A stretch of DNA of 64,000 bases, taken from Allonocardiopsis opalescens. GTDB taxonomy: Bacteria; Actinomycetota; Actinomycetes; Streptosporangiales; Streptosporangiaceae. A program made the translations under genes and the position numbers. Shown piece after piece: positions 1 to 64,000 of the stretch. Every line of letters begins with the position of its first letter. The first letter of the stretch is position 1. The stretch covers positions 372,001 through 436,000 of the forward strand of contig NZ_PVZC01000006.1 of NCBI RefSeq assembly GCF_003002095.1. Reading direction: 5' to 3'. The notes beneath the pieces were generated by a model. That model was not told the origin of the DNA. It did no database searches and saw only the letters and a program-made list of their open reading frames with translations.

Positions 1-1753
1 GCACCTGGTCCAGGTAGCCGAGGCTGGGGTCGCCCCACCACGGCTGCGGGTCGGCGGTGTTGCGCAGCCGGTCGCGCACCTGCGCCGGGCTGAGGTCCGG
101 CTCGGTCTCCAGCAGCAGCGCGACGCCGCCCGCGACGTGCGGGGACGACATCGAGGTGCCGCTGATGGCGGCGTAGCCGCCCAGCTCCAGCGGGTAGGTC
201 GAGCGGATCAGGCCGCCCGGGGCGCCGATGTCGGGCTTGAGGGTGAGGTCGGGGGCCAGGCCGTAGGAGCTGAACGAGCTGATCAGGCCGCCCGTGGGAT
301 TGGGCGCGCTGGCCTGCTCGTCGGTCCAGGTGAGGGTGACCGGGCCCTGCTCCAGCTGCTCCAGCAGGTGCGCGCCGTCGACGTCGGAGACGCCGACGCC
401 GAATGCGCCGCGGTCGACGATGCCGCCGCCGGAGAACAGGCCGGGACCGTTGTTGTAGATCACCACGCCGACGGCGCCGGCGTTCACCGCCTCATCGTAC
501 TTCTCGGCGAAGGTGCAGTCACCGCGCACCAGCAGGGCGACCCGGCCGGTGAGGTCCTCGGGATAGGTGTCGCCGAGCGAGGGGCAGCCCCGGCCGCCGT
601 TGGCGAGTTCGGCGGTGGTGCCCTCGGTCGGCGGGTCCTGGGTGGCAGCCAGCGGCAGGTACGGCACCTGGCGGCCGCTGGAGTCGACCTGGAAGCTCAG
701 CGCGCTGATGTGGGTGTTGTCGAAGGAGGCGACGCCGATGACGTCGCGGCCCAGGCCGGGCGCGCCGGCCGAGTAGGCGCCGGTGTCGCCGTCGTTGCCG
801 ATGGAGGCGACCACGACCACCCCGCGGGCGACCAGGTTGTCGCTGGCGACGGCGGTGGGGTACTGCGGCCAGCTGAACCCGGAGCCGATGCTCATGTTCA
901 GCACGTCCATGTCGTCGGCGTAGGCGCGCTCCATGGCCTGCACCATGATGTCGGAGGTGGTGCTGCCGGTGCAGCCGAACACCTTGTAGGCGCCGAAGAC
1001 CACTCCGGGCGCCACCCCGGTGACCTCGCCCTCGGCGCCGACGATGCCGGCGACGTGGGTGCCGTGGCCGTTGCAGTCCATCGGGTCGCCGTCGGGCACC
1101 GGGGTGAGGTTGGCGGGGTCGCCGGCGTTGTAGGCGTCGCCGACGAAGTCGTGGCCGGCCACCACCCTGCCGGTGGGCATCGGCCCGGGCCCGCCGAGGT
1201 CGGGGTGCTGGTAGTCGATGCCGGTGTCCATCACGGCGACGCGCACGCCCTCGCCGCTCAGGCCCAGCTCCGACTGGGCGATGTCGGCGCCGGTCATGCC
1301 GAGCGCGGTGGCGAGGTCGGGCTCGGCGGTGGCGGTCTCGGGGACCGGCACGCTCACCACCGGGAAGACCGCCTCGACGCCGGGGGTGCCGCGCAGCCGG
1401 GTCAGCTCCTCGGCGTCGCCCAGCTCCACCGAGAGGCCGTTCCACAGCGTCTCGAAGGTCATCCGCTCGGTGTAGTCGACGCCGCGGGCGTCGGCCGCGG
1501 CCCGGAACTCGGCCCGGTCGTCGCGCAGCGCCGCCCGGGCGCCGCCCTCGACCACCGGCGGGCTCTCCAGCTGGACGAACCACAGGCCCGAGGCGCGGGC
1601 CATCGGGGTGCCGTCGTCGGCGACCGGCGCCGGATGGACGGGGGCCAGCTCGTCCGTCGCACTCGCCGGCACGGCCAGCGAGGCCGTGACCAGGGAGAAC
1701 GATGCCAGTGGCAGCAATAGGCCCAGCGCAAGGCGACGTGGTGCCGCTCTCAT
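1..1753 (-). CDS. Secreted subtilisin-like S8 serine peptidase with PA insert (3' end outside window)
   Basis: Extracellular serine endopeptidase. The ATG at 1753 opens a reading frame of 583+ codons that is still open at base 1. A Sec signal peptide (arginine-rich start, hydrophobic core, cleavage near VPASA) is followed by an inhibitor-I9-like propeptide. The catalytic triad is visible: Asp176 in VMDTGIDYQHPDLGG, His230 in GHGTHVAG, Ser534 in GTSMSSPHVAG. Between His and Ser (about residues 400-490) lies a protease-associated (PA) insert (VALLVRGDCTFAEK, VVIYNN), the arrangement of lactocepin/C5a-peptidase-like S8A enzymes. The C-terminus is missing only because the window ends. The substrate cannot be told. 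Confidence 0.93.
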   Translation of the reverse strand, partial: MRAAPRRLALGLLLPLASFSLVTASLAVPASATDELAPVHPAPVADDGTPMARASGLWFVQLESPPVVEGGARAALRDDRAEFRAAADARGVDYTERMTFETLWNGLSVELGDAEELTRLRGTPGVEAVFPVVSVPVPETATAEPDLATALGMTGADIAQSELGLSGEGVRVAVMDTGIDYQHPDLGGPGPMPTGRVVAGHDFVGDAYNAGDPANLTPVPDGDPMDCNGHGTHVAGIVGAEGEVTGVAPGVVFGAYKVFGCTGSTTSDIMVQAMERAYADDMDVLNMSIGSGFSWPQYPTAVASDNLVARGVVVVASIGNDGDTGAYSAGAPGLGRDVIGVASFDNTHISALSFQVDSSGRQVPYLPLAATQDPPTEGTTAELANGGRGCPSLGDTYPEDLTGRVALLVRGDCTFAEKYDEAVNAGAVGVVIYNNGPGLFSGGGIVDRGAFGVGVSDVDGAHLLEQLEQGPVTLTWTDEQASAPNPTGGLISSFSSYGLAPDLTLKPDIGAPGGLIRSTYPLELGGYAAISGTSMSSPHVAGGVALLLETEPDLSPAQVRDRLRNTADPQPWWGDPSLGYLDQV

Positions 1754-2018
1754 TGACGCCCTTTCCTCACGTGCGCCAATGAGGCCGTGCGTGTGCCCGT
1801 CCGGAAACGTGCGCACGCCGAAATCACCGTCGCACGCACTCTCGACGTAATCGGTTCCGGCCCCCCGCAAGGGTCAGGCTAGAACGGAACAACTCCGCCG
1901 AGAAGGCCCATTGTTGGCATTTTTCTCTTATGTCAGTCCGGTAACTTTTTCCGCTCGGATTCCTCTCGGTGGACCGCCTCCGGGCCGGGGCGGCGCGCCG
2001 GAGCCGGCGCGCCCGCCG

Positions 2019-3428
2019 TCAGGAGAACCGCTCCAGGTCGCGGATCTTGTTGGTGGCGTCCAGGGCGGCGACCTTGTACGCCTCCGACAGGGTCGGATAG
2101 TTGAAGACGGTGTCCACCAGGTAGTCGACGGTGCCGCCGGTGCCCATCACGGCCTGGCCGATGTGGACCAGGTCGGTGGCGCCGGTGCCGAAGACGTGCA
2201 CGCCCAGCAGTTTGCGGTCGGTGGTGGAGACCAGCAGTTTGAGCATGCCGTAGGTGTCGCCGGCGATCTGGCCGCGCGCCAGCTCGCGGTAGCGGGAGAT
2301 GCCGACCTCGTAGGGCACCGAGGTGGCGGTCAGCTCGGCCTCGGTGGCGCCGCAGTAGGAGATCTCCGGGACGGTGTAGATCCCGATGGGCTGCAGCCCG
2401 GCCAGCTCCCTGGCCGGCTCGCCGAAGGCGTGGTAGGCGGCGATCCTGCCCTGGTCGGTGGAGGTGGCGGCCAGCGCGGGGAAGCCGATCACGTCGCCGA
2501 CGGCGTAGATGTTCTCCACCGCGGTGCGGTAGTCGCCGTCCACGGCCAGCCGGCCGCGGTCGTCGGCGCTCAGCCCGGCGCGCTCCAGGTCCAGGGCGTC
2601 GGTCATGCCCTGGCGGCCGGCGGAGTACAGCACCGCGTCGGCCAGGATCCGCTTGCCGCTGACCAGGGTGGTGACGGTGGCGCGGTCGGAGACGGCGACG
2701 TCGACCACCTTCTCGCCGAAGCGGAAGGTGACCGCGAGGTCGCGCATGTGGAACTTGAGCGACTCCACCACCTCGGGGTCGCAGAAGCCGAGCATCTGCT
2801 CGCGCTGCTCGACCACGGTCACCCGGGTGCCCAGCGCGGCGAACATGGAGGCGTACTCGATGCCGATCACGCCCGCGCCCACCACGACCAGCGAGGACGG
2901 GATGTGGTCCAGGTTCAAGACCTCGTCGGAGTCGAGCACCCGCTCCTTGTCGAAGTCGATCTCGGCGGGGCGCGCGGGGCGGCTGCCGGTGGCGATCACC
3001 ACGAAGGCGCCGGTGATGGAGGTGCGGTCGCCGCGGTGCGCGCCCTCGACGCACACGGTGTGCGGGTCCAGGAAGCGGCCGAGGCCGGGCACCAGCTCCA
3101 CGTGGTTGCGCAGCAGCTGCGCCTTGACCACCTGCACCTCGCGGTCGACCACATGGCGGGTCCGCGACATCAGGTCGCCGATGGTGATCTCCTGCTTGAC
3201 GCGGTAGCTGGCGCCGTACAGCTCGCGCTGCGACATGCCGGTCAGGTACAGCACCGCCTCGCGCAGGGTCTTGGACGGGATGGTGCCGGTGTTCACGCAC
3301 ACCCCGCCGATCATGTCGGGGCGGTCGACCACCGCGACGCGCTTGCCCAGTTTGGCGGCGGCCACGGCCGCCTTCTGGCCGCCCGGACCCGAGCCGAGGA
3401 CGATGAGGTCGAAGTCGTAGTCGCTCAC
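2019..3428 (-). CDS. sthA: Soluble (Si-specific) pyridine nucleotide transhydrogenase
   Basis: Cytoplasmic FAD flavoprotein of about 469 residues, the usual length for SthA, which exchanges reducing equivalents between NADPH and NAD+. The N-terminal FAD-binding motif is [12 protein letters not shown]. The redox-active position reads [11 protein letters not shown]: the second cysteine of the CxxxxC disulfide found in lipoamide dehydrogenase or glutathione reductase is replaced, which is the hallmark of SthA. A second nucleotide-binding motif [19 protein letters not shown] and a C-terminal dimerisation domain follow. The frame is open further upstream, but homology begins at the GTG at 3428 ([12 protein letters not shown]). 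A nearby upstream GTG (GTG GGG GTG) is an alternative. It is probably monocistronic. Confidence 0.92.
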
Positions 3429-3477
3429 CCCCACAGCCTGCGGTCCGCCCGACCAACACGCAAGGCTCTGCTTATCG

Positions 3478-3496
3478 GCCGCGCCTTCGGCGCGGC
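3478..3496. terminator. Short hairpin upstream of sthA
   Basis: Perfect 8-bp inverted repeat GCCGCGCC / GGCGCGGC with a TTC loop, 50 bp before the sthA start. It may lie in the sthA leader or be a second stem after the upstream oxidase gene. Role not resolved. Confidence 0.4.
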
Positions 3497-3561
3497 GGTT
3501 CGGCGCGCTTAGACCCGGTGCCCGGGGTCCGGGGTGTCCCCGGGGAGCACCGCCCTCCTCC

Positions 3562-3590
3562 GGCGCATCGCGACTTCGTCGCGATGCGCC
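3562..3590. terminator. Perfect 13-bp hairpin after the oxidase gene
   Basis: Arms 3562-3574 and 3578-3590 are exact complements with a 3-nt loop. It lies 94 bp beyond the stop codon of the FAD/Fe-S oxidase gene and before sthA, so it is best read as a terminator for the oxidase operon. Confidence 0.7.
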
Positions 3591-3683
3591 TCCGTCAGTC
3601 CAGACACCGGCGCGCGCCGAACATGGCGTGCCGCTCACTGCGGCGATCGTGTCCCGGCCCCATGCTCTCCGCCCGTTCCCCGG

Positions 3684-6623
3684 CTACTCCTCGACCGCCT
3701 CGCGCAGCAGCCGCACCGGGTGCCACGCGGTGCGCTCGGCGCCGTGGGCGATCTGCTGGCGGCACGACACGCCGGTGGCGGCCACCACGGTGGCCGCGGG
3801 CTCGGCCCGGACGGCGGGGAACAGCCGGTCGGCGCCGACCTGCATGGACAGCGCGTAGTGCTCGTCCTCGAAACCGAAGGAGCCGGCCATCCCGCAGCAG
3901 CCGGCGTCCAACTCCTCGACGGTGACGCCAGGCAGCCGCCGCAGCAGCCCCACCGTCGCGGCCGTGCCGACCTCGGCCTTCTGGTGGCAGTGCCCGTGGA
4001 AGAGGATCCGGCGCCCGGCGAGCCAGGAGTCGGCGCGCAGCCGCAGCCGCCCGTCGTCGACCGCCTCGGCCAGCAGCTCCTCGACCTGGCGCACCCGGCC
4101 CGACACCTCGCGCACCCGCGGGGTGTCCGGCAGCAGCGTGCGGTACTCGTCCTTGAGGGTGAGCACGCACGAGGGCTCGCAGCCGACGATCGGCGAGTCC
4201 GGCCCGCCGGAGGCGGCCAGCCGGTTGACCAGGTCGCGGGCCTTGCTCCTGGCGTCGTCCACCAGGCCCTTGGACAGGCTGGACCGGCCGCAGCAGCCCG
4301 AGGAGGCCAGCACCACCCGCCACCCCGCCAGCTCCAGCAGCTCGATGGCGGCCCGGCCCACCTCGGGCTCGGTGTAGGTGGTGAAGGAGTCGGCCAGGAA
4401 GGTGACGGTGCCGACCGGCGCCGGGCGCGCCGCCGGACGGCGGCGGCGGAACCAGCCCACCAGGGTGCGCCGGGCGAAGGCCGGCAGCGGGCGGGCGTCG
4501 GTGATCCCGGCCAGCCGCCGCATCAGCCGCCGCACCGGCCCCAGCCGCAGCGGGACGTTGGACAGCGGCGCGGCGGCGGCGCCGAGCCGGTTGAGGGTGC
4601 GGATGGAGCCGAAGATCCGGGAGCGCAGCGGTACGCCGCGCACGTCGTGCCGGCGGGCCAGCGCCTCGGTCTTCAGCGCCGCCATGTCCACGCCCAGCGG
4701 GCACTCGCTCTTGCATGCCTTGCACATCAGGCACAGGTCCAGCACCTCGTGCAGCCGGTCGTCGGCCAGCGCGGTGGCGGGGTCGGGCTCGCTCAAGGCT
4801 TTGACCAGCGCGTTCGCCCGGCCGCGGGTGGAGTCCTCCTCGTTGCGGGTGGCGATGTAGGACGGGCACATCGCGCCGCTGGTGTGCTTGCGGCACAGGC
4901 CGATGTTCATGCAGCGGTCGGCGGCGCCGCGCATCCCGCCGACGACCTCGAAGTCCAGCCGGGTCACCAGCGGCGGCGCGGGCGGCAGCGCGGCGTCGCG
5001 CAGGTGCTCGGTCATCGCGGGGGCGTCCACGATCTTGCCGGGGTTAAGCCCGTTGCCGGGGTCGAAGACGCGCTTGACCCGGCGCATCGCCTCGTACAGC
5101 CGCTCGCCGTAGATCTCGCGGTTGAACTCGCTGCGGGCCAGGCCGTCGCCGTGCTCGCTGGAGTTCACCCCGCCGAACTCGGCGACCAGCGCGGTGATCT
5201 CCCCGGCGACGGCGCGCATGGTGCGCACCTCCTCGGGGTCGGTGAGGTCGACGAAGGGGCGGATGTGCAGGCAGCCCACGGAGCAGTGGCCGTAGAAGCC
5301 GGCGGTGAGGCCGTGCCGGTCCAGCACCTGGCGGAACCGGTCGGTGTATTCGGCCAGCCGGGAGGGGTCGACGGCGGTGTCCTCGATGAACGCGGCCGGC
5401 CTGCGGGTGCCGACGCTGGAGGCCATCAGCAGGCCGAGGCCGGACTTGCGCACCTTCAGCAGCGCGCTCTGCTGCTCGGCGGTCTCGGCGAGCAGGGTGT
5501 GGTAGCCATGGCCGTGCGCGCTCCAGGCGTCGTCCAGCCGGCGCAGCCGCCCGCGCAGCTCCTCCTCGTCGTCGCCGGTGAAGGAGACGAACAGCAGCGC
5601 GTCGGGGTCGCCGACCAGGATGGAGCCGAGCGTGGCGTACTCCAGCTTGCTGCGCGACAGCTCCAGGATGGTGCGGTCCATCATCTCCACGGCCGAGGGC
5701 TCGCAGGCCAGCGCGTCCTCGGTGGCGGCGATGGCGGCGGCCGTGGAGGTGAAGTGGCCGACGGCGATGACCGTGCGCTTGGGCTTGGGCACCAGGCCGA
5801 CCAGGGCGCGGGTGGCGACCACCAGGGTGCCCTCGGAGCCCACCACGAACTTCGCCAGGTCGAAGGGCTCCCCGGCCGCCGAAGCGGCCAGCCGGTCGAG
5901 CCGGTAGCCGCCGGACCGCCGCCAGAACGGCGGGTAGTCGGCGGCGATGGCCTCGGCGTCGGCGCGCAGGATCTCCGGCAGCTCACGGTAGATCCGGCCC
6001 TCCAGGGTGGCCGAGCGCGCCCGGCGGGCCCGTTCGGCCTCGTCCACGGGGGCCAGATGGGCCCGGCTGCCGTCGGACAGCACGACGTCCAGCTCGCGGA
6101 CGTGGTCGATGGTCATGCCGTAGCGCACCGAGCCGCTGCCCGCCGAGTTGTTGCCGATCATCCCGCCGATGGTGGCGCGGTTGCTGGTGGAGGTGTCGGG
6201 GCCGAACATCAGGCCGTGCTCGGCGGCGGCCGCGTTCAGCTGGTCCTGCACCACCCCGGGCTCGACCAGGGCGGTGCGGGCCTCGGGGTCGATGGACAGG
6301 ATGCGGTTCATGTGCCTGGACAGGTCCAGCACCAGGCCGGGGCCGACGGTCTGCCCGGCCAGGCTGGTGCCGCCGCCGCGCGGCACCACCGGCACGCCCA
6401 GCTCGCGGGCGGCCGCGACCGCGGCGGCCACGTCGTCGGCGCTCCTGGGGAAGGCGACGCCCAGCGGCCGGATCGCGTACATGCTGGCGTCGCGGGAGAA
6501 CAGGTGCCGGGTGTAGTCGTCGAAGGCGACCTCGCCGGCGATTCCGGCGCGCAGCCGGCGCTCCAGCTCGCCCGCCCGAGCCGACTCGTCCCCGCGGGTG
6601 GTGCCGTCCTGGGTCACGGTCAT
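3684..6623 (-). CDS. FAD- and (4Fe-4S)-binding 2-hydroxyacid dehydrogenase (GlcD/GlpC-type fusion)
   Basis: 979 residues. The N-terminal half is a PCMH/FAD-linked oxidase domain (VVPRGGGTSLAGQTVG at about 85-100, the diphosphate-binding loop) with a FAD_oxidase_C domain to about residue 510. Two ferredoxin-like Cys clusters follow (CMNIGLCRKHTSGAMC; CLMCKACKSECP), then two CCG-type domains (GCEPSC; GHCHQKAE with LDAGCCGMAG) that resemble the heterodisulfide-reductase-like subunit of glycolate/lactate oxidases. Such fusions include the YdiJ-type D-2-hydroxyglutarate dehydrogenase and D-lactate dehydrogenases that pass electrons to the quinone pool. It starts 13 bp after an aminotransferase gene, so the two form an operon. 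The true substrate (glycolate, D-lactate or a hydroxy-dicarboxylate) is not readable from sequence. Confidence 0.88.
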   Translation of the reverse strand: MTVTQDGTTRGDESARAGELERRLRAGIAGEVAFDDYTRHLFSRDASMYAIRPLGVAFPRSADDVAAAVAAARELGVPVVPRGGGTSLAGQTVGPGLVLDLSRHMNRILSIDPEARTALVEPGVVQDQLNAAAAEHGLMFGPDTSTSNRATIGGMIGNNSAGSGSVRYGMTIDHVRELDVVLSDGSRAHLAPVDEAERARRARSATLEGRIYRELPEILRADAEAIAADYPPFWRRSGGYRLDRLAASAAGEPFDLAKFVVGSEGTLVVATRALVGLVPKPKRTVIAVGHFTSTAAAIAATEDALACEPSAVEMMDRTILELSRSKLEYATLGSILVGDPDALLFVSFTGDDEEELRGRLRRLDDAWSAHGHGYHTLLAETAEQQSALLKVRKSGLGLLMASSVGTRRPAAFIEDTAVDPSRLAEYTDRFRQVLDRHGLTAGFYGHCSVGCLHIRPFVDLTDPEEVRTMRAVAGEITALVAEFGGVNSSEHGDGLARSEFNREIYGERLYEAMRRVKRVFDPGNGLNPGKIVDAPAMTEHLRDAALPPAPPLVTRLDFEVVGGMRGAADRCMNIGLCRKHTSGAMCPSYIATRNEEDSTRGRANALVKALSEPDPATALADDRLHEVLDLCLMCKACKSECPLGVDMAALKTEALARRHDVRGVPLRSRIFGSIRTLNRLGAAAAPLSNVPLRLGPVRRLMRRLAGITDARPLPAFARRTLVGWFRRRRPAARPAPVGTVTFLADSFTTYTEPEVGRAAIELLELAGWRVVLASSGCCGRSSLSKGLVDDARSKARDLVNRLAASGGPDSPIVGCEPSCVLTLKDEYRTLLPDTPRVREVSGRVRQVEELLAEAVDDGRLRLRADSWLAGRRILFHGHCHQKAEVGTAATVGLLRRLPGVTVEELDAGCCGMAGSFGFEDEHYALSMQVGADRLFPAVRAEPAATVVAATGVSCRQQIAHGAERTAWHPVRLLREAVEE

Positions 6624-6636
6624 CTGCGGCTGCTCC

Positions 6637-7803
6637 TCAGCACGACTGCAGGTGGTCGAGCGCCGCGTTGATCCCGTTCGGGTCGACGCGCACTCCGGCG
6701 AGGGCCAGCCCCATCTGCACGCCCGCGAGCGTGCCGGCCAGCGTCAGATCGTTGAAGTGCCCGAGGTGGCCGATCCGGAACACCCGTCCGGCCAGCCGGC
6801 CGAGGCCGGTGCCCAGCGACATGTCGAAGCGGTCCAGGATCAGCGCCCGCACCTTGTCGGCGTCGTGCCCCTCCGGCACCAGCACCGCGGTGAGCGAGCC
6901 GGAGTGCTCGCGCTCGTCGGCGCACAGCACCTCCAGGCCCCAGCCGCGCACGGCGGCGCGGGTGGCGGCGGCGTGCCGGGCGTGGCGGGCGTAGACCTTC
7001 GGCAGGCCCTCCTCGCGCAGCATCCGCAGCGCCTCGCGCAGGCCGTAGAGCAGGTTGGTGGCGGGGGTGTAGGGGAAGAAGCCGGCCTTGTTCGCGGCCA
7101 GCACGGGCCGCCAGTCGAAGTAGGAGCGGGGCAGCGCCGCCGTCTCGGCCGCGCGCAGCGCCTTGGCGCTGACGGCGTTGAAGCCCAGGCCGGGCGGGAG
7201 CATCAGCCCCTTCTGCGAGCCGGCCACGGTGACGTCCACCCCCCACTCGTCGTGGCGGTAGTCGATGGAGCCGAGCGAGGAGATGGTGTCGACCAGCAGC
7301 AGGGCGGGATGGCCGGCCTCGTCCATGGCGCGGCGGATCTCGGCGATCCGGCTGGTGACGCCGGTGGAGGTCTCGTTGTGCACCACGCACACGGCCTTGA
7401 TCGCGCGGGCGCCGTCGGCGGCCAGCCGCTCGCGGACCGTGTCGGGGTCGGCGCCGTGCCGCCAGTCGCCGGGCACGAAGTCGACCTCCAGCCCGAGGCC
7501 GGTGGCGATGTCGCGCCACAGGGTGGCGAAGTGGCCGGTCTCGAAGGCGAGCACCCGGTCGCCGGGGCTGAGGGTGTTCACCAGCGCCGCCTCCCAGGCG
7601 CCGGTGCCCGAGGACGGGAAGATCACCACCGGCTCCGCCGTGCCGAAGACCGCCCTGACGTCCTGGAGCAGTTCGAGCGCCATCCGGGCGAACTCGGGTC
7701 CGCGGTGGTCGATGACGGGCGCCGCCATGGCGCGCAGTACCTGGTCGGGCACGTTGGTGGGGCCCGGGATCTGCAGGAAGTGGCGCCCGGTGGCATGTGT
7801 CAT
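6637..7803 (-). CDS. PLP-dependent alanine/serine-glyoxylate aminotransferase
   Basis: 388 residues, class V fold-type I aminotransferase. The start ATG has a GGAGG ribosome site 8 nt upstream. The N-terminal signature IPGPTNVPDQVLRAM, the phosphate-binding PSSGTGAWEAAL, the cofactor Asp region LLLVDTISSLGS and the Schiff-base lysine in AGSQKGLMLPPG are all present. Family members use glyoxylate as amino acceptor with alanine, serine or ureidoglycine as donor. Co-transcription with a 2-hydroxyacid oxidase that could make glyoxylate fits a serine-glyoxylate or alanine-glyoxylate enzyme. The pair is divergent from a carboxylate transporter and shares its operator-containing intergenic region. 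Confidence 0.9.
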   Translation of the reverse strand: MTHATGRHFLQIPGPTNVPDQVLRAMAAPVIDHRGPEFARMALELLQDVRAVFGTAEPVVIFPSSGTGAWEAALVNTLSPGDRVLAFETGHFATLWRDIATGLGLEVDFVPGDWRHGADPDTVRERLAADGARAIKAVCVVHNETSTGVTSRIAEIRRAMDEAGHPALLLVDTISSLGSIDYRHDEWGVDVTVAGSQKGLMLPPGLGFNAVSAKALRAAETAALPRSYFDWRPVLAANKAGFFPYTPATNLLYGLREALRMLREEGLPKVYARHARHAAATRAAVRGWGLEVLCADEREHSGSLTAVLVPEGHDADKVRALILDRFDMSLGTGLGRLAGRVFRIGHLGHFNDLTLAGTLAGVQMGLALAGVRVDPNGINAALDHLQSC

Positions 7804-7851
7804 CGCGTTCCCTCCGCCGTCGGCTCGGCACTCCCGACCTTCGGAGCACTA

Positions 7852-7866
7852 TTCCGACATACGGAA
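7852..7866. promoter_or_regulatory. Operator copy 1, TTCCG-N5-CGGAA
   Basis: Perfect 15-bp inverted repeat TTCCGACATACGGAA, 49 bp upstream of the aminotransferase start codon. Its match to the second copy is seen directly; the regulator is not known. Sites of this shape are used by IclR-type dimers, which is an inference. Confidence 0.7.
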
Positions 7867-8080
7867 AATGTCTCCCGGATCGCGGAGTCGAGGTCCATGC
7901 TCCGATCATCGGATCTTCAGCGCAAGCCCTGGGCGGAGCGGGTTCCGCGCCGGCCCGATCAGGCGGCGGGCAGGGCCCTGCCTGGCCTTACCAGAAGTGA
8001 GACCGTGATCACGAGGGGGTATTGACCTCGAATGTAACCAAGACCATACTCTTCGAAACCCAGCAGCAACCCGGCCGATA

Positions 8081-8095
8081 TTCCGGATAGCGGAA
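8081..8095. promoter_or_regulatory. Operator copy 2, TTCCG-N5-CGGAA
   Basis: Perfect 15-bp inverted repeat TTCCGGATAGCGGAA, 159 bp upstream of the transporter start codon, with the same T-A flank on the left and A on the right as copy 1. Confidence 0.7.
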
Positions 8096-8253
8096 AGTCC
8101 TTTCCGCCATCGAACGTGACAGGTCCCCGACCCGTCCAGCGCCGCGCGGGTCGCGCCGCCCCCCGAGTTCCGCCCGAGCCCGCTCCTGCCGCCGCGGCCG
8201 CCCCGGCACCGCCGGGCCGACCCCCTGCGCGTCCCCGAACCGAGGGAGCCCGT

Positions 8254-9750
8254 GTGTCCGCAGAGGTCATCTCGATCCTGGTCCTCATCGCCGTCTTCCT
8301 GATCGCCACCCTGCTGCCCGTGCACATGGGCGCGCTCGCGCTGGTCGCCGCCTTCCTGGTCGGCACCCTGGTGGTCGGGGAGTCCGCGGACGAGATCTTC
8401 GCCGGCTTCCCCGGCGACCTGTTCGTCATCCTCGTCGGCGTCACCTACCTGTTCGCCATCGCCAAGGACAACGGCACGGTGGACTGGCTGGTGCGCAAGG
8501 CGGTGTGGGCGGTGCGCGGCCGCATCGCGCTGATCCCCTGGGTCATGTTCGCGGTCACCTCCGCGCTGACCGCCGTGGGCGCCGTGGTGCCCGCCGCCGT
8601 GGCGATCATCGCGCCGATGGGCATGGGCTTCGCCGCCCGGTACCGGATCAACCCGGTGCTGATGGGCCTGTTCATCATCAACGGCGCCAGTGCGGGCGGC
8701 TTCTCCCCGATCAGCATCTTCGGCGGCATCACCAACGGCGTGGTGGAGCGCAACGGCCTGCCGGGCGACCCCGGACTGCTCTTCGCCGCCTCCTACGTGT
8801 TCAACGTCGTGCTGAGCGTGGTGGTGTTCTTCCTGTTCGGCGGGCACAGGCTGCTCGGCCGGCGCGAACTGGGCGAGCACGAGGCGGCCGAGGAGCCGGG
8901 CCGCACCCTGGTGGCCGAGCGCACCGTGGCGGCGGTCGGCGCCGACGCCGGCACGGCCGCGACGGAGTCCGGCGGCTCCGGCGGGCCCGCCCGGCCCGCG
9001 GCCGGCGGCGGCGCGGGCGGCCCCGGGGGCGCGGAGCCGGGCACCGGCCCGGACGCCCCCGGACCCTCCGCGTCCCAGGGCGCCGCCGTGCCGGCCCAGC
9101 GCTCCCCCGAGCCGGCCGGCGAGCGGGCCGGCGCGGACGGCGGCGAGCCCCGGCTCAACCCGATCCGCGGCCTCACCCTGGCCGGCATCCTGGCCCTCGC
9201 GGTCGGCGCCCTGTTCTTCGGTATCGACGTCGGCTTCATGGCGATCACGGTCGCCGTGGTGCTGGCGCTCGTCTCGCCGAAGTCCACCAAGGGCGCGGTC
9301 AGCGGCGTCGCCTGGCCGACCGTGCTGCTGATCTGCGGCATCGTCACCTACGTCAGCCTGATGGAGCGGATGGGCACCGTCACCTTCCTCGGCGACAGCG
9401 TCGCCTCCATCGGCGCTCCGCTGCTGGCCGCGCTGATCATCTGCGTGATCGGCGGCGCGGTGTCGGCCTTCGCCTCGACCACCGGCATCCTCGGCGCGCT
9501 GATCCCGCTGGCCGTGCCGTTCCTGCTCGGCGGCGACATCGGCGCCGTCGGCCTGATCACCGCGCTGGCGCTGTCGTCGTCGGTGGTGGACTCCTCGCCC
9601 TTCTCCACCAGCGGCGCGCTGGTGGTGGCCAATGCCGGCGACGCCGAGCGCGAGCAGGTGTTCAAGCGGCTGATGGCCTGGGGCTTCAGCATGATCGCGA
9701 TCGCGCCGCTGGTCACCTGGCTGGTGCTGGTCGTGCCCGGCTGGCTGTAG
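8254..9750 (+). CDS. MatC-type (SLC13-like) di/carboxylate transporter
   Basis: 498 residues from the GTG at 8254, which has GAGGGAG just upstream; the 46 codons before it in the same frame are Pro/Ala-rich and unlike the family. About twelve hydrophobic segments are split into two halves by a long low-complexity Gly/Ala/Pro linker (about residues 215-300). MatC-like proteins of the ion transporter superfamily import malonate or other dicarboxylates. The motif ASAGGFSPISIFGGI and the mirrored SSVVDSSPFSTSGALV are the paired substrate-loop regions. It is divergent from the aminotransferase/oxidase operon and presumably supplies that pathway. The long hydrophilic linker is unusual and probably cytoplasmic. 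Confidence 0.85.
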   Translation: MSAEVISILVLIAVFLIATLLPVHMGALALVAAFLVGTLVVGESADEIFAGFPGDLFVILVGVTYLFAIAKDNGTVDWLVRKAVWAVRGRIALIPWVMFAVTSALTAVGAVVPAAVAIIAPMGMGFAARYRINPVLMGLFIINGASAGGFSPISIFGGITNGVVERNGLPGDPGLLFAASYVFNVVLSVVVFFLFGGHRLLGRRELGEHEAAEEPGRTLVAERTVAAVGADAGTAATESGGSGGPARPAAGGGAGGPGGAEPGTGPDAPGPSASQGAAVPAQRSPEPAGERAGADGGEPRLNPIRGLTLAGILALAVGALFFGIDVGFMAITVAVVLALVSPKSTKGAVSGVAWPTVLLICGIVTYVSLMERMGTVTFLGDSVASIGAPLLAALIICVIGGAVSAFASTTGILGALIPLAVPFLLGGDIGAVGLITALALSSSVVDSSPFSTSGALVVANAGDAEREQVFKRLMAWGFSMIAIAPLVTWLVLVVPGWL

Positions 9751-9770
9751 CTGTGCCCGGGGGCGGGTGG

Positions 9771-9806
9771 CGTGCGGGGGCCGCGCCCGGCGGCGGTCCC
9801 CGCACG
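9771..9806. terminator. Bidirectional terminator hairpin
   Basis: 9-bp perfect stem CGTGCGGGG / CCCCGCACG between the convergent transporter and enoyl-CoA hydratase genes. Confidence 0.6.
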
Positions 9807-9818
9807 GCCCGCCCGGCC

Positions 9819-10643
9819 TCAGCGGCCGGTCCACTCCGGGCGCTCCTTGGCGACGAAGGCGCGCACGCCGGCCCGGAAGTCGTCGCTGCCGAAGGCCCGC
9901 GCCACGATGTCGTCGCCGTCGGGCAGCGAGGCCAGCCGCAGCCTGCGGTTGGCCTCCTTCGCCGCCCACATGGTCAGCGGCGCGTGGCGCAGCAGCCGGC
10001 CCACCGTCTCCTCCACCCGGCGGTCCAGTTCGGCGGGCGAGCACACCTCGGCGGCGAAGCCGGCCGCCCGCGCCTCCTCCGCGTCGAACATCCGGGCCCG
10101 CAGCAGCATGTCGAGGGCGCGGGCCGGGCCGAGGTGGTGGACCAGCAGCGAGTAGGTGTTCGTCGACAGGCAGTTGCCCAGCGTACGGGCGATGGGCACC
10201 CCGAACTGGGCGGTGGTGTCGGCGATGCGCAGGTCGCAGGCGGCCGCGACGGCCAGCCCGCCGCCCACGCAGTAGCCGCGCACCGCGGCGACCGTGGGCA
10301 CCCGCACCGCCTCCAGCCGGTTGATCACCTCCGAGATGCGCTTCTCGTAGGCGACGCCGTCGGCGCCGGTGGTGAAGTCGGCGAACTGGGCGATGTCGGT
10401 ACCGGCGATGAAGGCGCGGTCCCCCGCGCCGCGCAGCACCATCACCCGCACGCCGCCGGGCCCACCGCCGTCCCCGCCGGACGGTACCGCCTCGGCGTCG
10501 GCCCGCTCGCAGGCGGCGTACAGGCCGTCGTACATCGCGAAGCTCATCGCGTTGTGGGCGGCGGGCCGGTTGAAGGTGACCGTCAGCACCTGACCGTCCC
10601 GCTCGACCAGCAGCTCGCCGCCGTCCGCACCGTTCCCGCTCAT
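9819..10643 (-). CDS. Enoyl-CoA hydratase/isomerase family protein
   Basis: 274-residue crotonase-fold enzyme. The oxyanion-hole segments are RAFIAGTDIAQF and RGYCVGGGLAVAAACDLRIA. The start ATG overlaps the stop of the upstream CoA-transferase gene (ATGA), so the two proteins are translationally coupled and probably act on the same acyl group: activation by CoA transfer, then hydration or isomerisation. A glutamate or aspartate is not clearly visible at the two usual hydratase catalytic positions, so the exact reaction (hydration, racemisation, decarboxylation) is open. Confidence 0.85.
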   Translation of the reverse strand: MSGNGADGGELLVERDGQVLTVTFNRPAAHNAMSFAMYDGLYAACERADAEAVPSGGDGGGPGGVRVMVLRGAGDRAFIAGTDIAQFADFTTGADGVAYEKRISEVINRLEAVRVPTVAAVRGYCVGGGLAVAAACDLRIADTTAQFGVPIARTLGNCLSTNTYSLLVHHLGPARALDMLLRARMFDAEEARAAGFAAEVCSPAELDRRVEETVGRLLRHAPLTMWAAKEANRRLRLASLPDGDDIVARAFGSDDFRAGVRAFVAKERPEWTGR

Positions 10644-11872
10644 CCGCCGCCCTCCGTCGTTTCGGGTCCCGCCACCACACCGCGCGCCAGCAGCTCGGCC
10701 ACCTCGGCCCCGTCCAGTCCCAGCCCGGCCAGCAGCTCCGCCGTGTGCTCGCCCAGCCCGGGCCCGGCCGCACCGCGCCGCGCCGGGGTGGCCGAGAGCC
10801 GCACCGGCGAGCCGATCTGGCGCACCGCGCCCAGCTCCGGGTGCTCGGCGTCCCAGAAGAAGCCGCGTCCCGACAGGTGCGGATCGGTGAAGACCTGCGC
10901 GGTGGTGTTGATCGGCGCGCACGGCACCCCCGCCGCGTCCAGCGCGGCCACCAGGTCCTCGGTGCCGCGCCCGCGCGTGACGCACTCGATCGCCGGGATC
11001 AGCTCCGCGCGCAGTCCGTGGCGCTCGTGGGCCGTGCCGTAGCGCTCGTCGGCCAGCAGCCCCGGCAGGCCGAGCGCCTCGCACAGCCCGCGCCAGGTGT
11101 TGGGGGTGATCGCGCCGACGGTGAGCCAGCCGTCGGCGGTGCGCAGCGCCTGGTAGGGCGCTGAACTCTGGTGCGCGCTGCCCTGCGGGGTGCCGGACTC
11201 GCCGGTCACCCAGTACCGCGCCGCCTCCCAGATCGCCAGCGAGGTACCCGCCTCCAGCAGCGAGACGTCCACGTGCTGGCCGCGGCCGGTCCGCTCGCGG
11301 GCCCGCAGCGCGGCCAGCACGCCCAGCGCCACGTACAGGCCGCAGACCAGGTCGCACACTGGCACGCCGACCTTGGCGGGCTCGCCGCCGGGCGGGCCGG
11401 TGATGCTCATCAGCCCTGAGCGGGCCTGCGCCATGATGTCCAGGCCGGGCAGCGGCGCCAGCGGGCCGTCCTGCCCCCAGCCCGAGGCCGAGGCGTACAC
11501 CAGGTGCGGATGGCTGGCGGCGAGGTCGTCGTAGCCCAGGCCGAGGCGGGCCATCGCCCCGGGCCGCAGGTTCTCCACCAGCACGTCGGCGCCGTCCAGC
11601 AGCCGCCGCAGCAGCCGCGCGCCGCCGGGCGCCTTCAGGTCCAGCGCCAGCGAGCGCTTGTTCCGGTTCAGCCGCAGGTAGGGCGAGCTGTGCCCCTCCA
11701 GGAACGGGCCGACGGCGCGCACCGGGTCGGGGCCCTTGGGGTTCTCCACCTTGACCACGTCGGCGCCGAGGTCGGCCAGCTGCATGGTGGCGAACGGCGC
11801 CGCCATGAAGGCGCCGACCTCCACCACGCGCACGCCCCGCAGCGGCGGCGTGTCGGGTCGCTCCGCCGGCAT
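10640..11872 (-). CDS. Family III (CaiB/BaiF) CoA-transferase
   Basis: 410 residues. The ATG at 11872 has GGAGG 5 nt upstream and is preferred over the GTG two codons earlier, which overlaps that site. Family features: GVRVVEVGAFMAAPFATMQLADLGADVVKVE at the N-terminus (core in 14-30), SLALDLKAPGGARLL, VENLRPGAMARLGLGYDDL and the catalytic-aspartate region PGLDIMAQARSGLM. Class III transferases move CoA between carboxylic acids (formate/oxalate, carnitine, bile acids, succinate/mesaconate types). It is first gene of a two-gene operon with an enoyl-CoA hydratase. Substrate unknown. Confidence 0.88.
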   Translation of the reverse strand: MPAERPDTPPLRGVRVVEVGAFMAAPFATMQLADLGADVVKVENPKGPDPVRAVGPFLEGHSSPYLRLNRNKRSLALDLKAPGGARLLRRLLDGADVLVENLRPGAMARLGLGYDDLAASHPHLVYASASGWGQDGPLAPLPGLDIMAQARSGLMSITGPPGGEPAKVGVPVCDLVCGLYVALGVLAALRARERTGRGQHVDVSLLEAGTSLAIWEAARYWVTGESGTPQGSAHQSSAPYQALRTADGWLTVGAITPNTWRGLCEALGLPGLLADERYGTAHERHGLRAELIPAIECVTRGRGTEDLVAALDAAGVPCAPINTTAQVFTDPHLSGRGFFWDAEHPELGAVRQIGSPVRLSATPARRGAAGPGLGEHTAELLAGLGLDGAEVAELLARGVVAGPETTEGGG

Positions 11873-12013
11873 GGCCACCTCCCCCGCCCGTGCCGGGCCC
11901 GGCGCGGGCGGTCCGGCGCGAGTGATCAGCTGTGTCTACAGCCGACAATAGACCGGGTCACCGGCACCCTGGGTCACCGGCTCCCCACTCCGGGCAGCGG
12001 CGGGGGCGGCCCC

Positions 12014-12892
12014 CTACTTGAGCAGGCGCGACATCCGCCGGTCGGCCAGGACCGCGCCGCCGGTCTGGCAGGTGGGGCAGTACTGGAGCGCGGAGTCGGC
12101 GTAGACGACCTCGCGCACGGTGTCGCCGCAGACCGGGCAGGGCTGCCCGGCCCGGCCGTGCACCCGCATCCCGGCCCGCTTCTCCCGCTTCAGCCCGCCC
12201 GCGTCGGCGGCCAGCGCGCGGCGCACCGCCTCGCCCAGCGTCTCGCGCATCGCCCGGTACAGCTCCCCGACCCGCCGCTCGTCCAGCGTCGCGGCCACGG
12301 CGAAGGGCGAGATCCGGGCGGCGTGCAGCACCTCGTCGGAGTAGGCGTTGCCGATCCCGGCGATGGTGTGCTGGTCGCGCAGCAGCCGCTTGATCCGGGA
12401 GCGCCTGCCGCGCAGGATCGCGGCCAGCACCTGCTCGGTGAAGTCCTCGGCGAGAGGGTCGGGGCCGAGCCCGGCGACGCCCGGCACCTCCTCGGGTGCG
12501 CGCACCACGTAGAGGGCCAGCCGCTTGACGGAGCCCGTCTCGGTCAGGTCGAACCCGGGCGCCCGGCCGTCGTCCCCGGGCGCGAAGCGGACCCGGGCCG
12601 CCGGCGGCCCCTTGCCGGGGCGCGGCGGGCGGGCGTCGGAGAGGTCGTCGCGCCAGCGCAGCCAGCCGCCCTTCGCCAGGTGCACCACCAGGTGGAGGCC
12701 GTCGCACTCCAGGTCCAGGAACTTGCCATGGCGCCCCGCGCCGGTGACGGCCAGCCCGCCCAGGGCGCCCACCGGCGGGTCGACGGTCTTCAGCGCCGGG
12801 AAGGCGGCCACGTCGACGCCCGCCACGGTCCGACCGACGGCCCTGCGGCGCAGCAGTTCGGCGAGCGCTTCGACTTCTGGCAGCTCAGGCAC
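12014..12892 (-). CDS. Fpg/Nei family DNA glycosylase/AP lyase
   Basis: 292 residues, DNA base-excision repair. The mature N-terminus MPELPEVE provides the catalytic proline-2 and glutamate-3. The helix-two-turn-helix motif is IAGIGNAYSDEVLHAARISP, and the C-terminal zinc finger uses four cysteines (CPVCG ... CPTCQ). Actinobacteria carry several paralogues. The finger ends in CPTCQTGG, so it is probably a Nei-like or atypical Fpg paralogue that may recognise oxidised pyrimidines or other lesions. The gene stands alone. Confidence 0.92.
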   Translation of the reverse strand: MPELPEVEALAELLRRRAVGRTVAGVDVAAFPALKTVDPPVGALGGLAVTGAGRHGKFLDLECDGLHLVVHLAKGGWLRWRDDLSDARPPRPGKGPPAARVRFAPGDDGRAPGFDLTETGSVKRLALYVVRAPEEVPGVAGLGPDPLAEDFTEQVLAAILRGRRSRIKRLLRDQHTIAGIGNAYSDEVLHAARISPFAVAATLDERRVGELYRAMRETLGEAVRRALAADAGGLKREKRAGMRVHGRAGQPCPVCGDTVREVVYADSALQYCPTCQTGGAVLADRRMSRLLK

Positions 12893-12977
12893 TGTTTCAG
12901 CCTAACTCCGCGGCGGGCGCGAGCCCGGGAACACGGCGGCCGCCCGGGGCGGTGCGCCCCGGACGGCTGCGTGCGGC

Positions 12978-13004
12978 GGGCCCCGCCCGGCTCGGGCGGG
13001 GCCC
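12978..13004. terminator. Perfect 12-bp GC hairpin
   Basis: GGGCCCCGCCCG (12978-12989), loop GCT, exact complement at 12993-13004. It lies downstream of the small secreted-protein gene (minus strand) and upstream of the glycosylase start. Confidence 0.7.
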
Positions 13005-13124
13005 CTTCGGATGACGGCACCCTTCGACATCACCGGCACCCGGTGCTGCTATCGCTCGGCGGCTCCCCCGGCCTCGCGCCGGGGCCCCGCCATCAGCCGG
13101 TCAGGCCCGGCCGGCCACGGGTAC

Positions 13125-13382
13125 TCAGTAGATGGCGTTGAAGTCGTTGTGGAAGCCAGCGCTCTCGCTGGTCGCCCACTCGGTGGACTGGAAGTAGAAC
13201 GCAACTCCGTCTTCGGCATTGCCGTACGACACAATCGTCTGGTTCACCGCGTACTCGGGGCCCACCACGCCGAGCTCATGCGCGTGCAGAGCATCGGCCG
13301 ACGCCATGCCCTGCGCGGCGAACACGAGGGCGGGCGTGGCGGCGGCCGTGATCGCGAACCGGCGCAGCATCGACTTCATCAT
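13125..13382 (-). CDS. Small secreted protein of unknown function
   Basis: 85 residues. Two adjacent ATGs (13382, 13379) follow GGGGGAAG; the longer in-frame extension has no ribosome site and looks non-coding. An Arg-containing start and hydrophobic stretch FAITAAATPALVFAAQGMASADA form a Sec signal peptide with cleavage near ASA-DA. The mature part is about 57 residues with aromatic clusters (VAFYFQS, FHNDFNAIY) and no cysteine. I do not recognise a family. Upstream is a 289-bp region containing a lower-GC stretch (13490-13525) that probably carries its promoter. Confidence 0.7.
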   Translation of the reverse strand: MMKSMLRRFAITAAATPALVFAAQGMASADALHAHELGVVGPEYAVNQTIVSYGNAEDGVAFYFQSTEWATSESAGFHNDFNAIY

Positions 13383-13671
13383 CTTCTGCTTCCCCCTTGG
13401 CTGTACCGCTCGTAGGCGGTTGCGGGCGACCCGGACCGTGCTGGTCACGGCCCCGTCGGCCACCGAGCGGGCCATTACCCGAGATCTCTCATCACTCTCC
13501 GTAAATGAATAATTACGCAGTCCACCTTGTGGTCATGAGAAGCGGTCCGGCTCACGCCCGCGCCGTCGCCGCGCCCGTCGTCCGGTTCAGGCCGCTTTGG
13601 CCGCGCGGCGCACGGGCGGCCCGCCGCGCGGCTAAGGTGATCGCCGCAGCCGACCACCGGGGAGCCAGGCC

Positions 13672-14304
13672 GTGGAGTTCCGCAAGAAGACCAGCACGAT
13701 CATGTTCGGCGGCCTGGGCCTGGCCCTGCTCGGCGCGCTCGGCACCGCCCTGCTCATCGGCTGGCTGGTGCAGGGCGGCACACTGCCGATCATCCTGTTC
13801 GGCGCGCCGCTGGTCCTGCTGGCCGGCCTGGGCGTGGCCGCCTATGGGCTGATCCCGTTCCGGCTCCGCATCGACCAGCACGGCGTGACCACCCGGCACG
13901 CGCCTGAGGGCCTGAACACCTTCGTGCCGTGGACCGGCATCGCCGCGATCACCATCGAGCGCAAGCCGGGCGACGCCGAGAGCCTGGCCCCCTATGTGGT
14001 GCTGTGGCCGCACCCGGGCACCCACCTGGGCGCCGAGCCCTCCTTCCACCGCGACGGACGCCCGGCCTACCTGCTCGGCCAGCTCGACGAGATCAAGGAG
14101 TCCGAGCAGCAGGTCCGGCAGGCGCTCGCCCACTTCGGCGCCCAGCGTCCGCACGGCTACCCGCCCGCGCAGCCGCCCCACCACGCCCCGCCGAGGCAGC
14201 CCCACCCCGGCACCCCCGCCCCCTCCGCGCACGGGCCCCGGCCGTACCCGGGCGGGCCGTATCCGCCGCAGCAGCCGTACGGCCGCCCCGGCCCGGGACG
14301 CTAG
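13672..14304 (+). CDS. Membrane protein with PH-like domain and Pro-rich tail
   Basis: 210 residues from GTG at 13672 with GGGGAG upstream. Two transmembrane helices (about 9-32 and 38-58) are followed by a region resembling the bacterial PH/DUF58-adjacent beta domain (FRLRIDQHGVTTRHAPEG, FVPWTGIAAITIER). The last 55 residues are a low-complexity Pro/His/Gly/Tyr tail (repeated PP, HP, PY). Actinobacterial proteins of this plan are common and uncharacterised. It ends 176 bp before the cellulase and is separated by the CelR operator. Confidence 0.72.
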   Translation: MEFRKKTSTIMFGGLGLALLGALGTALLIGWLVQGGTLPIILFGAPLVLLAGLGVAAYGLIPFRLRIDQHGVTTRHAPEGLNTFVPWTGIAAITIERKPGDAESLAPYVVLWPHPGTHLGAEPSFHRDGRPAYLLGQLDEIKESEQQVRQALAHFGAQRPHGYPPAQPPHHAPPRQPHPGTPAPSAHGPRPYPGGPYPPQQPYGRPGPGR

Positions 14305-14368
14305 CGCGGCGGCACGAGCGCCGCCGGTGGAGCGGCTCGGCACGTCCGTCCGGCCGGGACGGAACCCA

Positions 14369-14397
14369 TTGACAGACCAGAAACGCACTGTCAACAT
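14369..14397 (+). promoter_or_regulatory. Probable promoter of the GH9 cellulase gene
   Basis: A consensus -35 TTGACA at 14369-14374, 17-bp spacing and a weak -10 CAACAT at 14392-14397. TTGACAG (14369) and CTGTCAA (14388) also form a 7-bp inverted repeat. The CelR operator begins 7 bp after the -10. Confidence 0.55.
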
Positions 14398-14404
14398 CCC
14401 GTAC

Positions 14405-14424
14405 ATGTGGGAGCGCTCCCACAT
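14405..14424. promoter_or_regulatory. CelR operator (TGGGAGCGCTCCCA)
   Basis: The 14-bp core at 14408-14421 is identical to the established Thermobifida fusca CelR site, which is released in the presence of cellobiose. Here the palindrome extends to a perfect 20 bp, ATGTGGGAGCGCTCCCACAT. It sits between the predicted promoter and the cellulase start, where a LacI-family repressor would block transcription. Confidence 0.92.
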
Positions 14425-14480
14425 AGCGAGCCCCTTCACTCCGCGGCGCCCCCACGCCGCGTTCCCCCGGAAGGACTCCC

Positions 14481-17093
14481 GTGACCCGACCAACCCGCAC
14501 CAGGGCGACGGCCGTCGGCGCGACCGGAATCGCCGCGGCGCTCACCCTCGCCGGCCTGGGCGCGCTGCCCGCGCTGGCCGACGAGGCACCCGAACAGATC
14601 GTCAACGGCGGCTTCGACAGCGGCACCGCGCCGTGGTGGTGGACCCCCACCACCGAGGGCGCGGTCGTCGACGGCCGCCTGTGCGCCGACGTGCCCGCCG
14701 GCACCCTCAACGCCTGGGACGTCATCATCGGCCAGGACGACGTGCCGCTGGTGGCCGGCGAGTCGTACACCTTCGGCTTCACCGCCTCGGCCACCACCGA
14801 CGTCGCCGTACGCGCGCTGATCCAGGAGCCGGTGGAGCCCTGGGCCACCCAGATCGACGAGAGGCCGCAGCTCACCGCGGAGGCGACGGCCTTCGAGTAC
14901 GTCTTCACCGCCAGTGCCGACATGGAGGACGCGCAGGTCGCCTTCCAGATCGGCGGCGCCGAGGAGGCGTGGACCTTCTGCCTGGACGACGTCACCCTCC
15001 AGGGCGGCGCCGAGCCGCCGCCCCCGTACGAGCCCGACACGGGCCCGCGGGTGCGGGTCAACCAGGTGGGCTACCTGCCCGACGGCCCCAAGGGCGCGAC
15101 CGTGGTCACCGAGGCGACCGAGGCGCTGCCGTGGGAGCTGGCCGACGCCTCGGGCGCGGTCGTGGCCGAGGGCCAGACCGTGCCGCAGGGCGTGGACCCC
15201 AGCTCGGCGCAGAACGTGCACACCATCGACTTCAGCGCCTACACCACGCCCGGCGAGGGCTACACGCTGACGGCCGACGGGGAGACGAGCCACCCCTTCG
15301 ACCTGTCCGGCGAGGCCTACCAGGACCTGCGGGTCGACTCGCTGTCCTTCTACTACCCGCAGCGCAGCGGCATCGAGATCGACGACGCCATCGCGCCGGG
15401 CTACGGCCGCCCGGCCGGCCACGTCGGCGTGGCGCCCAACCAGGGCGACACCGAGGTGCCGTGCGCACCGGGCTCGGGCTGCGACTACTCCCTGGACGTC
15501 TCCGGCGGCTGGTACGACGCGGGCGACCACGGCAAGTACGTGGTCAACGGCGGCATCTCGGCGGCGCAGCTGATGGGCATCTACGAGCGCAGCACCCACG
15601 CGCCGACGGCAGACGAGGGCGCGCTGGACGACGGCACGCTGCGGCTGCCCGAGACCGGCAACGACGTGCCCGACGTGCTGGACGAGGCGCGCTGGGAGAT
15701 GGAGTTCCTGCTCAGCATGCAGGTGCCCGACGGCGAGCCGCTGGCCGGCATGGCCCACCACAAGATGCACGACGCCGAGTGGACCGGCCTGCCGCTGCTG
15801 CCGCACGAGGACCCGCAGCCGCGCTACCTGCAGCCCCCGTCCACGGCCGCGACGCTGAACCTGGCCGCGGCGGGCGCGCAGTGCGCGCGGGTCTTCGAGC
15901 CCTTCGACGCCGGATTCGCCGCCGAGTGCCTGTCGGCGGCCGAGGAGGCGTGGGCGGCGGCCGTCGCCAACCCCGACGTCATCGCGCCCAACACCGGCGT
16001 GGGCGGCGGCGCCTACAGCGACCCCAATGTCGAGGACGAGTTCTACTGGGCGGCGGCGGAGCTGTTCCTGGCCACCGGCGCGCAGGAGTACCAGGACGCG
16101 GTGACGGACTCGCCGCTGCACACCGACCCGGACATCTTCCGCCCCGAGGGCTTCGACTGGGGCTGGACCGCCCCGCTCGGCCGGCTCGACCTGGCCACGG
16201 TCGACAGCGAGCTGCCCGGCCGTGACCAGGTGCGCGCCTCGGTGCTCGCCGCGGCGGACGACTACCTGGCCACCGTGGCGGCGCACCCCTACGGCTCGCC
16301 GTACGCGCCGAGCGACGGCGTGTACGCCTGGGGCTCCAACAACCTGCTGCTGAACAACCTCGTGGTGGTGGCCACCGCCTTCGACATCAGCGGCGAGGAG
16401 GAGTACCGGGACGGCGTGCTGGCGGGCGTGGACTACGTGTTCGGCCGCAACGCGCTCAACCAGTCCTATGTGACCGGCTACGGCGAGAACGCCGCGGAGA
16501 ACCAGCACAGCCGCTGGTACGCCAACCAGCTGGACGCCTCGCTGCCCAACCCGCCGGCCGGCACCCTGTCGGGCGGCCCGAACTCCCAGACCGGAACCTG
16601 GGACCCGGTGGCCCAGGAGAACCTGGCCGGCTGCGCGCCCCAGTTCTGCTACATCGACGACATCGGCTCCTGGGCGACCAACGAGCTGACGATCAACTGG
16701 AACGCGCCGCTGGCCTGGGTCACCTCCTTCGTCGCCGACCAGGTCGACGAGGACGGCGGCCCGGTCGACCCGCCGACGGGCGCCTGCACCGTCGCCTACG
16801 CGGCGCAGACCTGGCCGGGCGGCTTCACCGCCCAGGTGCGGGTGGAGAACACCGGTGACGAGCCCGTCGACGGCTGGACCGTCGGCTGGACCTGGCCGGG
16901 CACCCAGCGCTTCGGCCACGGCTGGAACGCGCGGTTCACCCACGACGGCGCGAGCGTCACGGCGTCCAACCTGGACTGGAACCGCAGGATCGCGCCGGGC
17001 GGGTCGATCTCCTTCGGCCTGAACGGCACGGCGACCGGCACCGCGCATCCGGTACCGGAGTCCTTCACCCTCAACGGGGTGCGGTGCGAGTAG
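14481..17093 (+). CDS. Secreted family 9 cellulase (CBM4/9 - Ig - GH9 - CBM2)
   Basis: 870 residues, start GTG with AAGGA upstream. Order: signal peptide (1-33, cleavage after ALA), N-terminal carbohydrate-binding module of CBM4/9 type (about 36-180), Ig-like CelD_N domain (about 190-275), GH9 catalytic domain (about 280-750) and CBM2 cellulose-binding module (about 767-870) after an acidic Pro linker. [16 protein letters not shown] (about 338-353) contains the catalytic base/nucleophile aspartates, and the proton-donor glutamate is in [12 protein letters not shown] (about 733). The modular order matches Thermobifida Cel9B, a non-processive endoglucanase. No family CBM3c is present, arguing against a processive Cel9A-type enzyme. 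Controlled by CelR; celR itself is not in this window. Confidence 0.95.
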
Positions 17094-17100
17094 TCCGGGT

Positions 17101-17129
17101 GCCGGGCGGCGGCCGCGCCGCCGCCCGGC
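17101..17129. terminator. First of two tandem hairpins after the cellulase gene
   Basis: Perfect 13-bp stem (17101-17113 with 17117-17129), 3-nt loop, 7 bp after the cellulase stop codon. Confidence 0.75.
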
Positions 17130-17140
17130 CCTCGTGAGCC

Positions 17141-17176
17141 GGGGCCGGGGCGGTGTACGGGCACCGCCCCGGCCCC
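17141..17176. terminator. Second hairpin, serving both converging genes
   Basis: Perfect 15-bp stem (17141-17155 with 17162-17176), 6-nt loop, between the cellulase and the ANTAR gene. Followed by TTC on the plus side. Confidence 0.75.
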
Positions 17177-17189
17177 TTCGCGCGGGCGC

Positions 17190-17639
17190 TCAGCGCTCGG
17201 TGCGGGCCGGCGGAGCCGTGCGGGGGCCTCCGCCGGACGCCGAGCCGGCCGCGGCCGGCTCGCGCCGCGGCGCGGGCGCGGCGTCGCGGCGGGTGGTCCA
17301 CAGCTCGCGCAGCACGGCGTGCCGGGTGCGGCTGGGCACGGTGCCGGGCGAGGCGCGGGTGATCACGTCGATGATGTGGCCGGCGATGTCGCGGGCCTTG
17401 GTGTTGGTGGCCTGCGAGGACCGGACGATGGTCTGCCAGGCGGCCTCGGCGTCGCAGCCGCAGGCCAGCATGACCATCCCCTTGGCCCGCTCGATGACGC
17501 CCTGCGACGCCAGCGCCGCGGTGGCGTGGTCGAGTTCGGCGCGCAGCCGGGCGACCTCGGCCGACAGGCTCTCCACGGCGTGTGCGGTGTCCTCCAGGCC
17601 GGCGCGGCCGGTGCGACCCTCTCCTCCGTTCGCCCACAT
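17190..17639 (-). CDS. ANTAR-domain RNA-binding antitermination regulator
   Basis: 149 residues from the ATG at 17639, 6 nt after a GGGGGGA ribosome site; the frame is open upstream but lacks a better start. A coiled coil (VESLSAEVARLRAELDHATAALAS) precedes a typical ANTAR three-helix domain: VIERAKGMVMLACGCDAEAAWQTIVRSSQATNTKARDIAG (split here as helices 1-3). ANTAR domains bind paired hexaloop stems in mRNA leaders and prevent termination. No GAF or receiver domain is attached, unlike most actinobacterial relatives, so its signal input is unknown. The C-terminal 45 residues are low-complexity Ala/Arg/Pro. Confidence 0.88.
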   Translation of the reverse strand: MWANGGEGRTGRAGLEDTAHAVESLSAEVARLRAELDHATAALASQGVIERAKGMVMLACGCDAEAAWQTIVRSSQATNTKARDIAGHIIDVITRASPGTVPSRTRHAVLRELWTTRRDAAPAPRREPAAAGSASGGGPRTAPPARTER

Positions 17640-17928
17640 GCGTCCCCCCACAGGTGGTGGCGGATCCGGCGGCCGGCCGGCGGCGTCCGGGTCCGCGGTT
17701 CGAGTGATGCTGCCACAGCGGCGGGCGCCCAGGGCCGCGGTGCGGGCCGACGATCCCAGGTCCCGCCGAACGCCTGGTGAAAGGCTGGCATTGGGCCCCC
17801 TTTCACCAAGTTCCGGTCGGCGCCGGGTCATGGCGCGGTAAGGCCGCGGCGCGGCGTTCCGGGTGGCGGCGCAGGTCGGCGGGGTGCGACGGCTGGACCG
17901 GTGGGCACCGGTGCCGCATGATGCGGGG

Positions 17929-18603
17929 GTGGACGCGAACGATCACAGCAGCTCCGGCACTCCCGGGCCCGGCCGCGGCGGCTCGCTGGTCCGCCCGCCG
18001 CGCCAGGAGCGCAGCCGCCAGTCGCTGCTGCGGCTGGTGCGCGCGGCCGAGCGCGTGCTGGACGAGTACGGCGTGGAGGGCCTGACCATGGCGTCGGTCG
18101 CCGCCGCCGCCGGGGTCTCCGTCGGCGGGATCTACCGCCGGTTCGCCGACAAGCGGGAGTTGCTGCGCGCGGTCCAGGACGACCGGCTGTGCACCCTGGA
18201 GGAGGAGCTGGTCGCCTCGATGCGCGCGGCCGAGCCGAGGCTCGAGGCCGTGGTGGCGGCGCTGGTGCGCCCGGCCGGCGACTGGCTGCGGCGGCACGCG
18301 GGCTCCGTCGGCTCCTTCTACCAGGCCGACCTGGCCGACCCCGACATGCGCCGCCGCACCGAGGAGAGCTACGCGCGGCTGCGCGGCGCCTTCCGGGACG
18401 GCCTGCTGGCCGACCGCGGGCGGATCGCGCACTCCGATCCGGAGCAGGCCGTCAGGATCGCCTTCGCGCTGGCCGCGAGCGCGCTGGTGCAGCGCTCCAA
18501 GGTCGGGGCGCTGCCGGCGCCCGACGACTCCTTGGACTGGGACCGGCTCTGCGAGGGGGTGGCGCACGCCTGCGTCAGCTACCTGCTCACCCCGCCCCCT
18601 TGA
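17929..18603 (+). CDS. TetR-family repressor, probable regulator of the adjacent P450
   Basis: 224 residues if started at GTG 17929; the ribosome site is weak, so the start is uncertain. The helix-turn-helix is LTMASVAAAAGVSVGGIYRRF at about residues 50-70 (KREL follows), then an all-helical ligand domain. It ends 62 bp before a cytochrome P450 gene in the same direction, and a perfect inverted repeat lies between them. A 13-bp palindrome (17914-17926, CCGCAT-G-ATGCGG) abuts the proposed start and could allow autoregulation. Ligand unknown. Confidence 0.85.
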   Translation: MDANDHSSSGTPGPGRGGSLVRPPRQERSRQSLLRLVRAAERVLDEYGVEGLTMASVAAAAGVSVGGIYRRFADKRELLRAVQDDRLCTLEEELVASMRAAEPRLEAVVAALVRPAGDWLRRHAGSVGSFYQADLADPDMRRRTEESYARLRGAFRDGLLADRGRIAHSDPEQAVRIAFALAASALVQRSKVGALPAPDDSLDWDRLCEGVAHACVSYLLTPPP

Positions 18604-18629
18604 CGGCGCGGAGCGGCGGGCGCATGCTG

Positions 18630-18651
18630 GATGCGAATCTATATTCGCATC
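18630..18651. promoter_or_regulatory. TetR-type operator in front of the P450 gene
   Basis: Perfect inverted repeat: GATGCGAAT, spacer CTAT, ATTCGCATC. It ends 2 bp before the AGGAG ribosome site of the P450 gene, and it is an AT-rich interruption of GC-rich DNA, so it probably overlaps the -10 region or transcription start. Assigning it to the adjacent TetR protein is inference from position. Confidence 0.75.
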
Positions 18652-18665
18652 TTAGGAGCCCTCCG

Positions 18666-19877
18666 ATGACGTCGTCACAGGACACCGTCGACCTGTTCGA
18701 CGCGGCATTCATCCGCGATCCCTACTCCGCGTTCCGCAAGGTCAAGGGCGAGGGATCGGTCTTTCCGTCCCGGATGGAGGGCGTCGGCACGGTCTGGGTG
18801 GTGGCCGGGTACGCCGAGGCGCGCGCCGCGCTCACCGATCCGCGCCTGGCCAAGGACGCCCGGCACGCCCGGGGCTCCTTTCGGGACTTGGAGGACCCCG
18901 CCGGCCAGGAGGACCCCGAGTTCGTGATGGGCCGGCACATGCTCAGCACCGACCCGCCCGACCACACCCGGCTGCGCAAGATCGTCAGCACCGCCTTCAC
19001 CCCGCGCAGAGTCGAGGCGCTGCGGCCCAGGATCGAGCAGATCAGCCGCGAGCTGCTGGACGCCCTCGACGGCCGCGACACCGCCGACCTGCTCGGCGCC
19101 TACGCCTTCCCGCTGCCCATCACGGTGATCTGCGAGCTGCTCGGCGTGCCCGACGGCGAGCGCGACTCCTTCCGCACCTGGTCCAACGACATCGTCTCCG
19201 ACGCCGACTTCGAGCGCTCCCGCGCGTCGGTGCGGGCCATCCTCGACTACTTCGGGGACCTGGTGGCGGTCAAGCGGAAGCGGCCGGGCGACGACCTGAT
19301 CAGCGCGCTGATCACGGCGACGGACGAGGGCGACCGGCTCAGCGAGCGCGAGCTGCTGTCCACGCTCTTCCTGCTGCTGATCGCCGGGCACGAGACGACG
19401 GTGAACCTGATCGGCAACGGCATGCTGGCCCTGCTCGGCCACCCCGACCAGCTGGCCGCGCTCCGCGCCGACCTGGAGCTGGTGCCGCAGGCCGTGGAGG
19501 AGTTCCTGCGCTTCGACGGGCCGGTGAACCTGGCGACGGCGCGCTTCACCACCGAGGAGGTCGAGCTGGCCGGCGCGCGGATCCCGGCCAACACGATGGT
19601 GCTGGTGGCGCTCTCGGCCGCCGACCACGACGACCGGCAGTTCGACGACGCCGGCCGCCTCGACATCACCCGCAGGCCCGGCGGCCACCTCGCCTTCGGC
19701 CACGGCATCCACTACTGCCTGGGCGCGCCGCTGGCCCGGCTGGAGGGACAGATCGCGATCCGCGACCTGCTGACCCGCTTCCCCGGACTCGCCCTCGACG
19801 CCTCGCACGCCGACCTGGAGTGGCAGTTCAGCACCCTGATCCGCGGCCTGAAGCGGCTGCCGGTGCGGCTGCGCTGA
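18666..19877 (+). CDS. Cytochrome P450 (CYP107-like, class I bacterial)
   Basis: 403 residues, ATG with AGGAG 7 nt upstream. Soluble haem monooxygenase. I-helix oxygen-activation motif AGHETT, K-helix ExxR in EEFLRF, and haem-cysteine signature FGHGIHYCLGAPLARLE with axial Cys. MLSTDPPDHTRLRKIVSTAFTPRRVEALRP is the usual C-helix region of CYP105/107-type proteins. No ferredoxin or reductase gene is adjacent, so redox partners must be supplied elsewhere. It is probably controlled by the upstream TetR protein through the palindrome at 18630. Substrate unknown. Confidence 0.93.
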   Translation: MTSSQDTVDLFDAAFIRDPYSAFRKVKGEGSVFPSRMEGVGTVWVVAGYAEARAALTDPRLAKDARHARGSFRDLEDPAGQEDPEFVMGRHMLSTDPPDHTRLRKIVSTAFTPRRVEALRPRIEQISRELLDALDGRDTADLLGAYAFPLPITVICELLGVPDGERDSFRTWSNDIVSDADFERSRASVRAILDYFGDLVAVKRKRPGDDLISALITATDEGDRLSERELLSTLFLLLIAGHETTVNLIGNGMLALLGHPDQLAALRADLELVPQAVEEFLRFDGPVNLATARFTTEEVELAGARIPANTMVLVALSAADHDDRQFDDAGRLDITRRPGGHLAFGHGIHYCLGAPLARLEGQIAIRDLLTRFPGLALDASHADLEWQFSTLIRGLKRLPVRLR

Positions 19878-19888
19878 GCCCGCCCGCC

Positions 19889-19923
19889 GCGGCCCGGCGC
19901 GCCCTACGGGGCGGCCGGGCCGC
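19889..19923. terminator. Bidirectional hairpin after the P450
   Basis: 10-bp stem GCGGCCCGGC / GCCGGGCCGC, with further pairing in the loop, between converging genes. Confidence 0.55.
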
Positions 19924-19927
19924 GCCG

Positions 19928-21808
19928 TCACTTGCTCAGCAGGTCGCGGACGTTCACCACCAGCAGCAGCACCACGGCGAGGAAGAGCGGGATCAGCAGC
20001 GCGACCCGCCAGTTCAGCATGAACGCGAAGACCACCCCGGCCAGCACCCCGGCGATGACGGCGAGGGTGGCCAGCGCGGTGAGGAAGCCGAGCAGCTTGC
20101 CGCGGGCGATCGCCTCGATGGCGGCGAAGGCCAGCACCACCCCGGCCAGGGTGGCCAGCGGCGTCGGCCCCGGCACCGCCAGGATGACCGCGAAGGCGAG
20201 GATGAGCAGCGGGGTGCTGAGCGCGGCCCAGATCCGCAGGAAGCGGGTGTAGCGCTGGTGGCCGACGGCATAGGGGACGTGCGGCGCCTTCAGGTGCGCC
20301 TGGGGCTCGCCGGCCGGCACGCCGCCGGGCACCGCCTCCAGCGCGGCGAGGTGCACGGCGCGCTCCTCGGCCAGGCCGGCGCGGTGCTCGTAGACGGCGG
20401 CCAGCGCCCGCTCGGCCGCGTCGACCTCGGCGCGCAGCTCGCGGCCGCGCTCGCGGGTGTGCGGATAGCGCTCCAGCGAGGCGGCCAGCGCCGACAGCCG
20501 GCGCACCTCCTCGCGCTTGCCGGCGATCTCCTTGTCGGCCTCGGCGACCTCCTGCTCCAGCCGCTCGACCTGGTTGGCCAGCGTGCGGCGGTCGGCGGCG
20601 GGGTCGGGCGCCACCTTCTGCAGCCCGGTCCAGCCCAGCGGGTCGCGCCAGGCGAAGCGGACCCGGCCGTCGCGCTCGTAGCGCGGCCCGGTGGGCGCCC
20701 GCTCACCGTCGAGCCAGTCGCGGGTGTCGCGGCCCCACAGGCCGCGGAAGCCCACCACCCACGGGGTGCTGTCGTCGATGACCACCGGGTGCCACGGGCG
20801 GTCGCCGCCGGGGCCGACGCGGCGGCCGTCGCCGCGCGCGTAGTCGACGAACGGGATGCCGATGCCGCGCCGCCCCGCGCCGGCGCGGCGGGTCCACGGG
20901 AACAGTCTCTCCTTGAGCCGCCGGCTGAAGGCGATCGCGCCGCGCAGCGAGGCGGGGTCGACCGCGATCAGGTAGTCGCCGGGCAGCACCTGCCCGGAGT
21001 GGGAGCCGGCGCCGACGAAGACCACGGGGTGCTCGCCCTCGCGGTGCAGATCGGGATCGTCCCAGCGGCGGCGGAGGTCGTCGCCGGTGTACTCGTGGGA
21101 GGAGATGCCCACCCACGCGGGCCGCGGCTCGCCGTCCTCGGCGGTGGCCAGGTAGACGGTGACCATCTCCCAGTCGGCCTCGTGGTCGTTGACCCCGCCG
21201 AAGGTGGAGCGCCAGTCGTTCATCGCGTAGAAGAACCAGTACTGGAGGACCACGTAGCCGCCGTCGCGGCTCACCCGGCCGTAGTAGGTGCAGTGCCCCT
21301 CGTCGAGCCGTTCGCGGTAGCGGGTGGCGGCGGCCGCGGCCAGGCCCACCGGCACCTTGCCGCGCACCAGCAGCGAGATGCGCATCAGCACGTCGAGCAC
21401 GCGGGTCATCAGGCCCACCGCGGCCAGCCGCCCGGTGCGGGCGATCATCGAGGTGGCCCGCCACTGCTGGGCCTCCTCGCGCAGTGTCGCCTTCTGCACG
21501 AAGCGCAGGTGCAGCCGGGTGCCGGGCCACTCGCCGCGTGCGCCGGCCAGCCGGTCGAGGGTGAGCTGTCCGGCCGGGACGACCTCTTCCTCGCCGCGGC
21601 CCGCGGTGTCGCGCCACAGGCTGCACTGCCGCACGTAGCCGTCGACGTCGGTGGGGAAGAAGCGCTCGCCCCTGGTGTAGGCGAGCACCGGCTCGAAGCG
21701 GCGGAGCAGCCACAGCTCCTCGCTCTCGGCCTCGGCCACCTCTGCCGACTGTCCCGGCCACACGGGAGTCGCCTTCCGGTAACCCACGGTGACGTCCGAT
21801 TCCGACAC
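19928..21808 (-). CDS. Large membrane protein with Vps62-like region, coiled coil and C-terminal TM segments
   Basis: 626 residues from GTG at 21808 (GGGGGAG close upstream; ATG at 21847 is possible). The middle (about 150-330) resembles Vps62-family proteins: YVVLQYWFFYAMNDWR, NDHEADWEMVTVYLA and WVGISSHEYTGDD. A central segment (about 425-515) is heptad-rich Glu/Arg coiled coil, followed by about five hydrophobic helices to the C-terminus. In eukaryotes Vps62 is vacuolar-sorting related; bacterial members have no assigned role. It lies alone between a P450 and an aromatic hydroxylase. Probably exposed in the cytoplasm and tethered to the membrane. Confidence 0.7.
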   Translation of the reverse strand: MSESDVTVGYRKATPVWPGQSAEVAEAESEELWLLRRFEPVLAYTRGERFFPTDVDGYVRQCSLWRDTAGRGEEEVVPAGQLTLDRLAGARGEWPGTRLHLRFVQKATLREEAQQWRATSMIARTGRLAAVGLMTRVLDVLMRISLLVRGKVPVGLAAAAATRYRERLDEGHCTYYGRVSRDGGYVVLQYWFFYAMNDWRSTFGGVNDHEADWEMVTVYLATAEDGEPRPAWVGISSHEYTGDDLRRRWDDPDLHREGEHPVVFVGAGSHSGQVLPGDYLIAVDPASLRGAIAFSRRLKERLFPWTRRAGAGRRGIGIPFVDYARGDGRRVGPGGDRPWHPVVIDDSTPWVVGFRGLWGRDTRDWLDGERAPTGPRYERDGRVRFAWRDPLGWTGLQKVAPDPAADRRTLANQVERLEQEVAEADKEIAGKREEVRRLSALAASLERYPHTRERGRELRAEVDAAERALAAVYEHRAGLAEERAVHLAALEAVPGGVPAGEPQAHLKAPHVPYAVGHQRYTRFLRIWAALSTPLLILAFAVILAVPGPTPLATLAGVVLAFAAIEAIARGKLLGFLTALATLAVIAGVLAGVVFAFMLNWRVALLIPLFLAVVLLLVVNVRDLLSK

Positions 21809-21965
21809 GTGCTCCCCCGGTCTCGCTGATCCACGCCGGCCGGGCACCAGCCTAGATCAGCACCCGCGCCGGAACGGATCCGAGCGTATCGGTGCGCAAC
21901 GGGCGCCGGGGACGCGTCGCGCCCGACCGGCGGCCGGGCGGCTCGGCCGGCCGCCGCGGCGGGGG

Positions 21966-23186
21966 TCAGCCGACTCCGGCGACCGCCGCGATCGGGGCCG
22001 GCATCGGCGGGCCGGCCTCGTGCGGCTCGGTGCCGTAGAGCCATTCGACGTAGCGGTGGTCGTGGACGTCGCGGGAGCGGAAGAGTTCGTCGCGCATCAG
22101 CATGGAGACGCCGTCGACGTGCCACATGTCGCCCCACAGCCGCGCGGTGCGCTGCAGCCGCGCGGTGCGCGGGGCGCGGACGTCCTGGTAGGCGCGGAGC
22201 GCGGCCGGGATGCCGTCGTCGCCGCCGCGGAGCGCGCCGGCCAGGCAGACGGCGTCCTCCAGTGCCTGGCACGCGCCCTGCGCGAGATACTGGAGCATCG
22301 GGTGGGCGGCGTCGCCGAGCAGGGCGATGCGGCCGTCGGTCCAGGTGCTGATGGGCTCGCGGTCCTCCATCGCCCAGCGGCGGTCGCGCCACAGGGTGGT
22401 CAGGCCCTCGCGGATGTGCGGAACGGCGGAGGCGAACGCGGCGTCGAGTTCCTCGGGGGTGCCCCACTCCGCCTCGCCGGCGGCGTAGCCCGGGCTGCGG
22501 AAGACCGCGACCTGGTTGTAGAGGGTGCCGGAGCGCAGCGGATAGTGCACGTAGTGGATGCCGGGGCCGATCCACAGCACGACGTCGGTGGGGTGGAGGT
22601 GGTCGTGGGCCTGCTCGGCCGGGATGGTGCCCCGGTAGGCGACGTAGCCGGAGCCGACGGGCTCATCGGCGCTGAACCGGCGCCGGATCTGCGAGCGCAC
22701 GCCGTCGGCGGCGACCACGGCGGCGCCGCGGCGGGTGGAGCCGTCGGCGAGGGTGACCTGGCCGGCCTCGTCGAGATTGTCGACGCCGGTGACGTGGGCG
22801 CTGGTGTGCAGTTCGACGCCGGCCCGGCGGCAGGCTTCCAGCAGGATGCCGAGGAGGTCGCCGCGGTGCACGACCACGTAGGGTCCGCCGTAGCGCTTCT
22901 CGAAGTCGGCGTCCAGCGGCAGCGAGGTCAGCTCCTCGCCGCTGACGGCGCTCCGGAACACGAGTCTTCGCGGCTGCACGCCGGCGGATATGACCTCGTC
23001 CAGGACGCCGAGGTGTTCGAGCAGGCGGGTGGCGTTGGGCGCCAGCTGCAGCCCGGCGCCGATCTCGCCGAACTCCGCGGCCCGCTCCAGCACGCGTGCG
23101 CGCCGTCCGGTCCTGGTCAGCGCCAGGGCGGTGGCGAGCCCCCCGATCCCGCCGCCTACGATCAGGATCTCGTCAGCCGAGGTCAT
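21966..23186 (-). CDS. FAD-dependent aromatic hydroxylase, probable 3-hydroxybenzoate 6-hydroxylase
   Basis: 406 residues, ATG at 23186 with GGAAGGGGA upstream. Group A flavoprotein monooxygenase: GxGxxG motif LIVGGGIGGLATALAL, the DG motif VVAADGVRSQIRR, and the GD motif RIALLGDAAHPMLQYLAQGACQALEDA. This GD-loop form is typical of 3-hydroxybenzoate 6-hydroxylase and salicylate 1-hydroxylase. The neighbouring gentisate dioxygenase favours the former, NADH-dependent conversion of 3-hydroxybenzoate to gentisate. Divergent from a MarR gene, with half-sites of a shared operator inside its promoter. Confidence 0.85.
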   Translation of the reverse strand: MTSADEILIVGGGIGGLATALALTRTGRRARVLERAAEFGEIGAGLQLAPNATRLLEHLGVLDEVISAGVQPRRLVFRSAVSGEELTSLPLDADFEKRYGGPYVVVHRGDLLGILLEACRRAGVELHTSAHVTGVDNLDEAGQVTLADGSTRRGAAVVAADGVRSQIRRRFSADEPVGSGYVAYRGTIPAEQAHDHLHPTDVVLWIGPGIHYVHYPLRSGTLYNQVAVFRSPGYAAGEAEWGTPEELDAAFASAVPHIREGLTTLWRDRRWAMEDREPISTWTDGRIALLGDAAHPMLQYLAQGACQALEDAVCLAGALRGGDDGIPAALRAYQDVRAPRTARLQRTARLWGDMWHVDGVSMLMRDELFRSRDVHDHRYVEWLYGTEPHEAGPPMPAPIAAVAGVG

Positions 23187-23269
23187 AACGCCGTCCCCTT
23201 CCGATATGGGCGGGAGGCCCGATTTGAGACAGAGATCCACTTTGTATACGTAAGATCCCTGAGGTGAGG

Positions 23270-23298
23270 ATGCTACGAGAGTGACACCTGACCGTCAA
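23270..23298 (-). promoter_or_regulatory. Promoter of the hydroxylase gene
   Basis: On the minus strand, -35 TTGACG (23293-23298), exactly 17 bp, then -10 TAGCAT (23270-23275). GTGACAC (23281-23287) lies in the spacer, so a bound repressor would occlude RNA polymerase. Confidence 0.7.
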
Positions 23299-23334
23299 CC
23301 GGTCCAGACGGGGCAATAGGGACAGAAGTGTCAC
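23281..23334. promoter_or_regulatory. Inverted half-sites GTGACAC ... GTGTCAC
   Basis: Two 7-bp inverted half-sites at 23281-23287 and 23328-23334, 40 bp apart, one in each direction of the divergent hydroxylase/MarR region. Binding by the adjacent MarR protein is inferred. Confidence 0.5.
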
Positions 23335-23382
23335 CGGGTACGGCTAGTGTTCGGCCCGGGACAGAAAGGCTGGCGTGCAGTG

Positions 23383-23838
23383 ATGCGTGACGTACCGACC
23401 ATGACCGAGCGAGACGAGTGGCTCGACCTCGACAACGCCCCCGGGCACCTGATCCGGCGGGTGCAGCAGCTCCACAACCTGCTCTGGAGCCTGCACGTCT
23501 CCAGTACCCACACTCCTGTGCAGTTCGCCACACTCAACGCGCTGTCGAGATCGGGCCCGATGGACCAGGTCACCCTGGCGGCCCGCGTGCACACCGACCC
23601 CTCGACCACCACCGAGCTGGTCAACCGCATGTACGTCCAGGGCCTGATCGAGCGCACCCGCAGCACCACCGACGGCCGCCGCAAGGTGCTCTCGCTCACC
23701 GAGCAGGGCCGCGAGATCCTGCGCGAGCTGCTGCCCAAGGTGCGCCGGCTCCAGCCCCTGCTGGAGCGCTCCCTGTCCGCCGACGAGAGCGAGCAGCTGC
23801 ACGGCCTGCTGCGCAAGCTGCTCGAAGGGCGCGCCTGA
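23383..23838 (+). CDS. MarR-family regulator of the hydroxybenzoate locus
   Basis: 151 residues from ATG 23383 (AAAGG upstream; an adjacent GTG or an ATG at 23401 are possible). Winged helix: QFATLNALSRSGPMDQVTLAARVHTDPSTTTELVNRMYVQGLIERTRSTTDGRRKVLSLTEQG contains recognition helix and wing (read in parts at about 48-110). MarR proteins typically sense phenolic or benzoate ligands. Divergent placement beside the hydroxylase suggests repression relieved by 3-hydroxybenzoate or gentisate. Confidence 0.88.
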   Translation: MRDVPTMTERDEWLDLDNAPGHLIRRVQQLHNLLWSLHVSSTHTPVQFATLNALSRSGPMDQVTLAARVHTDPSTTTELVNRMYVQGLIERTRSTTDGRRKVLSLTEQGREILRELLPKVRRLQPLLERSLSADESEQLHGLLRKLLEGRA

Positions 23839-23869
23839 GCCCTCCGCCCCGTCCCCTCCCTCGCCCATG

Positions 23870-23897
23870 CCGGTCGGCGCCCCCCGCCGCCGACCGG
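23870..23897. terminator. Hairpin between MarR and IclR genes
   Basis: 10-bp perfect stem CCGGTCGGCG / CGCCGACCGG with 8-nt loop, between the ends of convergent genes. Confidence 0.6.
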
Positions 23898-23938
23898 TGC
23901 CGCCCCCGCCCTCCCCGTCCCGCCCCGGGCGCGCGCCG

Positions 23939-24697
23939 TCAGGAAGCCGGCGGCTCCGCCCGCAGCGGGCCCAGTGCCGCCAGCAGCCGCTCGGCCAGCT
24001 CGCCGCCCCGTCCCCGCGGGCAGCGCACCGTCGGCGCCGCCACGGCGACGGCCGCCACCGGGCGGCCGCCCGGATCGCGCAGGCAGGCCCCCACCGCGGT
24101 GACCCCGCGCTCGCTCTCGCCGGTGTTGACGGCGTAGCCGCGGCGGCGCACCCGGGCCAGTTCGGCGGTCAGCCGCGACAGGTCCACCGAGGGGGCGGTG
24201 AAGCCGCCGCCCTGCGGATACAGGGCCCGCAGCTGCTCGGTGGTCCGCTCGGCCAGCAGCGCCTTGCCGCCCGAGGTGATGTGCGCGGGCAGCACCATCC
24301 CCACCCGCGAGCCCACCCGCAGCACGTGCCCGGCCTCCACGCAGTCGATGAAGCGGACGCCGTTGCCCTCCAGCCGCATCAGGTGCACCGTCTCGCCGGT
24401 CTCGCGCCCCAGTTCGGCCAGGGCCGGCCGCACCAGCGCGCGCAGGTCGGGCCGGGACGGGGCCGCGGCGCCCGGCCCGCTCAGCGCCGGGCCCGGCCGG
24501 TAGGCGCGGTCGACGTCCTGGCCGGCGAAGCCCTGCTCGCGCAGGGTGGCGAGCAGGCGGTGCGCGGTGGAGCGCGCCACCCCCAGCTCACGCGCGGCCT
24601 CGGCCACCCGCAGCCGGCCGCGCTCGCGCAGCAGCACCAGCAGCCGCAGCGCGTTCTCGACCGAGCCGAGCCGCCCGGCGCCCGCCGTGTCCCTCAT
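23939..24697 (-). CDS. IclR-family regulator of gentisate catabolism
   Basis: 252 residues. N-terminal winged helix (SVENALRLLVLLRERGRLRV; VARSTAHRLLATLREQGF, about 12-65) and the C-terminal IclR effector domain (HITSGGKALLAERTTEQLRALYP; GYAVNTGESERGVTAVGACLRD; AVAVAAPTVR). Divergent from the gentisate dioxygenase operon with a 108-bp gap. In Corynebacterium the IclR-type GenR controls gentisate genes, so an equivalent function is likely. The C-terminus is slightly Ala/Pro-rich. Confidence 0.88.
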   Translation of the reverse strand: MRDTAGAGRLGSVENALRLLVLLRERGRLRVAEAARELGVARSTAHRLLATLREQGFAGQDVDRAYRPGPALSGPGAAAPSRPDLRALVRPALAELGRETGETVHLMRLEGNGVRFIDCVEAGHVLRVGSRVGMVLPAHITSGGKALLAERTTEQLRALYPQGGGFTAPSVDLSRLTAELARVRRRGYAVNTGESERGVTAVGACLRDPGGRPVAAVAVAAPTVRCPRGRGGELAERLLAALGPLRAEPPAS

Positions 24698-24805
24698 AGC
24701 GGAATCCTACGCCGCCCCCTTCACCCGGCACCGCGCCATGGACCAGGCTCGGAGGCGGTCCCGCCCCCCGAGGACCAACGACGCCTGACGCGAGGAGGCA
24801 CGACC

Positions 24806-25900
24806 GTGGCGAGCGGCGAAGCGCCCCAGCCCGTGGACGACCCGGAGCTGGAGCGGCTGTACAAGGACTTCGACACCGCCGGACTGCTGCCGCTGTGGAC
24901 GCAGCGGGCGGACCTGATGCCGACCGTCCCGGCGCCGCGCGCGCTGCCGCACGTGTGGCACTGGCGCGACATCCACCCGCTGGCCGTGCGCTCGGGTGAG
25001 CTGGTGCCGGTCGGCCGCGGCGGCGAGCGGCGGGCCATCGCGCTCGCCAACCCCGGCCTGCCCGGCCTGCCCTACACCACCCCGACGCTGTGGACCGCGG
25101 TGCAGTACCTCGGCCCCAGGGAGGTCGCGCCCGCGCACCGCCACGCCCAGGGCGCGTTCCGGTTCATCCTGGAGGGCGAGGGCGTGTGGACGCTGGTCAA
25201 CGGCGACCCGGTGGCGATGCACCGCGGTGACCTGCTGCTCACCCCCGGCTATGCCTGGCACGAGCACCACAACACCGCCGACGCGCCGATGGTGTGGCTG
25301 GACGGCCTCGACATCCCGCTGGTGGCCCAGCTCGACGCCGGGTTCTTCGAGTTCGGCCCGGACGAGATCAGCGACCGGTCCACTCCCGAGCGCTCCCGCG
25401 CCGAGCGGCTCTGGGGCCACCCCGGGCTGCGCCCGCTGGCGGCCACCGGGCGGCAGGACCCGCCCAACTCCCCGCTGGCCGCCTACCGCTGGGCGCACAC
25501 CGACGCCGCGCTCACCGCGCAGTTGGAGCTGGAGGACGAGGGCCACGCCGCCACCGTCGAGCCCGGCCACGCCGGGATCCGGTTCACCAACCCCGCGACC
25601 GGCCGCGACGCGCTGCCCACTCTGCGCACCGAGATGCACCGGCTGCGCCCCGGCGCCGCCACCGCCCGGCGCCGCACCGTCGGCTCGCAGGTCTGGCAGG
25701 TGTTCACCGGCACCGGCTCCGTCGAGCTGGCCGACCGGCGCTTCGAGGTCGGCCCCGGCGACCTCGTGGCGGTGCCGTCGTGGTGCCCGCTACGCTGGCA
25801 CGCCGACACCGGCCTCGACCTGTTCACCTTCAACGACGCGCAGGTCTACGAGGGCCTGAACCTGGCCCGTACCGCCACCGACGAGGAGGGCACCGCGTGA
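24806..25900 (+). CDS. Gentisate 1,2-dioxygenase
   Basis: 364 residues from GTG 24806, 7 nt after GAGGAGG; the longer open frame upstream is antisense to iclR. Bicupin ring-cleavage enzyme converting gentisate to maleylpyruvate with Fe(II) and O2. The N-terminal cupin carries the metal-binding HRHAQGAFRFILEGEG and the later histidine in GYAWHEHHN. The second cupin (from about 245) is degenerate. WTAVQYLGPREVAPAHRH is characteristic of the family. It is the first gene of a three-gene operon whose downstream start codons overlap the preceding stop codons. Confidence 0.95.
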   Translation: MASGEAPQPVDDPELERLYKDFDTAGLLPLWTQRADLMPTVPAPRALPHVWHWRDIHPLAVRSGELVPVGRGGERRAIALANPGLPGLPYTTPTLWTAVQYLGPREVAPAHRHAQGAFRFILEGEGVWTLVNGDPVAMHRGDLLLTPGYAWHEHHNTADAPMVWLDGLDIPLVAQLDAGFFEFGPDEISDRSTPERSRAERLWGHPGLRPLAATGRQDPPNSPLAAYRWAHTDAALTAQLELEDEGHAATVEPGHAGIRFTNPATGRDALPTLRTEMHRLRPGAATARRRTVGSQVWQVFTGTGSVELADRRFEVGPGDLVAVPSWCPLRWHADTGLDLFTFNDAQVYEGLNLARTATDEEGTA

Positions 25901-26733
25901 GGCTCGCCACCATCCGAACCCCGGACGGCACCAGCGCGGCGCGCGTCTCGGCCGACGGCTCGACCCTGGTCGAGCTGCCCGCCGCCGACGTCGGCGCCGT
26001 GCTGGCCCGGCCGGACTGGCCCGCGTGGGCCGCCGCCCAGGGCGGGCGCGAGCACGACGCGGCCACCGCCGACCACGCCCCGCTGGTGCCCAGGCCCGAG
26101 AAGATCATCTGCGTCGGGCTGAACTACCGGGCGCACATCCTGGAGATGGGCCGGGAGCTGCCTGACTTCCCGACCCTGTTCGCCAAGTACGCCCCGGCCC
26201 TGATCGGCGCCGAGGACGACATCGAGCTGCCCGCGGTGTCGGAGGCGGTCGACTGGGAGGCCGAGCTGGCGGTCGTGGTCGGCCGGCCGGTGGAGCGGGC
26301 CGACCCCGCGGCCGCCGCGGCGGCGATCGGCGGCTACACCGTGCTGAACGACGTCACCGCACGCGACTGGCAGTACCGCACCAAGCAGTGGCTCCAGGGC
26401 AAGACCTTCGCCCGCACCACCCCGCTCGGCCCCTACCTGGTCACCCCCGACGACCCCGCGGTCGACCCGGCCGGCCACACCATCACCAGCGAGGTGAACG
26501 GCGTCGAGAAGCAGCGGTCGACAACCGGCGACCTGCTGTTCGACCCGGTGCGCCTGGTGTCCTACATCTCGGCGATCCTGCCGCTGTCGCCCGGCGACGT
26601 GATCGCCACCGGCACGCCCGGCGGCGTCGGCCACGCCCGCAGCCCCCGCGAGTACCTGGCCGACGGCGACACCCTGGTCACCCGGATCGAGGGCATCGGC
26701 GAGTGCCGCAACCCGTGCCGGGCCGCGAAGTGA
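25897..26733 (+). CDS. Fumarylacetoacetase-family hydrolase, probable fumarylpyruvate hydrolase
   Basis: 278 residues. Start GTG overlaps the dioxygenase stop (GTGA). FAH-fold metal-dependent hydrolase: KIICVGLNYRAHILEMG, the metal ligands in VDWEAELAVVVGR (E, E) and YTVLNDVTARDWQ (D), and the substrate loop ATGTPGGVGHARSP. In this operon it should split fumarylpyruvate to fumarate and pyruvate, the last step of the gentisate pathway. Confidence 0.9.
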   Translation: MRLATIRTPDGTSAARVSADGSTLVELPAADVGAVLARPDWPAWAAAQGGREHDAATADHAPLVPRPEKIICVGLNYRAHILEMGRELPDFPTLFAKYAPALIGAEDDIELPAVSEAVDWEAELAVVVGRPVERADPAAAAAAIGGYTVLNDVTARDWQYRTKQWLQGKTFARTTPLGPYLVTPDDPAVDPAGHTITSEVNGVEKQRSTTGDLLFDPVRLVSYISAILPLSPGDVIATGTPGGVGHARSPREYLADGDTLVTRIEGIGECRNPCRAAK

Positions 26734-27470
26734 GCGCGCCCGGGCCCGAGGCGGTGGCCGACTGGCTGCACCGCGGCACCCTGCTGTTCCGGCGGCTCAC
26801 CGACACCGTCCCGGCGCACGCCCTGGCCGAGCCCTCGCTGCTGCCCGGCTGGACCCGCGCCCACGTCGTCGCGCACGTCGCCCGCAATGCCGACGCGCTG
26901 GTGAACCTGCTGACCTGGGCGCGCACCGGGGTGGAGACCCTTATGTACCCCAGCAGGGAGCGGCGCGACGCCGATATCGAGGCGGGCGCCGCCTGGCCGG
27001 CCGACCGGCTGCGGCCCGACCTGCACGCCGCCTGCGAGCGCTTCGCCGAGGCGGTGCGCACGATGCCCGCCGACCGCTGGTCCTACACAGTCACCAGCGC
27101 GCAGGGCCGGCCCATCCCGGCGCGCGAGGCGCCGTGGATGCGGGTGCGTGAGCTGTGGATCCACGCCGTCGACCTCGACAGCGGCATCGGCTTCGCCGAG
27201 CTGCCCGCCGACCTGGTCGACGCACTGCTCACCGACGTCGCGGCCAAGCTGGGCTCGGCGCCCGGCGCCGTGCCGGTGCGGCTGGCCGCCACGGACCGCG
27301 AGGGCGTGTGGTCGCTGGGCCCTGATGCCGGTGCCGCCGCCGTCCCCGCCGTGCACGGCTCGGCCGCCGAGCTGCTGGGCTGGCTGGCCGGCCGGACCCA
27401 GGGCAAGGAGCTGCTGGTCCTGGGCGACGGTGGCGCGGGCTCGCTGCCGCCGCTGCCCCGCTGGCTGTAG
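26730..27470 (+). CDS. Mycothiol-dependent maleylpyruvate isomerase
   Basis: 246 residues, start GTG overlapping the hydrolase stop (GTGA). DinB/MDMPI four-helix fold: LLPGWTRAHVVAHVARNADAL (metal His) and the C-terminal MDMPI domain with RVRELWIHAVDLDSG (metal Glu/His). It isomerises maleylpyruvate to fumarylpyruvate using mycothiol as cofactor, the actinobacterial replacement for glutathione-dependent isomerases. With its two upstream partners it completes 3-hydroxybenzoate to fumarate plus pyruvate. Confidence 0.9.
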   Translation: MSAPGPEAVADWLHRGTLLFRRLTDTVPAHALAEPSLLPGWTRAHVVAHVARNADALVNLLTWARTGVETLMYPSRERRDADIEAGAAWPADRLRPDLHAACERFAEAVRTMPADRWSYTVTSAQGRPIPAREAPWMRVRELWIHAVDLDSGIGFAELPADLVDALLTDVAAKLGSAPGAVPVRLAATDREGVWSLGPDAGAAAVPAVHGSAAELLGWLAGRTQGKELLVLGDGGAGSLPPLPRWL

Positions 27471-27533
27471 CCCGGGGCGGCGGATTCCGGCGGACGGCTG
27501 GCGCGGCGGTGCGCAGGGCGGCACCATCGGGTC

Positions 27534-29267
27534 ATGGGCGCCGCATCCACTCCCCCAGCCCCCGACCGCTTCGACTACGACGTGCTGGTGATCGGCTCGG
27601 GCTTCGGCGGCTCGGTGTCGGCGCTGCGGCTGACCGAGAAGGGCTACCGGGTCGGCGTGCTGGAGGCCGGGCGGCGCTTCACCCCCGACGAGCTGCCGAA
27701 GACCTCCTGGCGGCTGGCGCGCTTCCTGTGGGCGCCGGCGCTGGGCCTGTTCGGCATCCAGCGGGTGCACCTGCTGCGCAATGTGGTGGTGCTGGCGGGC
27801 GCGGGCGTCGGCGGCGGCTCGCTGAACTACGCCAACACGCTGTACGAACCGCTCGACCCCTTCTTCGCCGACCCCCAGTGGCGGCACATCACCGACTGGA
27901 AGGCGGAGCTGGCGCCCTACTACGACCAGGCCAAGCGGATGCTCGGCGTCACGCTGAACCCGTCCACCACCCCCGCCGACGTGCAGATGCGCCGGGTCGC
28001 CGAGGAGATGGGGGTGGGCGGGAGCTTCCACCTCGCGCCCGTCGGCGTCTACTTCGGCGAGCCGGGCCGCGAGGTGCCCGACCCCTACTTCGGCGGTGCC
28101 GGGCCGCGGCGCAGCGGCTGCCTGGAGTGCGGGGAGTGCATGACGGGCTGCCGGCACGGCGCCAAGAACGCGCTGACCGAGAACTACCTGTACCTGGCCG
28201 AGCGCGCGGGCGCCCGGGTGCACCCGATGACCACGGCCGTGCGGGTGCAGCCGCGCCGCGGCGGCGGCTACCTGGTGCGCACCGCGCGCACCGGCTCGGG
28301 GCGGCGGCGCACCTTCGCCGCCCGCCAGGTGGTGTTCGCGGCCGGCACGATGGGCACGCAGCGGCTGCTGCACCGGATGGCCGGCGAGCGGCGGCTGCCC
28401 CGGCTCTCCCGTCGGCTCGGCCACCTGACCAGGACGAACTCCGAGGCGCTGCTGGGCGCGATGGCGACGCGCTTTCCCGGCGAGTACGACTTCACCCGGG
28501 GCGTGGCCATCACCTCGTCCTTCCACCCCGACCCCGTCACCCACGTCGAGCCGGTCCGCTACGGCAAGGGCTCGAACCTGATGGGCCTGGTCAAGACCCT
28601 GCTGGTCGACGGCGGCGGCCGGGTGCCGCGCTGGGCGCTGCTGCTGCGCGAACTGGCCCGCGAGTGGCGCCGGCTGCCGACGCTGCTGTCGGTGCGCCGC
28701 TTCTCGGAGCGCTCGGTGATCGCCCTGGTCATGCAGGCCCGCGACAACTCGATCACGGTGTTCCGCAAGCGGGGCCTCTTCGGGTACCGCCTCAGCTCCC
28801 GGCAGGGCCACGGCGAGCCGAATCCGTCGTGGATTCCGGCCGGGAACGAGGCGGTGCGGCGGCTGGCCCGCAATATCGGCGGTGTCGCGGGCGGCAACTG
28901 GGGCGAGGTGTTCGGCATGCCGATGACCGCGCACTTCCTCGGCGGCTGCGTCATCGGCGACTCCCCGGAGACGGGCGTGGTCGACCCCTACCACCGGGTG
29001 TACGGCCACCCGGGCCTGCACGTGGTCGACGGGTCCGCGGTCTCGGCCAACCTCGGGGTGAACCCCTCGCTGACGATCACCGCGCAGGCCGAGCGCGCGA
29101 TGGCCCTGTGGCCCAACCGCGGCGAGCCCGACCCGCGCCCGCCCCTGGGCGAGCCGTACCGGCGGCTGCCGCCGGTACCACCGGCCGCCCCGGCCGTCCC
29201 AGAGCATGCGCCCGGGGCGCTGCGCCTGCCCGTCATCCCGGTCCCGCCGGTGCCGCCGCGGCCGTGA
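27534..29267 (+). CDS. GMC oxidoreductase, ChoD-like (cholesterol-oxidase family)
   Basis: 577 residues, the length of mycobacterial ChoD, and similar to it end to end as I recall that sequence (YDVLVIGSGFGGSVSALRLTEKG, QGHGEPNPSWIP, TAHFLGGCVIGDSPETG). FAD motif at 18-37. A ferredoxin-like cysteine cluster CLECGECMTGCRHGAKN sits at about 200. The C-terminal GMC signature is VVDGSAVSANLGVNPSLTITAQAER. The family is annotated as cholesterol oxidase, but true cholesterol oxidation by ChoD proteins is disputed, so a sterol or other hydrophobic alcohol is only a guess. Separated from the gentisate operon by 63 bp with a weak ribosome site. Confidence 0.85.
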   Translation: MGAASTPPAPDRFDYDVLVIGSGFGGSVSALRLTEKGYRVGVLEAGRRFTPDELPKTSWRLARFLWAPALGLFGIQRVHLLRNVVVLAGAGVGGGSLNYANTLYEPLDPFFADPQWRHITDWKAELAPYYDQAKRMLGVTLNPSTTPADVQMRRVAEEMGVGGSFHLAPVGVYFGEPGREVPDPYFGGAGPRRSGCLECGECMTGCRHGAKNALTENYLYLAERAGARVHPMTTAVRVQPRRGGGYLVRTARTGSGRRRTFAARQVVFAAGTMGTQRLLHRMAGERRLPRLSRRLGHLTRTNSEALLGAMATRFPGEYDFTRGVAITSSFHPDPVTHVEPVRYGKGSNLMGLVKTLLVDGGGRVPRWALLLRELAREWRRLPTLLSVRRFSERSVIALVMQARDNSITVFRKRGLFGYRLSSRQGHGEPNPSWIPAGNEAVRRLARNIGGVAGGNWGEVFGMPMTAHFLGGCVIGDSPETGVVDPYHRVYGHPGLHVVDGSAVSANLGVNPSLTITAQAERAMALWPNRGEPDPRPPLGEPYRRLPPVPPAAPAVPEHAPGALRLPVIPVPPVPPRP

Positions 29268-29340
29268 CCTGCGCCGGCGCGGGGGCGGGCGCGGTCGGGC
29301 CGGGTGTGCCGGGGCAGCTCGGGCGGAGTGGCCTGAGCCA

Positions 29341-29372
29341 TATAACCAACTAATTTAGTTAATTTAATAGGA
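29341..29372. promoter_or_regulatory. AT-rich promoter/operator before the winged-helix gene
   Basis: A 32-bp almost GC-free stretch with a TATAAC -10-like hexamer (29341-29346) and a perfect 13-bp inverted repeat AACTAA-T-TTAGTT (29348-29360), about 66 bp before the start codon of the regulator at 29426. Confidence 0.55.
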
Positions 29373-29425
29373 AATGCAGGTCATGATGGCTGAGAGCACT
29401 GTCCCCCACCCCTCAGGAGGCCGAG

Positions 29426-29905
29426 ATGCCATCGCGCGCGACCGCCGCACCGCTCGCCGTACCCGGCCTCACCGAGCCCCTGGTCGGCGTCATCCCGATC
29501 GATGACGGCGACCGCCTGATGGTGGTGGTGGGCCGCATCGTGGAGCGCACCGGCCGCCGGGCTCCGGCCGAGCCGCGACACCCGCGGCCGCACGACCCCC
29601 TGGTCGTCGACCGCGACTCCCACCGCGCCTGGCTCGACGGCGACCTGCTCGACCTCACGCACCGCGAGTTCGAACTCCTCGCCCACCTGCACGAGACCCA
29701 GGGCCGCGCCTGGAGCCGCCGCCAACTCATCGCGCGGCTGTGGGGCGGCGACCCCGCCGCGGGGAGCCGCACCGTCGACGTGCACGTCCACCGGCTCCGC
29801 CGCAAGCTGCGCCACCACGCCGCCCGGCTGGTCACGGTCCGCGGCGTCGGCTACCGCTTCGAGCCCGGGCCTCCCGCGCCGCCGTCGCCCGAGCCGCCCG
29901 CCTAG
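29426..29905 (+). CDS. Orphan winged-helix (OmpR/PhoB-type) DNA-binding protein without receiver domain
   Basis: 159 residues, ATG with AGGAGG upstream. The C-terminal two thirds are a Trans_reg_C domain: DLTHREFELLAHLHETQGRAWSRRQLIARLWG, then RTVDVHVHRLRRKLRHH and the wing VRGVGYRFEPG. The first 65 residues are not a receiver: they lack the aspartate pocket and read as a short beta-rich segment (LVGVIPIDDGDRLMVVVGRIVERTG). No histidine kinase is nearby. Similar receiver-less proteins are common in Streptomyces. Possibly autoregulated through the adjacent palindrome. Confidence 0.85.
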   Translation: MPSRATAAPLAVPGLTEPLVGVIPIDDGDRLMVVVGRIVERTGRRAPAEPRHPRPHDPLVVDRDSHRAWLDGDLLDLTHREFELLAHLHETQGRAWSRRQLIARLWGGDPAAGSRTVDVHVHRLRRKLRHHAARLVTVRGVGYRFEPGPPAPPSPEPPA

Positions 29906-29966
29906 CGGCGCCCGCCGCCGCGTGCCGACGGCAGCGCTGTCGCCCGTGGCTGCGATGCTGGCCGGC

Positions 29967-30317
29967 ATGGACGACACCGAGGACATGCGCGAAGAGGCCA
30001 TCCCGATCCTGCGGGTGGCGGACGCCGCCGCCGCGACCGCCTGGTACGCGCGCCTGGGCTTCACCAAGCAGTGGGAGCACCGCTTCGAACCCGCGCTGCC
30101 CGCCTTCGTCGAGGTGGCCCGCGGTCCGGTGCGGCTCTTCCTGTCCGAGCACACCGGCGACGCCCGCCCCGACACCCTGGTCTACCTGCGCGTCCGCGAT
30201 GTCGACACCATCGCCGCCGACTTCGGCGCCGAGGTGTCCGAGGCACCGTGGGCCCGCGAGATCGAACTCCGCGACCCTGACGGCAACCGGTTGCGCATCG
30301 GCACCCCGACCGAGTGA
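29967..30317 (+). CDS. VOC/glyoxalase-bleomycin resistance family protein
   Basis: 116 residues from ATG 29967 (29955 and 29985 also possible). Two beta-alpha-beta-beta-beta modules: AIPILRVADAAAATAWYARLGFTKQWEHRF and VYLRVRDVDTIAADFGAEV ... EIELRDPDGNRLRIGTP. The C-terminal DPDGNRL is typical of bleomycin-resistance/dioxygenase-like members. It might bind a drug or act as an isomerase; nothing nearby specifies which. Confidence 0.8.
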   Translation: MDDTEDMREEAIPILRVADAAAATAWYARLGFTKQWEHRFEPALPAFVEVARGPVRLFLSEHTGDARPDTLVYLRVRDVDTIAADFGAEVSEAPWAREIELRDPDGNRLRIGTPTE

Positions 30318-30324
30318 GCCTTGG

Positions 30325-30346
30325 CCGGTCCGGCGGATCGGACCGG
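30325..30346. terminator. Hairpin after the VOC gene
   Basis: 8-bp stem CCGGTCCG / CGGACCGG, 8 bp past the stop codon, between converging genes. Confidence 0.55.
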
Positions 30347-30516
30347 TGCGCGGCTGAGCGCGCACGCGGTGGCCCGGTGCTCGCGGCGGCTCCGGCCGCG
30401 CGCCCCTGGCGGCATCCGGCTGAACTGCCGAGCCGGAGCGGAGGCACCGTCTCCGACCCGTCTGAACGCGCACTGCCGCAGCCCTTTGGGCGCCACGGCG
30501 GGAAGGCGGCACCGGA

Positions 30517-31137
30517 TCAGCCCTGTTCGGCTCCGGTGTAGAAGGCGGCCGTGTGCTCCGAGACGCGGCGCGCCGCCTCCGGATCCGCCCCGGACGCGAT
30601 GTGCGCCTCGGCCCATGCCGCGGCGGTGCGGCGGATGAACTCGGTGCCGTCCGGCGTCGCGTTGACCTCCTCCATCCCGGCGGGCGTGCCGCGCGGATCG
30701 TCGGCCAGGTGCAGCGCGAGCGCCAGCAGGGAGCCGTCCCAGCCGACCCCGGTGGCGCTGGGCCCGTAGGTGCGCCAGTGCTCGTTGTCGGGCACCAGGT
30801 GCTCCAGCCTGAGCACCGCCCGGCCGCCCTCCTCGCTCAGGGTCAGCTCGACGCGGCTGGTGTCGCCGCCGTACTCCCAGGTGATCCGGAGCAGATTCGG
30901 GGCCGCGCAGCGCTCGATGGTGCCGCTGGTGGCACTGGCGTCCAACCGGTACCGCCCGCCCTCGCGCAGCTCGCCGCTCACCGCGTCGAACCAGCGCGGC
31001 AGCCGCTCGGCGTTGGTGCAGGCGTCCCAGAGGTCCTCGACGCTCGTGTCGTAGGTCCGGGTCAGGATCACCGCCTTCGACGCGCCGCCGTCCACCACCT
31101 CGCGGCGGGCCCGCCCGATCTGGTCGAGGATGTCCAT
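30517..31137 (-). CDS. SRPBCC (AHSA1-like) ligand-binding protein
   Basis: 206 residues from ATG 31137 with GGAGG 8 nt upstream. START/Bet v1-like fold of the Aha1 N-terminal-homology family: AVILTRTYDTSVEDLWDACTNAERLPRWF, the family opening, then EGGRYRLDASATSGTIERC, and a C-terminal helix region (GVGWDGSLLALALHL). An extra 60-residue C-terminal tail (EFIRRTAAAWAEAHIASG) is common in actinobacterial members. Such proteins often pair with ArsR regulators, but none is adjacent here. Confidence 0.85.
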   Translation of the reverse strand: MDILDQIGRARREVVDGGASKAVILTRTYDTSVEDLWDACTNAERLPRWFDAVSGELREGGRYRLDASATSGTIERCAAPNLLRITWEYGGDTSRVELTLSEEGGRAVLRLEHLVPDNEHWRTYGPSATGVGWDGSLLALALHLADDPRGTPAGMEEVNATPDGTEFIRRTAAAWAEAHIASGADPEAARRVSEHTAAFYTGAEQG

Positions 31138-31232
31138 CGCCGTACCTCCGTCGTGGTCCTGCGCTCCCGCTCGCGGCGCGAGCGGTCCTCGGCAGGTGCG
31201 GCGGACGCACCGCCTCCGAACGCGCACACGGC

Positions 31233-31262
31233 ACTGTATTCGTCCACACTTATATTAGTCAA
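31233..31262 (-). promoter_or_regulatory. Promoter of the SRPBCC gene
   Basis: Minus strand: -35 TTGACT (31257-31262), 18-bp spacer, -10 TACAGT (31233-31238), about 96 bp before the start codon. AT-rich relative to its surroundings. Confidence 0.6.
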
Positions 31263-32001
31263 TGCACATCAGCCCAGGTAAAGTACTTAGAGGCCCGCTG
31301 CACGCCGCAGCAGGACGGCGATTCCGCGCCTTCCCCGGGCCATCGAAGCGGCGCCCCACCGCGCGAGCCGCGCCAGGACGGCCAAGGTCTGCGATGCGGA
31401 CGTAACGACGGCCGCCCGATACCGCACGAGCCGCACAGGGCCGGCGAGTCGCCACCGGTATCCGGACGCGCCGTACCGGCTACCCGCAGCGCACCGGTGA
31501 AAGCCCATGATCCGCAAGCGCCATCGGCCGCCCCGATCCGTCAGACCGCCCGCCGCCCGCCATCAGCCGCCGGCGGCGCACCCCGGCGAACCGGAACGCG
31601 AACCGACTCCCCCCACCCCGCCGCGCAGCCCCACGCCGAACGCCGCCCGCCCCCGCCACACCCAAACCCCACCCACCCACACCCCCGCCCTCCCTGGGGG
31701 GACGACCCCGAAACCAGCATCTCGCGGTTCACGCCGCCCTGACCAGGGGCTACCGCCGGTTGTGGATAACTTCGACCGACCGCCCGCGCCTGTGGACAGC
31801 GCGAAGCCGCCGACCGCCGACCCGCGTTACCGTCCCGGCATGGACACCACCAGCTCTACCACCGGCGTCCGCCCGCGGGCGGGCTCGCCGACCGCTCCGG
31901 GCGCCGATCACGGGCGGCACGCGTTCACCGCCGCCGCGCGCGTGCGATCGGACCGATGCCGGCCCGGCGTGCTCGGGCGCCGGGCCGGACGGCGCGAGCC
32001 G
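31263..32001. other. Long intergenic region, no convincing gene
   Basis: 739 bp between the SRPBCC promoter and the end of the kinase gene. Open frames here have skewed Pro/Arg composition and no ribosome sites. Bases 31590-31700 are cytosine-rich on the plus strand. The region holds one copy of a repeated element (31682-31799). Confidence 0.6.
31682..31799. repeat. Repeated intergenic element, copy A
   Basis: Starts with CCCCCGCCCTCCCTGGGGGG (31682-31701), then TTGTGGATAA (31760-31769) and CTGTGGACAG (31790-31799). The same 20-mer and the same pair of boxes with the same 30-bp offset recur at 35118-35233. On the complementary strand the boxes read TTATCCACAA and CTGTCCACAG, that is, DnaA-box-like sequences. 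Confidence 0.7.
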
Positions 32002-33654
32002 TCAGCCGGACGCCTGCGGGTCGGTGTCGTCGCCCTGGTCGGGCGGGTCGTCGGGCGGGTCGACCGGCTCGGTGCCCGGGTCGGTGGGCGTCTCGGTGGT
32101 CTGCTCGCCGTCGTCGGGCTCGCTGGTCTCGTCGTCGGGCTCATCGGTGTCGGCGGGCTGCGACGGGGCGCCGCTGCTCTGCCAGCCCGGCGACTGGCCG
32201 GTCCAGCCGGAGTCGGTGGGCCCCGGTTCGACCCAGCCCTGCCCGGGTTCCGACTCGGTGTCGGTCGGGTCGGTCTCCGGCTCCGGGGTGCCGACGGACT
32301 GCTCGACGGGGTCGGGCGTCTCGTTGGCCACCCGGTCGCCGCGCGCCTCGCCGCCGAACAGGCCGGGCAGGATGAGCCAGCCCGCGATGCCCAGCACCGC
32401 CAGCACCGCGACGACGCCCGCGATCGGCACGGCCGGGTGCAGCCCGTGCGTCCATTTCGGCAGCCACGGCCGCTGCGGCCCGCCAGGGCCGCCCGGGCCA
32501 CCGGGCCCGCTGGGGCCGGACCGGTCCGGGCCACCGGGACCGCCCGCGCCGGCGGCGCCCGCAACGGCCGGCGGGCCCACCGCCGTGGCCGGGGCGCCCG
32601 GGGCGGTGACGTCCGTGCCCGCGATCCTGGCGGCCTTCATCGTGGCGGCGTCGGGGGCGGCCTGCGCGGCCGTCTCGTCGAGGCCGGGGGCGGCTGCGCC
32701 GACCGCGCCCACCGGCAGGGTCGGCGGCGCGTCGGAGGCGTCCGCACGCGTGTGCGCGGGCGGCACCACGAAGGGGGCCAGCACGGTGGAGGCGTCGGCC
32801 ACCCGGGAGGATGCGTCGGCCAGTGTCTCGTCCACCGGGCGGCCGGCCACCGCAGGGTCGTTTCCGAGCAGCATCGACAGCAGTTCGCCGCTGGTGGGCC
32901 GCTTGTCGGGATCCTTGTTCAGGGAGGCCGCCACGATCTCGCGCAGCGGCCCTTCCAGGCCGTCCAGCCGCGGCGGTTCGTGCAGCACCTGCTGGATGAC
33001 CGTGACGATCGTCTCGCCGGGGAACGGAGCGGTGCCGGTGGCGGCGAAGGCCATCACGCCGCCCCAGGCGAAGACGTCGACCGCGGTGCCGACCACGGCG
33101 CCCCTGATCTGCTCCGGCGCCATGTAGGCGGGGGTGCCGAGCACGGAGCCGGTCTGAGTGGCGGTCTCCTCCAGCGAGCGGGCGATGCCGAAGTCGATGA
33201 CGCGGGGCCCGTCGGGGCCCAGCAGCACGTTGGCGGGCTTGAAGTCGCGGTGCACCACCCCGGCCTGGTGGATGGCGACCAGCGCCGTCGCGGTGGCGAC
33301 CGCGAGGCGGTCCAGCGCGGCTCCGGTGCGCGGCCCCTCGGTGAGCACCGCCTCGCGCAGTGACGGACCGGGCACGTACTCGCTGACCACGTAGGGCGGT
33401 ACCGCGTCGAGGTCGGCGTCGAGGACGGCTGCCGTGCAGAACGGCGCCACCTTGCGGGCGGCGTCGACCTCCTTCTCGAAGCGGCGCAGCAGCCGCTGGT
33501 CGGTGGCGAGGCCCGCCCCTAGCACCTTGACGGCGGCCTGCCCGCCGCCGGGCCGCTCGGCGAGGTAGACGACCCCCTGGGCGCCATGGCCCAATCGGCC
33601 GACCAGCCGGTACGCGCCGACCTCGGTCGGGTCGTTCGGCAACAGGTCCTGCAT
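32002..33654 (-). CDS. Membrane-anchored PknB-type Ser/Thr protein kinase
   Basis: 550 residues. Kinase domain 1-260: glycine loop GRLGHGAQGVVYLAE, lysine in AAVKVLG, catalytic loop VVHRDFKPANVLL, DFG in VIDFGIAR, and GTPAYMAPEQIRG. A Pro/Ala/Gly linker leads to one transmembrane helix (about 425-447, VPIAGVVAVLAVLGIAGWLIL) and a 100-residue acidic extracellular tail rich in Thr, Pro, Asp and Glu, with no PASTA domain. Hence a sensor with an unstructured surface tail, typical of streptomycete-like kinases. Stands alone; substrates unknown. Confidence 0.93.
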   Translation of the reverse strand: MQDLLPNDPTEVGAYRLVGRLGHGAQGVVYLAERPGGGQAAVKVLGAGLATDQRLLRRFEKEVDAARKVAPFCTAAVLDADLDAVPPYVVSEYVPGPSLREAVLTEGPRTGAALDRLAVATATALVAIHQAGVVHRDFKPANVLLGPDGPRVIDFGIARSLEETATQTGSVLGTPAYMAPEQIRGAVVGTAVDVFAWGGVMAFAATGTAPFPGETIVTVIQQVLHEPPRLDGLEGPLREIVAASLNKDPDKRPTSGELLSMLLGNDPAVAGRPVDETLADASSRVADASTVLAPFVVPPAHTRADASDAPPTLPVGAVGAAAPGLDETAAQAAPDAATMKAARIAGTDVTAPGAPATAVGPPAVAGAAGAGGPGGPDRSGPSGPGGPGGPGGPQRPWLPKWTHGLHPAVPIAGVVAVLAVLGIAGWLILPGLFGGEARGDRVANETPDPVEQSVGTPEPETDPTDTESEPGQGWVEPGPTDSGWTGQSPGWQSSGAPSQPADTDEPDDETSEPDDGEQTTETPTDPGTEPVDPPDDPPDQGDDTDPQASG

Positions 33655-33785
33655 CGCCCCCTCCTCGCGGGTCCGTGCGCACGGGCTCCGCGATGATTAT
33701 CGCGCGGCCGGTACCCGACAAGATATGCGCGCCGACGCGGGCGCCGCTGCGCCCAGGCTTCCCGAGCCGGTCCCGCCTAACCGGC

Positions 33786-33816
33786 TTGACCCTGACGTAA
33801 GGTCAGGCCGCACCCT
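33786..33816 (+). promoter_or_regulatory. MerR-type promoter/operator of the TipAL-like gene
   Basis: -35 TTGACC (33786-33791) followed by the dyad CCTGAC-N5-GTCAGG (33791-33807), which fills a lengthened spacer before a weak -10 (about 33811-33816). A dyad between widely spaced promoter elements is the known layout of MerR-activated, autoregulated genes such as tipA. Confidence 0.7.
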
Positions 33817-33868
33817 GGACCAGCGACAACAGGGGCCCGAACGGTCGGGTGCCGGCGGCGGGAGAGCC

Positions 33869-34639
33869 ATGGATCACTCGGTCGGCGAGGTCGCCGCGTT
33901 CGCGGGGGTGACCGTGCGGACGCTGCACCACTACGACCGGATCGGCCTGCTGAGGCCGACCGGGCGCAGCGGCGCCGGCTACCGGCGGTACGGCGAGTGC
34001 GACCTCGAACGGCTGCAGCAGATCCTCTTCTACCGCGAGCTGGGCTTCTCCCTGGACGACATCGGCACCATCCTCGACGACCCGTCGACCGACTCCGCGG
34101 CGCATCTGCGCCGCCAGCACCGGCTGCTGAACGAGCGGATCGGCCGCCTGCGGGGCATGGTCGCCGCGGTGGAACGCGCTTTGGAGGCGATGACCATGGG
34201 AAACGCGCTCACTCCCCAGGAGCGTTTCGAGCTGTTCGGCGACTACCTCGCCGACGACTACGCCAAGGAGGCCGAGGAGCGGTGGGGCGGCACCGCCGAG
34301 TGGGACGAGTCCCAGCGCAAGACGGCCGCGTACACCAAGGACGACTGGCGGCGGCTCAAGGCCGAGGGCGCCGACGTGGAACGGCGGCTGGCCGAGGCCA
34401 TGCGGGACGGCGCCGAACCGAGCAGCACCCGGGCGATGGACCTGGCCGAAGAGCATCGCTCGCACATCACCCGCTGGTTCTACACCTGCGACACAGCCAT
34501 CCACCGGGGCCTGACGGCGATGTACGCCGAGGACCCGAGGTTCCGCGCCTACTACGACGGGGCCGCGCCCGGCCTCGCGGAGTACGTGCGCGACGCGGCG
34601 GCCGCCAACGCCGACCGCGTCGAGGCGGCCGAGGGCTGA
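33869..34639 (+). CDS. TipAL-type MerR regulator
   Basis: 256 residues, ATG with GGGAGAG upstream. MerR helix-turn-helix SVGEVAAFAGVTVRTLHHYDRIGLLRPTGRS (in parts, 3-35), coiled-coil dimer helix (about 75-110), then the C-terminal TipAS antibiotic-binding domain with its internal-start-like methionine MTMGNALTPQERFELFGDY. TipAL proteins bind thiopeptides such as thiostrepton covalently and activate drug-tolerance genes; TipAS alone can be made from an internal start and sequester drug. The C-terminal globin-like helices (SHITRWFYTCDTAIHRGLTAMYAEDPRF) contain a cysteine that could serve as the reactive site. The dyad-type promoter suggests autoregulation. Confidence 0.9.
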   Translation: MDHSVGEVAAFAGVTVRTLHHYDRIGLLRPTGRSGAGYRRYGECDLERLQQILFYRELGFSLDDIGTILDDPSTDSAAHLRRQHRLLNERIGRLRGMVAAVERALEAMTMGNALTPQERFELFGDYLADDYAKEAEERWGGTAEWDESQRKTAAYTKDDWRRLKAEGADVERRLAEAMRDGAEPSSTRAMDLAEEHRSHITRWFYTCDTAIHRGLTAMYAEDPRFRAYYDGAAPGLAEYVRDAAAANADRVEAAEG

Positions 34640-35117
34640 GGGTCCTGAAGGGTTCGGCCGTCAGACCGGAGGCTCGGCACAGGCAAGGCGCCCGCCGGGG
34701 ACGGGACCGCGCAGGCGCGCGGTGGCCGACTCACACCGCAGGACGGCACGGACGGCGGTCGCCCGGCACCCGAGCCGCCCATGGCGGAGCCGCCGGTACC
34801 GGACCCGGGTTCCGACGCACGACAGGGCCGGCGGCGGCCGCCACCTACGGCCATGCACGACCGGGCTGACAGTGCCCGTGGCAGCATCCGCCGGCCGGCT
34901 CAGGTGCCCTCCGACCAGGCTCGGCACGGCACCGCCCGACAGGCGGCCCGCACCGGGCGCGGAGTGAGTCGTCGGAACAGCCGAGCCGGAGTAGTCGGAT
35001 TCGACCTCTAGCCCGGTGGCCGCTTCCTCTCTCTCCTGACCGGTTTCCCTTCCTTTCGGCCAGGGGCCCTTGCACGTGGAAATGGTAGACGTTTCACATA
35101 ATTCCCCCGTAGACATT

Positions 35118-35233
35118 CCCCCGCCCTCCCTGGGGGGCTCCCCGAGAACAATTCTGCTGCTTCAGCGTGCGCCGGGCGAGGTGCGGACGGGGGTTGTGGA
35201 TAAGTCGCCGGGGCGGCCCCGGGCTGTGGACGG
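35118..35233. repeat. Repeated intergenic element, copy B
   Basis: CCCCCGCCCTCCCTGGGGGG at 35118-35137, TTGTGGATAA at 35194-35203 and CTGTGGACGG at 35224-35233. Same order as copy A; box-to-box offset is identical (30 bp) and 20-mer-to-box offset differs by 2 bp (76 against 78). The sequence between the conserved blocks is not conserved. Confidence 0.7.
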
Positions 35234-35310
35234 CGGGCTTGACGGGGGCGGCCCGTTGCGGTGGTCTGCGGAGGCGGCCTCGCGCGAAGCTGCCATCGGC
35301 CTCGGGCGGA

Positions 35311-35462
35311 CTCGGCGTCGGCCCCGTGCGGGCTCGGGGTCGACTTCGTACGGAGTCGGCGTCGGGCCTGCATGGGCTCGCCGTCGACTCCATGCGGACT
35401 CGGCGTCGGCCCGGCACGGCTCGCCCTCGGCCCCACGCAGACTTGCCCTCGGCACCGTGCTG
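35311..35462. repeat. 22-bp tandem repeat array (about seven units)
   Basis: Units begin at 35311, 35333, 35355, 35377, 35399, 35420 and 35442, each opening with a C/GTCGG-, CTCGC- or CTTGC-type start and running 21-22 bp. Odd units are closer to CTCGGCGTCGGCCC and units 2 and 4 to GTCGACTYCRTRCGGA, so a 44-bp higher-order period is visible. The unit length is not a multiple of three, so it is not a coding repeat. There are no unique spacers, so it is not CRISPR. Confidence 0.7.
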
Positions 35463-35521
35463 CCGTACGAACATGAAGGTGCCCGCGCGCGCCGCGGGTG
35501 CGGAAAGGCAAGGTGATCCCC

Positions 35522-37000
35522 ATGTCCGCGCCAGCGGCGCTCGGCCGTTCCGGGCCGGTCGGCCGGGCGGCGGCGCCGGGTGTGCTCGCGGTGCTCGCCG
35601 TGCTGGCGGTGCTCGCGGGGCTGGCCGGCTGCTCCTCGGCGCCGGTCGGCGTCGGGCGGCCGGTCATCGAGCTGGGGCCCGACCGGCGCCTGATCGACGA
35701 GCCCGCCGCCATCAGCGTGTCCGGCCTGCGGCCCGGCGCGGAGGTGACGCTCTGGGCCCGGCTGACCGACGGCGGCGGCCGGGCGTGGACCTCGTGGGGC
35801 ACCTTCACCGCCGACGGGGGCGGTCGCGTCGACCCGGCCGCCCAGGCCCCCGCCTCCGGCTCCTACTCGGGCGTCGACCCCACCGGGCTGCTCTGGTCGA
35901 TGCGGCTGGGCGACGGTGTCTCGGCCGACCCGCCGCAGGTACGGGTGGCCGCCGCCGAGCTGCCGATGACGATCGGCGTCGACAGCGGCGGCTCCACGCT
36001 GGCCACCGCCGAGCTGACCCGGCTCCAGTACGACCCCGGCGTCCGGGTCCAGCCCGTCGACGGCACCGCGGGCGGCCTGGTCGGCGACCTCTACCTGCCG
36101 CCGGGCGACGGCCCGCACCCGGGTGTGCTGCTGCTCGGCGGCTCGGAGGGCGGCCGCCCGCAGCCCGGCGTCGGCCGCCTGCTGGCCAGCCACGGCTACG
36201 CCGTGCTCGGCCTCGCCTACTTCGGCCAGGGCGGGCTGCCCGCCTCGCTGTCGGAGGTGCCGCTCGAGTACGGCCTGGGCGCGGTCGACTGGCTGCTGGA
36301 CCGGCCCGAGGTGTCCGGCGACCGGATCGGCGTGATCGGCGCATCCAAGGGCGGCGAGCACGCCCTGCTGCTCGGCGCCCACTCCCCCGAGGTCGGCGCC
36401 GTGGTCTCCGTCGTCGGCTCCGGCGTCGCCTGGCCGGGCATCCCCGGCTTCGCGCCGAGCCAGAACACCGCCCAGACGCCCGCCGAGTCGGCCTCCTGGA
36501 CCCTGGACGGCGCCGACGTGCCGTACCTGACCGGCGGCTTCGCCGGTTACGGCGCCGCCGAGACCGCCGCGGCGCTGCGCGGCCGCCCGATCGACCTGCA
36601 CGGCACCTACCAGGGCACCCTCGACGGGGCCGACGCCGCCGCCATCGACGCCGCCGCCATCCCGGTCGAGCGGGTCGACGGCCCCGTGCTGCTGCTCTCG
36701 GCCACCGGCGACGCCGTCTGGCCGTCGGAGCGGCTGCACGACATCGCCATGGACCGGCTGACCGAGGCGGGCAACCCGCACGGCGCCCGGCACGAGGTCT
36801 ACGAGGACGCCGGCCACTACATCAGTGGGGTGCCGAACCTGCCGACCACCTACTACGGCGCGCTTCCCTTCGTGCCCGGCGTCGCCTGGCTGGCCACCGG
36901 CGGCGAGCCCGGTGCCACGGCGGCGGCCACCTCAGCCGCCTTCACCAGCGCCCTCGAGCTGTTCGACGCCGAACTGCGGCCGGACGGGACACCCGCATGA
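35522..37000 (+). CDS. Lipoprotein alpha/beta hydrolase, acyl-CoA thioesterase/BAAT family
   Basis: 492 residues from ATG 35522 (GTG at 35498 is the alternative). Lipoprotein signal peptide ending in the lipobox LAGC (about residue 39), so membrane-anchored outside the cell. N-terminal BAAT/Acyl-CoA thioesterase beta-sandwich domain (about 55-175), then an alpha/beta hydrolase fold: nucleophile serine in GVIGASKGGEHALLLG, aspartate in LLLSATGDAVWPS, histidine in EDAGHYI. In bacteria these proteins often sit in drug-resistance or lipid contexts; the extracytoplasmic position argues against a CoA ester as substrate. The stop overlaps the next start (ATGA). Confidence 0.85.
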   Translation: MSAPAALGRSGPVGRAAAPGVLAVLAVLAVLAGLAGCSSAPVGVGRPVIELGPDRRLIDEPAAISVSGLRPGAEVTLWARLTDGGGRAWTSWGTFTADGGGRVDPAAQAPASGSYSGVDPTGLLWSMRLGDGVSADPPQVRVAAAELPMTIGVDSGGSTLATAELTRLQYDPGVRVQPVDGTAGGLVGDLYLPPGDGPHPGVLLLGGSEGGRPQPGVGRLLASHGYAVLGLAYFGQGGLPASLSEVPLEYGLGAVDWLLDRPEVSGDRIGVIGASKGGEHALLLGAHSPEVGAVVSVVGSGVAWPGIPGFAPSQNTAQTPAESASWTLDGADVPYLTGGFAGYGAAETAAALRGRPIDLHGTYQGTLDGADAAAIDAAAIPVERVDGPVLLLSATGDAVWPSERLHDIAMDRLTEAGNPHGARHEVYEDAGHYISGVPNLPTTYYGALPFVPGVAWLATGGEPGATAAATSAAFTSALELFDAELRPDGTPA

Positions 37001-37902
37001 CGGCCGGGAACGGCGCCCCGGCACCTGCCGGGCGGCCCGGCGGCGGCCGCGGGACCTCCGGACGGATACTGGCGCTCGCCGCCGCCTGGGGGATCGCCGG
37101 CGCGGCGATCGTCGGCCTGGACCTGCTGGTCGTCGGGTACCCGCCCCCGGTCGACGCGGCCGAGTGGATCGCGGTGGCCGTCAACGGCACCGGGCTGGCC
37201 GTCGCCTCCGGCCTCGCGGTGCTGTGCTGGCTGGGCCACCGGCTGTGGCTGGCCGCACTGGTCCCGGCCGCGGTGCTGCTGGCGGCCACCATCGCCGAGC
37301 TGGCCGAGCCGCGCACCCGGGTGGTCATCCACGGCGAGCGGCTGACGATCGGCGACCCGTGGCTGGGGGCGGTCGCGGCGAGCTGGCCGGTCCTGCTGCT
37401 GGCCACCACCCTGACCGCGCTGTACCAGGCGCGGCTGGCCCGCCGCCCGCTGCCGCCGCTGTACGGATCAGGCGCCGCGCCGCCACCGGAGCGGCCCCGC
37501 TGGAGACGGGCCCTGGTACTGGCGGCGGCCGGCGGGGCCGCCGCGGGGGTGCTGGTGCCGCTCGCACTGCCGCTGGCACGGGTCCCGGCCGCCGTCGTGG
37601 TGTGGGGCGCCGTCGGCTACGCGGCAGCCTTCGCGATCGCCGTCCTGCTCGCGGTGCGCCCCGCGCTAGCGGCGCCCTCGGCGGTCCTCCTGGGCGCCGC
37701 CCTGCTCGCCTCGATGGACGCCCGCGCCCTCACCCTCGGCGAGCCCGCCACCGTCTTCCTGGCGCTGTGGCCCGCCTACCTGGCCCTGGCCCTGCTCACC
37801 GCCCTGGCCGAGTGGGCGGTGCGCGCCATCGTCCGCGCCGTCCGCCGCAGGCGCCCGCCCGCCCCGCCCACCGAGACGGGCGACCGTGAACATGTGGTGT
37901 GA
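36997..37902 (+). CDS. Polytopic membrane protein of unknown function
   Basis: 301 residues, ATG overlapping the hydrolase stop codon. About eight hydrophobic helices with a short proline-rich cytoplasmic loop (RRPLPPLYGSGAAPPPERP) in the middle and an Arg-rich C-terminus. No recognised family. Translational coupling to the lipoprotein hydrolase suggests a shared job in the envelope. A 12-bp direct repeat GTGAACATGTGG (37886 and 37899) spans the stop codon. Confidence 0.8.
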   Translation: MTAGNGAPAPAGRPGGGRGTSGRILALAAAWGIAGAAIVGLDLLVVGYPPPVDAAEWIAVAVNGTGLAVASGLAVLCWLGHRLWLAALVPAAVLLAATIAELAEPRTRVVIHGERLTIGDPWLGAVAASWPVLLLATTLTALYQARLARRPLPPLYGSGAAPPPERPRWRRALVLAAAGGAAAGVLVPLALPLARVPAAVVVWGAVGYAAAFAIAVLLAVRPALAAPSAVLLGAALLASMDARALTLGEPATVFLALWPAYLALALLTALAEWAVRAIVRAVRRRRPPAPPTETGDREHVV

Positions 37903-37908
37903 ACATGT

Positions 37909-37942
37909 GGAAGGCGGTCACACAGAGGTGTGACCGCCTTCC
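37909..37942 (+). terminator. Perfect 15-bp terminator hairpin
   Basis: Stem 37909-37923 with 37928-37942, loop AGAG, 7 bp after the membrane-protein stop codon. Confidence 0.85.
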
Positions 37943-38023
37943 CGACGCACCCCAGGGAGACCAATCCAGGGGTTGCTTACCGTATCCCAATGGGTACGTT
38001 ATGTAAATATCCGCAGTTCAGAG

Positions 38024-38051
38024 GGGGTGGCCACCATTAGGCGGCCACCCC
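38024..38051 (-). terminator. Hairpin after the small membrane peptide gene
   Basis: 9-bp stem GGGGTGGCC / GGCCACCCC with a 10-nt loop, 6 bp after the stop codon of the minus-strand 45-residue gene. Confidence 0.7.
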
Positions 38052-38057
38052 GACAGC

Positions 38058-38195
38058 TCAGACGACGTCGACCCACCTCTGCAGCGCGGCCGAGTCCTGC
38101 ACATCGCCTCCCGCCAAGGCGACTACGGCGAATGCCGCCACCACCATCACGCCGGCCAGGACGAGGTGAGCCGATGAATCAAGAACGATTTTCAT
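38058..38195 (-). CDS. 45-residue single-pass membrane peptide
   Basis: ATG at 38195 with AAGG 5 nt upstream; 45 codons ending at TGA 38058. The peptide begins MKIVLDSSAHLVLAGVMVV, continues with AAFAVVALAGG as one transmembrane helix (about 10-30), and ends in a charged tail DVQDSAALQRWVDVV. A terminator hairpin follows at once, supporting a genuine short gene. Upstream is an inverted repeat GTTTCC-N9-GGAAAC (38225-38245) in a lower-GC stretch. No family recognised. Confidence 0.6.
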   Translation of the reverse strand: MKIVLDSSAHLVLAGVMVVAAFAVVALAGGDVQDSAALQRWVDVV

Positions 38196-38422
38196 CGATG
38201 CCTTGAATCCAAACTGTGAGCAAGGTTTCCAGAATGTCCGGAAACGGTCAGCACTTCAGGACGCGACGAACAATATCACCCACGCGGCGAGATCGCGAAT
38301 GTGCCGATTGCCCGAATTTTTGAACGGACAAAGTATGACAATGTTCAAGCAGCTCAGCGCGGTATGACCATAAATGATCAGAACGACACGGAGATGTACG
38401 ATCCACGTCGCATTCAATCCGT
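38196..38422. other. Lower-GC intergenic island
   Basis: 227 bp of roughly half GC in a genome of about 70 percent, between the 45-residue gene and the deaminase gene. It contains the inverted repeat GTTTCC-N9-GGAAAC (38225-38245). A 65-codon open frame (38248-38445, minus) crosses into the deaminase gene and has no ribosome site. Probably promoter DNA or a remnant. Confidence 0.5.
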
Positions 38423-38887
38423 TCAGAACAGATGCGCGTTGACACTCCGCACAGCAGCGGCGAATTCCGGCATTTCGACGACCTCGACCCCGGCCGCCCG
38501 CAGCTCTTCCACCCCGTGGCAGTCGACGAACAGCTCCGGCTCCCGCCAGGCGATCACCACCCTGGGCGCTCCGGCCCGCAGGATCAGCCGCGTACAGGTC
38601 ACCGGCCGCGACGCACGCCGGCTGCACGGCTCCAGCGTGCTGTACACGGTCGCGGTGGCCAGCGCCGGATCACCGGCCCGCACCCGGCGCAGCGCGACCT
38701 CCTCGGCGTGGTCGTGCGGCTCCTCCTCGCGCGAGTACCCGCGCGCCAGTTCGGTGCCGTCGTCGGCCACGACCACGGCGCCCACGGAGAAGGCCGTCTC
38801 CGACCGCGGGCACTCCCCGGCCAGCGCGACCGCGAGAGCGAGCCAGTGGGCGTCCGCGCCCGGGGAACCCGGGCGGCGCTCAGCCAC
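38423..38887 (-). CDS. RibD-N-like (CDA fold) zinc deaminase
   Basis: 154 residues from GTG 38887, which overlaps the preceding reductase gene by 8 nt. Cytidine-deaminase-fold zinc site: HAEE (His ligand and catalytic Glu) and EPCSRRASRPVTC with both Cys ligands. The spaced PCxxRxSxPxxC form and CTRLILRAGAPRVVIAWREPE resemble the deaminase half of RibD. With the upstream reductase it makes a split RibD-like pair in the order reductase-deaminase. It may act on a GTP-derived pyrimidine other than the riboflavin precursor. Confidence 0.82.
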   Translation of the reverse strand: MAERRPGSPGADAHWLALAVALAGECPRSETAFSVGAVVVADDGTELARGYSREEEPHDHAEEVALRRVRAGDPALATATVYSTLEPCSRRASRPVTCTRLILRAGAPRVVIAWREPELFVDCHGVEELRAAGVEVVEMPEFAAAVRSVNAHLF

Positions 38888-39569
38888 CGGTGCCCCCGCC
38901 GAGCCGGTAGACCAGCAGCACCACATCACCGATCCGGCGCACCTCGGCCAGCTCCATCCGGTGGTCGCCGCCGTGCGGGAAGGCACCGGGGTGCACGAAC
39001 CTGGGCGCGTCGGCCGCCCCGACGAACAGCGGGGCCACCACCAGGTGCAGCTCGTCCACCAGTCCGGCGGTGAGGAACTGGGTGTGCACCCGGCCGCCGC
39101 CCTCGACCATGAGCCGGCGCACCCCGCGCCGGGCCAGGTCGGCCAGCAGCTCCGGCAGCGCCACGGCAGGGCCGAGGTCCACCACGGAGGCGCGCCCGGC
39201 CAGCGCCGAGCGCAGCCCGGAAGCCGCCCGTGACGCGGTGTAGACGAGCTTGACGCCCTCACCGGCGGTGAAGAACCTGCTGCCGGGGTCGAGACCGCCC
39301 CGGGAGGTGAGGGTCACCTTGGCGGGCTGCGCCGGTTCGCCCCGCTCCACGCGCCGCCGCACCCTCTCGGCCGAGCGCACCAGCAGGCGCGGGTCGTCCC
39401 GCCGGACGGTGGCGGCGCCGACCAGGATGGCGTCGCTGCCGGCGCGTACTTCGTCGACGCGGTCGAGGTCGGCCTCATTGGACAGGATCAGCCGGCGGTC
39501 GGCGCAGTCGTCGATATATCCGTCGACTGAGACCGCGGAGCTGAGCAGTACGTGAGGGCGCCGGCTCAT
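38880..39569 (-). CDS. RibD-C-like (DHFR-fold) pyrimidine reductase
   Basis: 229 residues from ATG 39569. Dihydrofolate-reductase-like fold of the RibD C-terminal domain: LLSSAVSVDGYIDD at the N-terminus, SDAILVGAATVRRDDPRLLVR (NADPH/substrate loop) and RRLMVEGGGRVHTQFLTAGLVDELHLVVAPL. The start cannot be moved downstream without losing the first beta strand, so the gene truly overlaps the 3' end of the regulator gene by 95 bp in another frame. Close coupling suggests a single transcript regulator-reductase-deaminase. Confidence 0.85.
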   Translation of the reverse strand: MSRRPHVLLSSAVSVDGYIDDCADRRLILSNEADLDRVDEVRAGSDAILVGAATVRRDDPRLLVRSAERVRRRVERGEPAQPAKVTLTSRGGLDPGSRFFTAGEGVKLVYTASRAASGLRSALAGRASVVDLGPAVALPELLADLARRGVRRLMVEGGGRVHTQFLTAGLVDELHLVVAPLFVGAADAPRFVHPGAFPHGGDHRMELAEVRRIGDVVLLVYRLGGGTGG

Positions 39570-42500
39570 GCGCGCCGCCCCCGGCACTGAGCAGCCGCTC
39601 CAGGACCGCGACCAGCGAGTCGCCGTCCTCGCAGGCCGCCAGGGCGGTGAACTCGGCGTCCGGCATCCACGAGCGCAAGCCTACGTCGACGCCCATCCGC
39701 CGGTGGACGGCGCGTGCCACCCCGCCGCTCGCGGGGACCGGAATCACCCGCTTGCCGAGGGCGAGCGCGGTGTCGACCTCCTGCTGGGTTCCGACGCCGC
39801 CGCCGAGGACGACGACGTAGTCGGCGTCGCGGACCACGTCGGCGTGGCCGAGGGTGCCCAGGCCGCCGCGCCGCTGCGCGCGCGTCGCGGCCTCGCCCAT
39901 GTGCGCCACGATCTCCAGCGCGATCCCGACAGGGCCGTGGACGAGGTGGACGGCGCGGCCGGCCAGGTGGCCGCCGAGCGCCCGCGCGCAGGAGTCCAGC
40001 ATCGCGTCATCGCTGCCGGTGACCCTGCTGCCGCAGATCGCCAGGGTGACCATGCGCGGAACGTCCGACCGCACCGCCGCCCCGGCCGGCAGCACGCTGT
40101 CGAGCATGATCCGCACCGGCTCGGCGTCGGGCACGCCCAGCCGCATCAGGATGGTCAGCGCCCGCTGCCAGGTGTCGGCCGCCTCCGCGCCGCGGTCCAT
40201 CAGCAGCAGCACGTGGCCGAGTCCGCTCAGCGCGTTGCCCTGGTCGAGCAGGGCGTGGGCCCGCCGCGCCTCCCCTGCCGCCCGCCGGTAGTGGATCTCG
40301 CTCTCGCGGTACTCCCCCCGGGCCCGGTGCACCTCGGCGATGCCGATCGCCGCCTTTGCCCGGTCCGCCGGGCGGCCCGACCGGCGGCTCATCTCCTCGG
40401 CCTCGCGCATCAGGCTCATCGCGATGTCGGGGGCGTCCAGCCGCAGGTGGCTGCGCCCGATGTCGGCCAGGATCTCCGCGGTCGGGGACTGGCCCAGCCC
40501 GTTCAGCACGGTGAGGCCGCGCTGGTAGAGCTCCAGCGCCCTGCGGTGCCGCTGCTTGTACGCCTCGATCAGGCCCAGGTCGTGCAGGGCCGCCGCTTGG
40601 ATCAGCGGCAGCTCGTTCTCCTGCGCCAGCCTCAGCGCTTCCTCGCAGAGGTCGCCGGCCTGCCGGTGCATGCCGAACAGGAAGTACGCGCCCGCGTGCC
40701 CGAGCATCGACGAGCCCTTCCGGAACGGCGTGCGCAGCGTCCGGGAGATGGCGTGCGCCTCCTCGAACTGCGAGATGGCGCCCCGGTAGTCGTCCATGCA
40801 GCGCAGGCTGAGCGCGCTGTGTGCCAGGGCGTCGGCCATGCCGAGCCGGTAATCGGTCTCGCGGGCGGCGGAGAGCGCCTGCTGCGAACTGACCAGCGCG
40901 TCGGGATAGCGGGCCGCCCTGAAGTGGACCAGCCCGATCTCGTCGTGGGCGTCGGCTTCACAGCGCAGATCACCCTGCATCCGTGCCAACTCCAGCCCCA
41001 TCTCGGCGTTGAGCAGCGCGTCGTCCAGCCGCCCGGCACGGCGGTGCGCCCTGGCCAGGTCCACCACCGCACCGGCCAGGCCGCTGTCGTCGCCCAACTC
41101 GTCGCAGGCGGTGGCGGCCGACTCGAACATGTGCGCCGCCACGTCGGGCTGGCCGTAGACGTAGAGCAGGTACGACAGCAGGGCGGGCAGCCGTGCCAGG
41201 TGCCGCGGCCGCTCCCACTCGTCCGCGCACTCCATGGACGCGACCAGCGCGCCCTGCTCGGCCTCGAACCAGCGCCGCACCGCGTGCGGGCCGTCGAATC
41301 CGGGCACCTCGGTGCTCGGGCGTGCCGGTTCGGCCCCCTCCCAGGCGTCCGGATTGATCACCCGGTCGGCCGCCTCGGCCGCCTCGCGGTAGTGCGCGAG
41401 CATCCGGTCGACGGCGGCGTCGCGGTCCGGTGCGGCCAGATCGCTCAGCGCCAGGGCGCGGGCGTGCTGGCCGACCAGGTCGTGGAAGCGGTAGCGCCGC
41501 TGCCCGGCCTCCTCCAGCAGGTGCTCGTCGAGCAGCCGCTCCAGCAGCCGCTCGGTGTCGGACACGGGGCGGCCGACCAGGGCGGCGCCCGCGTACAGGC
41601 CGAACTCGGCCGAGGGGTGCAGACCGAGCCGGACGAAGGCGTCGCGGGCGGGGGTGGGCAGCGCGCGCAGCGACATGTCGAAGGCGGCCGCCAGCGACTG
41701 GTCGCCGTCGTGGATCTCGGCGAGCCGGTTGCGGGTGGCGGCCAGCCGCCTGGCCAGGTCGGCGGCGGTCCAGCCCTGGCGGTTGCGGAGTCGGTGCGCC
41801 ATCATCCGCACGGCGAACGGAAGCCGGCTGAGTAATCGCACCACCTCGCCGACGCCCTCCTCGGACGGCGACAGTTCGGCGATCTGCGCGAAGAGCGCGG
41901 CCGCCTCCTCGGGCGGTGGATCGTCCAGCTTCAGCGAGCGGGCGCCGTCCACCCCGAACAGCCGGTTGCGGCTGGTGACCAGTACGGCGCAGCCGTTGCC
42001 GGTCGGCAGCAGTCGGCGCACCTGCTCGGCGCCCGCCACGTCGTCCAGGACCAGCAGCAGCCGCCGGTCGGCGACCCGCTCGCGCCAGGCCGCCGCGCGG
42101 GCGTCGAGTCCCGAGGGGATGCCCTGCGCCGGCATCCCGGTCATGCGCAGCAGCTCACCGAGCGCCGTCTGCGCGTCCAGCGCCGGCCGGCCCTGGTTGT
42201 AGGCGCGCAGGTCGAGGTAGAGCCGCAGGTCGGGGAAGTGCTCGGCGGCGGCGTGGGCGGCCTGGAGCGCCAGCGCGCTCTTGCCGATGCCGCTCATGCC
42301 GTGCACGGTCCAGATCACCGTGGGCTCGCTCGCGGTGCGCGGCAGCACGCCGAGCAGCGCCGCCAGTTCGCGGGCGCGGCCGGTGAAGTCGCGGACGGCC
42401 GGTGGCAGGGTGCTGATCGCCGCCGCGTCCGCGGCGACGCGGCTCAAGCCGTCGGGCGAGGCCTGCGGCACGGCGATGTCGTGCCGCAGCATGCGCTCGT

Positions 42501-43212
42501 ACAGCTCCCGGGTCTGCCGCTGCGGATCGACGCCGCGCGTGTCGCGCAGGCGCAGCCGCAGCCCGTGGTAGAGGTCGAGCGCCTCGCTGGTGCGGCCGCA
42601 GTTGTACAGCACGAGCATGCAGACCCGCACCACGTCCTCGTCGTCGGGCTTCTCCTGCTCCAGTTCGCGCACCTCGCCGAGCACCTCGGCGGACCGGCCG
42701 AGCCGGATCGCCGCCTCGGCCCGGCGGAGCACCGCGTGCGCGTGCTCGTCGCGCAGGGTGACGCGGGTGGCGCTGGCCCACTCCCCCGCCACCCCGGCCA
42801 GCGGCTCGCCGCCCCACAGCGCCAGCGCCTCGGTCCACAGCGCGACCGCGCCCTCGTCGTCGCCGTTCCGCGCCGCGGCCTGCGCCCGGCCGCACAGCCG
42901 GCGGAAGCGCAGCACGTCCACCGACTCCTGGTCGACGGCCAGGGAGTAGCTGCCGTCGATCTCGCGCAGGTCCAGGCGGCCGGCGGAGAAGTCGCGCATG
43001 CGGTTGCGGATCCGGGAGACCTCCGACCACACGGTGCCCCGCTTCGGCGGATTGTCCGATCCCCATACGCGGTCGATCAGCGTCTCCCGCGGCACGGCGC
43101 GCCCGCCGGCGAGGACGAGCGCCGCGATGACGCCCTTCCCCGCACGCCGCTCGACGCGCATCGTGCGGCCGTCAGAGTGGACCGCGACCCGCCCAAGCAA
43201 AGTGATATACAC
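39475..43212 (-). CDS. SARP - NB-ARC (STAND) - TPR regulator with C-terminal LOG-like SLOG domain
   Basis: 1,245 residues. GTG at 43212 has GGAGG 5 nt upstream and gives the usual SARP opening VYITLLGRVAVHSDG. Domains: winged-helix plus BTAD of AfsR/SARP regulators (1-250); NB-ARC ATPase (about 285-560) with Walker A GMSGIGKSALA (Lys311) and Walker B RLLLVLDDV, and VTSRNRLFG as sensor; winged-helix and TPR-type helical repeats (about 640-1030); then an unexpected Rossmann-like domain (about 1051-1211) beginning MVTLAICGSRVTG and containing LGGGVGTQQEVDTALALGKRVIPVP, whose GGGVGTxxE loop matches the nucleotide-binding signature of LOG/SLOG proteins. The last 35 residues are basic. SLOG domains bind or cleave nucleotides and nucleotide-derived signals, so this could be a nucleotide-sensing transcription activator. 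The gene overlaps the reductase gene downstream. I know of no described regulator with this full architecture. Confidence 0.9.
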   Translation of the reverse strand: MYITLLGRVAVHSDGRTMRVERRAGKGVIAALVLAGGRAVPRETLIDRVWGSDNPPKRGTVWSEVSRIRNRMRDFSAGRLDLREIDGSYSLAVDQESVDVLRFRRLCGRAQAAARNGDDEGAVALWTEALALWGGEPLAGVAGEWASATRVTLRDEHAHAVLRRAEAAIRLGRSAEVLGEVRELEQEKPDDEDVVRVCMLVLYNCGRTSEALDLYHGLRLRLRDTRGVDPQRQTRELYERMLRHDIAVPQASPDGLSRVAADAAAISTLPPAVRDFTGRARELAALLGVLPRTASEPTVIWTVHGMSGIGKSALALQAAHAAAEHFPDLRLYLDLRAYNQGRPALDAQTALGELLRMTGMPAQGIPSGLDARAAAWRERVADRRLLLVLDDVAGAEQVRRLLPTGNGCAVLVTSRNRLFGVDGARSLKLDDPPPEEAAALFAQIAELSPSEEGVGEVVRLLSRLPFAVRMMAHRLRNRQGWTAADLARRLAATRNRLAEIHDGDQSLAAAFDMSLRALPTPARDAFVRLGLHPSAEFGLYAGAALVGRPVSDTERLLERLLDEHLLEEAGQRRYRFHDLVGQHARALALSDLAAPDRDAAVDRMLAHYREAAEAADRVINPDAWEGAEPARPSTEVPGFDGPHAVRRWFEAEQGALVASMECADEWERPRHLARLPALLSYLLYVYGQPDVAAHMFESAATACDELGDDSGLAGAVVDLARAHRRAGRLDDALLNAEMGLELARMQGDLRCEADAHDEIGLVHFRAARYPDALVSSQQALSAARETDYRLGMADALAHSALSLRCMDDYRGAISQFEEAHAISRTLRTPFRKGSSMLGHAGAYFLFGMHRQAGDLCEEALRLAQENELPLIQAAALHDLGLIEAYKQRHRRALELYQRGLTVLNGLGQSPTAEILADIGRSHLRLDAPDIAMSLMREAEEMSRRSGRPADRAKAAIGIAEVHRARGEYRESEIHYRRAAGEARRAHALLDQGNALSGLGHVLLLMDRGAEAADTWQRALTILMRLGVPDAEPVRIMLDSVLPAGAAVRSDVPRMVTLAICGSRVTGSDDAMLDSCARALGGHLAGRAVHLVHGPVGIALEIVAHMGEAATRAQRRGGLGTLGHADVVRDADYVVVLGGGVGTQQEVDTALALGKRVIPVPASGGVARAVHRRMGVDVGLRSWMPDAEFTALAACEDGDSLVAVLERLLSAGGGAHEPAPSRTAQLRGLSRRIYRRLRRPPADPVQ

Positions 43213-43239
43213 GGCGCCCTCCACCGCGATTTGTCATCG

Positions 43240-43269
43240 CCTGCGGGTCTTCCCGCAGGAAGGCGGGAA
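43240..43269 (-). promoter_or_regulatory. Two overlapping, mutually exclusive leader hairpins
   Basis: 28-57 bp before the regulator start: CCTGCGGG-N4-CCCGCAGG (43240-43259, perfect) and TTCCCGC-N6-GCGGGAA (43250-43269, perfect) share 10 bases, so only one can form in the transcript. Attenuator-like geometry, without a U-tract. Confidence 0.5.
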
Positions 43270-43473
43270 AACCCGGGCGCGGGTGGAAGTTTTCACGGCC
43301 GGGGCGTGTATTCGTGTTATCTTTTCCGCGATCATCGCATTGGCACTGCGGTGAACTGGGAAGATGAGAAAGCTTCCTGGTGGGGGCGCACGGGCGGGGC
43401 ACGTGGCCGGAATGTGTCAGCCTCGGCGGCGGTGACGGCGCGGATTCGATCGTGCACACGCACATGATCCTTA

Positions 43474-43489
43474 ACGCGCATTTGCGCGT
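43474..43489. promoter_or_regulatory. 16-bp palindrome ACGCGCATTTGCGCGT
   Basis: Perfect 7+2+7 inverted repeat in the divergent region, 262 bp from the regulator start and 194 bp from the DUF2795 start. Candidate operator; the protein that binds it is unknown, and the SARP-STAND regulator itself is one candidate. Confidence 0.5.
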
Positions 43490-43616
43490 GCAATTCACTT
43501 CGGACTCACCGGCCCCGTTTCTCTCGAATGTGCACGCGGCCGGTCGAATTCCATTTGCGGTTCGCAGGTACGGTTCGCGTCCGGCTCGCGGGCGGCCGCG
43601 GCGCCCGCGGGTGCGG

Positions 43617-43641
43617 GCATGGCGGCCGCGGCGCCGGGTAC
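43617..43641 (+). promoter_or_regulatory. Sigma-B-like promoter of DUF2795-ligD
   Basis: GCAT (43617-43620), 15 bp, GGGTAC (43636-43641). Matches the streptomycete sigma-B consensus GNNT-N14-16-GGGTAC/T. Confidence 0.6.
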
Positions 43642-43682
43642 TGGCAGGGCGTACATGACCGCGAGTCGTTAGGGGATTCCCC

Positions 43683-43886
43683 ATGTCCGCCGTCGAGGAC
43701 CTGCGGGTCGCCAAGGCGCTTGACGGGGTCGGCTACCCCGCCAGCAAGGACGAACTGATCGCCTACGCCGAACGCAACGGTGCCGACGAGCGCGCGCTCG
43801 ACGCGCTGCGCGCGGTGCCCGAGGGCAGCTATCCCAGCGGCGGCGCCGTGGTGGACGCGGTGCCCCCGGAGCCCGGCGCCGGGTAG
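43683..43886 (+). CDS. DUF2795 family protein
   Basis: 67 residues, ATG with AGGGGA 6 nt upstream. SAVEDLRVAKALDGVGYPASKDELIAYAERNGADERALDALRAVPEGSYPSGGAVVDAV (whole protein read in parts) matches the small helical DUF2795 domain, which is related to proteins expressed under stress in actinobacteria. A sigma-B-like promoter lies 42 bp upstream of the start and ligD follows 49 bp downstream, so they may be co-transcribed. Confidence 0.85.
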   Translation: MSAVEDLRVAKALDGVGYPASKDELIAYAERNGADERALDALRAVPEGSYPSGGAVVDAVPPEPGAG

Positions 43887-43935
43887 CGCCGCGATGGCGG
43901 GCCGCCGGCGGCGGCCCGGGAGGAGGCGGGCCGGT

Positions 43936-45633
43936 ATGGCCGAGGAACGGCGCGGCAGCGGCGGCGAGGGGAAGCTGCGGACCTACCACGGCAAGCGCGA
44001 CTTCGCGCGCACCAGCGAGCCCAGGGGTGGCCGGCGGCGGCGCCGCGGCGCGGAGCCGAGGTTCGTGATCCAGCACCACGCCGCCCGGGCCGACCACTAC
44101 GACGTGCGCCTGGAGGTCGACGGCGTGCTGAAGTCGTGGGCGGTGCCCAAGGGGCCCTCCACCGACCCCCGCGTCAAGCGGCTGGCCGTGCCCACCGAGG
44201 ACCACCCGATGGAGTACCTGGACTTCGAGGGCACCATCCCCCAGGGCGAGTACGGCGGCGGGACCGTGCTGGTCTGGGACACCGGCACCTACCGCAACCA
44301 GACCCGCAAGCGCGGCCGCGACATCCCGGTCGAGGACGCGCTGGCCCACGGCCACGTGTCGGTCTGGCTGGAGGGCGAGAAGCTGCGCGGCGGCTACGCC
44401 TTCACCCGCTTCCGCGGCGGCTCGGCCGGCCGGGGCCGGGACGAGGCCTGGCTGCTGGTCAAGGAGGACGACGACGAGGCCGACGCGCGCCGCCGCCCGG
44501 TCAGCAGCCGCCCCGAGTCGGTGCTCACCGGGCGCGGGATGCGCGCCGTGGCGGCGGACGAGGACGGAGGCGGGGCCGGGCGCCCCGGCCACCGGAGCGC
44601 GGCCGAGCACCGCGAGGGCCGGAAGGACCGGCGGTCCGAAGCGGGCCGGGCGACGCGCGGCGGCCGGGACCGGCGCCGCGGACAGGGAGGCGAATCCGAC
44701 GTGACCGCGACCCGTGAGGCGGTGCGGGCGGGCAGGCGCTCCGTCCCGCTCGGCCACCCCGACAAGGTGCTGATCGAGGAGGGCCGGCTGACCAAGCGCG
44801 GCCTGGCCGAGCACTTCCTGCGCGCGTCCGAGCCGATGCTGGCCGAGATCGGCGGCCACCCGCTGGCGCTGCAGCGCTTCCCCGACGGCACCGCGGGCCA
44901 GAGCTTCTACCAGAAGCGGCTGCCCGACCACGCCCCCGACTGGCTGTCCTCGGTGGAGGTGCGGCGGCACGAGGACGACACGATGACGATGCTGGTCTGC
45001 GAGGACGCCGCGAGCCTGGTCTGGCTCGCCGACCAGGCGGTGCTCACTCCGCACCCCTGGCTCAGCCGGGCCGACGCCCCCGACCTGCCGGACCGGATGA
45101 TCTTCGACCTGGACCCGCCGGACGCCGACCGGCCCGATTTCGACCTGGTGCGCCGCACGGCCTGGCGGCTGCGCGCGCTGCTGGACGAGCTCGACGTGCC
45201 CGGCTACCTGATGACAACCGGCTCGCGCGGCCTGCACGTGGTGGTGCCGCTGCGCCGGGAGGAGCCCTTCGACGAGGTCAAGCACGTCGCGCGCCAGATC
45301 GCCGAGCTGCTGGTCGCACGCGACCCCGGGCACCTGACCACCGAGGTGCGCAAGAAGCAGCGGCACGGCCGCCTCTTCGTGGACGTGCTGCGCAACGCCT
45401 ACGCGCAGCTCGCCGTCGCGCCCTACGCCGTGCGCCCGCTGCCGCAGGCGCCGGTGGCCGCGCCGGTCGCCTGGGACGAGCTGGACGGCCTGGAGTCGGC
45501 GCGGCAGTGGACCGTGCGCACGATCGAGGCGCGGCTGGCGGAGGGCGTGGACCCGTGGCGGGGCATGCACCGGCGCGGCCGCTCGCTGGCCCGCATCGGC
45601 GAACGGGTGCGCAGGCTCAGCGACGGGGGCTGA
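43936..45633 (+). CDS. ligD: LigD-like phosphoesterase-polymerase protein without ligase domain
   Basis: 565 residues from ATG 43936, after AGGAGG. N-terminal 3'-phosphoesterase domain (about 20-185): RFVIQHHAARADHYDVRLE and WAVPKGPS with EYLDFEGTIPQGEYGGGTV, the conserved His/Asp/Arg metal site. An Arg/Glu-rich linker (about 190-260) leads to an archaeo-eukaryotic primase-type polymerase domain with the metal-binding DLD in RMIFDLDPPD (about 390) and TTGSRGLHVVVPL. No ATP-dependent ligase motif (KxDG) is present, so it must cooperate with a separate ligase in Ku-dependent end joining. The two-domain PE-POL arrangement differs from the three-domain mycobacterial LigD. Confidence 0.9.
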   Translation: MAEERRGSGGEGKLRTYHGKRDFARTSEPRGGRRRRRGAEPRFVIQHHAARADHYDVRLEVDGVLKSWAVPKGPSTDPRVKRLAVPTEDHPMEYLDFEGTIPQGEYGGGTVLVWDTGTYRNQTRKRGRDIPVEDALAHGHVSVWLEGEKLRGGYAFTRFRGGSAGRGRDEAWLLVKEDDDEADARRRPVSSRPESVLTGRGMRAVAADEDGGGAGRPGHRSAAEHREGRKDRRSEAGRATRGGRDRRRGQGGESDVTATREAVRAGRRSVPLGHPDKVLIEEGRLTKRGLAEHFLRASEPMLAEIGGHPLALQRFPDGTAGQSFYQKRLPDHAPDWLSSVEVRRHEDDTMTMLVCEDAASLVWLADQAVLTPHPWLSRADAPDLPDRMIFDLDPPDADRPDFDLVRRTAWRLRALLDELDVPGYLMTTGSRGLHVVVPLRREEPFDEVKHVARQIAELLVARDPGHLTTEVRKKQRHGRLFVDVLRNAYAQLAVAPYAVRPLPQAPVAAPVAWDELDGLESARQWTVRTIEARLAEGVDPWRGMHRRGRSLARIGERVRRLSDGG

Positions 45634-45647
45634 GGCCGGGCGCCTAC

Positions 45648-45686
45648 GGCCGCGTCCCCCGGGCGGGCGGCCCGGGGGACGCGGCC
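45648..45686. terminator. Perfect 17-bp bidirectional terminator
   Basis: Stem 45648-45664 with 45670-45686, 5-nt loop, between ligD and the converging gene. Confidence 0.85.
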
Positions 45687-45694
45687 GGGCCGGC

Positions 45695-46255
45695 TCAGGG
45701 CACCGCGATCCGCTCGTACAGGACGTCGAACTCGGCGGTGTGCTCCTCGCCCCTGTGCCGGAAGTCCACGAAGAGGCGGTGCTCGCCGGGCTCGGGCGGG
45801 GAGGCGTGGAAGGCGATCGAGGGGCCGGTCTCGGTGGTGCCGACCCCCGAGGCGACGTCCATCATGTGGATGTTGAGTCCGTCGAGCCCTTCGGGGTCGG
45901 TGCCGCGCGCGTCGGCGGCGACCGGGCCGGTGACCCCCTCGTAGCTCTCCAGGTCGGTGACGGGCTCGCCGTCGCGGGTGATGGTGGCGACCAGCAGGGT
46001 CGCCCCGCCCAGCACGGGGTCGCCCGCCAGCGAGACCGTGTAGCCGTCGACCTCGACGGTGTCCAGGTGCGGCAGCTCGGCTGCGGGGGCGGCGTGGCCG
46101 GCGTGGCCGGGCGGCGGGCTGGCCTGGACGGGGGAGGCGGCGGCGTCGGTGTCGGGTCCGAGCATCGGGCCCACCAGGCGGCCGGCCAGCAGCGCGGCGG
46201 CGAAGACGGCGACGCCCGCCAGCACGAAGAGGGTGATCTGGACGGGGCGGGTCAC
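45695..46255 (-). CDS. Membrane-anchored protein of unknown function (YtkA-like beta domain)
   Basis: 186 residues from GTG 46255. An N-terminal transmembrane anchor or signal (TLFVLAGVAVFAAALLAGRL) is followed by a His/Ala/Pro linker (GHAGHAAPAAELPHL) and a beta-sandwich domain of about 115 residues: YTVSLAGDPVLGGATLLVATITRDGEPVTDLESYEG, LNIHMMDVASG and EPGEHRLFVDFRHRGEEHTAEF. The His/Met pattern recalls YtkA-like or copper-chaperone-associated domains, so extracytoplasmic metal handling is possible. A 15-codon open frame with a good ribosome site overlaps its start. Confidence 0.75.
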   Translation of the reverse strand: MTRPVQITLFVLAGVAVFAAALLAGRLVGPMLGPDTDAAASPVQASPPPGHAGHAAPAAELPHLDTVEVDGYTVSLAGDPVLGGATLLVATITRDGEPVTDLESYEGVTGPVAADARGTDPEGLDGLNIHMMDVASGVGTTETGPSIAFHASPPEPGEHRLFVDFRHRGEEHTAEFDVLYERIAVP

Positions 46256-46299
46256 GGCCGCCGCCCGGGGCGGCGGAAGGGGCGGGCGGTGACGTTCAT
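46252..46299 (-). CDS. 15-residue leader peptide overlapping the next start codon
   Basis: ATG 46299 with GGAGG 7 nt upstream, peptide MNVTARPFRRPGRRP, stop TGA sharing GTGA with the start of the membrane-protein gene. The downstream gene has no ribosome site of its own, so it is probably translated by coupling. A sequencing indel fusing the two frames is the alternative. Confidence 0.5.
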   Translation of the reverse strand: MNVTARPFRRPGRRP

Positions 46300-46416
46300 G
46301 GTCGTCCTCCAGGCATGCGAGCCGTCACGAACGCGCCATCGAGTACGTGCCATGCGCCCCTAGGGCAGATTAACGGCTGAACGTGTCCTGGAACACACCC
46401 TGCGTACCGGGATCGC

Positions 46417-46440
46417 GAATAAAGCGCGGTCCTCGGGTAG
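46417..46440 (+). promoter_or_regulatory. Sigma-B-like promoter of the basic small protein gene
   Basis: GAAT (46417-46420), 14 bp, GGGTAG (46435-46440), 61 bp before the start codon. Confidence 0.55.
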
Positions 46441-46500
46441 CTAAAGGGTGAGCCAGCGCCGTCCCCCGACGGCGACCCAACCGCACGGAGGTGCAGAGGG

Positions 46501-46719
46501 ATGGGCTACGCACGCAAGCCCTATGTGCGTCGACCGTACAGCAGCGGACCCACGCTGCTCGGCCGGGCACGCAGGGCGCTCCGCAACGCGCTCGGCAGTC
46601 GGCACTCGCGGCCGGCGGCCCGCGGCGGCGGACGCCCCTTCCAGCGGCCGGCCTCCCGGCCGACCGCCCGGCCGACTTCGGTCGCCGGCAGGATCCGGCG
46701 GGCGTTCAACCGGCTGTAG
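46501..46719 (+). CDS. Arginine-rich basic small protein
   Basis: 72 residues, ATG with GGAGG at 9 nt. About a quarter of the residues are Arg or Lys (YARKPYVRRPY, LGRARRALRNALGSRHSRPA, RIRRAFNRL) with no acidic residue, so it is probably nucleic-acid or membrane binding. No family recognised. A sigma-B-like promoter precedes it and a perfect hairpin follows, supporting a monocistronic stress gene. Confidence 0.65.
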   Translation: MGYARKPYVRRPYSSGPTLLGRARRALRNALGSRHSRPAARGGGRPFQRPASRPTARPTSVAGRIRRAFNRL

Positions 46720-46740
46720 ACCCGGCTCGCACGACGCGAA

Positions 46741-46771
46741 GGGGCGCGCTCCCGCACCGGGGGCGCGCCCC
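46741..46771 (+). terminator. Terminator of the basic protein gene
   Basis: 9-bp stem GGGGCGCGC / GCGCGCCCC, 21 bp after the stop codon. Confidence 0.75.
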
Positions 46772-46802
46772 TCGCCATGCGCGCGGGGCCGTGCCGCATC
46801 GG

Positions 46803-46827
46803 GCATGAGGCATCGGGCGCCGGGTAG
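46803..46827 (+). promoter_or_regulatory. Sigma-B-like promoter of the DUF5709 gene
   Basis: GCAT (46803-46806), 15 bp, GGGTAG (46822-46827), 46 bp before the start codon. Confidence 0.55.
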
Positions 46828-46872
46828 CGGCGCGGCCGAACGCGCATGATCCGCACCGGCTGGAGGAACGAG

Positions 46873-47313
46873 ATGACCGAGCGAAAGCCCGACCGCGACC
46901 CCCGGTCCGCGTTCGAGGACGAGGGAATCCCGGACCTGCAGGACGGCACCCCCCAGCAGCAGTGGGCCAGCGATCCCGAGGAGGCGCCGCTGCCCGGCGA
47001 CGAGCCGCAGGCCGTCGAGGACTACGGCACGACCGCCGAGGAGGAGCGGGAGGGCGAGCCGCTGGACGGCAGGCTCAGCCGGGAGGAGCCGGACGTCAAC
47101 GCCGACCTGGACCTGGAGGAGGGCGCCGACCCCGAGGGCTCCACCCGCGACTCCTATCTGGAGGAGGGGCCGGTCGGCCGGATGGTCGCCTCCGACGAGG
47201 GCTCCCGCCCCGACCGGGAGAAGGACTCCGTCGCACGCGACGTGGGCGAGGACACCGGCGGGGCCACCGCCGAGGAGGACGCGATGCGGACGGTGCCCGA
47301 CGAGGAGGCCTGA
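46873..47313 (+). CDS. DUF5709-type acidic protein
   Basis: 146 residues from ATG 46873 with GGAGGAA upstream. Strongly acidic and probably disordered: DEGIPDLQDGTPQQQWASDPEEA, SREEPDVNADLDLEEGADPEG, EEGPVGRMVASDEGSRPD. The run from LEEGPVGRMVASDEG to REKDSVARDVGED is the conserved family core. Members are found across actinobacteria and are of unknown function; the upstream sigma-B-like promoter suggests stress induction. Confidence 0.8.
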   Translation: MTERKPDRDPRSAFEDEGIPDLQDGTPQQQWASDPEEAPLPGDEPQAVEDYGTTAEEEREGEPLDGRLSREEPDVNADLDLEEGADPEGSTRDSYLEEGPVGRMVASDEGSRPDREKDSVARDVGEDTGGATAEEDAMRTVPDEEA

Positions 47314-47324
47314 GCGCGGCGTGA

Positions 47325-47363
47325 ACCGGCCCGGGCCCCCCGTTCGGAGCGGCCCGGGCCGGT
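47325..47363. terminator. Bidirectional terminator hairpin
   Basis: Perfect 13-bp stem ACCGGCCCGGGCC / GGCCCGGGCCGGT with a 13-nt loop between converging genes. Confidence 0.75.
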
Positions 47364-47379
47364 CCGCGTCGCGGCGGCC

Positions 47380-48228
47380 TCAGCCCGCCTGGATCTCGCC
47401 GCCGGTGGGGGCCAGTACTTCGCCGGTGTAGTACGACGACAGGCGGTTGCTGGCGAAGAAGACGTAGGAGGGCGCGATCTCGTCGGGCTCGGCCGCCCGC
47501 CCCATCGGCGCCTGTTCGCCGAAGCCCTCGACGGCGTCGGTGCCCAGGGTGGCGGGGATCAGCGGCGTCCAGACCGGCCCCGGAGCCACGCAGTTCACCC
47601 GGATCTCGCGGTCCATCAGGTGCTGGGCGAGGGAGAGCGTCAGGTTCATCGCCGCGGACTTGCTGGCGGCGTAGTCGATCAGGGTCTTGTTGCCGCGCAG
47701 CCCGTTGATCGAGCCGGTGATGACGATGGAGCCGCCCTTGGGCATGTGCGGCAGCGCGGCGCGCACCAGCCAGAACACGCTGAAGACGTTGACCTGGAAG
47801 GTGCGGGTCAGCTGCTCGGTGTCGAGCCGGGCGAAGTCGGTGACCGGCCGCTGGGTGGCGGCGTGCGGCACGAGCACGTCGATGCGGTCGAACTCCGCTA
47901 TGGTGCGCGCCACCACGTCGTTGCAGTGCTGCTCGTCGGCGAGGTCGCCGCGCATCAGCAGGCAGCGGCGCCCCTCGGCGCGGACCAGTTCGGCGGTGCG
48001 CTCGGCGTCTGCGTCCTCGCTCAGGTACGCGATCGCCACGTCGGCGCCCTGCTTGGCGAAGGCGACGGCCACCGCGCGGCCGATGCCGGAGTCCCCGCCG
48101 GTGATCAGGGCGCGTCTGCCGGCCAGCAGGCCGCTGCCGGTGTAGTCGGCCATCTCGTCGCGGGGCCGGGGCGTCATCTGGTCGGTGGCGCCGGGGTACG
48201 GCTGGCTCTGCGCTGGCTTGTGCGTCAT
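47380..48228 (-). CDS. SDR-family oxidoreductase (general-stress YhxC/YhdF-like)
   Basis: 282 residues from ATG 48228. Short-chain dehydrogenase with about 45 extra N-terminal residues (PYPGATDQMTPRPRDEM) typical of the stress-induced YhdF/YhxC/YghA clade. Cofactor loop ALITGGDSGIGRAVAVAFAK; catalytic Ser-Tyr-Lys in VITGSING and YAASKSAAMN; C-terminal SYYTGEVLAPTGGE. A sigma-B-like promoter lies 45-69 bp upstream on the minus strand. NAD(P)-dependent; substrate unknown. Confidence 0.88.
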   Translation of the reverse strand: MTHKPAQSQPYPGATDQMTPRPRDEMADYTGSGLLAGRRALITGGDSGIGRAVAVAFAKQGADVAIAYLSEDADAERTAELVRAEGRRCLLMRGDLADEQHCNDVVARTIAEFDRIDVLVPHAATQRPVTDFARLDTEQLTRTFQVNVFSVFWLVRAALPHMPKGGSIVITGSINGLRGNKTLIDYAASKSAAMNLTLSLAQHLMDREIRVNCVAPGPVWTPLIPATLGTDAVEGFGEQAPMGRAAEPDEIAPSYVFFASNRLSSYYTGEVLAPTGGEIQAG

Positions 48229-48272
48229 GTGCGGTCGCCAATCGGCTGGGGTGCGGATGGACGTCCGCGCCG

Positions 48273-48297
48273 CTACCCGCGGTGCCGCAGCGCATTC
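48273..48297 (-). promoter_or_regulatory. Sigma-B-like promoter of the SDR gene
   Basis: On the minus strand: GAAT (48294-48297), 15 bp, GGGTAG (48273-48278). Confidence 0.6.
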
Positions 48298-48396
48298 GGG
48301 GCCGAACGGGGGAGGGACCGGCTCGGAGCGGCATCGGCGCGCGGACGGCGCGGCGCCCCGGCGCGTGATACGCTGGCGGTCCAAATAATCAAATAG

Positions 48397-48413
48397 GTCA
48401 GAAAAACTCTGAC
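48397..48413. promoter_or_regulatory. Operator-like dyad GTCAGA-N5-TCTGAC before helR
   Basis: Perfect 6+5+6 inverted repeat in an AT-rich stretch (48380-48415), 27 bp before the helR start. Position fits an operator at or just after the promoter. Confidence 0.55.
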
Positions 48414-48439
48414 GTTGAGATCGTACCAAGGTTATGAGG

Positions 48440-50923
48440 ATGCGTCAAGTGGCGAGTACTGGCCGGAGCGAGCAGAGCGGGGATGGCGGACTGAACGGCG
48501 ACACGGACACCAGCGGATCCAACGGCGCGGCGGCACCCGGTGCCGCCCGCGGCGGCGCGGACGGGGCGCGCGCGGCGGCGCTCCGCGAGGAGCAGCGGTA
48601 CATCACCCGCCTCTACGACCGGCTCGACGTGGTCCGCGAGCGGACCGCGGCGGAGCTGCGCGAGGTGCACGCACGCGGGGGCGCCGGCACCCGGCAGGCG
48701 CTCGTCGAGCGCGAGGTGCGCTCCGGCGAGGCGTCGCGGCACCTCGCCCAGCTCTCCGCGGTGGAGCGCGGCCTGTGCTTCGGCCGGATCGACCACCGCG
48801 CCGAGGGCGCCGAGCCGGGCGACACCTACTACATCGGCCGGATCGGGCTGCGCGACGACGACCACGAGCGGCTGCTGATCGACTGGCGGGCGCCGGCCGC
48901 CCGCCCCTTCTACGCCGCCACCCCCGGCTCGGCCGGCACCCTGGTGCGCCGCCGCCACCTGCACACCCGCGAGCGCACCGTCGTCGGCATCGACGACGAG
49001 GTGTTCGACCTCGACGGGCTCAGCGAGCAGCACCGCGGCACCCTGGTGGGCGAGGCCGCGCTGCTGTCGTCGCTGCGGCAGGCCCGCACCGGGCGGATGA
49101 GCGACGTGGTGGCCACCATCCAGAACGAGCAGGACCGGGTGATCCGCTCCGGGCTGTCGGGGGTGCTGGTGGTGCAGGGCGGCCCCGGCACCGGCAAGAC
49201 CGTGGCCGCGCTGCACCGCGCCGCCTACCTGCTCTACACCCACCGCGACACCCTCCAGCGGCGCGGTGTGCTGGTGGTGGGGCCCAACAGCACCTTCCTG
49301 CGCTACATCGGCCAGGTGCTGCCCTCGCTGGGCGAGACCGACGTGGTGCTGAGCACGGTCGGCGAGCTGTTCCCCGGCGTGCGCGCGCAGGCCGTCGAGG
49401 CACCGGCGGCCGCGGTGGTCAAGGGCGACCTGCGCATGGTCGAGCTGGTGCGGGCGGCCGTCCGCGACCGCCAGCGGGTGCCCGGCGGCGACCTCGTCGT
49501 CGAGGCCGACGGCATGGAGCTGACCGCCGAGCGCGCCGCCTGCCGCCGGGCCCGCGACCGCGCCCGCGCCACCCGCAGGCCGCACAACTCCGCCCGCCGC
49601 CGCTTCGTGCACGACGTGCTGGCCGCGCTCGCGCTCGACCAGGCCCGGCGGCTCGGCCGCACGATGGACGAAGAGGACCTTCAGGCGGCCAAGGCGGCGC
49701 TGTGGGACGAGGCACCGGTGCGCGCCGCGATCGACGCCCTCTGGCCGCCGCTCAGCCCGCAGGGGCTGCTCACCGGCCTGTTCGCCGACGCCGGCGCGCT
49801 CGCCCGGGCCGCCTCGGCCGCCAAGCTCTCCGACGACGAGCGCGATCTGCTCGCCCGCCCGCCCGGCGCCGAGTGGACCACCGCGGACGCGCCGCTGCTG
49901 GCCGAGGCGGCCGAACTGCTGGGCACCGACGACGCGTCCGCGCGGGCCGCGGAGCGGGCGCGGGCCCGGCGCCGCCGGGAGGAGGAGCGCTACGCCGAGG
50001 GCGTACTGGAGCTGACCGGCGAGATCGACGAGGACGCGCCCGAGCTGATGCGGCGCGCCGACGGCCTGGTCACCGCCGAGGTCCTGGCCGCACGGCACCG
50101 CGACGAGGGCGGGCCCCGGCCCACCACCGCCGAGCGGGCCGAGGCCGACGTCGCCTGGGCCTACGGCCATGTGATCGTGGACGAGGCCCAGGAGCTGTCG
50201 GCGATGGCCTGGCGCGCGGTGATGCGGCGGGTGCCGACCCGCTCGCTCACCGTGGTGGGCGACATCGCGCAGACCGGCAGCGCCGCCGGGGCGCGCTCGT
50301 GGGGCGAGATGCTCGACCCCTACGTGCGGGGGCGCTGGCGCGAGGAGCGGCTGCTGGTGAACTACCGGACCCCGGCGGAGATCATGCGGCCGGCCGCCGA
50401 CGTGCTGCGCGCGGTCGATCCCGCGCAGCAGCCGCCCGAGGCCGTCCGCGACGGCGAGGCCGAGCCGGTCGCGGTGCACATCCCGCCCGGCGAGCTGGCC
50501 GAGCGGCTGCCCGCGCTGGTCGCCGCGGAGCTCGGCGCGGTGGGCGGGGGCCGGCTCGCCGTCATCACCTCGGCCGCGCTGCGCCCGGCCGCCGCCGCGG
50601 CGCTGCCCGGCGCCGCCGCGGGCGCGGGTCCGGACGCGCTGGACGCCCCGGTCGCCCTGCTGACCACGGTGGAGGCCAAGGGCCTGGAGTTCGACGCGGT
50701 GGTGGTGCTCGACCCGGCCGGCATCCTGGCCGAGTCGCCCAAGGGCGGCCAGGACCTCTACGTGGCGATCACCCGGGCGATGCGGCGGCTCACCGTCGTG
50801 CACCCGGGCGAGCTGCCCGCCGTCCTCGGCCGGCTCGCCGGACGCCCTCCCGCCGCGGCGGGCGCGCCGGTTACGGTGGCGGTGGACGCGACGGCACCGG
50901 GAGGTGGCGATGGAGCCGGATGA
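48440..50923 (+). CDS. helR: HelR/HelD-like RNA polymerase-recycling ATPase
   Basis: 827 residues from ATG 48440, 8 nt after AAGG (ATG 48434 also possible). UvrD-like superfamily 1 ATPase of the actinobacterial HelR/HelD group: an N-terminal coiled-coil arm (EEQRYITRLYDRLDVVRERTAAELREV) that enters the RNA polymerase secondary channel, Walker A VVQGGPGTGKTVAALHRAAYLL (near 247), Walker B VIVDEAQELSAM (near 580), and motif VEAKGLEFDAVVVLDP. Streptomyces HelR rescues stalled or rifamycin-bound RNA polymerase and gives rifampicin tolerance; the same role is likely. A following SDR gene overlaps it by 14 bp. Regulation: a dyad precedes it, but I do not see a site I would call a rifamycin-associated element. 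Confidence 0.88.
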   Translation: MRQVASTGRSEQSGDGGLNGDTDTSGSNGAAAPGAARGGADGARAAALREEQRYITRLYDRLDVVRERTAAELREVHARGGAGTRQALVEREVRSGEASRHLAQLSAVERGLCFGRIDHRAEGAEPGDTYYIGRIGLRDDDHERLLIDWRAPAARPFYAATPGSAGTLVRRRHLHTRERTVVGIDDEVFDLDGLSEQHRGTLVGEAALLSSLRQARTGRMSDVVATIQNEQDRVIRSGLSGVLVVQGGPGTGKTVAALHRAAYLLYTHRDTLQRRGVLVVGPNSTFLRYIGQVLPSLGETDVVLSTVGELFPGVRAQAVEAPAAAVVKGDLRMVELVRAAVRDRQRVPGGDLVVEADGMELTAERAACRRARDRARATRRPHNSARRRFVHDVLAALALDQARRLGRTMDEEDLQAAKAALWDEAPVRAAIDALWPPLSPQGLLTGLFADAGALARAASAAKLSDDERDLLARPPGAEWTTADAPLLAEAAELLGTDDASARAAERARARRRREEERYAEGVLELTGEIDEDAPELMRRADGLVTAEVLAARHRDEGGPRPTTAERAEADVAWAYGHVIVDEAQELSAMAWRAVMRRVPTRSLTVVGDIAQTGSAAGARSWGEMLDPYVRGRWREERLLVNYRTPAEIMRPAADVLRAVDPAQQPPEAVRDGEAEPVAVHIPPGELAERLPALVAAELGAVGGGRLAVITSAALRPAAAAALPGAAAGAGPDALDAPVALLTTVEAKGLEFDAVVVLDPAGILAESPKGGQDLYVAITRAMRRLTVVHPGELPAVLGRLAGRPPAAAGAPVTVAVDATAPGGGDGAG

Positions 50924-51692
50924 GACGAACCCGCTCGTCGGCATGATGGGGGCGCGGCTGGCGGGCAGGCGCGCGATCGTGACAGGGGGCTCGCGGGGCA
51001 TCGGCCGGGCCGTGGTGCGGCGGCTGGCCGCCGACGGCGCGGCGGTGGTGTTCAGCTACCTCAGCGACGCCAAGGCGGCCCAGGAGACGATCGAGCAGGT
51101 GGAGTCCGACGGCGGCACCGCGCACGCCGTCCAGGCCGACCAGGGCGACCTCGCCGATCTGGAGGTCCTGTTCGCCGAGGCCGACCGGCTGCTCGGCGGC
51201 CTGGACATCCTGGTCGTCAATGCCGGGAAGAACACCCCCGGCCCCATCGACGGGGTCACCGAGGCCGAGTACGACCGGGCGATGGCGGTGAACGCCAAGG
51301 GCGCCTTCTTCGCCATCCAGCACGCCGCCCGGCGGCTGTCCGACCACGGCAGGATCGTGGCGCTGTCCACCCTCAACACGGTCGTCCCGGTGCCCGGGTC
51401 GTCGGTGTACATCGGCGCCAAGTCGGCGCTGGAGGGCTTCGTCGCGGCGGCCGCCCGCGAGCTGGGCGGGCGCGGCATCACCGTGAACACCGTCTCGCCG
51501 GGCGCCACCGACACCGAGCTGCTGCGCGCCACCAACCCGCCGGAGGCGCTGGAGCAGACGGCGGGCTTCACCGCGCTCGGCCGGCTCGGGCAGCCCGCCG
51601 ACGTGGCCGACGTGGTCGCCTTCCTGGCCGGCCCCGACGGCCGGTGGATCACCGGGCAGAACCTGCGGGCGACCGGCGGCATGATCGTCTGA
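50910..51692 (+). CDS. SDR-family oxidoreductase
   Basis: 260 residues from ATG 50910 with GGGAGG 5 nt upstream, starting inside the end of helR. Classical SDR: AIVTGGSRGIGRAVVRRLAA, LVVNAGKNTP, catalytic Ser in ALSTLNTVVP and YIGAKSA (Tyr and Lys), C-terminal TGQNLRATGGMIV. Related to 3-oxoacyl-ACP-reductase-like enzymes of unknown substrate. The tight coupling to helR is notable, since enzymes that modify an antibiotic are sometimes linked to such tolerance genes; no evidence of that here. Confidence 0.87.
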   Translation: MEPDETNPLVGMMGARLAGRRAIVTGGSRGIGRAVVRRLAADGAAVVFSYLSDAKAAQETIEQVESDGGTAHAVQADQGDLADLEVLFAEADRLLGGLDILVVNAGKNTPGPIDGVTEAEYDRAMAVNAKGAFFAIQHAARRLSDHGRIVALSTLNTVVPVPGSSVYIGAKSALEGFVAAAARELGGRGITVNTVSPGATDTELLRATNPPEALEQTAGFTALGRLGQPADVADVVAFLAGPDGRWITGQNLRATGGMIV

Positions 51693-51695
51693 ACC

Positions 51696-51744
51696 CGCGC
51701 CGCCGGTGCCCGCGCCGCTCCCGCGGCCGGGCACCGGCGGCGCG
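51696..51744. terminator. Perfect 17-bp bidirectional terminator
   Basis: Arms 51696-51712 and 51728-51744, 15-nt loop with further pairing, between converging genes. Confidence 0.8.
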
Positions 51745-51746
51745 GC

Positions 51747-52403
51747 TCACCAGCCGCGCTCGCGCCACTCCCCCAGGTGCGGGCGCTCGGCGCGCAAGGT
51801 GGTGTCCCTGCCGTGGCCGGGGTAGACCCAGGCGTCGTCGCCGAAGGCGCCGAAGATCCGCTCCGTCACGTCGTCCAGCAGCGAGGCGAAGCGCTCGGCG
51901 TCGCCCCGGGTGTTGCCGACGCCGCCGGGGAACAGGGAGTCGCCGGTGAACAGGTGCGCCGCGCCCGCGGGATCGCGGTAGACGAGTGCGATCGAGCCGG
52001 GCGTGTGGCCGCGCAGGTGCACCACCTCCAGCTCGGCGGCGCCGACGGGCACCCGGTCGCCGTGCTCGACCGGGTCGGTGACCGGCACCGGCAGCGGCCC
52101 GGCGTCCAGCGGGTGCGCGATCGTGCGGGCGCCGGTGCGCTCGACCACCTCGGCCAGCGCCCGCCAGTGGTCGCCGTGCTGGTGGGTGGTCGCCACGGCG
52201 GCGATGCCGCCGGGGCCGACCAGTCCGAGCAGGCGGTCCGGCTCGTCGGCCGCGTCGATCAGCAGGCCCTCGCCGGTGCGGCGGCAGCGCAGCAGGTAGG
52301 CGTTGTTGTCCATCGGGCCGACGGACAGCTTCGCGATGCTCAGCTCCGGCAGCTCGCGCACGTCGGCGGGGCCGCCGGGGGCGACGTCCCCGGTGTAGCT
52401 CAC
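51747..52403 (-). CDS. MBL-fold metallo-hydrolase (glyoxalase II-like)
   Basis: 218 residues, GTG at 52403 chosen from homologue-like opening (SYTGDVAPGGPADVRELPELSIAKLSVGPMDNN in parts). Metal site THQHGDHWRAL (HxHxDH), then HLRGHTPGSIALVY, TGDSLFPGGVGNT and the final His in VYPGHGRDT. This motif set belongs to hydroxyacylglutathione-hydrolase-like MBL proteins; in a mycothiol-using organism it may hydrolyse mycothiol thioesters. A 17-bp palindrome lies 62 bp upstream. Confidence 0.85.
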   Translation of the reverse strand: MSYTGDVAPGGPADVRELPELSIAKLSVGPMDNNAYLLRCRRTGEGLLIDAADEPDRLLGLVGPGGIAAVATTHQHGDHWRALAEVVERTGARTIAHPLDAGPLPVPVTDPVEHGDRVPVGAAELEVVHLRGHTPGSIALVYRDPAGAAHLFTGDSLFPGGVGNTRGDAERFASLLDDVTERIFGAFGDDAWVYPGHGRDTTLRAERPHLGEWRERGW

Positions 52404-52464
52404 AGTGCCGTCACGGTGCTCGACCGCTCCCTTCCGTGCCCGCGCCCACGGCGGGCCCGTCTCA

Positions 52465-52481
52465 GCGCATACGGTATGCGC
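52465..52481. promoter_or_regulatory. 17-bp palindrome GCGCATAC-G-GTATGCGC
   Basis: Perfect 8+1+8 inverted repeat in the gap between the rhodanese stop and the MBL-hydrolase start. Candidate operator for the hydrolase gene. Confidence 0.5.
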
Positions 52482-52486
52482 GCACC

Positions 52487-53338
52487 CTACGCGTCTCCGG
52501 TCGCCACAGCGCGCCGGGGGTCGGTGATCCAGTCCGACCACGAGCCGACGTACAGGGCGGCGTCCACCCCGGCCAGCCGCAGCGCCAGCACCTCGTGCGC
52601 GGCGGTCACCCCCGAGCCGCAGTAGGCGCCGACCGGCGCGCCCGGCACCGCGCCCAGCGCGGCGAAGCGCTCGCGCAGCTCGGCGGCGGGCCGGAAGCGC
52701 CCGTCGGCGGCCACATTGGCGGCGGTGGGCGCGCTGACGGCACCGGGGACGTGCCCGGCGACCGGGTCGACCGGCTCGGTCTCGCCCCGGTAGCGCTCGG
52801 CCGCGCGGGCGTCCAGCAGCACGCCCTCGCCAGCCAGCCGGGCGGCGGCCTCGGCGTCCAGCACCGGCAGCGCGCCGGGCCGGGCGGTGAAGCCGCCGGG
52901 CTCGGGTTCGGCCGCACCGGTCTCGGCCGGCAGCCCGGCATCCGTCCAGGCGCGGTAGCCGCCGTCGAGGACCCGAACGTCGGGATGGCCGTGGTAGGTG
53001 AGCAGCCACCAGGCGCGCGCGGCCGCGGTGGAGTCGGCGCCGTCGTAGACCACGACGGCGCGGTCGCCGTCGACGCCCGCGGCGCGCATCGCGGCCTGGA
53101 AGGCGGCGGTGTCGGGCATGGGATGCCGCCCGCCGGGGCCCGGCGGCGCGGCGAGGTCGCGGTCGAGGTCGACGAAGGCGGCGCCGGGGATGTGCCCGGC
53201 CCGGTAGTCGTCGGCGCCGGGCGGCCCGCCGAGCCGCCACCGGACGTCCAGCAGCGCGGGCGGCCGGGCGGAGCGGAGCAGCCGGGCGAGTCCGGCGGCG
53301 CCGATCAGGGGCTCGGCGGGGCGGTCGGGGGTCACCAT
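52487..53338 (-). CDS. Tandem-rhodanese sulfurtransferase (3-mercaptopyruvate/thiosulfate)
   Basis: 283 residues, two rhodanese domains (about 8-135 inactive, 145-280 active). Active-site cysteine loop AYCGSGVTAAHEVLAL: the CGSGVT form indicates 3-mercaptopyruvate specificity (thiosulfate enzymes have CRxGxR). Interdomain motif GHVPGAVSAPTAANV. Cytoplasmic sulfur transfer or cyanide detoxification. Confidence 0.9.
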   Translation of the reverse strand: MVTPDRPAEPLIGAAGLARLLRSARPPALLDVRWRLGGPPGADDYRAGHIPGAAFVDLDRDLAAPPGPGGRHPMPDTAAFQAAMRAAGVDGDRAVVVYDGADSTAAARAWWLLTYHGHPDVRVLDGGYRAWTDAGLPAETGAAEPEPGGFTARPGALPVLDAEAAARLAGEGVLLDARAAERYRGETEPVDPVAGHVPGAVSAPTAANVAADGRFRPAAELRERFAALGAVPGAPVGAYCGSGVTAAHEVLALRLAGVDAALYVGSWSDWITDPRRAVATGDA

Positions 53339-53397
53339 GCCGCCATTGTGCCGCGCCGAAGCCGTGCACGCCCGGCCCGCGCGCGGTGCGCCGCGCC

Positions 53398-53865
53398 TCA
53401 GCCCGCCGGGTCGGCGGCCTGCCGCCGCAGCGCCGCGAGCGCGCGGTCGGCGTGCACGTTCATCCGGATCTCGCTCTTGACCACCTCGATGATCCGGCGG
53501 TCGGCGCCGATCACGAAGGTCTGCCGCCGGGTCGGCGCGAAGGCGACGCCGCGCGCCACACCGTAGGCGGCGGTGACCTTCGCGTCCGGGTCCGACAGCA
53601 GCGGGTAGTCGAAGGCGTTGCGCTCGGCGAACTCGCGCTGTTTCGCCACGCTGTCGGTGCTGACGCCGACCCGCGAGGCGCCCAGCTCGGCGAACTCCGC
53701 CGCAAGGTCGCGGAAGCGGCAGCTCTGCGCCGTGCACCCGGCGGTCATCGCCGCCGGGTAGAAGAACAGCGCCACCGGGCCCTCGCGCAGCAGCCCGGTC
53801 AGGCTCACGGGCCGCCCGTCCTGGTCGGGCAGCTCGAAGTCGGGTGCAGGCTCGCCTCGCTCCAT
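53398..53865 (-). CDS. Peroxiredoxin, BCP/PrxQ type
   Basis: 155 residues. Thioredoxin-fold thiol peroxidase: EPAPDFELPDQDGRPVSL, peroxidatic Cys in ALFFYPAAMTAGCTAQSC with the resolving Cys five residues later (the CxxxxC spacing of PrxQ), and APTRRQTFVIGADRRI. The usual TPGCT is AGCT here. Reduces hydroperoxides with thioredoxin or mycoredoxin. Confidence 0.92.
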   Translation of the reverse strand: MERGEPAPDFELPDQDGRPVSLTGLLREGPVALFFYPAAMTAGCTAQSCRFRDLAAEFAELGASRVGVSTDSVAKQREFAERNAFDYPLLSDPDAKVTAAYGVARGVAFAPTRRQTFVIGADRRIIEVVKSEIRMNVHADRALAALRRQAADPAG

Positions 53866-53912
53866 GCCGCAACTCTAGCGGCGGCGCCGGCGCGCCCCCG
53901 GGCGGACCGGGC

Positions 53913-55061
53913 TCAGCCGGCGGCGCTGAGCAGCGGGACGGCCAGCTCCTCCTCGGTGAGCGAGCCGTGCATGCCCACCAGTGCGGACTCCGCGGCCTCG
54001 GCGCGCGGCGCGACCAGCGCGGAGTCGCCGTAGGCGGCCGCGACGACGTCGCCGATCCGGGGCGCCAGCTCCTCCTCGACCGGGCCGAACCAGCCGGCCG
54101 CCACCGCCTCCTCGCGGCCGAGCACGTGGGCGCGCCCCGCCAGCCGGGCGCGCCAGGCGGCCAGCACGTCGGCGGCGGCGCCGGGCTCGGCGTAGACGTG
54201 GCGGGCCCGGGGCTCGCCGGCGAGCACGCGTACGCCCGCCGTCAGCTCGGGCTCGGACTCGATGTCCAGCCGGCCCTCGCCGGAGACGTCGACCATCCCG
54301 TGGTCGCCGGTGACGTACAGCGCGGAGTCGGGCGGCAGCGCGCCGGCCAGCTGCTCGACCAGCCGGTCGACATGGCCGAGGTGGTAGCGCCAGTTGGGCG
54401 AGCGGGAGCCGAAGAGGTGGCCGGTGGCGTCGAGGTCGGGGTGGTAGACGAACACGTAGCCGCGGTCGGCGGCGCGCAGCGCCTCCTCGGCGCGCACCAC
54501 CAGCTCGCTCATGTCGTTGGCCTGCCGGTAGCGGCCGCCGCGCGCCGACGCGCGGGTGAGGCCGCTCCCCTCGAACAGGCCGGAGGCGACGTAGGCGGTG
54601 GTGACGCCGGCCGCCTCGGCCCGCTGGAAGGCGGTGGGGTGCGGCTGCCAGCGCTCCGGGTCGACGTCGGCGTTCCAGCGCAGCTGGTTGAACGGGCGGT
54701 GCGAGCCGGGCAGCGCGACCTGGTAGCCGAAGACGCCGTGGCCGCCGGGCGGGCGGCCGGTGCCGAGCGAGGTGAGGCTGGTGGCGGTGGTGGTCGGGAA
54801 GCCGGCGGTGATGCGGCGCCCGTCGGCCAGCAGCGCGGTGAGGAACGGGGCGTCGGCCGGGTGGGAGCGCAGCAGCTCCCAACCCAGGCCGTCGACCAGC
54901 AGCACGCAGGCGCGGCGCACCGGCGGGAGTCCGAGCCGGTTCTCCTCCCCGGCGACGCCGAGGGCGGCCAGCACGGAGGGGGCCAGGTCGGCCAGCGAGC
55001 CGGAGCCGTAGCGGGGCACGGCCGGCGCGGGGGCGCCCGCGCCGGGGCTGTCGTCGGTCAC
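53913..55061 (-). CDS. Alkaline-phosphatase-superfamily (nucleotide pyrophosphatase-type) hydrolase
   Basis: 382 residues, GTG 55061 with GAAGGG upstream. Type I phosphodiesterase/nucleotide pyrophosphatase fold: ACVLLVDGLGWELL (metal Asp), nucleophile Thr in AGFPTTTATSLTSLGTG, YHPDLDATGHLFG (metal Asp/His) and YVTGDHGMVDV. No signal peptide, so cytoplasmic. In related actinobacteria it sits beside DUF5998, as here (41 bp apart). Substrate unknown. Confidence 0.88.
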   Translation of the reverse strand: MTDDSPGAGAPAPAVPRYGSGSLADLAPSVLAALGVAGEENRLGLPPVRRACVLLVDGLGWELLRSHPADAPFLTALLADGRRITAGFPTTTATSLTSLGTGRPPGGHGVFGYQVALPGSHRPFNQLRWNADVDPERWQPHPTAFQRAEAAGVTTAYVASGLFEGSGLTRASARGGRYRQANDMSELVVRAEEALRAADRGYVFVYHPDLDATGHLFGSRSPNWRYHLGHVDRLVEQLAGALPPDSALYVTGDHGMVDVSGEGRLDIESEPELTAGVRVLAGEPRARHVYAEPGAAADVLAAWRARLAGRAHVLGREEAVAAGWFGPVEEELAPRIGDVVAAAYGDSALVAPRAEAAESALVGMHGSLTEEELAVPLLSAAG

Positions 55062-55101
55062 GCGTTGCACCCTTCGGTGGGCTCGGGGCGCCGGCGCCGG
55101 G

Positions 55102-55680
55102 TCAGCCGATGGCGCCGGACAGGGCGTCGGCGAACGCGATGGCGTCGCGCACGGCGTCCGGTCCGTCGGCCGCCGCGCTGAACCGCACCGAGAAGTCGTC
55201 GGAGCGGATCGCGCCGGTGTAGCCGTGGTCGGCCTCGCAGGACTCGTCGCCGCAGGACGCCGGTTCGAGATCGACATTGGCCACGGCACCGTACCCCAGG
55301 GTGAGGACCACCTCGCTCGGCGGGGTGCCGGGGCGGTAGCTCTCGGGGTCGGGGACGACGCGGACCAGCATCACCGAGGTGACCTTGCTGAGGCGGACGG
55401 TCTCGGTGGTGGTGGAGGCGTGGGACTTCGGCTCCTCCTCGGTGGGGGGGTGCTCGTCGGTGTGGGAGACGATCAGCCGGGTCGGGGTGAGCAGCAGCAC
55501 CGTGACGTGGCGGTGGACCTCCATGGCGGGGTCGAAGACCGTCTCGTGGTGCACCAGGGACGCGACGGCGGGCTCCTCGCCCAGCGAATCGGCGACGGCG
55601 TCGGTGACGAGTGCCGGATAGTAGCCGCTGCGCTCGATGGCGGCGCGCCAGTCCTGGGGGTTGGCTCGGGTTTCCCTCAT
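55102..55680 (-). CDS. DUF5998 family protein
   Basis: 192 residues from ATG 55680. WRAAIERSGYYPALVTDAVADSLGEE, then VHRHVTVLLLTPTRLIVSHTDEHPP (PH-like beta strands) and CGDESCEADHGYTG with two cysteines, followed by FSVRFSAAADGPDAVRDAIAFADALS. This is the DUF5998 pattern, conserved in actinobacteria and lacking an assigned role. Same direction and probable operon with the phosphatase-family gene. Confidence 0.8.
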   Translation of the reverse strand: MRETRANPQDWRAAIERSGYYPALVTDAVADSLGEEPAVASLVHHETVFDPAMEVHRHVTVLLLTPTRLIVSHTDEHPPTEEEPKSHASTTTETVRLSKVTSVMLVRVVPDPESYRPGTPPSEVVLTLGYGAVANVDLEPASCGDESCEADHGYTGAIRSDDFSVRFSAAADGPDAVRDAIAFADALSGAIG

Positions 55681-55748
55681 GGCTCCATCCTGCCCTGTGT
55701 CCGGCCCGGAATTCACCGGCGGGGCCCGGCGGCTCCGGCCGTCCGGCG

Positions 55749-55772
55749 GGTTAACGGGTCCCGGTCGGGTAG
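55749..55772 (+). promoter_or_regulatory. Sigma-B-like promoter of the Pro-rich protein gene
   Basis: GGTT (55749-55752), 14 bp, GGGTAG (55767-55772), 78 bp before the start codon. A 12-bp palindrome GTGACCGGTCAC (55782-55793) lies just downstream and may be an operator. Confidence 0.55.
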
Positions 55773-55849
55773 GGACTGGCCGTGACCGGTCACCAACGAC
55801 GAACCCGATTCCATGGCGGACAGCAGCGCGCCAGGGAGGGAGCACAGCG

Positions 55850-56071
55850 GTGAGCGAGCAGATGACGATCCCGGACCCCAACCGGCCGGGCTATCCCGAC
55901 CCGGTGCCGCCGGTGCCCACGCCCGATCCGGTGCCGCAGCCGCCGGTCCCCGGCCCGCCGGGGCCGATCCCGGACCCCGAGCCGCCGGGGCCGATGCCCA
56001 GCCCGGAACCGCCCGGCCCCGGGCCGCTCCCGGAGCCGCCGGGACCCGAGCCGGCTCCCGAGCCGGTCTGA
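55850..56071 (+). CDS. Proline-rich small protein
   Basis: 73 residues from GTG 55850 with GGGAGGG at 9 nt. After SEQMTIPDPNRPGYPDP the sequence is a tandem (P-x-P-x-P-P-G) repeat, for example PDPEPPGPMPSPEPPGP, to the end. About half the residues are proline. Extended polyproline helix, probably unfolded. No signal peptide. Present in other actinobacteria to my knowledge, without function. Its sigma-B-like promoter suggests stress expression. Confidence 0.7.
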   Translation: MSEQMTIPDPNRPGYPDPVPPVPTPDPVPQPPVPGPPGPIPDPEPPGPMPSPEPPGPGPLPEPPGPEPAPEPV

Positions 56072-56085
56072 GGCCGGAGGCCGAC

Positions 56086-56134
56086 CATGCCGGAGGCCGG
56101 GGCGCGCACACTGCGCGCCCCGGCCTCCGGCATG
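56086..56134. terminator. Perfect 23-bp bidirectional hairpin
   Basis: Arms 56086-56108 and 56112-56134 are exact complements, loop CAC. Lies between the Pro-rich gene and the converging VOC gene. The longest perfect stem in the window. Confidence 0.85.
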
Positions 56135-56156
56135 CGGGCGACTTTCGGGACGCGCC

Positions 56157-56579
56157 TCAGGCCAGGCCGTTGGCGGCCATCCACTCCGCCGAGGGTTCGA
56201 CCAGCTGGAGCACCTCGACCACGGCGCCGCCGGGGCCGGCGACCTGGAAGCGCCGCTGCCCCCACGGCTCGGTGACCAGCGGCATGATCACGTCCAGGCC
56301 CGCGGCGCGCAGCCGTTTCTCCTCGGCGTCGACGTCGTCGACCAGCAGGCCGAGGAAGAGCCCCCGGGTGGAGCGGTCCGCCCCGCGCAGGCTCGCGGGC
56401 AGCGACTCGTGGTCGGCCGCCATGAAGTCGACGCTGAGACCGGGCAGGTCGGGGTGCTGCGTGTTGACGTACCAGCCGAGGTCCACCTGCACCGTGAAGC
56501 CGAAGTGCTCGGCGAGCCAGCTCGCGCTCTCCCGGGGGTCCTCGGTGATGTTCACGGCGCCGGCCAGCTTGATTCGCAT
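56157..56579 (-). CDS. VOC-family (glyoxalase/dioxygenase fold) protein
   Basis: 140 residues from ATG 56579 with GGAGA 6 nt upstream. IKLAGAVNITEDPRESASWLAEHFGFTV opens the first beta-alpha-beta module, and the second contains GLFLGLLVDDVDAEEKRLRAAGLDV and AGPGGAVVEVLQLVEP (metal or ligand Glu). Divergent from a TetR gene, which probably represses it. Possibly a small-molecule-binding or resistance protein. Confidence 0.82.
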   Translation of the reverse strand: MRIKLAGAVNITEDPRESASWLAEHFGFTVQVDLGWYVNTQHPDLPGLSVDFMAADHESLPASLRGADRSTRGLFLGLLVDDVDAEEKRLRAAGLDVIMPLVTEPWGQRRFQVAGPGGAVVEVLQLVEPSAEWMAANGLA

Positions 56580-56604
56580 GCGGTGTCTCCTTACGATCTC
56601 CCAT

Positions 56605-56652
56605 ACCACTGCAAGCACAGTACTACATTCATAGTGATACGGGTGTAGTGGT
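56605..56652. promoter_or_regulatory. Inverted repeats in the VOC/TetR divergent region
   Basis: ACTACA (56622-56627) with TGTAGT (56644-56649), and ACCACT (56605-56610) with AGTGGT (56647-56652). AT-rich for this genome. Candidate TetR operators; exact footprint uncertain. Confidence 0.45.
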
Positions 56653-56660
56653 CAACGGAG

Positions 56661-57242
56661 ATGAGCATGGTGAGACAGAACACGCAGCGGCGCACGGCGC
56701 TGCTCGACGCGGCCGTCGACGTACTCGCCCGCGAGGGCGCGCGCGGACTGACCTACCGGGCGCTGGACGGCGCGGCCGGCGTGCCGGCCGGCACCGCCTC
56801 CAACTACTTCGCCAACCGCACCGAGCTGCTGGCCCAGGCCGCCGCGCACGTGTACGTCAGGCTGGCGCCCAGCGACGCCGTCATGGCCGAGATGGCGGCC
56901 CAGGAGCCCTCGCGCGAGGTGGTGCGGCGGGCGATGCACGAGCTGTACGAGCGGATCACCGCGGACGGCGCCGGCTACCTCGCCCTGCTCGAACTGCGGC
57001 TGGAGGCCACCCGCAGGCCAGAGGTGCGGGCCGCCGTCGCCGAGCGCATCGGCCGCGACATCCACGCCAACATCGGCTTCCACGTGGAGGGCGGCTACCC
57101 CGGCGGGCGCGGCGCCGTGGTCGCGCTCTACCTGGCCATGACGGGCCTGATGGTGGAGCGGCTGACGCTGCCCGAGGCCTGGGAGTGGACCGGTTTCCCG
57201 GCGCTGATCGACGAACTGGTGGGGATCATCCTGCCGGAGTGA
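56661..57242 (+). CDS. TetR-family repressor
   Basis: 193 residues (MSMVRQNTQRR; a second ATG is at 56667). HTH: LTYRALDGAAGVPAGTASNYFANRTELL (about 30-57). Ligand-binding helices follow, ending VGIILPE. Divergent from the VOC gene, 81 bp apart, with inverted repeats between them; likely local repressor of that gene and its own. Confidence 0.88.
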   Translation: MSMVRQNTQRRTALLDAAVDVLAREGARGLTYRALDGAAGVPAGTASNYFANRTELLAQAAAHVYVRLAPSDAVMAEMAAQEPSREVVRRAMHELYERITADGAGYLALLELRLEATRRPEVRAAVAERIGRDIHANIGFHVEGGYPGGRGAVVALYLAMTGLMVERLTLPEAWEWTGFPALIDELVGIILPE

Positions 57243-57260
57243 GCCGCACCCGGCCGGAGG

Positions 57261-59909
57261 TCAGTACGGGGCGCGCAGCCGCCGGGGGCCGTGGTCGGGG
57301 CGCGGCCCCACCGGGCGGGCCAGCCGCAGCCGGGCGCCCAGCACGGCGGCGCCCGCCGGCGCCGCCAGCACCGGATCAAGCTCCAGTTCGGCCACCTCGG
57401 GCAGGTCGTCGGCGATCCGCGACACCCGCGCCAGCAGCTCCTCCAGTGCGGCCACGTCGACCGGCTCGGCGCCGCGGTGGCCGAAGAGCAGCGGCGCGGC
57501 GCGCACCGAGCGGACCAGGTCGGCGGCGTCGGCGTCGGTGAGCGGGGCCAGCCGGTAGGCGCGGTCCTCCAGCAGCTCGGCCGTCACGTCGGCCAGCCCG
57601 AAGGAGACCACGCCGCCGAAGGATGCGTCCTGCCCGGCCCGGACCGAGGTGGCGGCCCCGGGACGCGCCATCCGCTGCACCGCCAGCCCGGCGCCCGGTC
57701 CCAGCCGGGCCGCCATCGCGGTGAAGGCGCCGCGCACGCCCTCGGCGGTGTGCAGGTCGGCGCGCACGCCGCTGCCGCCGAAGCGCAGCCACGGGCCCTC
57801 GCCGACCGCCTTGACCACCACCGGGTAGCCCAGCTCCCCGGCGGCGGCCGCCGCCTCCTCGGCCGAGGCGGCGGCCCGCTGCGGCCACAGCTCCACCCCG
57901 TAGCAGGCCAGCAGCCGGCGCACCTCGGCCTCGCCGGGCCGCTCGACGCCCTCGTCCAGCGCGGCCGCCACCAGCTCGCGGGCGGCGTCGGCGTCGATGC
58001 CGTCCAGCTCGGGCAGCCGCCCCTCGGGGCGCCGCCGCCAGGCGGCGTAGCGGGTGGCGTGCGCCAGGGCGCGGGCGGCGTCCTCGGGCGCCGGGTAGGA
58101 CGGCACGCTGCCGCGCCCGGCGGAGCCGCCGGGCCCCGGCACGCGCAGCTCCGGCGGCAGCCCCTGGTGGCCCAGGTAGCTGGCCAGCACCGGCTTGTCC
58201 GCCCCGGCGGCCAGCCGGCGCACCGCCTCGGCCACGTCGGCGCCGGGCGGCGCCAGCGCCGGGACGAAGACGGTGATCACGGAGTCGACGGCGTCGTCGG
58301 CCAGCAGCGCCCCGAGCGCGCGCTCGAACTCCGCCGCGCCGGCCTCCGGCCCGAGATCGACCGGTTCGCGCGGGGCGAGGCCCACGCGCAGGCAGGCGTC
58401 CTTGGCCAGCAGCCCCAGGGAGTCGGAGTTGCCGACGACGCCGACGGACGAGCCCTTCGGCAGCGGCTGGTAGGCCAGCAGCTGGGCGACGTCGAACAGC
58501 TGGGTGATGTCGTCCACCCGCACCACGCCCGCCTGCTGGAACAGCGAGGTGACGGCCGCGTCGGGCAGCGACAGCGCCTGGGCGGCGTGCCCGATCGGCA
58601 CGCCCTGGCTGCTGCCGCCGCTGCGGACCGCGACCAGCGGCTTGCGGCGGGCCAGGCGCCGGGCCAGCCGGGCGAACTTGCGCGGATTGCCCAGCGACTC
58701 CAGGTACTGGAGCACCACCTCGGTGGCCGGGTCCTCCTCCCAGTACTGGAGCAGGTCGTTGCCTGACACGTCGGCCCGGTTGCCCGCCGACACGAAGGTG
58801 GACAGCCCGATGCCGCGCAGCCCCACCCGCTGCATGATCGCGCGGCCCAGCGCGCCCGACTGGGAGAAGAAGCCGATCGGGCCGCGCGGCGGGAAGTCGG
58901 GGGCGAGGGTGGCGTTGAGCCGCACGGCCGGGTCGGTGTTGGCCACGCCCAGGCAGTTGGGGCCGACGACCCGCATACCGCCGGCCCGGGCCAGCCGGAC
59001 CAGCTCCTCCTGGCGCTCCCGCCCCCGCGGCCCCGCCTCCCCGAAGCCGGAGCTGACCACGACCAGTCCGTGCACGCCCTTGGCCGCGCACTGCTCGACC
59101 ACCTCCGCGACCGCGTCGGCGCGCACCGCGAGGACCGCCAGGTCGACCGGGTCGGGGATGTCCAGCACCGACGGGAAGGCACGCACGCCCGCCACGGCCG
59201 CGGCCTGCGGGTGCACCGGGTAGACGGGCCCGGCGAAGTCGCCGGCCAGCAGGTGCCGCAGCACGGCCCGGCCGACGCTGTGCTCGGAGCGGCTCGCGCC
59301 GACCACCGCCACCGAGCCGGGGAAGAGCAGCCGGGCGATCGAGCGGGCCTCGGCACGGTGCTCGCGGTCGCGCATCACGCCCTCGGTGGTCGCGGTGGGC
59401 GCCAGGTCGAGCGTCAGCCGGATCACCCCGTCGTCGAAGCTCTGCTGCGCGGTGTACCCGGCGGCCACGAAGACGCCGATCATCCGCCGGTTCTCCGGCA
59501 GCACGTCGGCGACGAAGCGGTCCACCCCGCGCTCCCTGGCCGCGGCGCCGATGTGCTCCAGCAGGGCCGAGCCGAGCCCGCGGCCCTGGTGGGCGTCGGC
59601 CACCACGAAGGCGACCTCGGCCTCGCCCGGCGTGACCCGGTCGTAGCGCACCACCGCCACCAGCTCGCCGCCGATCGTGGCCACCAGGGCGACGCGGTCG
59701 TCGTAGTCGACCGTGGTGAAACGCGCCACGTCGCGGGCCGACAGCTTCGGGTACGGGGCGAAGAACCGGTAGTAGATCGTCTCCGGCGACAGCCGGGAGT
59801 GGAACGCCCGCAGCAGCTCGGCGTCGTCGGGCGTGATCGGCCGCAGATGGGCCGTACCGCCGTCGGCCAGCACGATGTCGGCTTCCCAGTGGTCCGGATA
59901 GGGATGCAC
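57261..59909 (-). CDS. GNAT acetyltransferase fused to ADP-forming acyl-CoA synthetase-like domains (Pat-like)
   Basis: 882 residues from GTG 59909. N-terminal GNAT domain (about 1-175; HQGRGLGSALLEHIGAAAR is the acetyl-CoA loop), then the CoA-binding, succinyl-CoA-ligase-like and ATP-grasp domains of an acetate-CoA ligase (FPGSVAVVGASRSEHSVGRAVLRHLL; GPIGFFSQSGALGRAIM; GYPVVVKAVGEGPWLRFGGSGVRADL). This N-terminal-GNAT order is known for actinobacterial protein acetyltransferases (type II), whereas enterobacterial Pat has the GNAT at the C-terminus. Such enzymes acetylate and inactivate acyl-CoA synthetases. The synthetase part is often catalytically inactive; I could not settle this by eye. 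Confidence 0.9.
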   Translation of the reverse strand: MHPYPDHWEADIVLADGGTAHLRPITPDDAELLRAFHSRLSPETIYYRFFAPYPKLSARDVARFTTVDYDDRVALVATIGGELVAVVRYDRVTPGEAEVAFVVADAHQGRGLGSALLEHIGAAARERGVDRFVADVLPENRRMIGVFVAAGYTAQQSFDDGVIRLTLDLAPTATTEGVMRDREHRAEARSIARLLFPGSVAVVGASRSEHSVGRAVLRHLLAGDFAGPVYPVHPQAAAVAGVRAFPSVLDIPDPVDLAVLAVRADAVAEVVEQCAAKGVHGLVVVSSGFGEAGPRGRERQEELVRLARAGGMRVVGPNCLGVANTDPAVRLNATLAPDFPPRGPIGFFSQSGALGRAIMQRVGLRGIGLSTFVSAGNRADVSGNDLLQYWEEDPATEVVLQYLESLGNPRKFARLARRLARRKPLVAVRSGGSSQGVPIGHAAQALSLPDAAVTSLFQQAGVVRVDDITQLFDVAQLLAYQPLPKGSSVGVVGNSDSLGLLAKDACLRVGLAPREPVDLGPEAGAAEFERALGALLADDAVDSVITVFVPALAPPGADVAEAVRRLAAGADKPVLASYLGHQGLPPELRVPGPGGSAGRGSVPSYPAPEDAARALAHATRYAAWRRRPEGRLPELDGIDADAARELVAAALDEGVERPGEAEVRRLLACYGVELWPQRAAASAEEAAAAAGELGYPVVVKAVGEGPWLRFGGSGVRADLHTAEGVRGAFTAMAARLGPGAGLAVQRMARPGAATSVRAGQDASFGGVVSFGLADVTAELLEDRAYRLAPLTDADAADLVRSVRAAPLLFGHRGAEPVDVAALEELLARVSRIADDLPEVAELELDPVLAAPAGAAVLGARLRLARPVGPRPDHGPRRLRAPY

Positions 59910-60118
59910 GCCCCGAGCGTATGCCCTGCCCGCCCGGCCCCGCACTCCCCCGCCGCACCCTCCGCGCCGCCCCCAGGGGCGGGAATCCGACTCAGCGGAG
60001 CGAGGCCGGGCAAACACAGCTAGCGATATCGTTACCCCAGTGCCTCCCTGGACCTGTTACCGTCGTCAGGCACTCATTCGGCGATCTGGCTCTGCGGCGC
60101 CATCAGGGTGGTGGAAGC

Positions 60119-61012
60119 ATGACGCGCGTGGTCGTGGTGGGCGATCTCATGACCGACGCCGTGGCTCGGGCCAAGTATCCGCTGGCCCGCGGCAGCGACA
60201 CTCCGGCCGCTGTGACGATGCACGGCGGCGGTTCCGGCGCCAACATCGCGTCCTGGCTGGCCATCGAGGGGATCGACGTCGCCTTCGTCGGCCGCCGGGG
60301 GGCCGACATCACCGGCCGCACCCGCGACATGGAGCTGATGGGCTACGGCGTGGACGCCCGGATGGTGATGGACCCCGAGCGCCCCACCGGCACCTGCGTC
60401 ATCCTGGTCACCCACAAGGGCGAGCGCACCATGCTCACCGACCCCGGCGCGAACGCGGCGCTGTCCCCCGAGGACATCCCGCCCGACCTCTTCAGCCCGG
60501 ACGCCCACCTGCACGTCTCCGGGTACACCCTGCTCAGCGACACCGCGCGGGCGGGCGCCCAGACCGCGATCCAGTACGCCGAGCAGACCCGCATGTCCAT
60601 CTCGGTCGACGCCGGCTCGCGGGCGCCGCTGGACCGCGCGGGCGCGGAGTCGTTCCTGGAGTGGAGCGCCGGGGCGAAGCTGCTGTTCGCCAATATCGAG
60701 CAGGCCACCGTGCTCACCGGCCGCGAGGAGCCCGAGCAGGCCGCCAAGGTCCTCACCGCGTTCTACCCGCAGGTCGTGATCAAGCTCGGCGCCGAGGGCG
60801 CGCTGTGGTACTCCAACGGCCGCCCGGAGCCGGTGCACGCCCCGGCCGAGCCGGTCGAGGCCATCAAGGGCGGCCTGGGGGCCGGCGACGCCTTCACCGC
60901 CGGCTTCCTGCCGTCCTGGCTGGCCAGCAAGCACCCCGGCGACGCCCTGGCCGCCGGCAACCGGCTGGCCGCGCGGTCCCTGGTCGAACTGGGCGCCCGG
61001 CCGCACCTGTAG
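60119..61012 (+). CDS. PfkB-family carbohydrate/nucleoside kinase
   Basis: 297 residues from ATG 60119. Ribokinase fold: HGGGSGANIASWLA, GRRGADITGRTRDMELMGYGVDARMV and the catalytic anion-hole motif KGGLGAGDAFTAGFLPSWL with the base Asp. Substrate may be ribose, a nucleoside, fructose or a similar sugar. Upstream (60018-60060) is a promoter-like stretch with TAGCGATATCGTTA. Preceded by divergent GNAT fusion gene. Confidence 0.87.
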   Translation: MTRVVVVGDLMTDAVARAKYPLARGSDTPAAVTMHGGGSGANIASWLAIEGIDVAFVGRRGADITGRTRDMELMGYGVDARMVMDPERPTGTCVILVTHKGERTMLTDPGANAALSPEDIPPDLFSPDAHLHVSGYTLLSDTARAGAQTAIQYAEQTRMSISVDAGSRAPLDRAGAESFLEWSAGAKLLFANIEQATVLTGREEPEQAAKVLTAFYPQVVIKLGAEGALWYSNGRPEPVHAPAEPVEAIKGGLGAGDAFTAGFLPSWLASKHPGDALAAGNRLAARSLVELGARPHL

Positions 61013-61020
61013 CCCCGCGG

Positions 61021-61045
61021 CCCGGCCGCGCTCGGCGCGGCCGGG
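61021..61045. terminator. Bidirectional terminator hairpin
   Basis: Perfect 11-bp stem CCCGGCCGCGC / GCGCGGCCGGG, 3-nt loop, between converging genes. Confidence 0.75.
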
Positions 61046-61048
61046 AGT

Positions 61049-61918
61049 TCAGGACTCCAGCCGGACCAGCGCGACGGTGACGTTGTCGGGGGCGCCCGCG
61101 GCGAAGGCCAGGCGGCGCAGCTCGGTGACGGCCTGCCGGTCGTCGGGCTCGCGGCAGGCCTCGGCCAGCTCCTCGGCGGGGACGAAGTTGTGCAGGCCGT
61201 CGCTGCACACCAGGTAGCGGTCGCCGCCGTGCCAGGCGAGGCGGGCGGTGTGCGGCACGATGGGCTCGCGGCTGTAGCCGCCCAGCACCTGCGTGACGAC
61301 CGAGAGCGCCGCCTCGCCGGGGCGGTCGTCCTCCGAGAGCAGCTCCAGGCCGTCCGCGCCGACCTGGTAGACGCGGCTGTCGCCGACGTTGAAGACGGTC
61401 AGGCCGGCGTGGTCGACGGCGATGCCGGCCACGGTGGTGGCCATGCCGTACACGTCGGGCTGCGATTCCATCAGCTCGAACAGGCCGGCCGAGGCGGCGA
61501 TCAGCGCTTCGGCGACCCGGTCGGGCTCGGCCCAGTCGACCGCCGCGTCCAGCAGCTCGTGCACCACCACCTCGCTGGCGATCTCGCCCGCGGGATGGCC
61601 GCCCAGGCCGTCGGCGACCAGCACCAGCGCGGCCGGGCCGGCCAGCGGGGCCGACAGGACGACGGGGCGGTCGTGCTCGGTGCGGGCCAGCCAGCCCAGG
61701 GTGCCCAGGCTGTCCTGGTTCACGGTGCGGGACAGGCCGGTGTGGGTGAAGGCGGTGACCGTGATCGTGGCCGGGGGCAGCGCGTCGGGGAGTTCGGCGA
61801 CGGCGGCTTCGGCGGGCTCGGCGTCGGTGCGGTCGCCGCCGGGCGGCGCCAGCGGCACCGTCTCGGCCTGGCCGACGTCGCGCGGACCCGCCTGAGGCTC
61901 CGGCACTGGCTCGGTCAT
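61049..61918 (-). CDS. PP2C-type Ser/Thr protein phosphatase
   Basis: 289 residues. N-terminal 45-residue Pro/Ala/Glu extension, then PPM domain: THTGLSRTVNQDSLG, VLVADGLGGHPAGEIASEVVV (metal Asp and Gly), TTVAGIAVDHAGLTVFNVGDSRVY, YLVCSDGLHN and GAPDNVTVALV. Metal-dependent phosphatase that would oppose kinases such as the one at 32002-33654, though they are not adjacent. Confidence 0.93.
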   Translation of the reverse strand: MTEPVPEPQAGPRDVGQAETVPLAPPGGDRTDAEPAEAAVAELPDALPPATITVTAFTHTGLSRTVNQDSLGTLGWLARTEHDRPVVLSAPLAGPAALVLVADGLGGHPAGEIASEVVVHELLDAAVDWAEPDRVAEALIAASAGLFELMESQPDVYGMATTVAGIAVDHAGLTVFNVGDSRVYQVGADGLELLSEDDRPGEAALSVVTQVLGGYSREPIVPHTARLAWHGGDRYLVCSDGLHNFVPAEELAEACREPDDRQAVTELRRLAFAAGAPDNVTVALVRLES

Positions 61919-62018
61919 CGTGCTCCTCGTCGTCCAGGGGGGCGCGCCCGGCCGACGGCCGGCGCACTCCCATCATGGTGCTCGCGGGCGGGCGGCGCCA
62001 ACCGCGCCGGGCCGCGGC

Positions 62019-64000
62019 TCAGCGCACGACCCCGAGGGGCAGCGGCAGCACCGCGGCCGCGCCCGCGCGCCGCAGCAGCCGGGCCGCCACGGTCAGCGTC
62101 CAGCCGGTGTCGGCGAGGTCGTCGACGAGCAGGACGGGGCCGGGGTGGGCGCGCAGCCCGGCGGCCAGTTCGGGGCCGACCTCGAAGGCGTCCCAGAGCC
62201 CCGCCAGCCGCTGCGCGCTGTTGTGGCGGCGCGGTCCGGCGCCGTCGGGGCGGGTGTGGCCGAGGGTGCCGAGCAGCGGCAGCCGGCCGATCTCGGCGAT
62301 GCGCGCCGCCAGGCTGCCGACCAGGACGGGGCGGCGGCCGGCCGGCATCGCGACGACGCCGCCGGGCCGGCGGTCCCAGCCCCAGCCGGCCAGCACCGCG
62401 ACGACCCCCTGCACGACCTCGTCGGGGACGGCGGTGTCGGGGGCGTCCTCGGCGAGCAGCCGCCGCAGAGTGCCGCCCCAGCCGATGTCGGTGAGCCGGG
62501 CCAGCGCCCGCCCTTCGGCGGCCCGCTCGTCGTCGGGGATCTTCCCGCTCAGCGGCACGCCGAGCTCGGCCATGCCGCTGGGCCACTGGCGGCGCGGGGC
62601 GACGGAGACACCGGGCCTGGAGATGTGCCGGGCGGCGGCGCCGCGGTGCTCCTCGGCGACCTCGGTGGTCCAGGAGGTGCCGGTGCAGTTGTCGCAGCGG
62701 CCGCAGGGCTCGGCGGCGGGGTCGTCGAGCTGGCGGCGCAGGTACTCCATCCGGCAGCCGCCGGTGGCGAGGTAGTCGACCATCGCCTGCTGCTCGGCGC
62801 GGCGGGCGGCGGCCACCCCGGCGTAGCGCTCGGCGTCGTAGTCCCACGGCCGCCCGGTGGCGGTCCAGCCGCCCCGCTCCCTGCGCACGGCGCCGTCGAC
62901 GTCGAGCACCTTGAGCATCGTCTCCAGCCGGGTCCGGCCGAGGTCGACCTGGGTCTCCAGCCGGGCCAGCGACAGCGGCCGGCCGGCGGCCGACAGCACC
63001 TGGAGGGTCTGGCGCACGGTCGCCTCGGCCGGGAAGGCCAGGCCGGCGAAGTAGGACCAGATGTCGCGGTCCTCGCGGCCGGGCAGCAGCACCGCCTCGG
63101 CGCGCTCCAGCGCGCGCCCGGCCCGGCCGACCTGCTGGTAGTAGGCGATCGGCGAGGGAGGGGCGCCCAGGTGCACCACGAAGCCGAGGTCGCCTTTGTC
63201 GAAGCCCATGCCGAGCGCGCTGGTGGCCACCAGCGCCTTGACCCGGTTGGCCAGCAGGTCGTCCTCGGCGCGCAGCCGCTCCTCGGGGTCGGTCTGGCCG
63301 GTGTAGGGGGCGACGGCGTGGCCGCGGGCGGCCAGGAACTCGGCGGTCTCGGTGGCGGCGGCGACGGTGAGCGTGTAGATGATGCCGGAGCCGGGCAGCT
63401 CGTCGAGCCGGTCGGCCAGCCAGCCCAGCCGCGCCGGGTTGTCGGGCAGCCGCACCACCGACAGCCGCAGCCCGGCGCGGTCGAGGTCGCCGCGGAGCAC
63501 CACGGTGGGCTCGCGGTCGCCCACCTCCAGCTGCTCGGCGACGTCGCGGGTGACGCGGGCGTTCGCGGTGGCGGTGGTGGCCAGCACCGGGACCCCGTCG
63601 GGCAGCTCGCGCAGCAGGGTGCGGATGCGCCGGTAGTCGGGCCGGAAGTCGTGGCCCCAGTCGGAGACGCAGTGCGCCTCGTCGATCACCACCAGGCCGG
63701 CGCCGCCGGCCAGCTCGGGCAGGACGCGGTCGCGGAAGTCGGGGTTGTTCAGCCGCTCCGGGCTGACCAGGAGCACGTCGACCGCGCCGGCGGCGACGTC
63801 GGCGTAGGTGCGCTCCCAGTCGGCGGTGTTGGCGCTGTTGATGGTGCGGGCCCGGATTCCGGCCCGCTCGGCGGCGGCGATCTGGTTGCGCATCAGCGCC
63901 AGCAGCGGCGAGATGATCACGGTGGGGCCGGCGCCCCTGGCGCGCTGCAGGGCGGTGGCGACGAAGTAGACCGCCGACTTGCCCCAGCCGGTGCGCTGCA
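62019..64000 (-). CDS. RecQ-family DNA helicase fused to a phosphoribosyltransferase domain (5' end outside window)
   Basis: 659 residues visible, frame open to the window end. Helicase core: Walker A TGWGKSAV, DEAH box VVIDEAHCVSDWGHDFRPDY, VLATTATAN, and motif VI QVGRAGRALE. RecQ zinc-binding region with GCRMEYLRRQL and CGRCDNC, then a winged-helix part. The last 100 residues (from about VLVGSLAARIAEIGRLPLL) contain the PRPP-binding loop GPVLLVDDLADTGWTLT, i.e. a type I PRTase fold. Actinobacterial RecQ-like proteins with a ComF-like tail are known but poorly studied. DNA repair or nucleic acid metabolism. Confidence 0.88.
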   Translation of the reverse strand, partial: QRTGWGKSAVYFVATALQRARGAGPTVIISPLLALMRNQIAAAERAGIRARTINSANTADWERTYADVAAGAVDVLLVSPERLNNPDFRDRVLPELAGGAGLVVIDEAHCVSDWGHDFRPDYRRIRTLLRELPDGVPVLATTATANARVTRDVAEQLEVGDREPTVVLRGDLDRAGLRLSVVRLPDNPARLGWLADRLDELPGSGIIYTLTVAAATETAEFLAARGHAVAPYTGQTDPEERLRAEDDLLANRVKALVATSALGMGFDKGDLGFVVHLGAPPSPIAYYQQVGRAGRALERAEAVLLPGREDRDIWSYFAGLAFPAEATVRQTLQVLSAAGRPLSLARLETQVDLGRTRLETMLKVLDVDGAVRRERGGWTATGRPWDYDAERYAGVAAARRAEQQAMVDYLATGGCRMEYLRRQLDDPAAEPCGRCDNCTGTSWTTEVAEEHRGAAARHISRPGVSVAPRRQWPSGMAELGVPLSGKIPDDERAAEGRALARLTDIGWGGTLRRLLAEDAPDTAVPDEVVQGVVAVLAGWGWDRRPGGVVAMPAGRRPVLVGSLAARIAEIGRLPLLGTLGHTRPDGAGPRRHNSAQRLAGLWDAFEVGPELAAGLRAHPGPVLLVDDLADTGWTLTVAARLLRRAGAAAVLPLPLGVVR

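Follow-up and report, generated by a model that had tools for sequence, protein, structure and literature searches.

A large transcription regulator of Allonocardiopsis opalescens carries, in one reading frame, a SARP module, an NB-ARC STAND ATPase, TPR repeats and a C-terminal SLOG domain, and heads an operon in which genes for a RibD-type pyrimidine reductase and for a RibD-type deaminase follow it. With a probability of about one half, we propose that it is an AfsR-type SARP activator which has gained a SLOG ligand sensor, and which controls its own ribD operon by sensing a flavin-pathway or ADP-containing nucleotide. The position of a sensor-bearing SARP beside ribD suggests an undescribed wiring of gene control to nucleotide or flavin metabolism. 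The analysed window is a stretch of 64,000 nucleotides (contig NZ_PVZC01000006.1, positions 372,001 to 436,000), to which the following coordinates refer.

43225..43779, no strand: intergenic DNA ahead of the regulator, presumed promoter region
39475..43224, minus strand: SARP-NB-ARC-TPR-SLOG regulator (open frame, Pfam domains, coding GC3 except in the tail)
42991..43128, minus strand: OmpR-type DNA-binding domain (Trans_reg_C, PF00486), residues 33-78; 2.8e-6, 27.7 bits against a cut-off of 26.2
42487..42921, minus strand: BTAD (PF03704), residues 102-246; 2e-30, profile matched over its full length
41956..42345, minus strand: NB-ARC STAND ATPase (PF00931); 1.8e-7, above cut-off
40120..41157 (approximate, by eye), minus strand: TPR region (TPR_12, PF13424); 1.7e-21, five stretches, above cut-off
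39574..40056, minus strand: SLOG domain (sub-threshold LDcluster4 and TIGR00725 matches, fold, aligned relatives)
39475..39573, minus strand: C-terminal tail (32 residues and the stop), which overlaps the beginning of the reductase gene in another frame; GC3 falls to 0.62
38880..39569, minus strand: RibD_C-type reductase, ATG 39569 (PF01872; 2.1e-44, 152.1 bits, above cut-off)
38423..38887, minus strand: RibD-type deaminase, GTG 38887, start by eye (PF00383; 5.3e-16, 58.8 bits for the longer ORF, above cut-off)

The sequence-only reading had placed a frame of 1,245 residues at 39475-43212. This frame is open, but on the minus strand; a plus-strand reading was rejected, as it contains stops. 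The start is GTG 43212 (1,245 aa) or, alternatively, GTG 43224 (1,249 aa). GC3 was 0.94-0.98 over codons 1001-1200, which span the TPR-SLOG junction, and the fusion frame therefore looks truly coding. Only in the final 50 codons (stop included) did GC3 fall to 0.62. The assembled sequence itself showed no sign of an assembly error. The last 32 residues come from an overlap, in another frame, with the downstream gene and lie outside the SLOG domain: model confidence was 49-64 from model residue 161 onward, and the tail is missing from the aligned SLOG relatives.

The SARP module is made up of the OmpR-type HTH and the BTAD, both Pfam matches above cut-off. The NB-ARC domain harbours Walker A (GMSGIGKS, 42277-42300) and Walker B (LLVLDD, 42040-42057) motifs. 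As had been claimed, these domains, the TPRs and the SLOG share a single frame. HTH, BTAD, NB-ARC and TPR follow each other in the same order as in AfsR and the large SARPs. When compared to the AfsR model NF053617, the regulator scored 456.9 bits with a best stretch at residues 4-950, far under the cut-off of 1430, and it is thus not AfsR. It also differs from the large SARPs in that it runs about 200 residues past the TPRs, with the SLOG at its C-terminus, and heads a ribD operon. Sixteen other genomes gave a match at E <= 1e-150, and all 14 of the SARP-STAND-TPR homologues read from them stop after the TPRs, where the SLOG of the regulator starts. The view that the full domain order has no described precedent agrees with a 2024 SARP review, from which this order is absent ('SLOG': 0 occurrences). 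Inducer binding to the sensor domain of AfsR is described as elusive in a passage of PMC10936776. Here, an AfsR-like protein has a separate sensor-type domain, and the genomic context gives a strong hint at its ligand, which makes the AfsR-type inducer question testable with a small ligand panel.

By sequence, the assignment of the C-terminus to the SLOG superfamily was partly borne out by profiles: when searched alone it matched TIGR00725 (5.5e-6) and Pfam LDcluster4 (1.6e-5, 25.0 bits, cut-off 26.3), both under the curated cut-offs. The best PDB match by sequence was TM1055 (1rcu; 1.9e-6). The domain is 29-38% identical to 13 aligned relatives and retains the motifs GSR (40024-40032), HGP.G, GGG.GT..E (GGGVGTQQE, 39778-39804) and P.SGG.A (SGGVA, 39715-39729). 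GSR is invariant in all 14 aligned SLOGs, as are the GG, G, T and E of the glycine-rich motif, including the Glu of GT..E. The residue ahead of this motif is basic, either H or R. In the GHRNV motif, the regulator has A where 11 of the 14 rows have R. The LOG motif is PGG.GT..E, with a catalytic Arg and Glu; the regulator SLOG has the Glu, and GGG where LOG has PGG, while the alignment did not resolve a counterpart of the Arg. Alignments A2 and A3 were made without L036 and L037, whose SLOG frames are broken or truncated.

The final 198 residues, modelled by AlphaFold at a mean pLDDT of 83.8, showed a clear SLOG fold, and the best PDB matches of the model were SLOG/LOG proteins. The top Foldseek match was the SLOG domain of BcThsA (E 1.7e-6). 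VIA-align gave Z 16.6 to BcThsA and a range of 14.5-16.6 for ThsA-type domains (against BcThsA SLOG 7uxs_A, 161 residues aligned at rmsd 2.6 and Z 16.0), compared to 10.0 for LOG and 10.9 for DprA. A second, separate SLOG model was also nearest to ThsA (Z 17.9). The SLOG assignment stands, whereas the label LOG-like gave way: the predicted fold lies nearest the cADPR-sensing SLOG of ThsA, and not LOG or DprA, which were rejected as nearest type on two models although TIGR00725 and TM1055 match best by sequence. LOG phosphoribohydrolases and TIGR00725/Moco carrier proteins share the SLOG fold (Z 10 to 13.5) and the GT..E motif with the regulator, but they score lower structurally than ThsA and are stand-alone proteins, and the regulator stays under the TIGR00725 cut-off.

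According to part of PMC11204291, the SLOG of ThsA is an established sensor of cADPR isomers. ThsA is a SIR2-SLOG protein, whereas the regulator has no SIR2 match in the Pfam scan and is a transcription regulator instead; nor did the scans of seven window ORFs and of conserved neighbours reveal a TIR partner (ThsB). The P.SGG.A stretch is common, by eye, to L058, which is ThsA by PADLOC. By sequence, the SLOG-family profile reached BcThsA at only E 0.45-0.94, and BcThsA was not among the matches of the L058 SLOG half. SeThsA gave the only printed SLOG-level alignment to the family, and it was insignificant. With BcThsA at this E-value, R371, K388 and E403, the ligand residues of ThsA named in PMC10022894, could not be placed on the SLOG family.

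The three genes lie on one strand, with overlaps of 95 nt between regulator and reductase and of 8 nt between the reductase stop and the deaminase. The reductase scored 143.0 bits (7.2e-42) against TIGR01508, under the cut-off of 186.45. Against TIGR00326 (cut-off 156.35) it reached 87.4 bits and the deaminase 61.0 bits (deaminase half, 1.1e-16), and since the two are separate genes, a cut-off set for the fused protein is hard to reach. No RibD above this cut-off was found in the host genome (98.1% complete), which is not special to this host: only one of 17 genomes tested has one. The pair beside the regulator gives the best RibD reductase and deaminase matches of the host genome, whose rib operon contains, in this order, rpe, an FMN riboswitch, riboflavin synthase, RibBA and lumazine synthase, without ribD. 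No FMN riboswitch was found at gathering threshold near the regulator-ribD operon. Its absence is not special either, because 16 ribD loci devoid of a SLOG (about 1.5 kb flanks) also gave none. A LigD-type repair gene lies divergent to the regulator, and has no counterpart at the other SLOG loci.

We surveyed genomes for relatives of the SLOG domain. A RibD reductase gene adjoins all 20 SARP-, HTH- or remnant-type SLOG loci read outside a SIR2 context, in four actinobacterial families: all 17 places matched among 341 genomes of the host's family, and three of three loci elsewhere, in Micromonosporaceae, Pseudonocardiaceae and Promicromonosporaceae. The neighbour is constant at these loci. The SARP-SLOG fusion was found in one of the 341, the host itself. 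Elsewhere the SLOG is preceded by an XRE-like HTH: HTH_3/HTH_31 was above cut-off in Saccharomonospora and Promicromonospora, whereas in Actinomadura and its kin the front end is HTH-like: the two members scanned matched HTH_31 only weakly (0.0038 and 0.0059). Many of the Actinomadura-type loci adjoin a divergent JmjC-oxygenase, an aldo-keto reductase and an unknown gene. Several SLOG relatives are truncated or broken while the reductase is present, so the SLOG regulator seems dispensable at these loci.

The single regulator SLOG sequence gave no loci in genome_contigs, and an alignment query gave 14; the matches at L062 and L070 came from the alignment-based search, and L055, L021 and L056 were dropped from frame reading. 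Among 249 genomes of the Saccharomonospora family there was one SLOG locus, the one already known, and among 394 genomes of the class there were three, all in the host's own family. SLOG relatives were absent from viral_contigs, and relatives of the regulator SLOG were absent from plasmids. Of the HTH-SLOG queries, the L028 protein matched four plasmid records (within residues 3-144) and the L071 protein one (within residues 7-76), mainly at the HTH end, and a mobile or viral origin was rejected. Phages carry sporadic HTH-SLOG fusions, as reported in part of PMC9503650. These likewise join a SLOG to a DNA-binding domain, but the present family sits on chromosomal contigs, is linked to RibD_C and has one SARP-STAND member.

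The reductase itself is far commoner than the SLOG, as a close copy (E <= 1e-35) was present in 221 of 338 family genomes. The SLOG-less ribD loci were taken from the 30 best-scoring reductase loci instead of at random; each of the 18 that were read carries a deaminase but lacks a SLOG. In that 338-genome sample, each of the 14 other SLOG-bearing genomes has a second close reductase, and their SLOG-linked copy is without a deaminase in the DNA read. Its job in these genomes may therefore not be riboflavin supply. In a tree from which six near-identical rows (copies of named loci) had been dropped, and in which the fragmentary-SLOG rows L097, L098, L119 and L122 counted as SLOG-linked, the reductase beside the regulator falls outside the cassette clade, next to a SLOG-less pair (90/92). 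This tree suggests that SLOG regulators captured ribD twice independently (2 changes), but a single origin is not rejected (AU p 0.327).

In our preferred reading, the SLOG would bind a small, nucleotide-like molecule connected with the riboflavin pathway: FMN, FAD, NADP(H), or a substrate or product of RibD. A nucleotide-like ligand is the likely input, in line with the nucleotide signal suggested beforehand. Binding would either relieve or impose STAND autoinhibition, with nucleotide exchange at the NB-ARC, and the SARP module would then activate the operon promoter. Most likely, this would match RibD supply to flavin or nucleotide status beyond the reach of the riboswitch. The regulator is thus a candidate for protein-based control of a ribD pair outside the cover of the FMN riboswitch of the main rib operon, and suggests a metabolic, transcription-controlling branch of the SLOG fold of Thoeris immunity. 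In archaea, the riboflavin kinase-regulator RbkR controls riboflavin genes with a fusion of a DNA-binding domain and a flavin-related module; it differs from the regulator in having a kinase instead of a SLOG, in being archaeal and in not being a STAND protein. More tentatively, and at less than even odds, a ThsA-type SLOG may have been exchanged among unrelated DNA-binding bodies (XRE-like HTH and SARP-STAND-TPR), wired to a RibD reductase, to read a flavin-pathway or ADP-containing nucleotide. If true, an immune-sensor fold of the SLOG/cADPR type would serve cofactor homeostasis, and a large SARP would have an inducer class that can be named.

We considered other roles for the SLOG. It might be a LOG-like N-glycosidase acting on ribosyl-phosphate pyrimidines or purines of the RibD pathway, in metabolite repair or signal turnover, with turnover gating the SARP. 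RibD substrates are phosphoribosyl-aminopyrimidines, close in kind to those of LOG, and the invariant GSR and GT..E glutamate would suit an enzyme. Glycosidases also occur among some SLOG clades, according to a section of PMC9503650. However, GGG replaces the PGG of LOG, the preceding basic residue varies between H and R, and the fold is nearer the ThsA sensor than LOG, which makes such an enzyme unlikely. We consider it slightly less likely that the SLOG of a former HTH-SLOG gene upstream of ribD joined the SARP by chance and now senses nothing. The occurrence in one genome, the loss of both the GHRNV arginine and the former stop codon, the non-homologous tail and the broken SLOGs elsewhere would all fit a neutral fusion. 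Against this, the regulator SLOG has kept its motifs and a normal coding composition at <=38% identity to its relatives, and has thus probably long been under selection.

A sensor role in conflict also appears improbable: here a TIR or ADP-ribosyl cyclase would respond to phage attack or damage with a cADPR-type alarm, the SLOG would bind it, and the SARP would turn on a response. The nearest fold is that of a ThsA SLOG solved with 3'cADPR bound, the SLOG profile reaches a SIR2-SLOG protein that is ThsA by PADLOC (E 4.2e-10), and the L071 HTH-SLOG protein marginally matches ThcA of Thoeris type III (0.0081). On the other hand, neither the scan of seven window ORFs nor that of conserved neighbours at 14 SLOG loci brought out a defence-type family, and viral_contigs yielded no relatives. 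The constant partner is the RibD reductase, and the phage or damage role proposed beforehand is not supported by anything but the fold. The divergent LigD-type gene occurs at the regulator locus only, so a damage link may exist but is unproven. Least probable, in our view, is that the enzymes make a pyrimidine- or pterin-like secondary metabolite or protect against antifolates, with the SLOG sensing the compound and the SARP being an ordinary cluster activator. Secondary metabolism is given as the main role of SARPs in part of PMC10972967, and this would also suit the Actinomadura-type loci, with their second reductase, missing deaminase and oxidoreductase neighbours. Yet the pair is the best RibD of a host whose rib operon is without ribD, and a scan of seven window ORFs showed no biosynthetic core gene.

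In the presumed promoter region (43225..43779), a sigma-70-type site was not found and nothing convincing resembled SARP-type repeats. An 18-nt sequence occurs there in two copies (78%) and an 8-nt one in two identical copies, which may have arisen by chance.

Trans_reg_C, BTAD, NB-ARC and TPR were all matched above the Pfam cut-offs in the regulator, and both the Walker A and the Walker B motif of its NB-ARC domain are intact, as the sequence-only reading had described for one frame. The interval given there (39475-43212) is indeed open, on the minus strand and with a possible start at 43224 rather than 43212. The features of the window are as follows.

39475-43212, or to 43224 with an upstream GTG as start, minus strand: regulator, single open frame.
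39569 (ATG, chosen by eye), minus strand: start of the RibD_C-type reductase gene, 95 nt inside the regulator frame (overlap 39475-39569).
38887 (GTG, chosen by eye), minus strand: start of the RibD-type deaminase gene, 8-nt overlap with the reductase stop.
43780-45633, plus strand, divergent from the regulator: LigD-type gene with primase-polymerase and 3'-phosphoesterase domains.

With 456.9 bits on the AfsR model NF053617, whose cut-off is much higher at 1430, the regulator is, judged by sequence, an AfsR-like large SARP but not AfsR itself. GC3 was 0.94-0.98 over codons 1001-1200, which span the TPR-SLOG junction, and 0.62 over the last 50 codons. The 32 extra residues at its end represent the regulator frame running over the reductase start in another frame. 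Two 18-nt direct copies (78% identity, 36 nt apart, 43439-43492), possibly a chance occurrence, lie 5' of the gene.

Of 297 family genomes, 17 (its own included) have a match to the SARP-NB-ARC-TPR body at E <= 1e-150. Loci from 14 of the 16 other genomes were read, and all 14 homologues stop directly after the TPRs and lack SLOG. SLOG relatives occur at 17 places in 16 of 341 family genomes, again counting its own, and a survey for fusions among these found SLOG joined to a SARP in the window's genome only. Since SARP homologues end after the TPRs and the SARP-fused SLOG is confined to this genome, the regulator looks like a large SARP with a SLOG domain added at its C-terminal end, the single case found so far. 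The sequence-only reading knew of no described regulator with this full domain order. SLOG is absent from the SARP review PMC10972967 and from the open-access papers retrieved on SARP together with SLOG, NB-ARC and TPR, and PMC7159879, from the SLOG and helix-turn-helix literature, mentions neither SARP, BTAD nor AfsR. According to an excerpt of PMC9503650, HTH-SLOG fusions occur sporadically in phages.

Scanned alone, the C-terminal region matched TIGR00725 (5.5e-6) and the SLOG family LDcluster4 (1.6e-5; 25.0 bits, cut-off 26.3), neither match reaching its cut-off. Across the domain and ten aligned relatives, LDcluster4, LSDAT_prok and STALD were each matched by 11/11 members at E <= 1 (best E 3e-8, 1.6e-6 and 2.7e-5, respectively). 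The AlphaFold model of the domain (mean pLDDT 83.8, alignment of 14 sequences) had Thoeris ThsA as its best PDB match, with a Foldseek E of 1.7e-6 to the ThsA SLOG with 3'cADPR bound. The ThsA entries scored Z 14.5-16.6, ahead of TM1055 (13.5), a Moco-binding protein (12.7), DprA (10.9) and LOG (10.0). A second model, of an Actinomadura-type HTH-SLOG protein, gave an equal ranking (ThsA 15.9-17.9, TM1055 15.1). The prediction bears out the proposed SLOG fold, but by structure LOG is not its nearest type. ThsA is the nearest fold in both models, whereas the sequence match to BcThsA is weak (E 0.45-0.94). A further match of the SLOG-alignment profile (A1), in one genome, is a SIR2-SLOG protein (E 4.2e-10). 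It is ThsA by PADLOC (5.5e-62) and matches solved ThsA mainly through its SIR2 half; this Thoeris ThsA-type protein lies at 352-1791 of locus L058 in the Actinomadura-group genome G275.

An XRE-like HTH, with HTH_31/HTH_3 matched above cut-off, precedes SLOG in Saccharomonospora iraqiensis and Promicromonospora kroppenstedtii. At Actinomadura, Spirillospora and Actinocorallia loci, SLOG is preceded by a front end of roughly 100 residues that the model shows as mostly helical; two such front ends were scanned and matched HTH_31 weakly (0.0038 and 0.0059). The N-terminal remnant visible in a Micromonosporaceae MAG is, by eye, of this type. As HTH-type front ends occur elsewhere and SARP-STAND in the window, one sensor-like SLOG module is combined with DNA-binding bodies of two or more kinds. 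Several Actinomadura-group genomes hold broken or truncated SLOG regulators adjoining RibD_C genes (L036, L037, L040, L041).

Neighbour clustering of the window and the 14 named loci, obtained by a profile scan with the SLOG alignment, gave one family in 15/15: a RibD_C reductase gene, on the same strand and directly 3' of the SLOG gene each time. Among family genomes, a RibD_C match touched the SLOG match or lay within about 100 bases of it at 17/17 places, four of them with a fragmentary SLOG. This set already contains eleven of the named loci, and the other three bring the total to 20; RibD_C adjoins SLOG at 20/20 of these, which mostly share descent and are not 20 independent events. The L058 protein was left out of the count, as both close RibD_C matches of its genome are on other contigs. 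RibD_C genes are common, with 22 matches in the 7-Mb own genome, but not nearly common enough for chance to explain the linkage. The reductase is far commoner than SLOG, with a copy at E <= 1e-35 in 221 of 338 family genomes. None of the open-access papers retrieved on SLOG with RibD reports the link; an earlier mention in the wider SLOG literature may exist.

TIGR01508, the archaeal-type equivalog, is the model nearest the window reductase (7.2e-42, below cut-off); the deaminase best resembles the deaminase half of RibD (1.1e-16). At L059, another SLOG locus, the SLOG gene and reductase overlap by 4 nt, compared to 95 nt in the window. No match in the own genome reached the TIGR00326 RibD cut-off; only 1 of 17 genomes tested had one, so this lack is usual in the group. 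The genome's rib operon lies elsewhere.

L133 8341-12602 (contig C4, own genome): rib operon with rpe, FMN riboswitch, riboflavin synthase, RibBA and lumazine synthase.

All its proteins, including RibBA (DHBP synthase and GTP cyclohydrolase II), were above Pfam cut-offs, and the riboswitch (9120-9277, 67.2 bits) lies ahead of riboflavin synthase. The operon lacks ribD, for which there is no room among the rib genes. Since the genome's best reductase and best deaminase matches both fall in the window and it has a single close reductase, the pair is plausibly the organism's RibD. In 18/18 SLOG-less ribD loci read, drawn from the best-scoring 30, the deaminase lies beside the reductase. Among SLOG-linked loci, a deaminase was present in the DNA read only in the window, Saccharomonospora and Promicromonospora, and all 14 other SLOG-bearing family genomes sampled hold a second close reductase. 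The linked reductase of the Actinomadura group is therefore an extra copy, its job less clear than that of the window pair.

AfsR, as excerpted from PMC10936776, has its SARP module inhibited by NOD and TPR until ATP binding lifts the inhibition; binding of an inducer by the sensor domain is described there as an elusive point. For ThsA, an excerpt of PMC11204291 describes a change in quaternary structure when SLOG binds cADPR isomers. Joining the two, the regulator SLOG would bind a nucleotide-like metabolite and, once bound, shift the STAND switch, and the SARP module may then act on the promoter upstream of 43224. Given the link to RibD, candidate ligands would be a flavin-pathway nucleotide, FMN, FAD or NADP(H), the reductase cofactor. 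FAD contains ADP, as does cADPR. The damage or phage signal suggested previously has no positive support beyond the ThsA-like fold in the genes and neighbours scanned: PADLOC gave TPR-protein matches only for the regulator, and the LigD-type gene, in which a ligase domain was unmatched, has no counterpart at the other named loci.

The SLOG tree was unresolved. In the reductase tree (38 rows, the SLOG-linked class including fragmentary-SLOG rows such as L097 and L098), 17 SLOG-linked reductases from Thermomonosporaceae, Micromonosporaceae, Pseudonocardiaceae and Promicromonosporaceae group in a single clade (95/89), a pattern suggesting that the cassette spread horizontally with its linkage kept. 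L097 and L098 fall outside this clade with weak support, and the window reductase groups with a SLOG-less pair of genome G340 (90/92). Taken at face value, the tree suggests that the link arose twice; the AU test did not reject a single origin (p 0.327). A divergent gene set, lying 5' of the HTH-SLOG gene in 7 to 9 of the 14 named loci (L059 6360-9287, minus strand, and equivalents), comprises a JmjC-type oxygenase, an aldo-keto reductase and a protein of 282 residues that matched no Pfam family at 0.01. Next to one SLOG-reductase cassette, L115 2570-3667 (minus strand) encodes what we take, by eye, to resemble DUF4062-type proteins.
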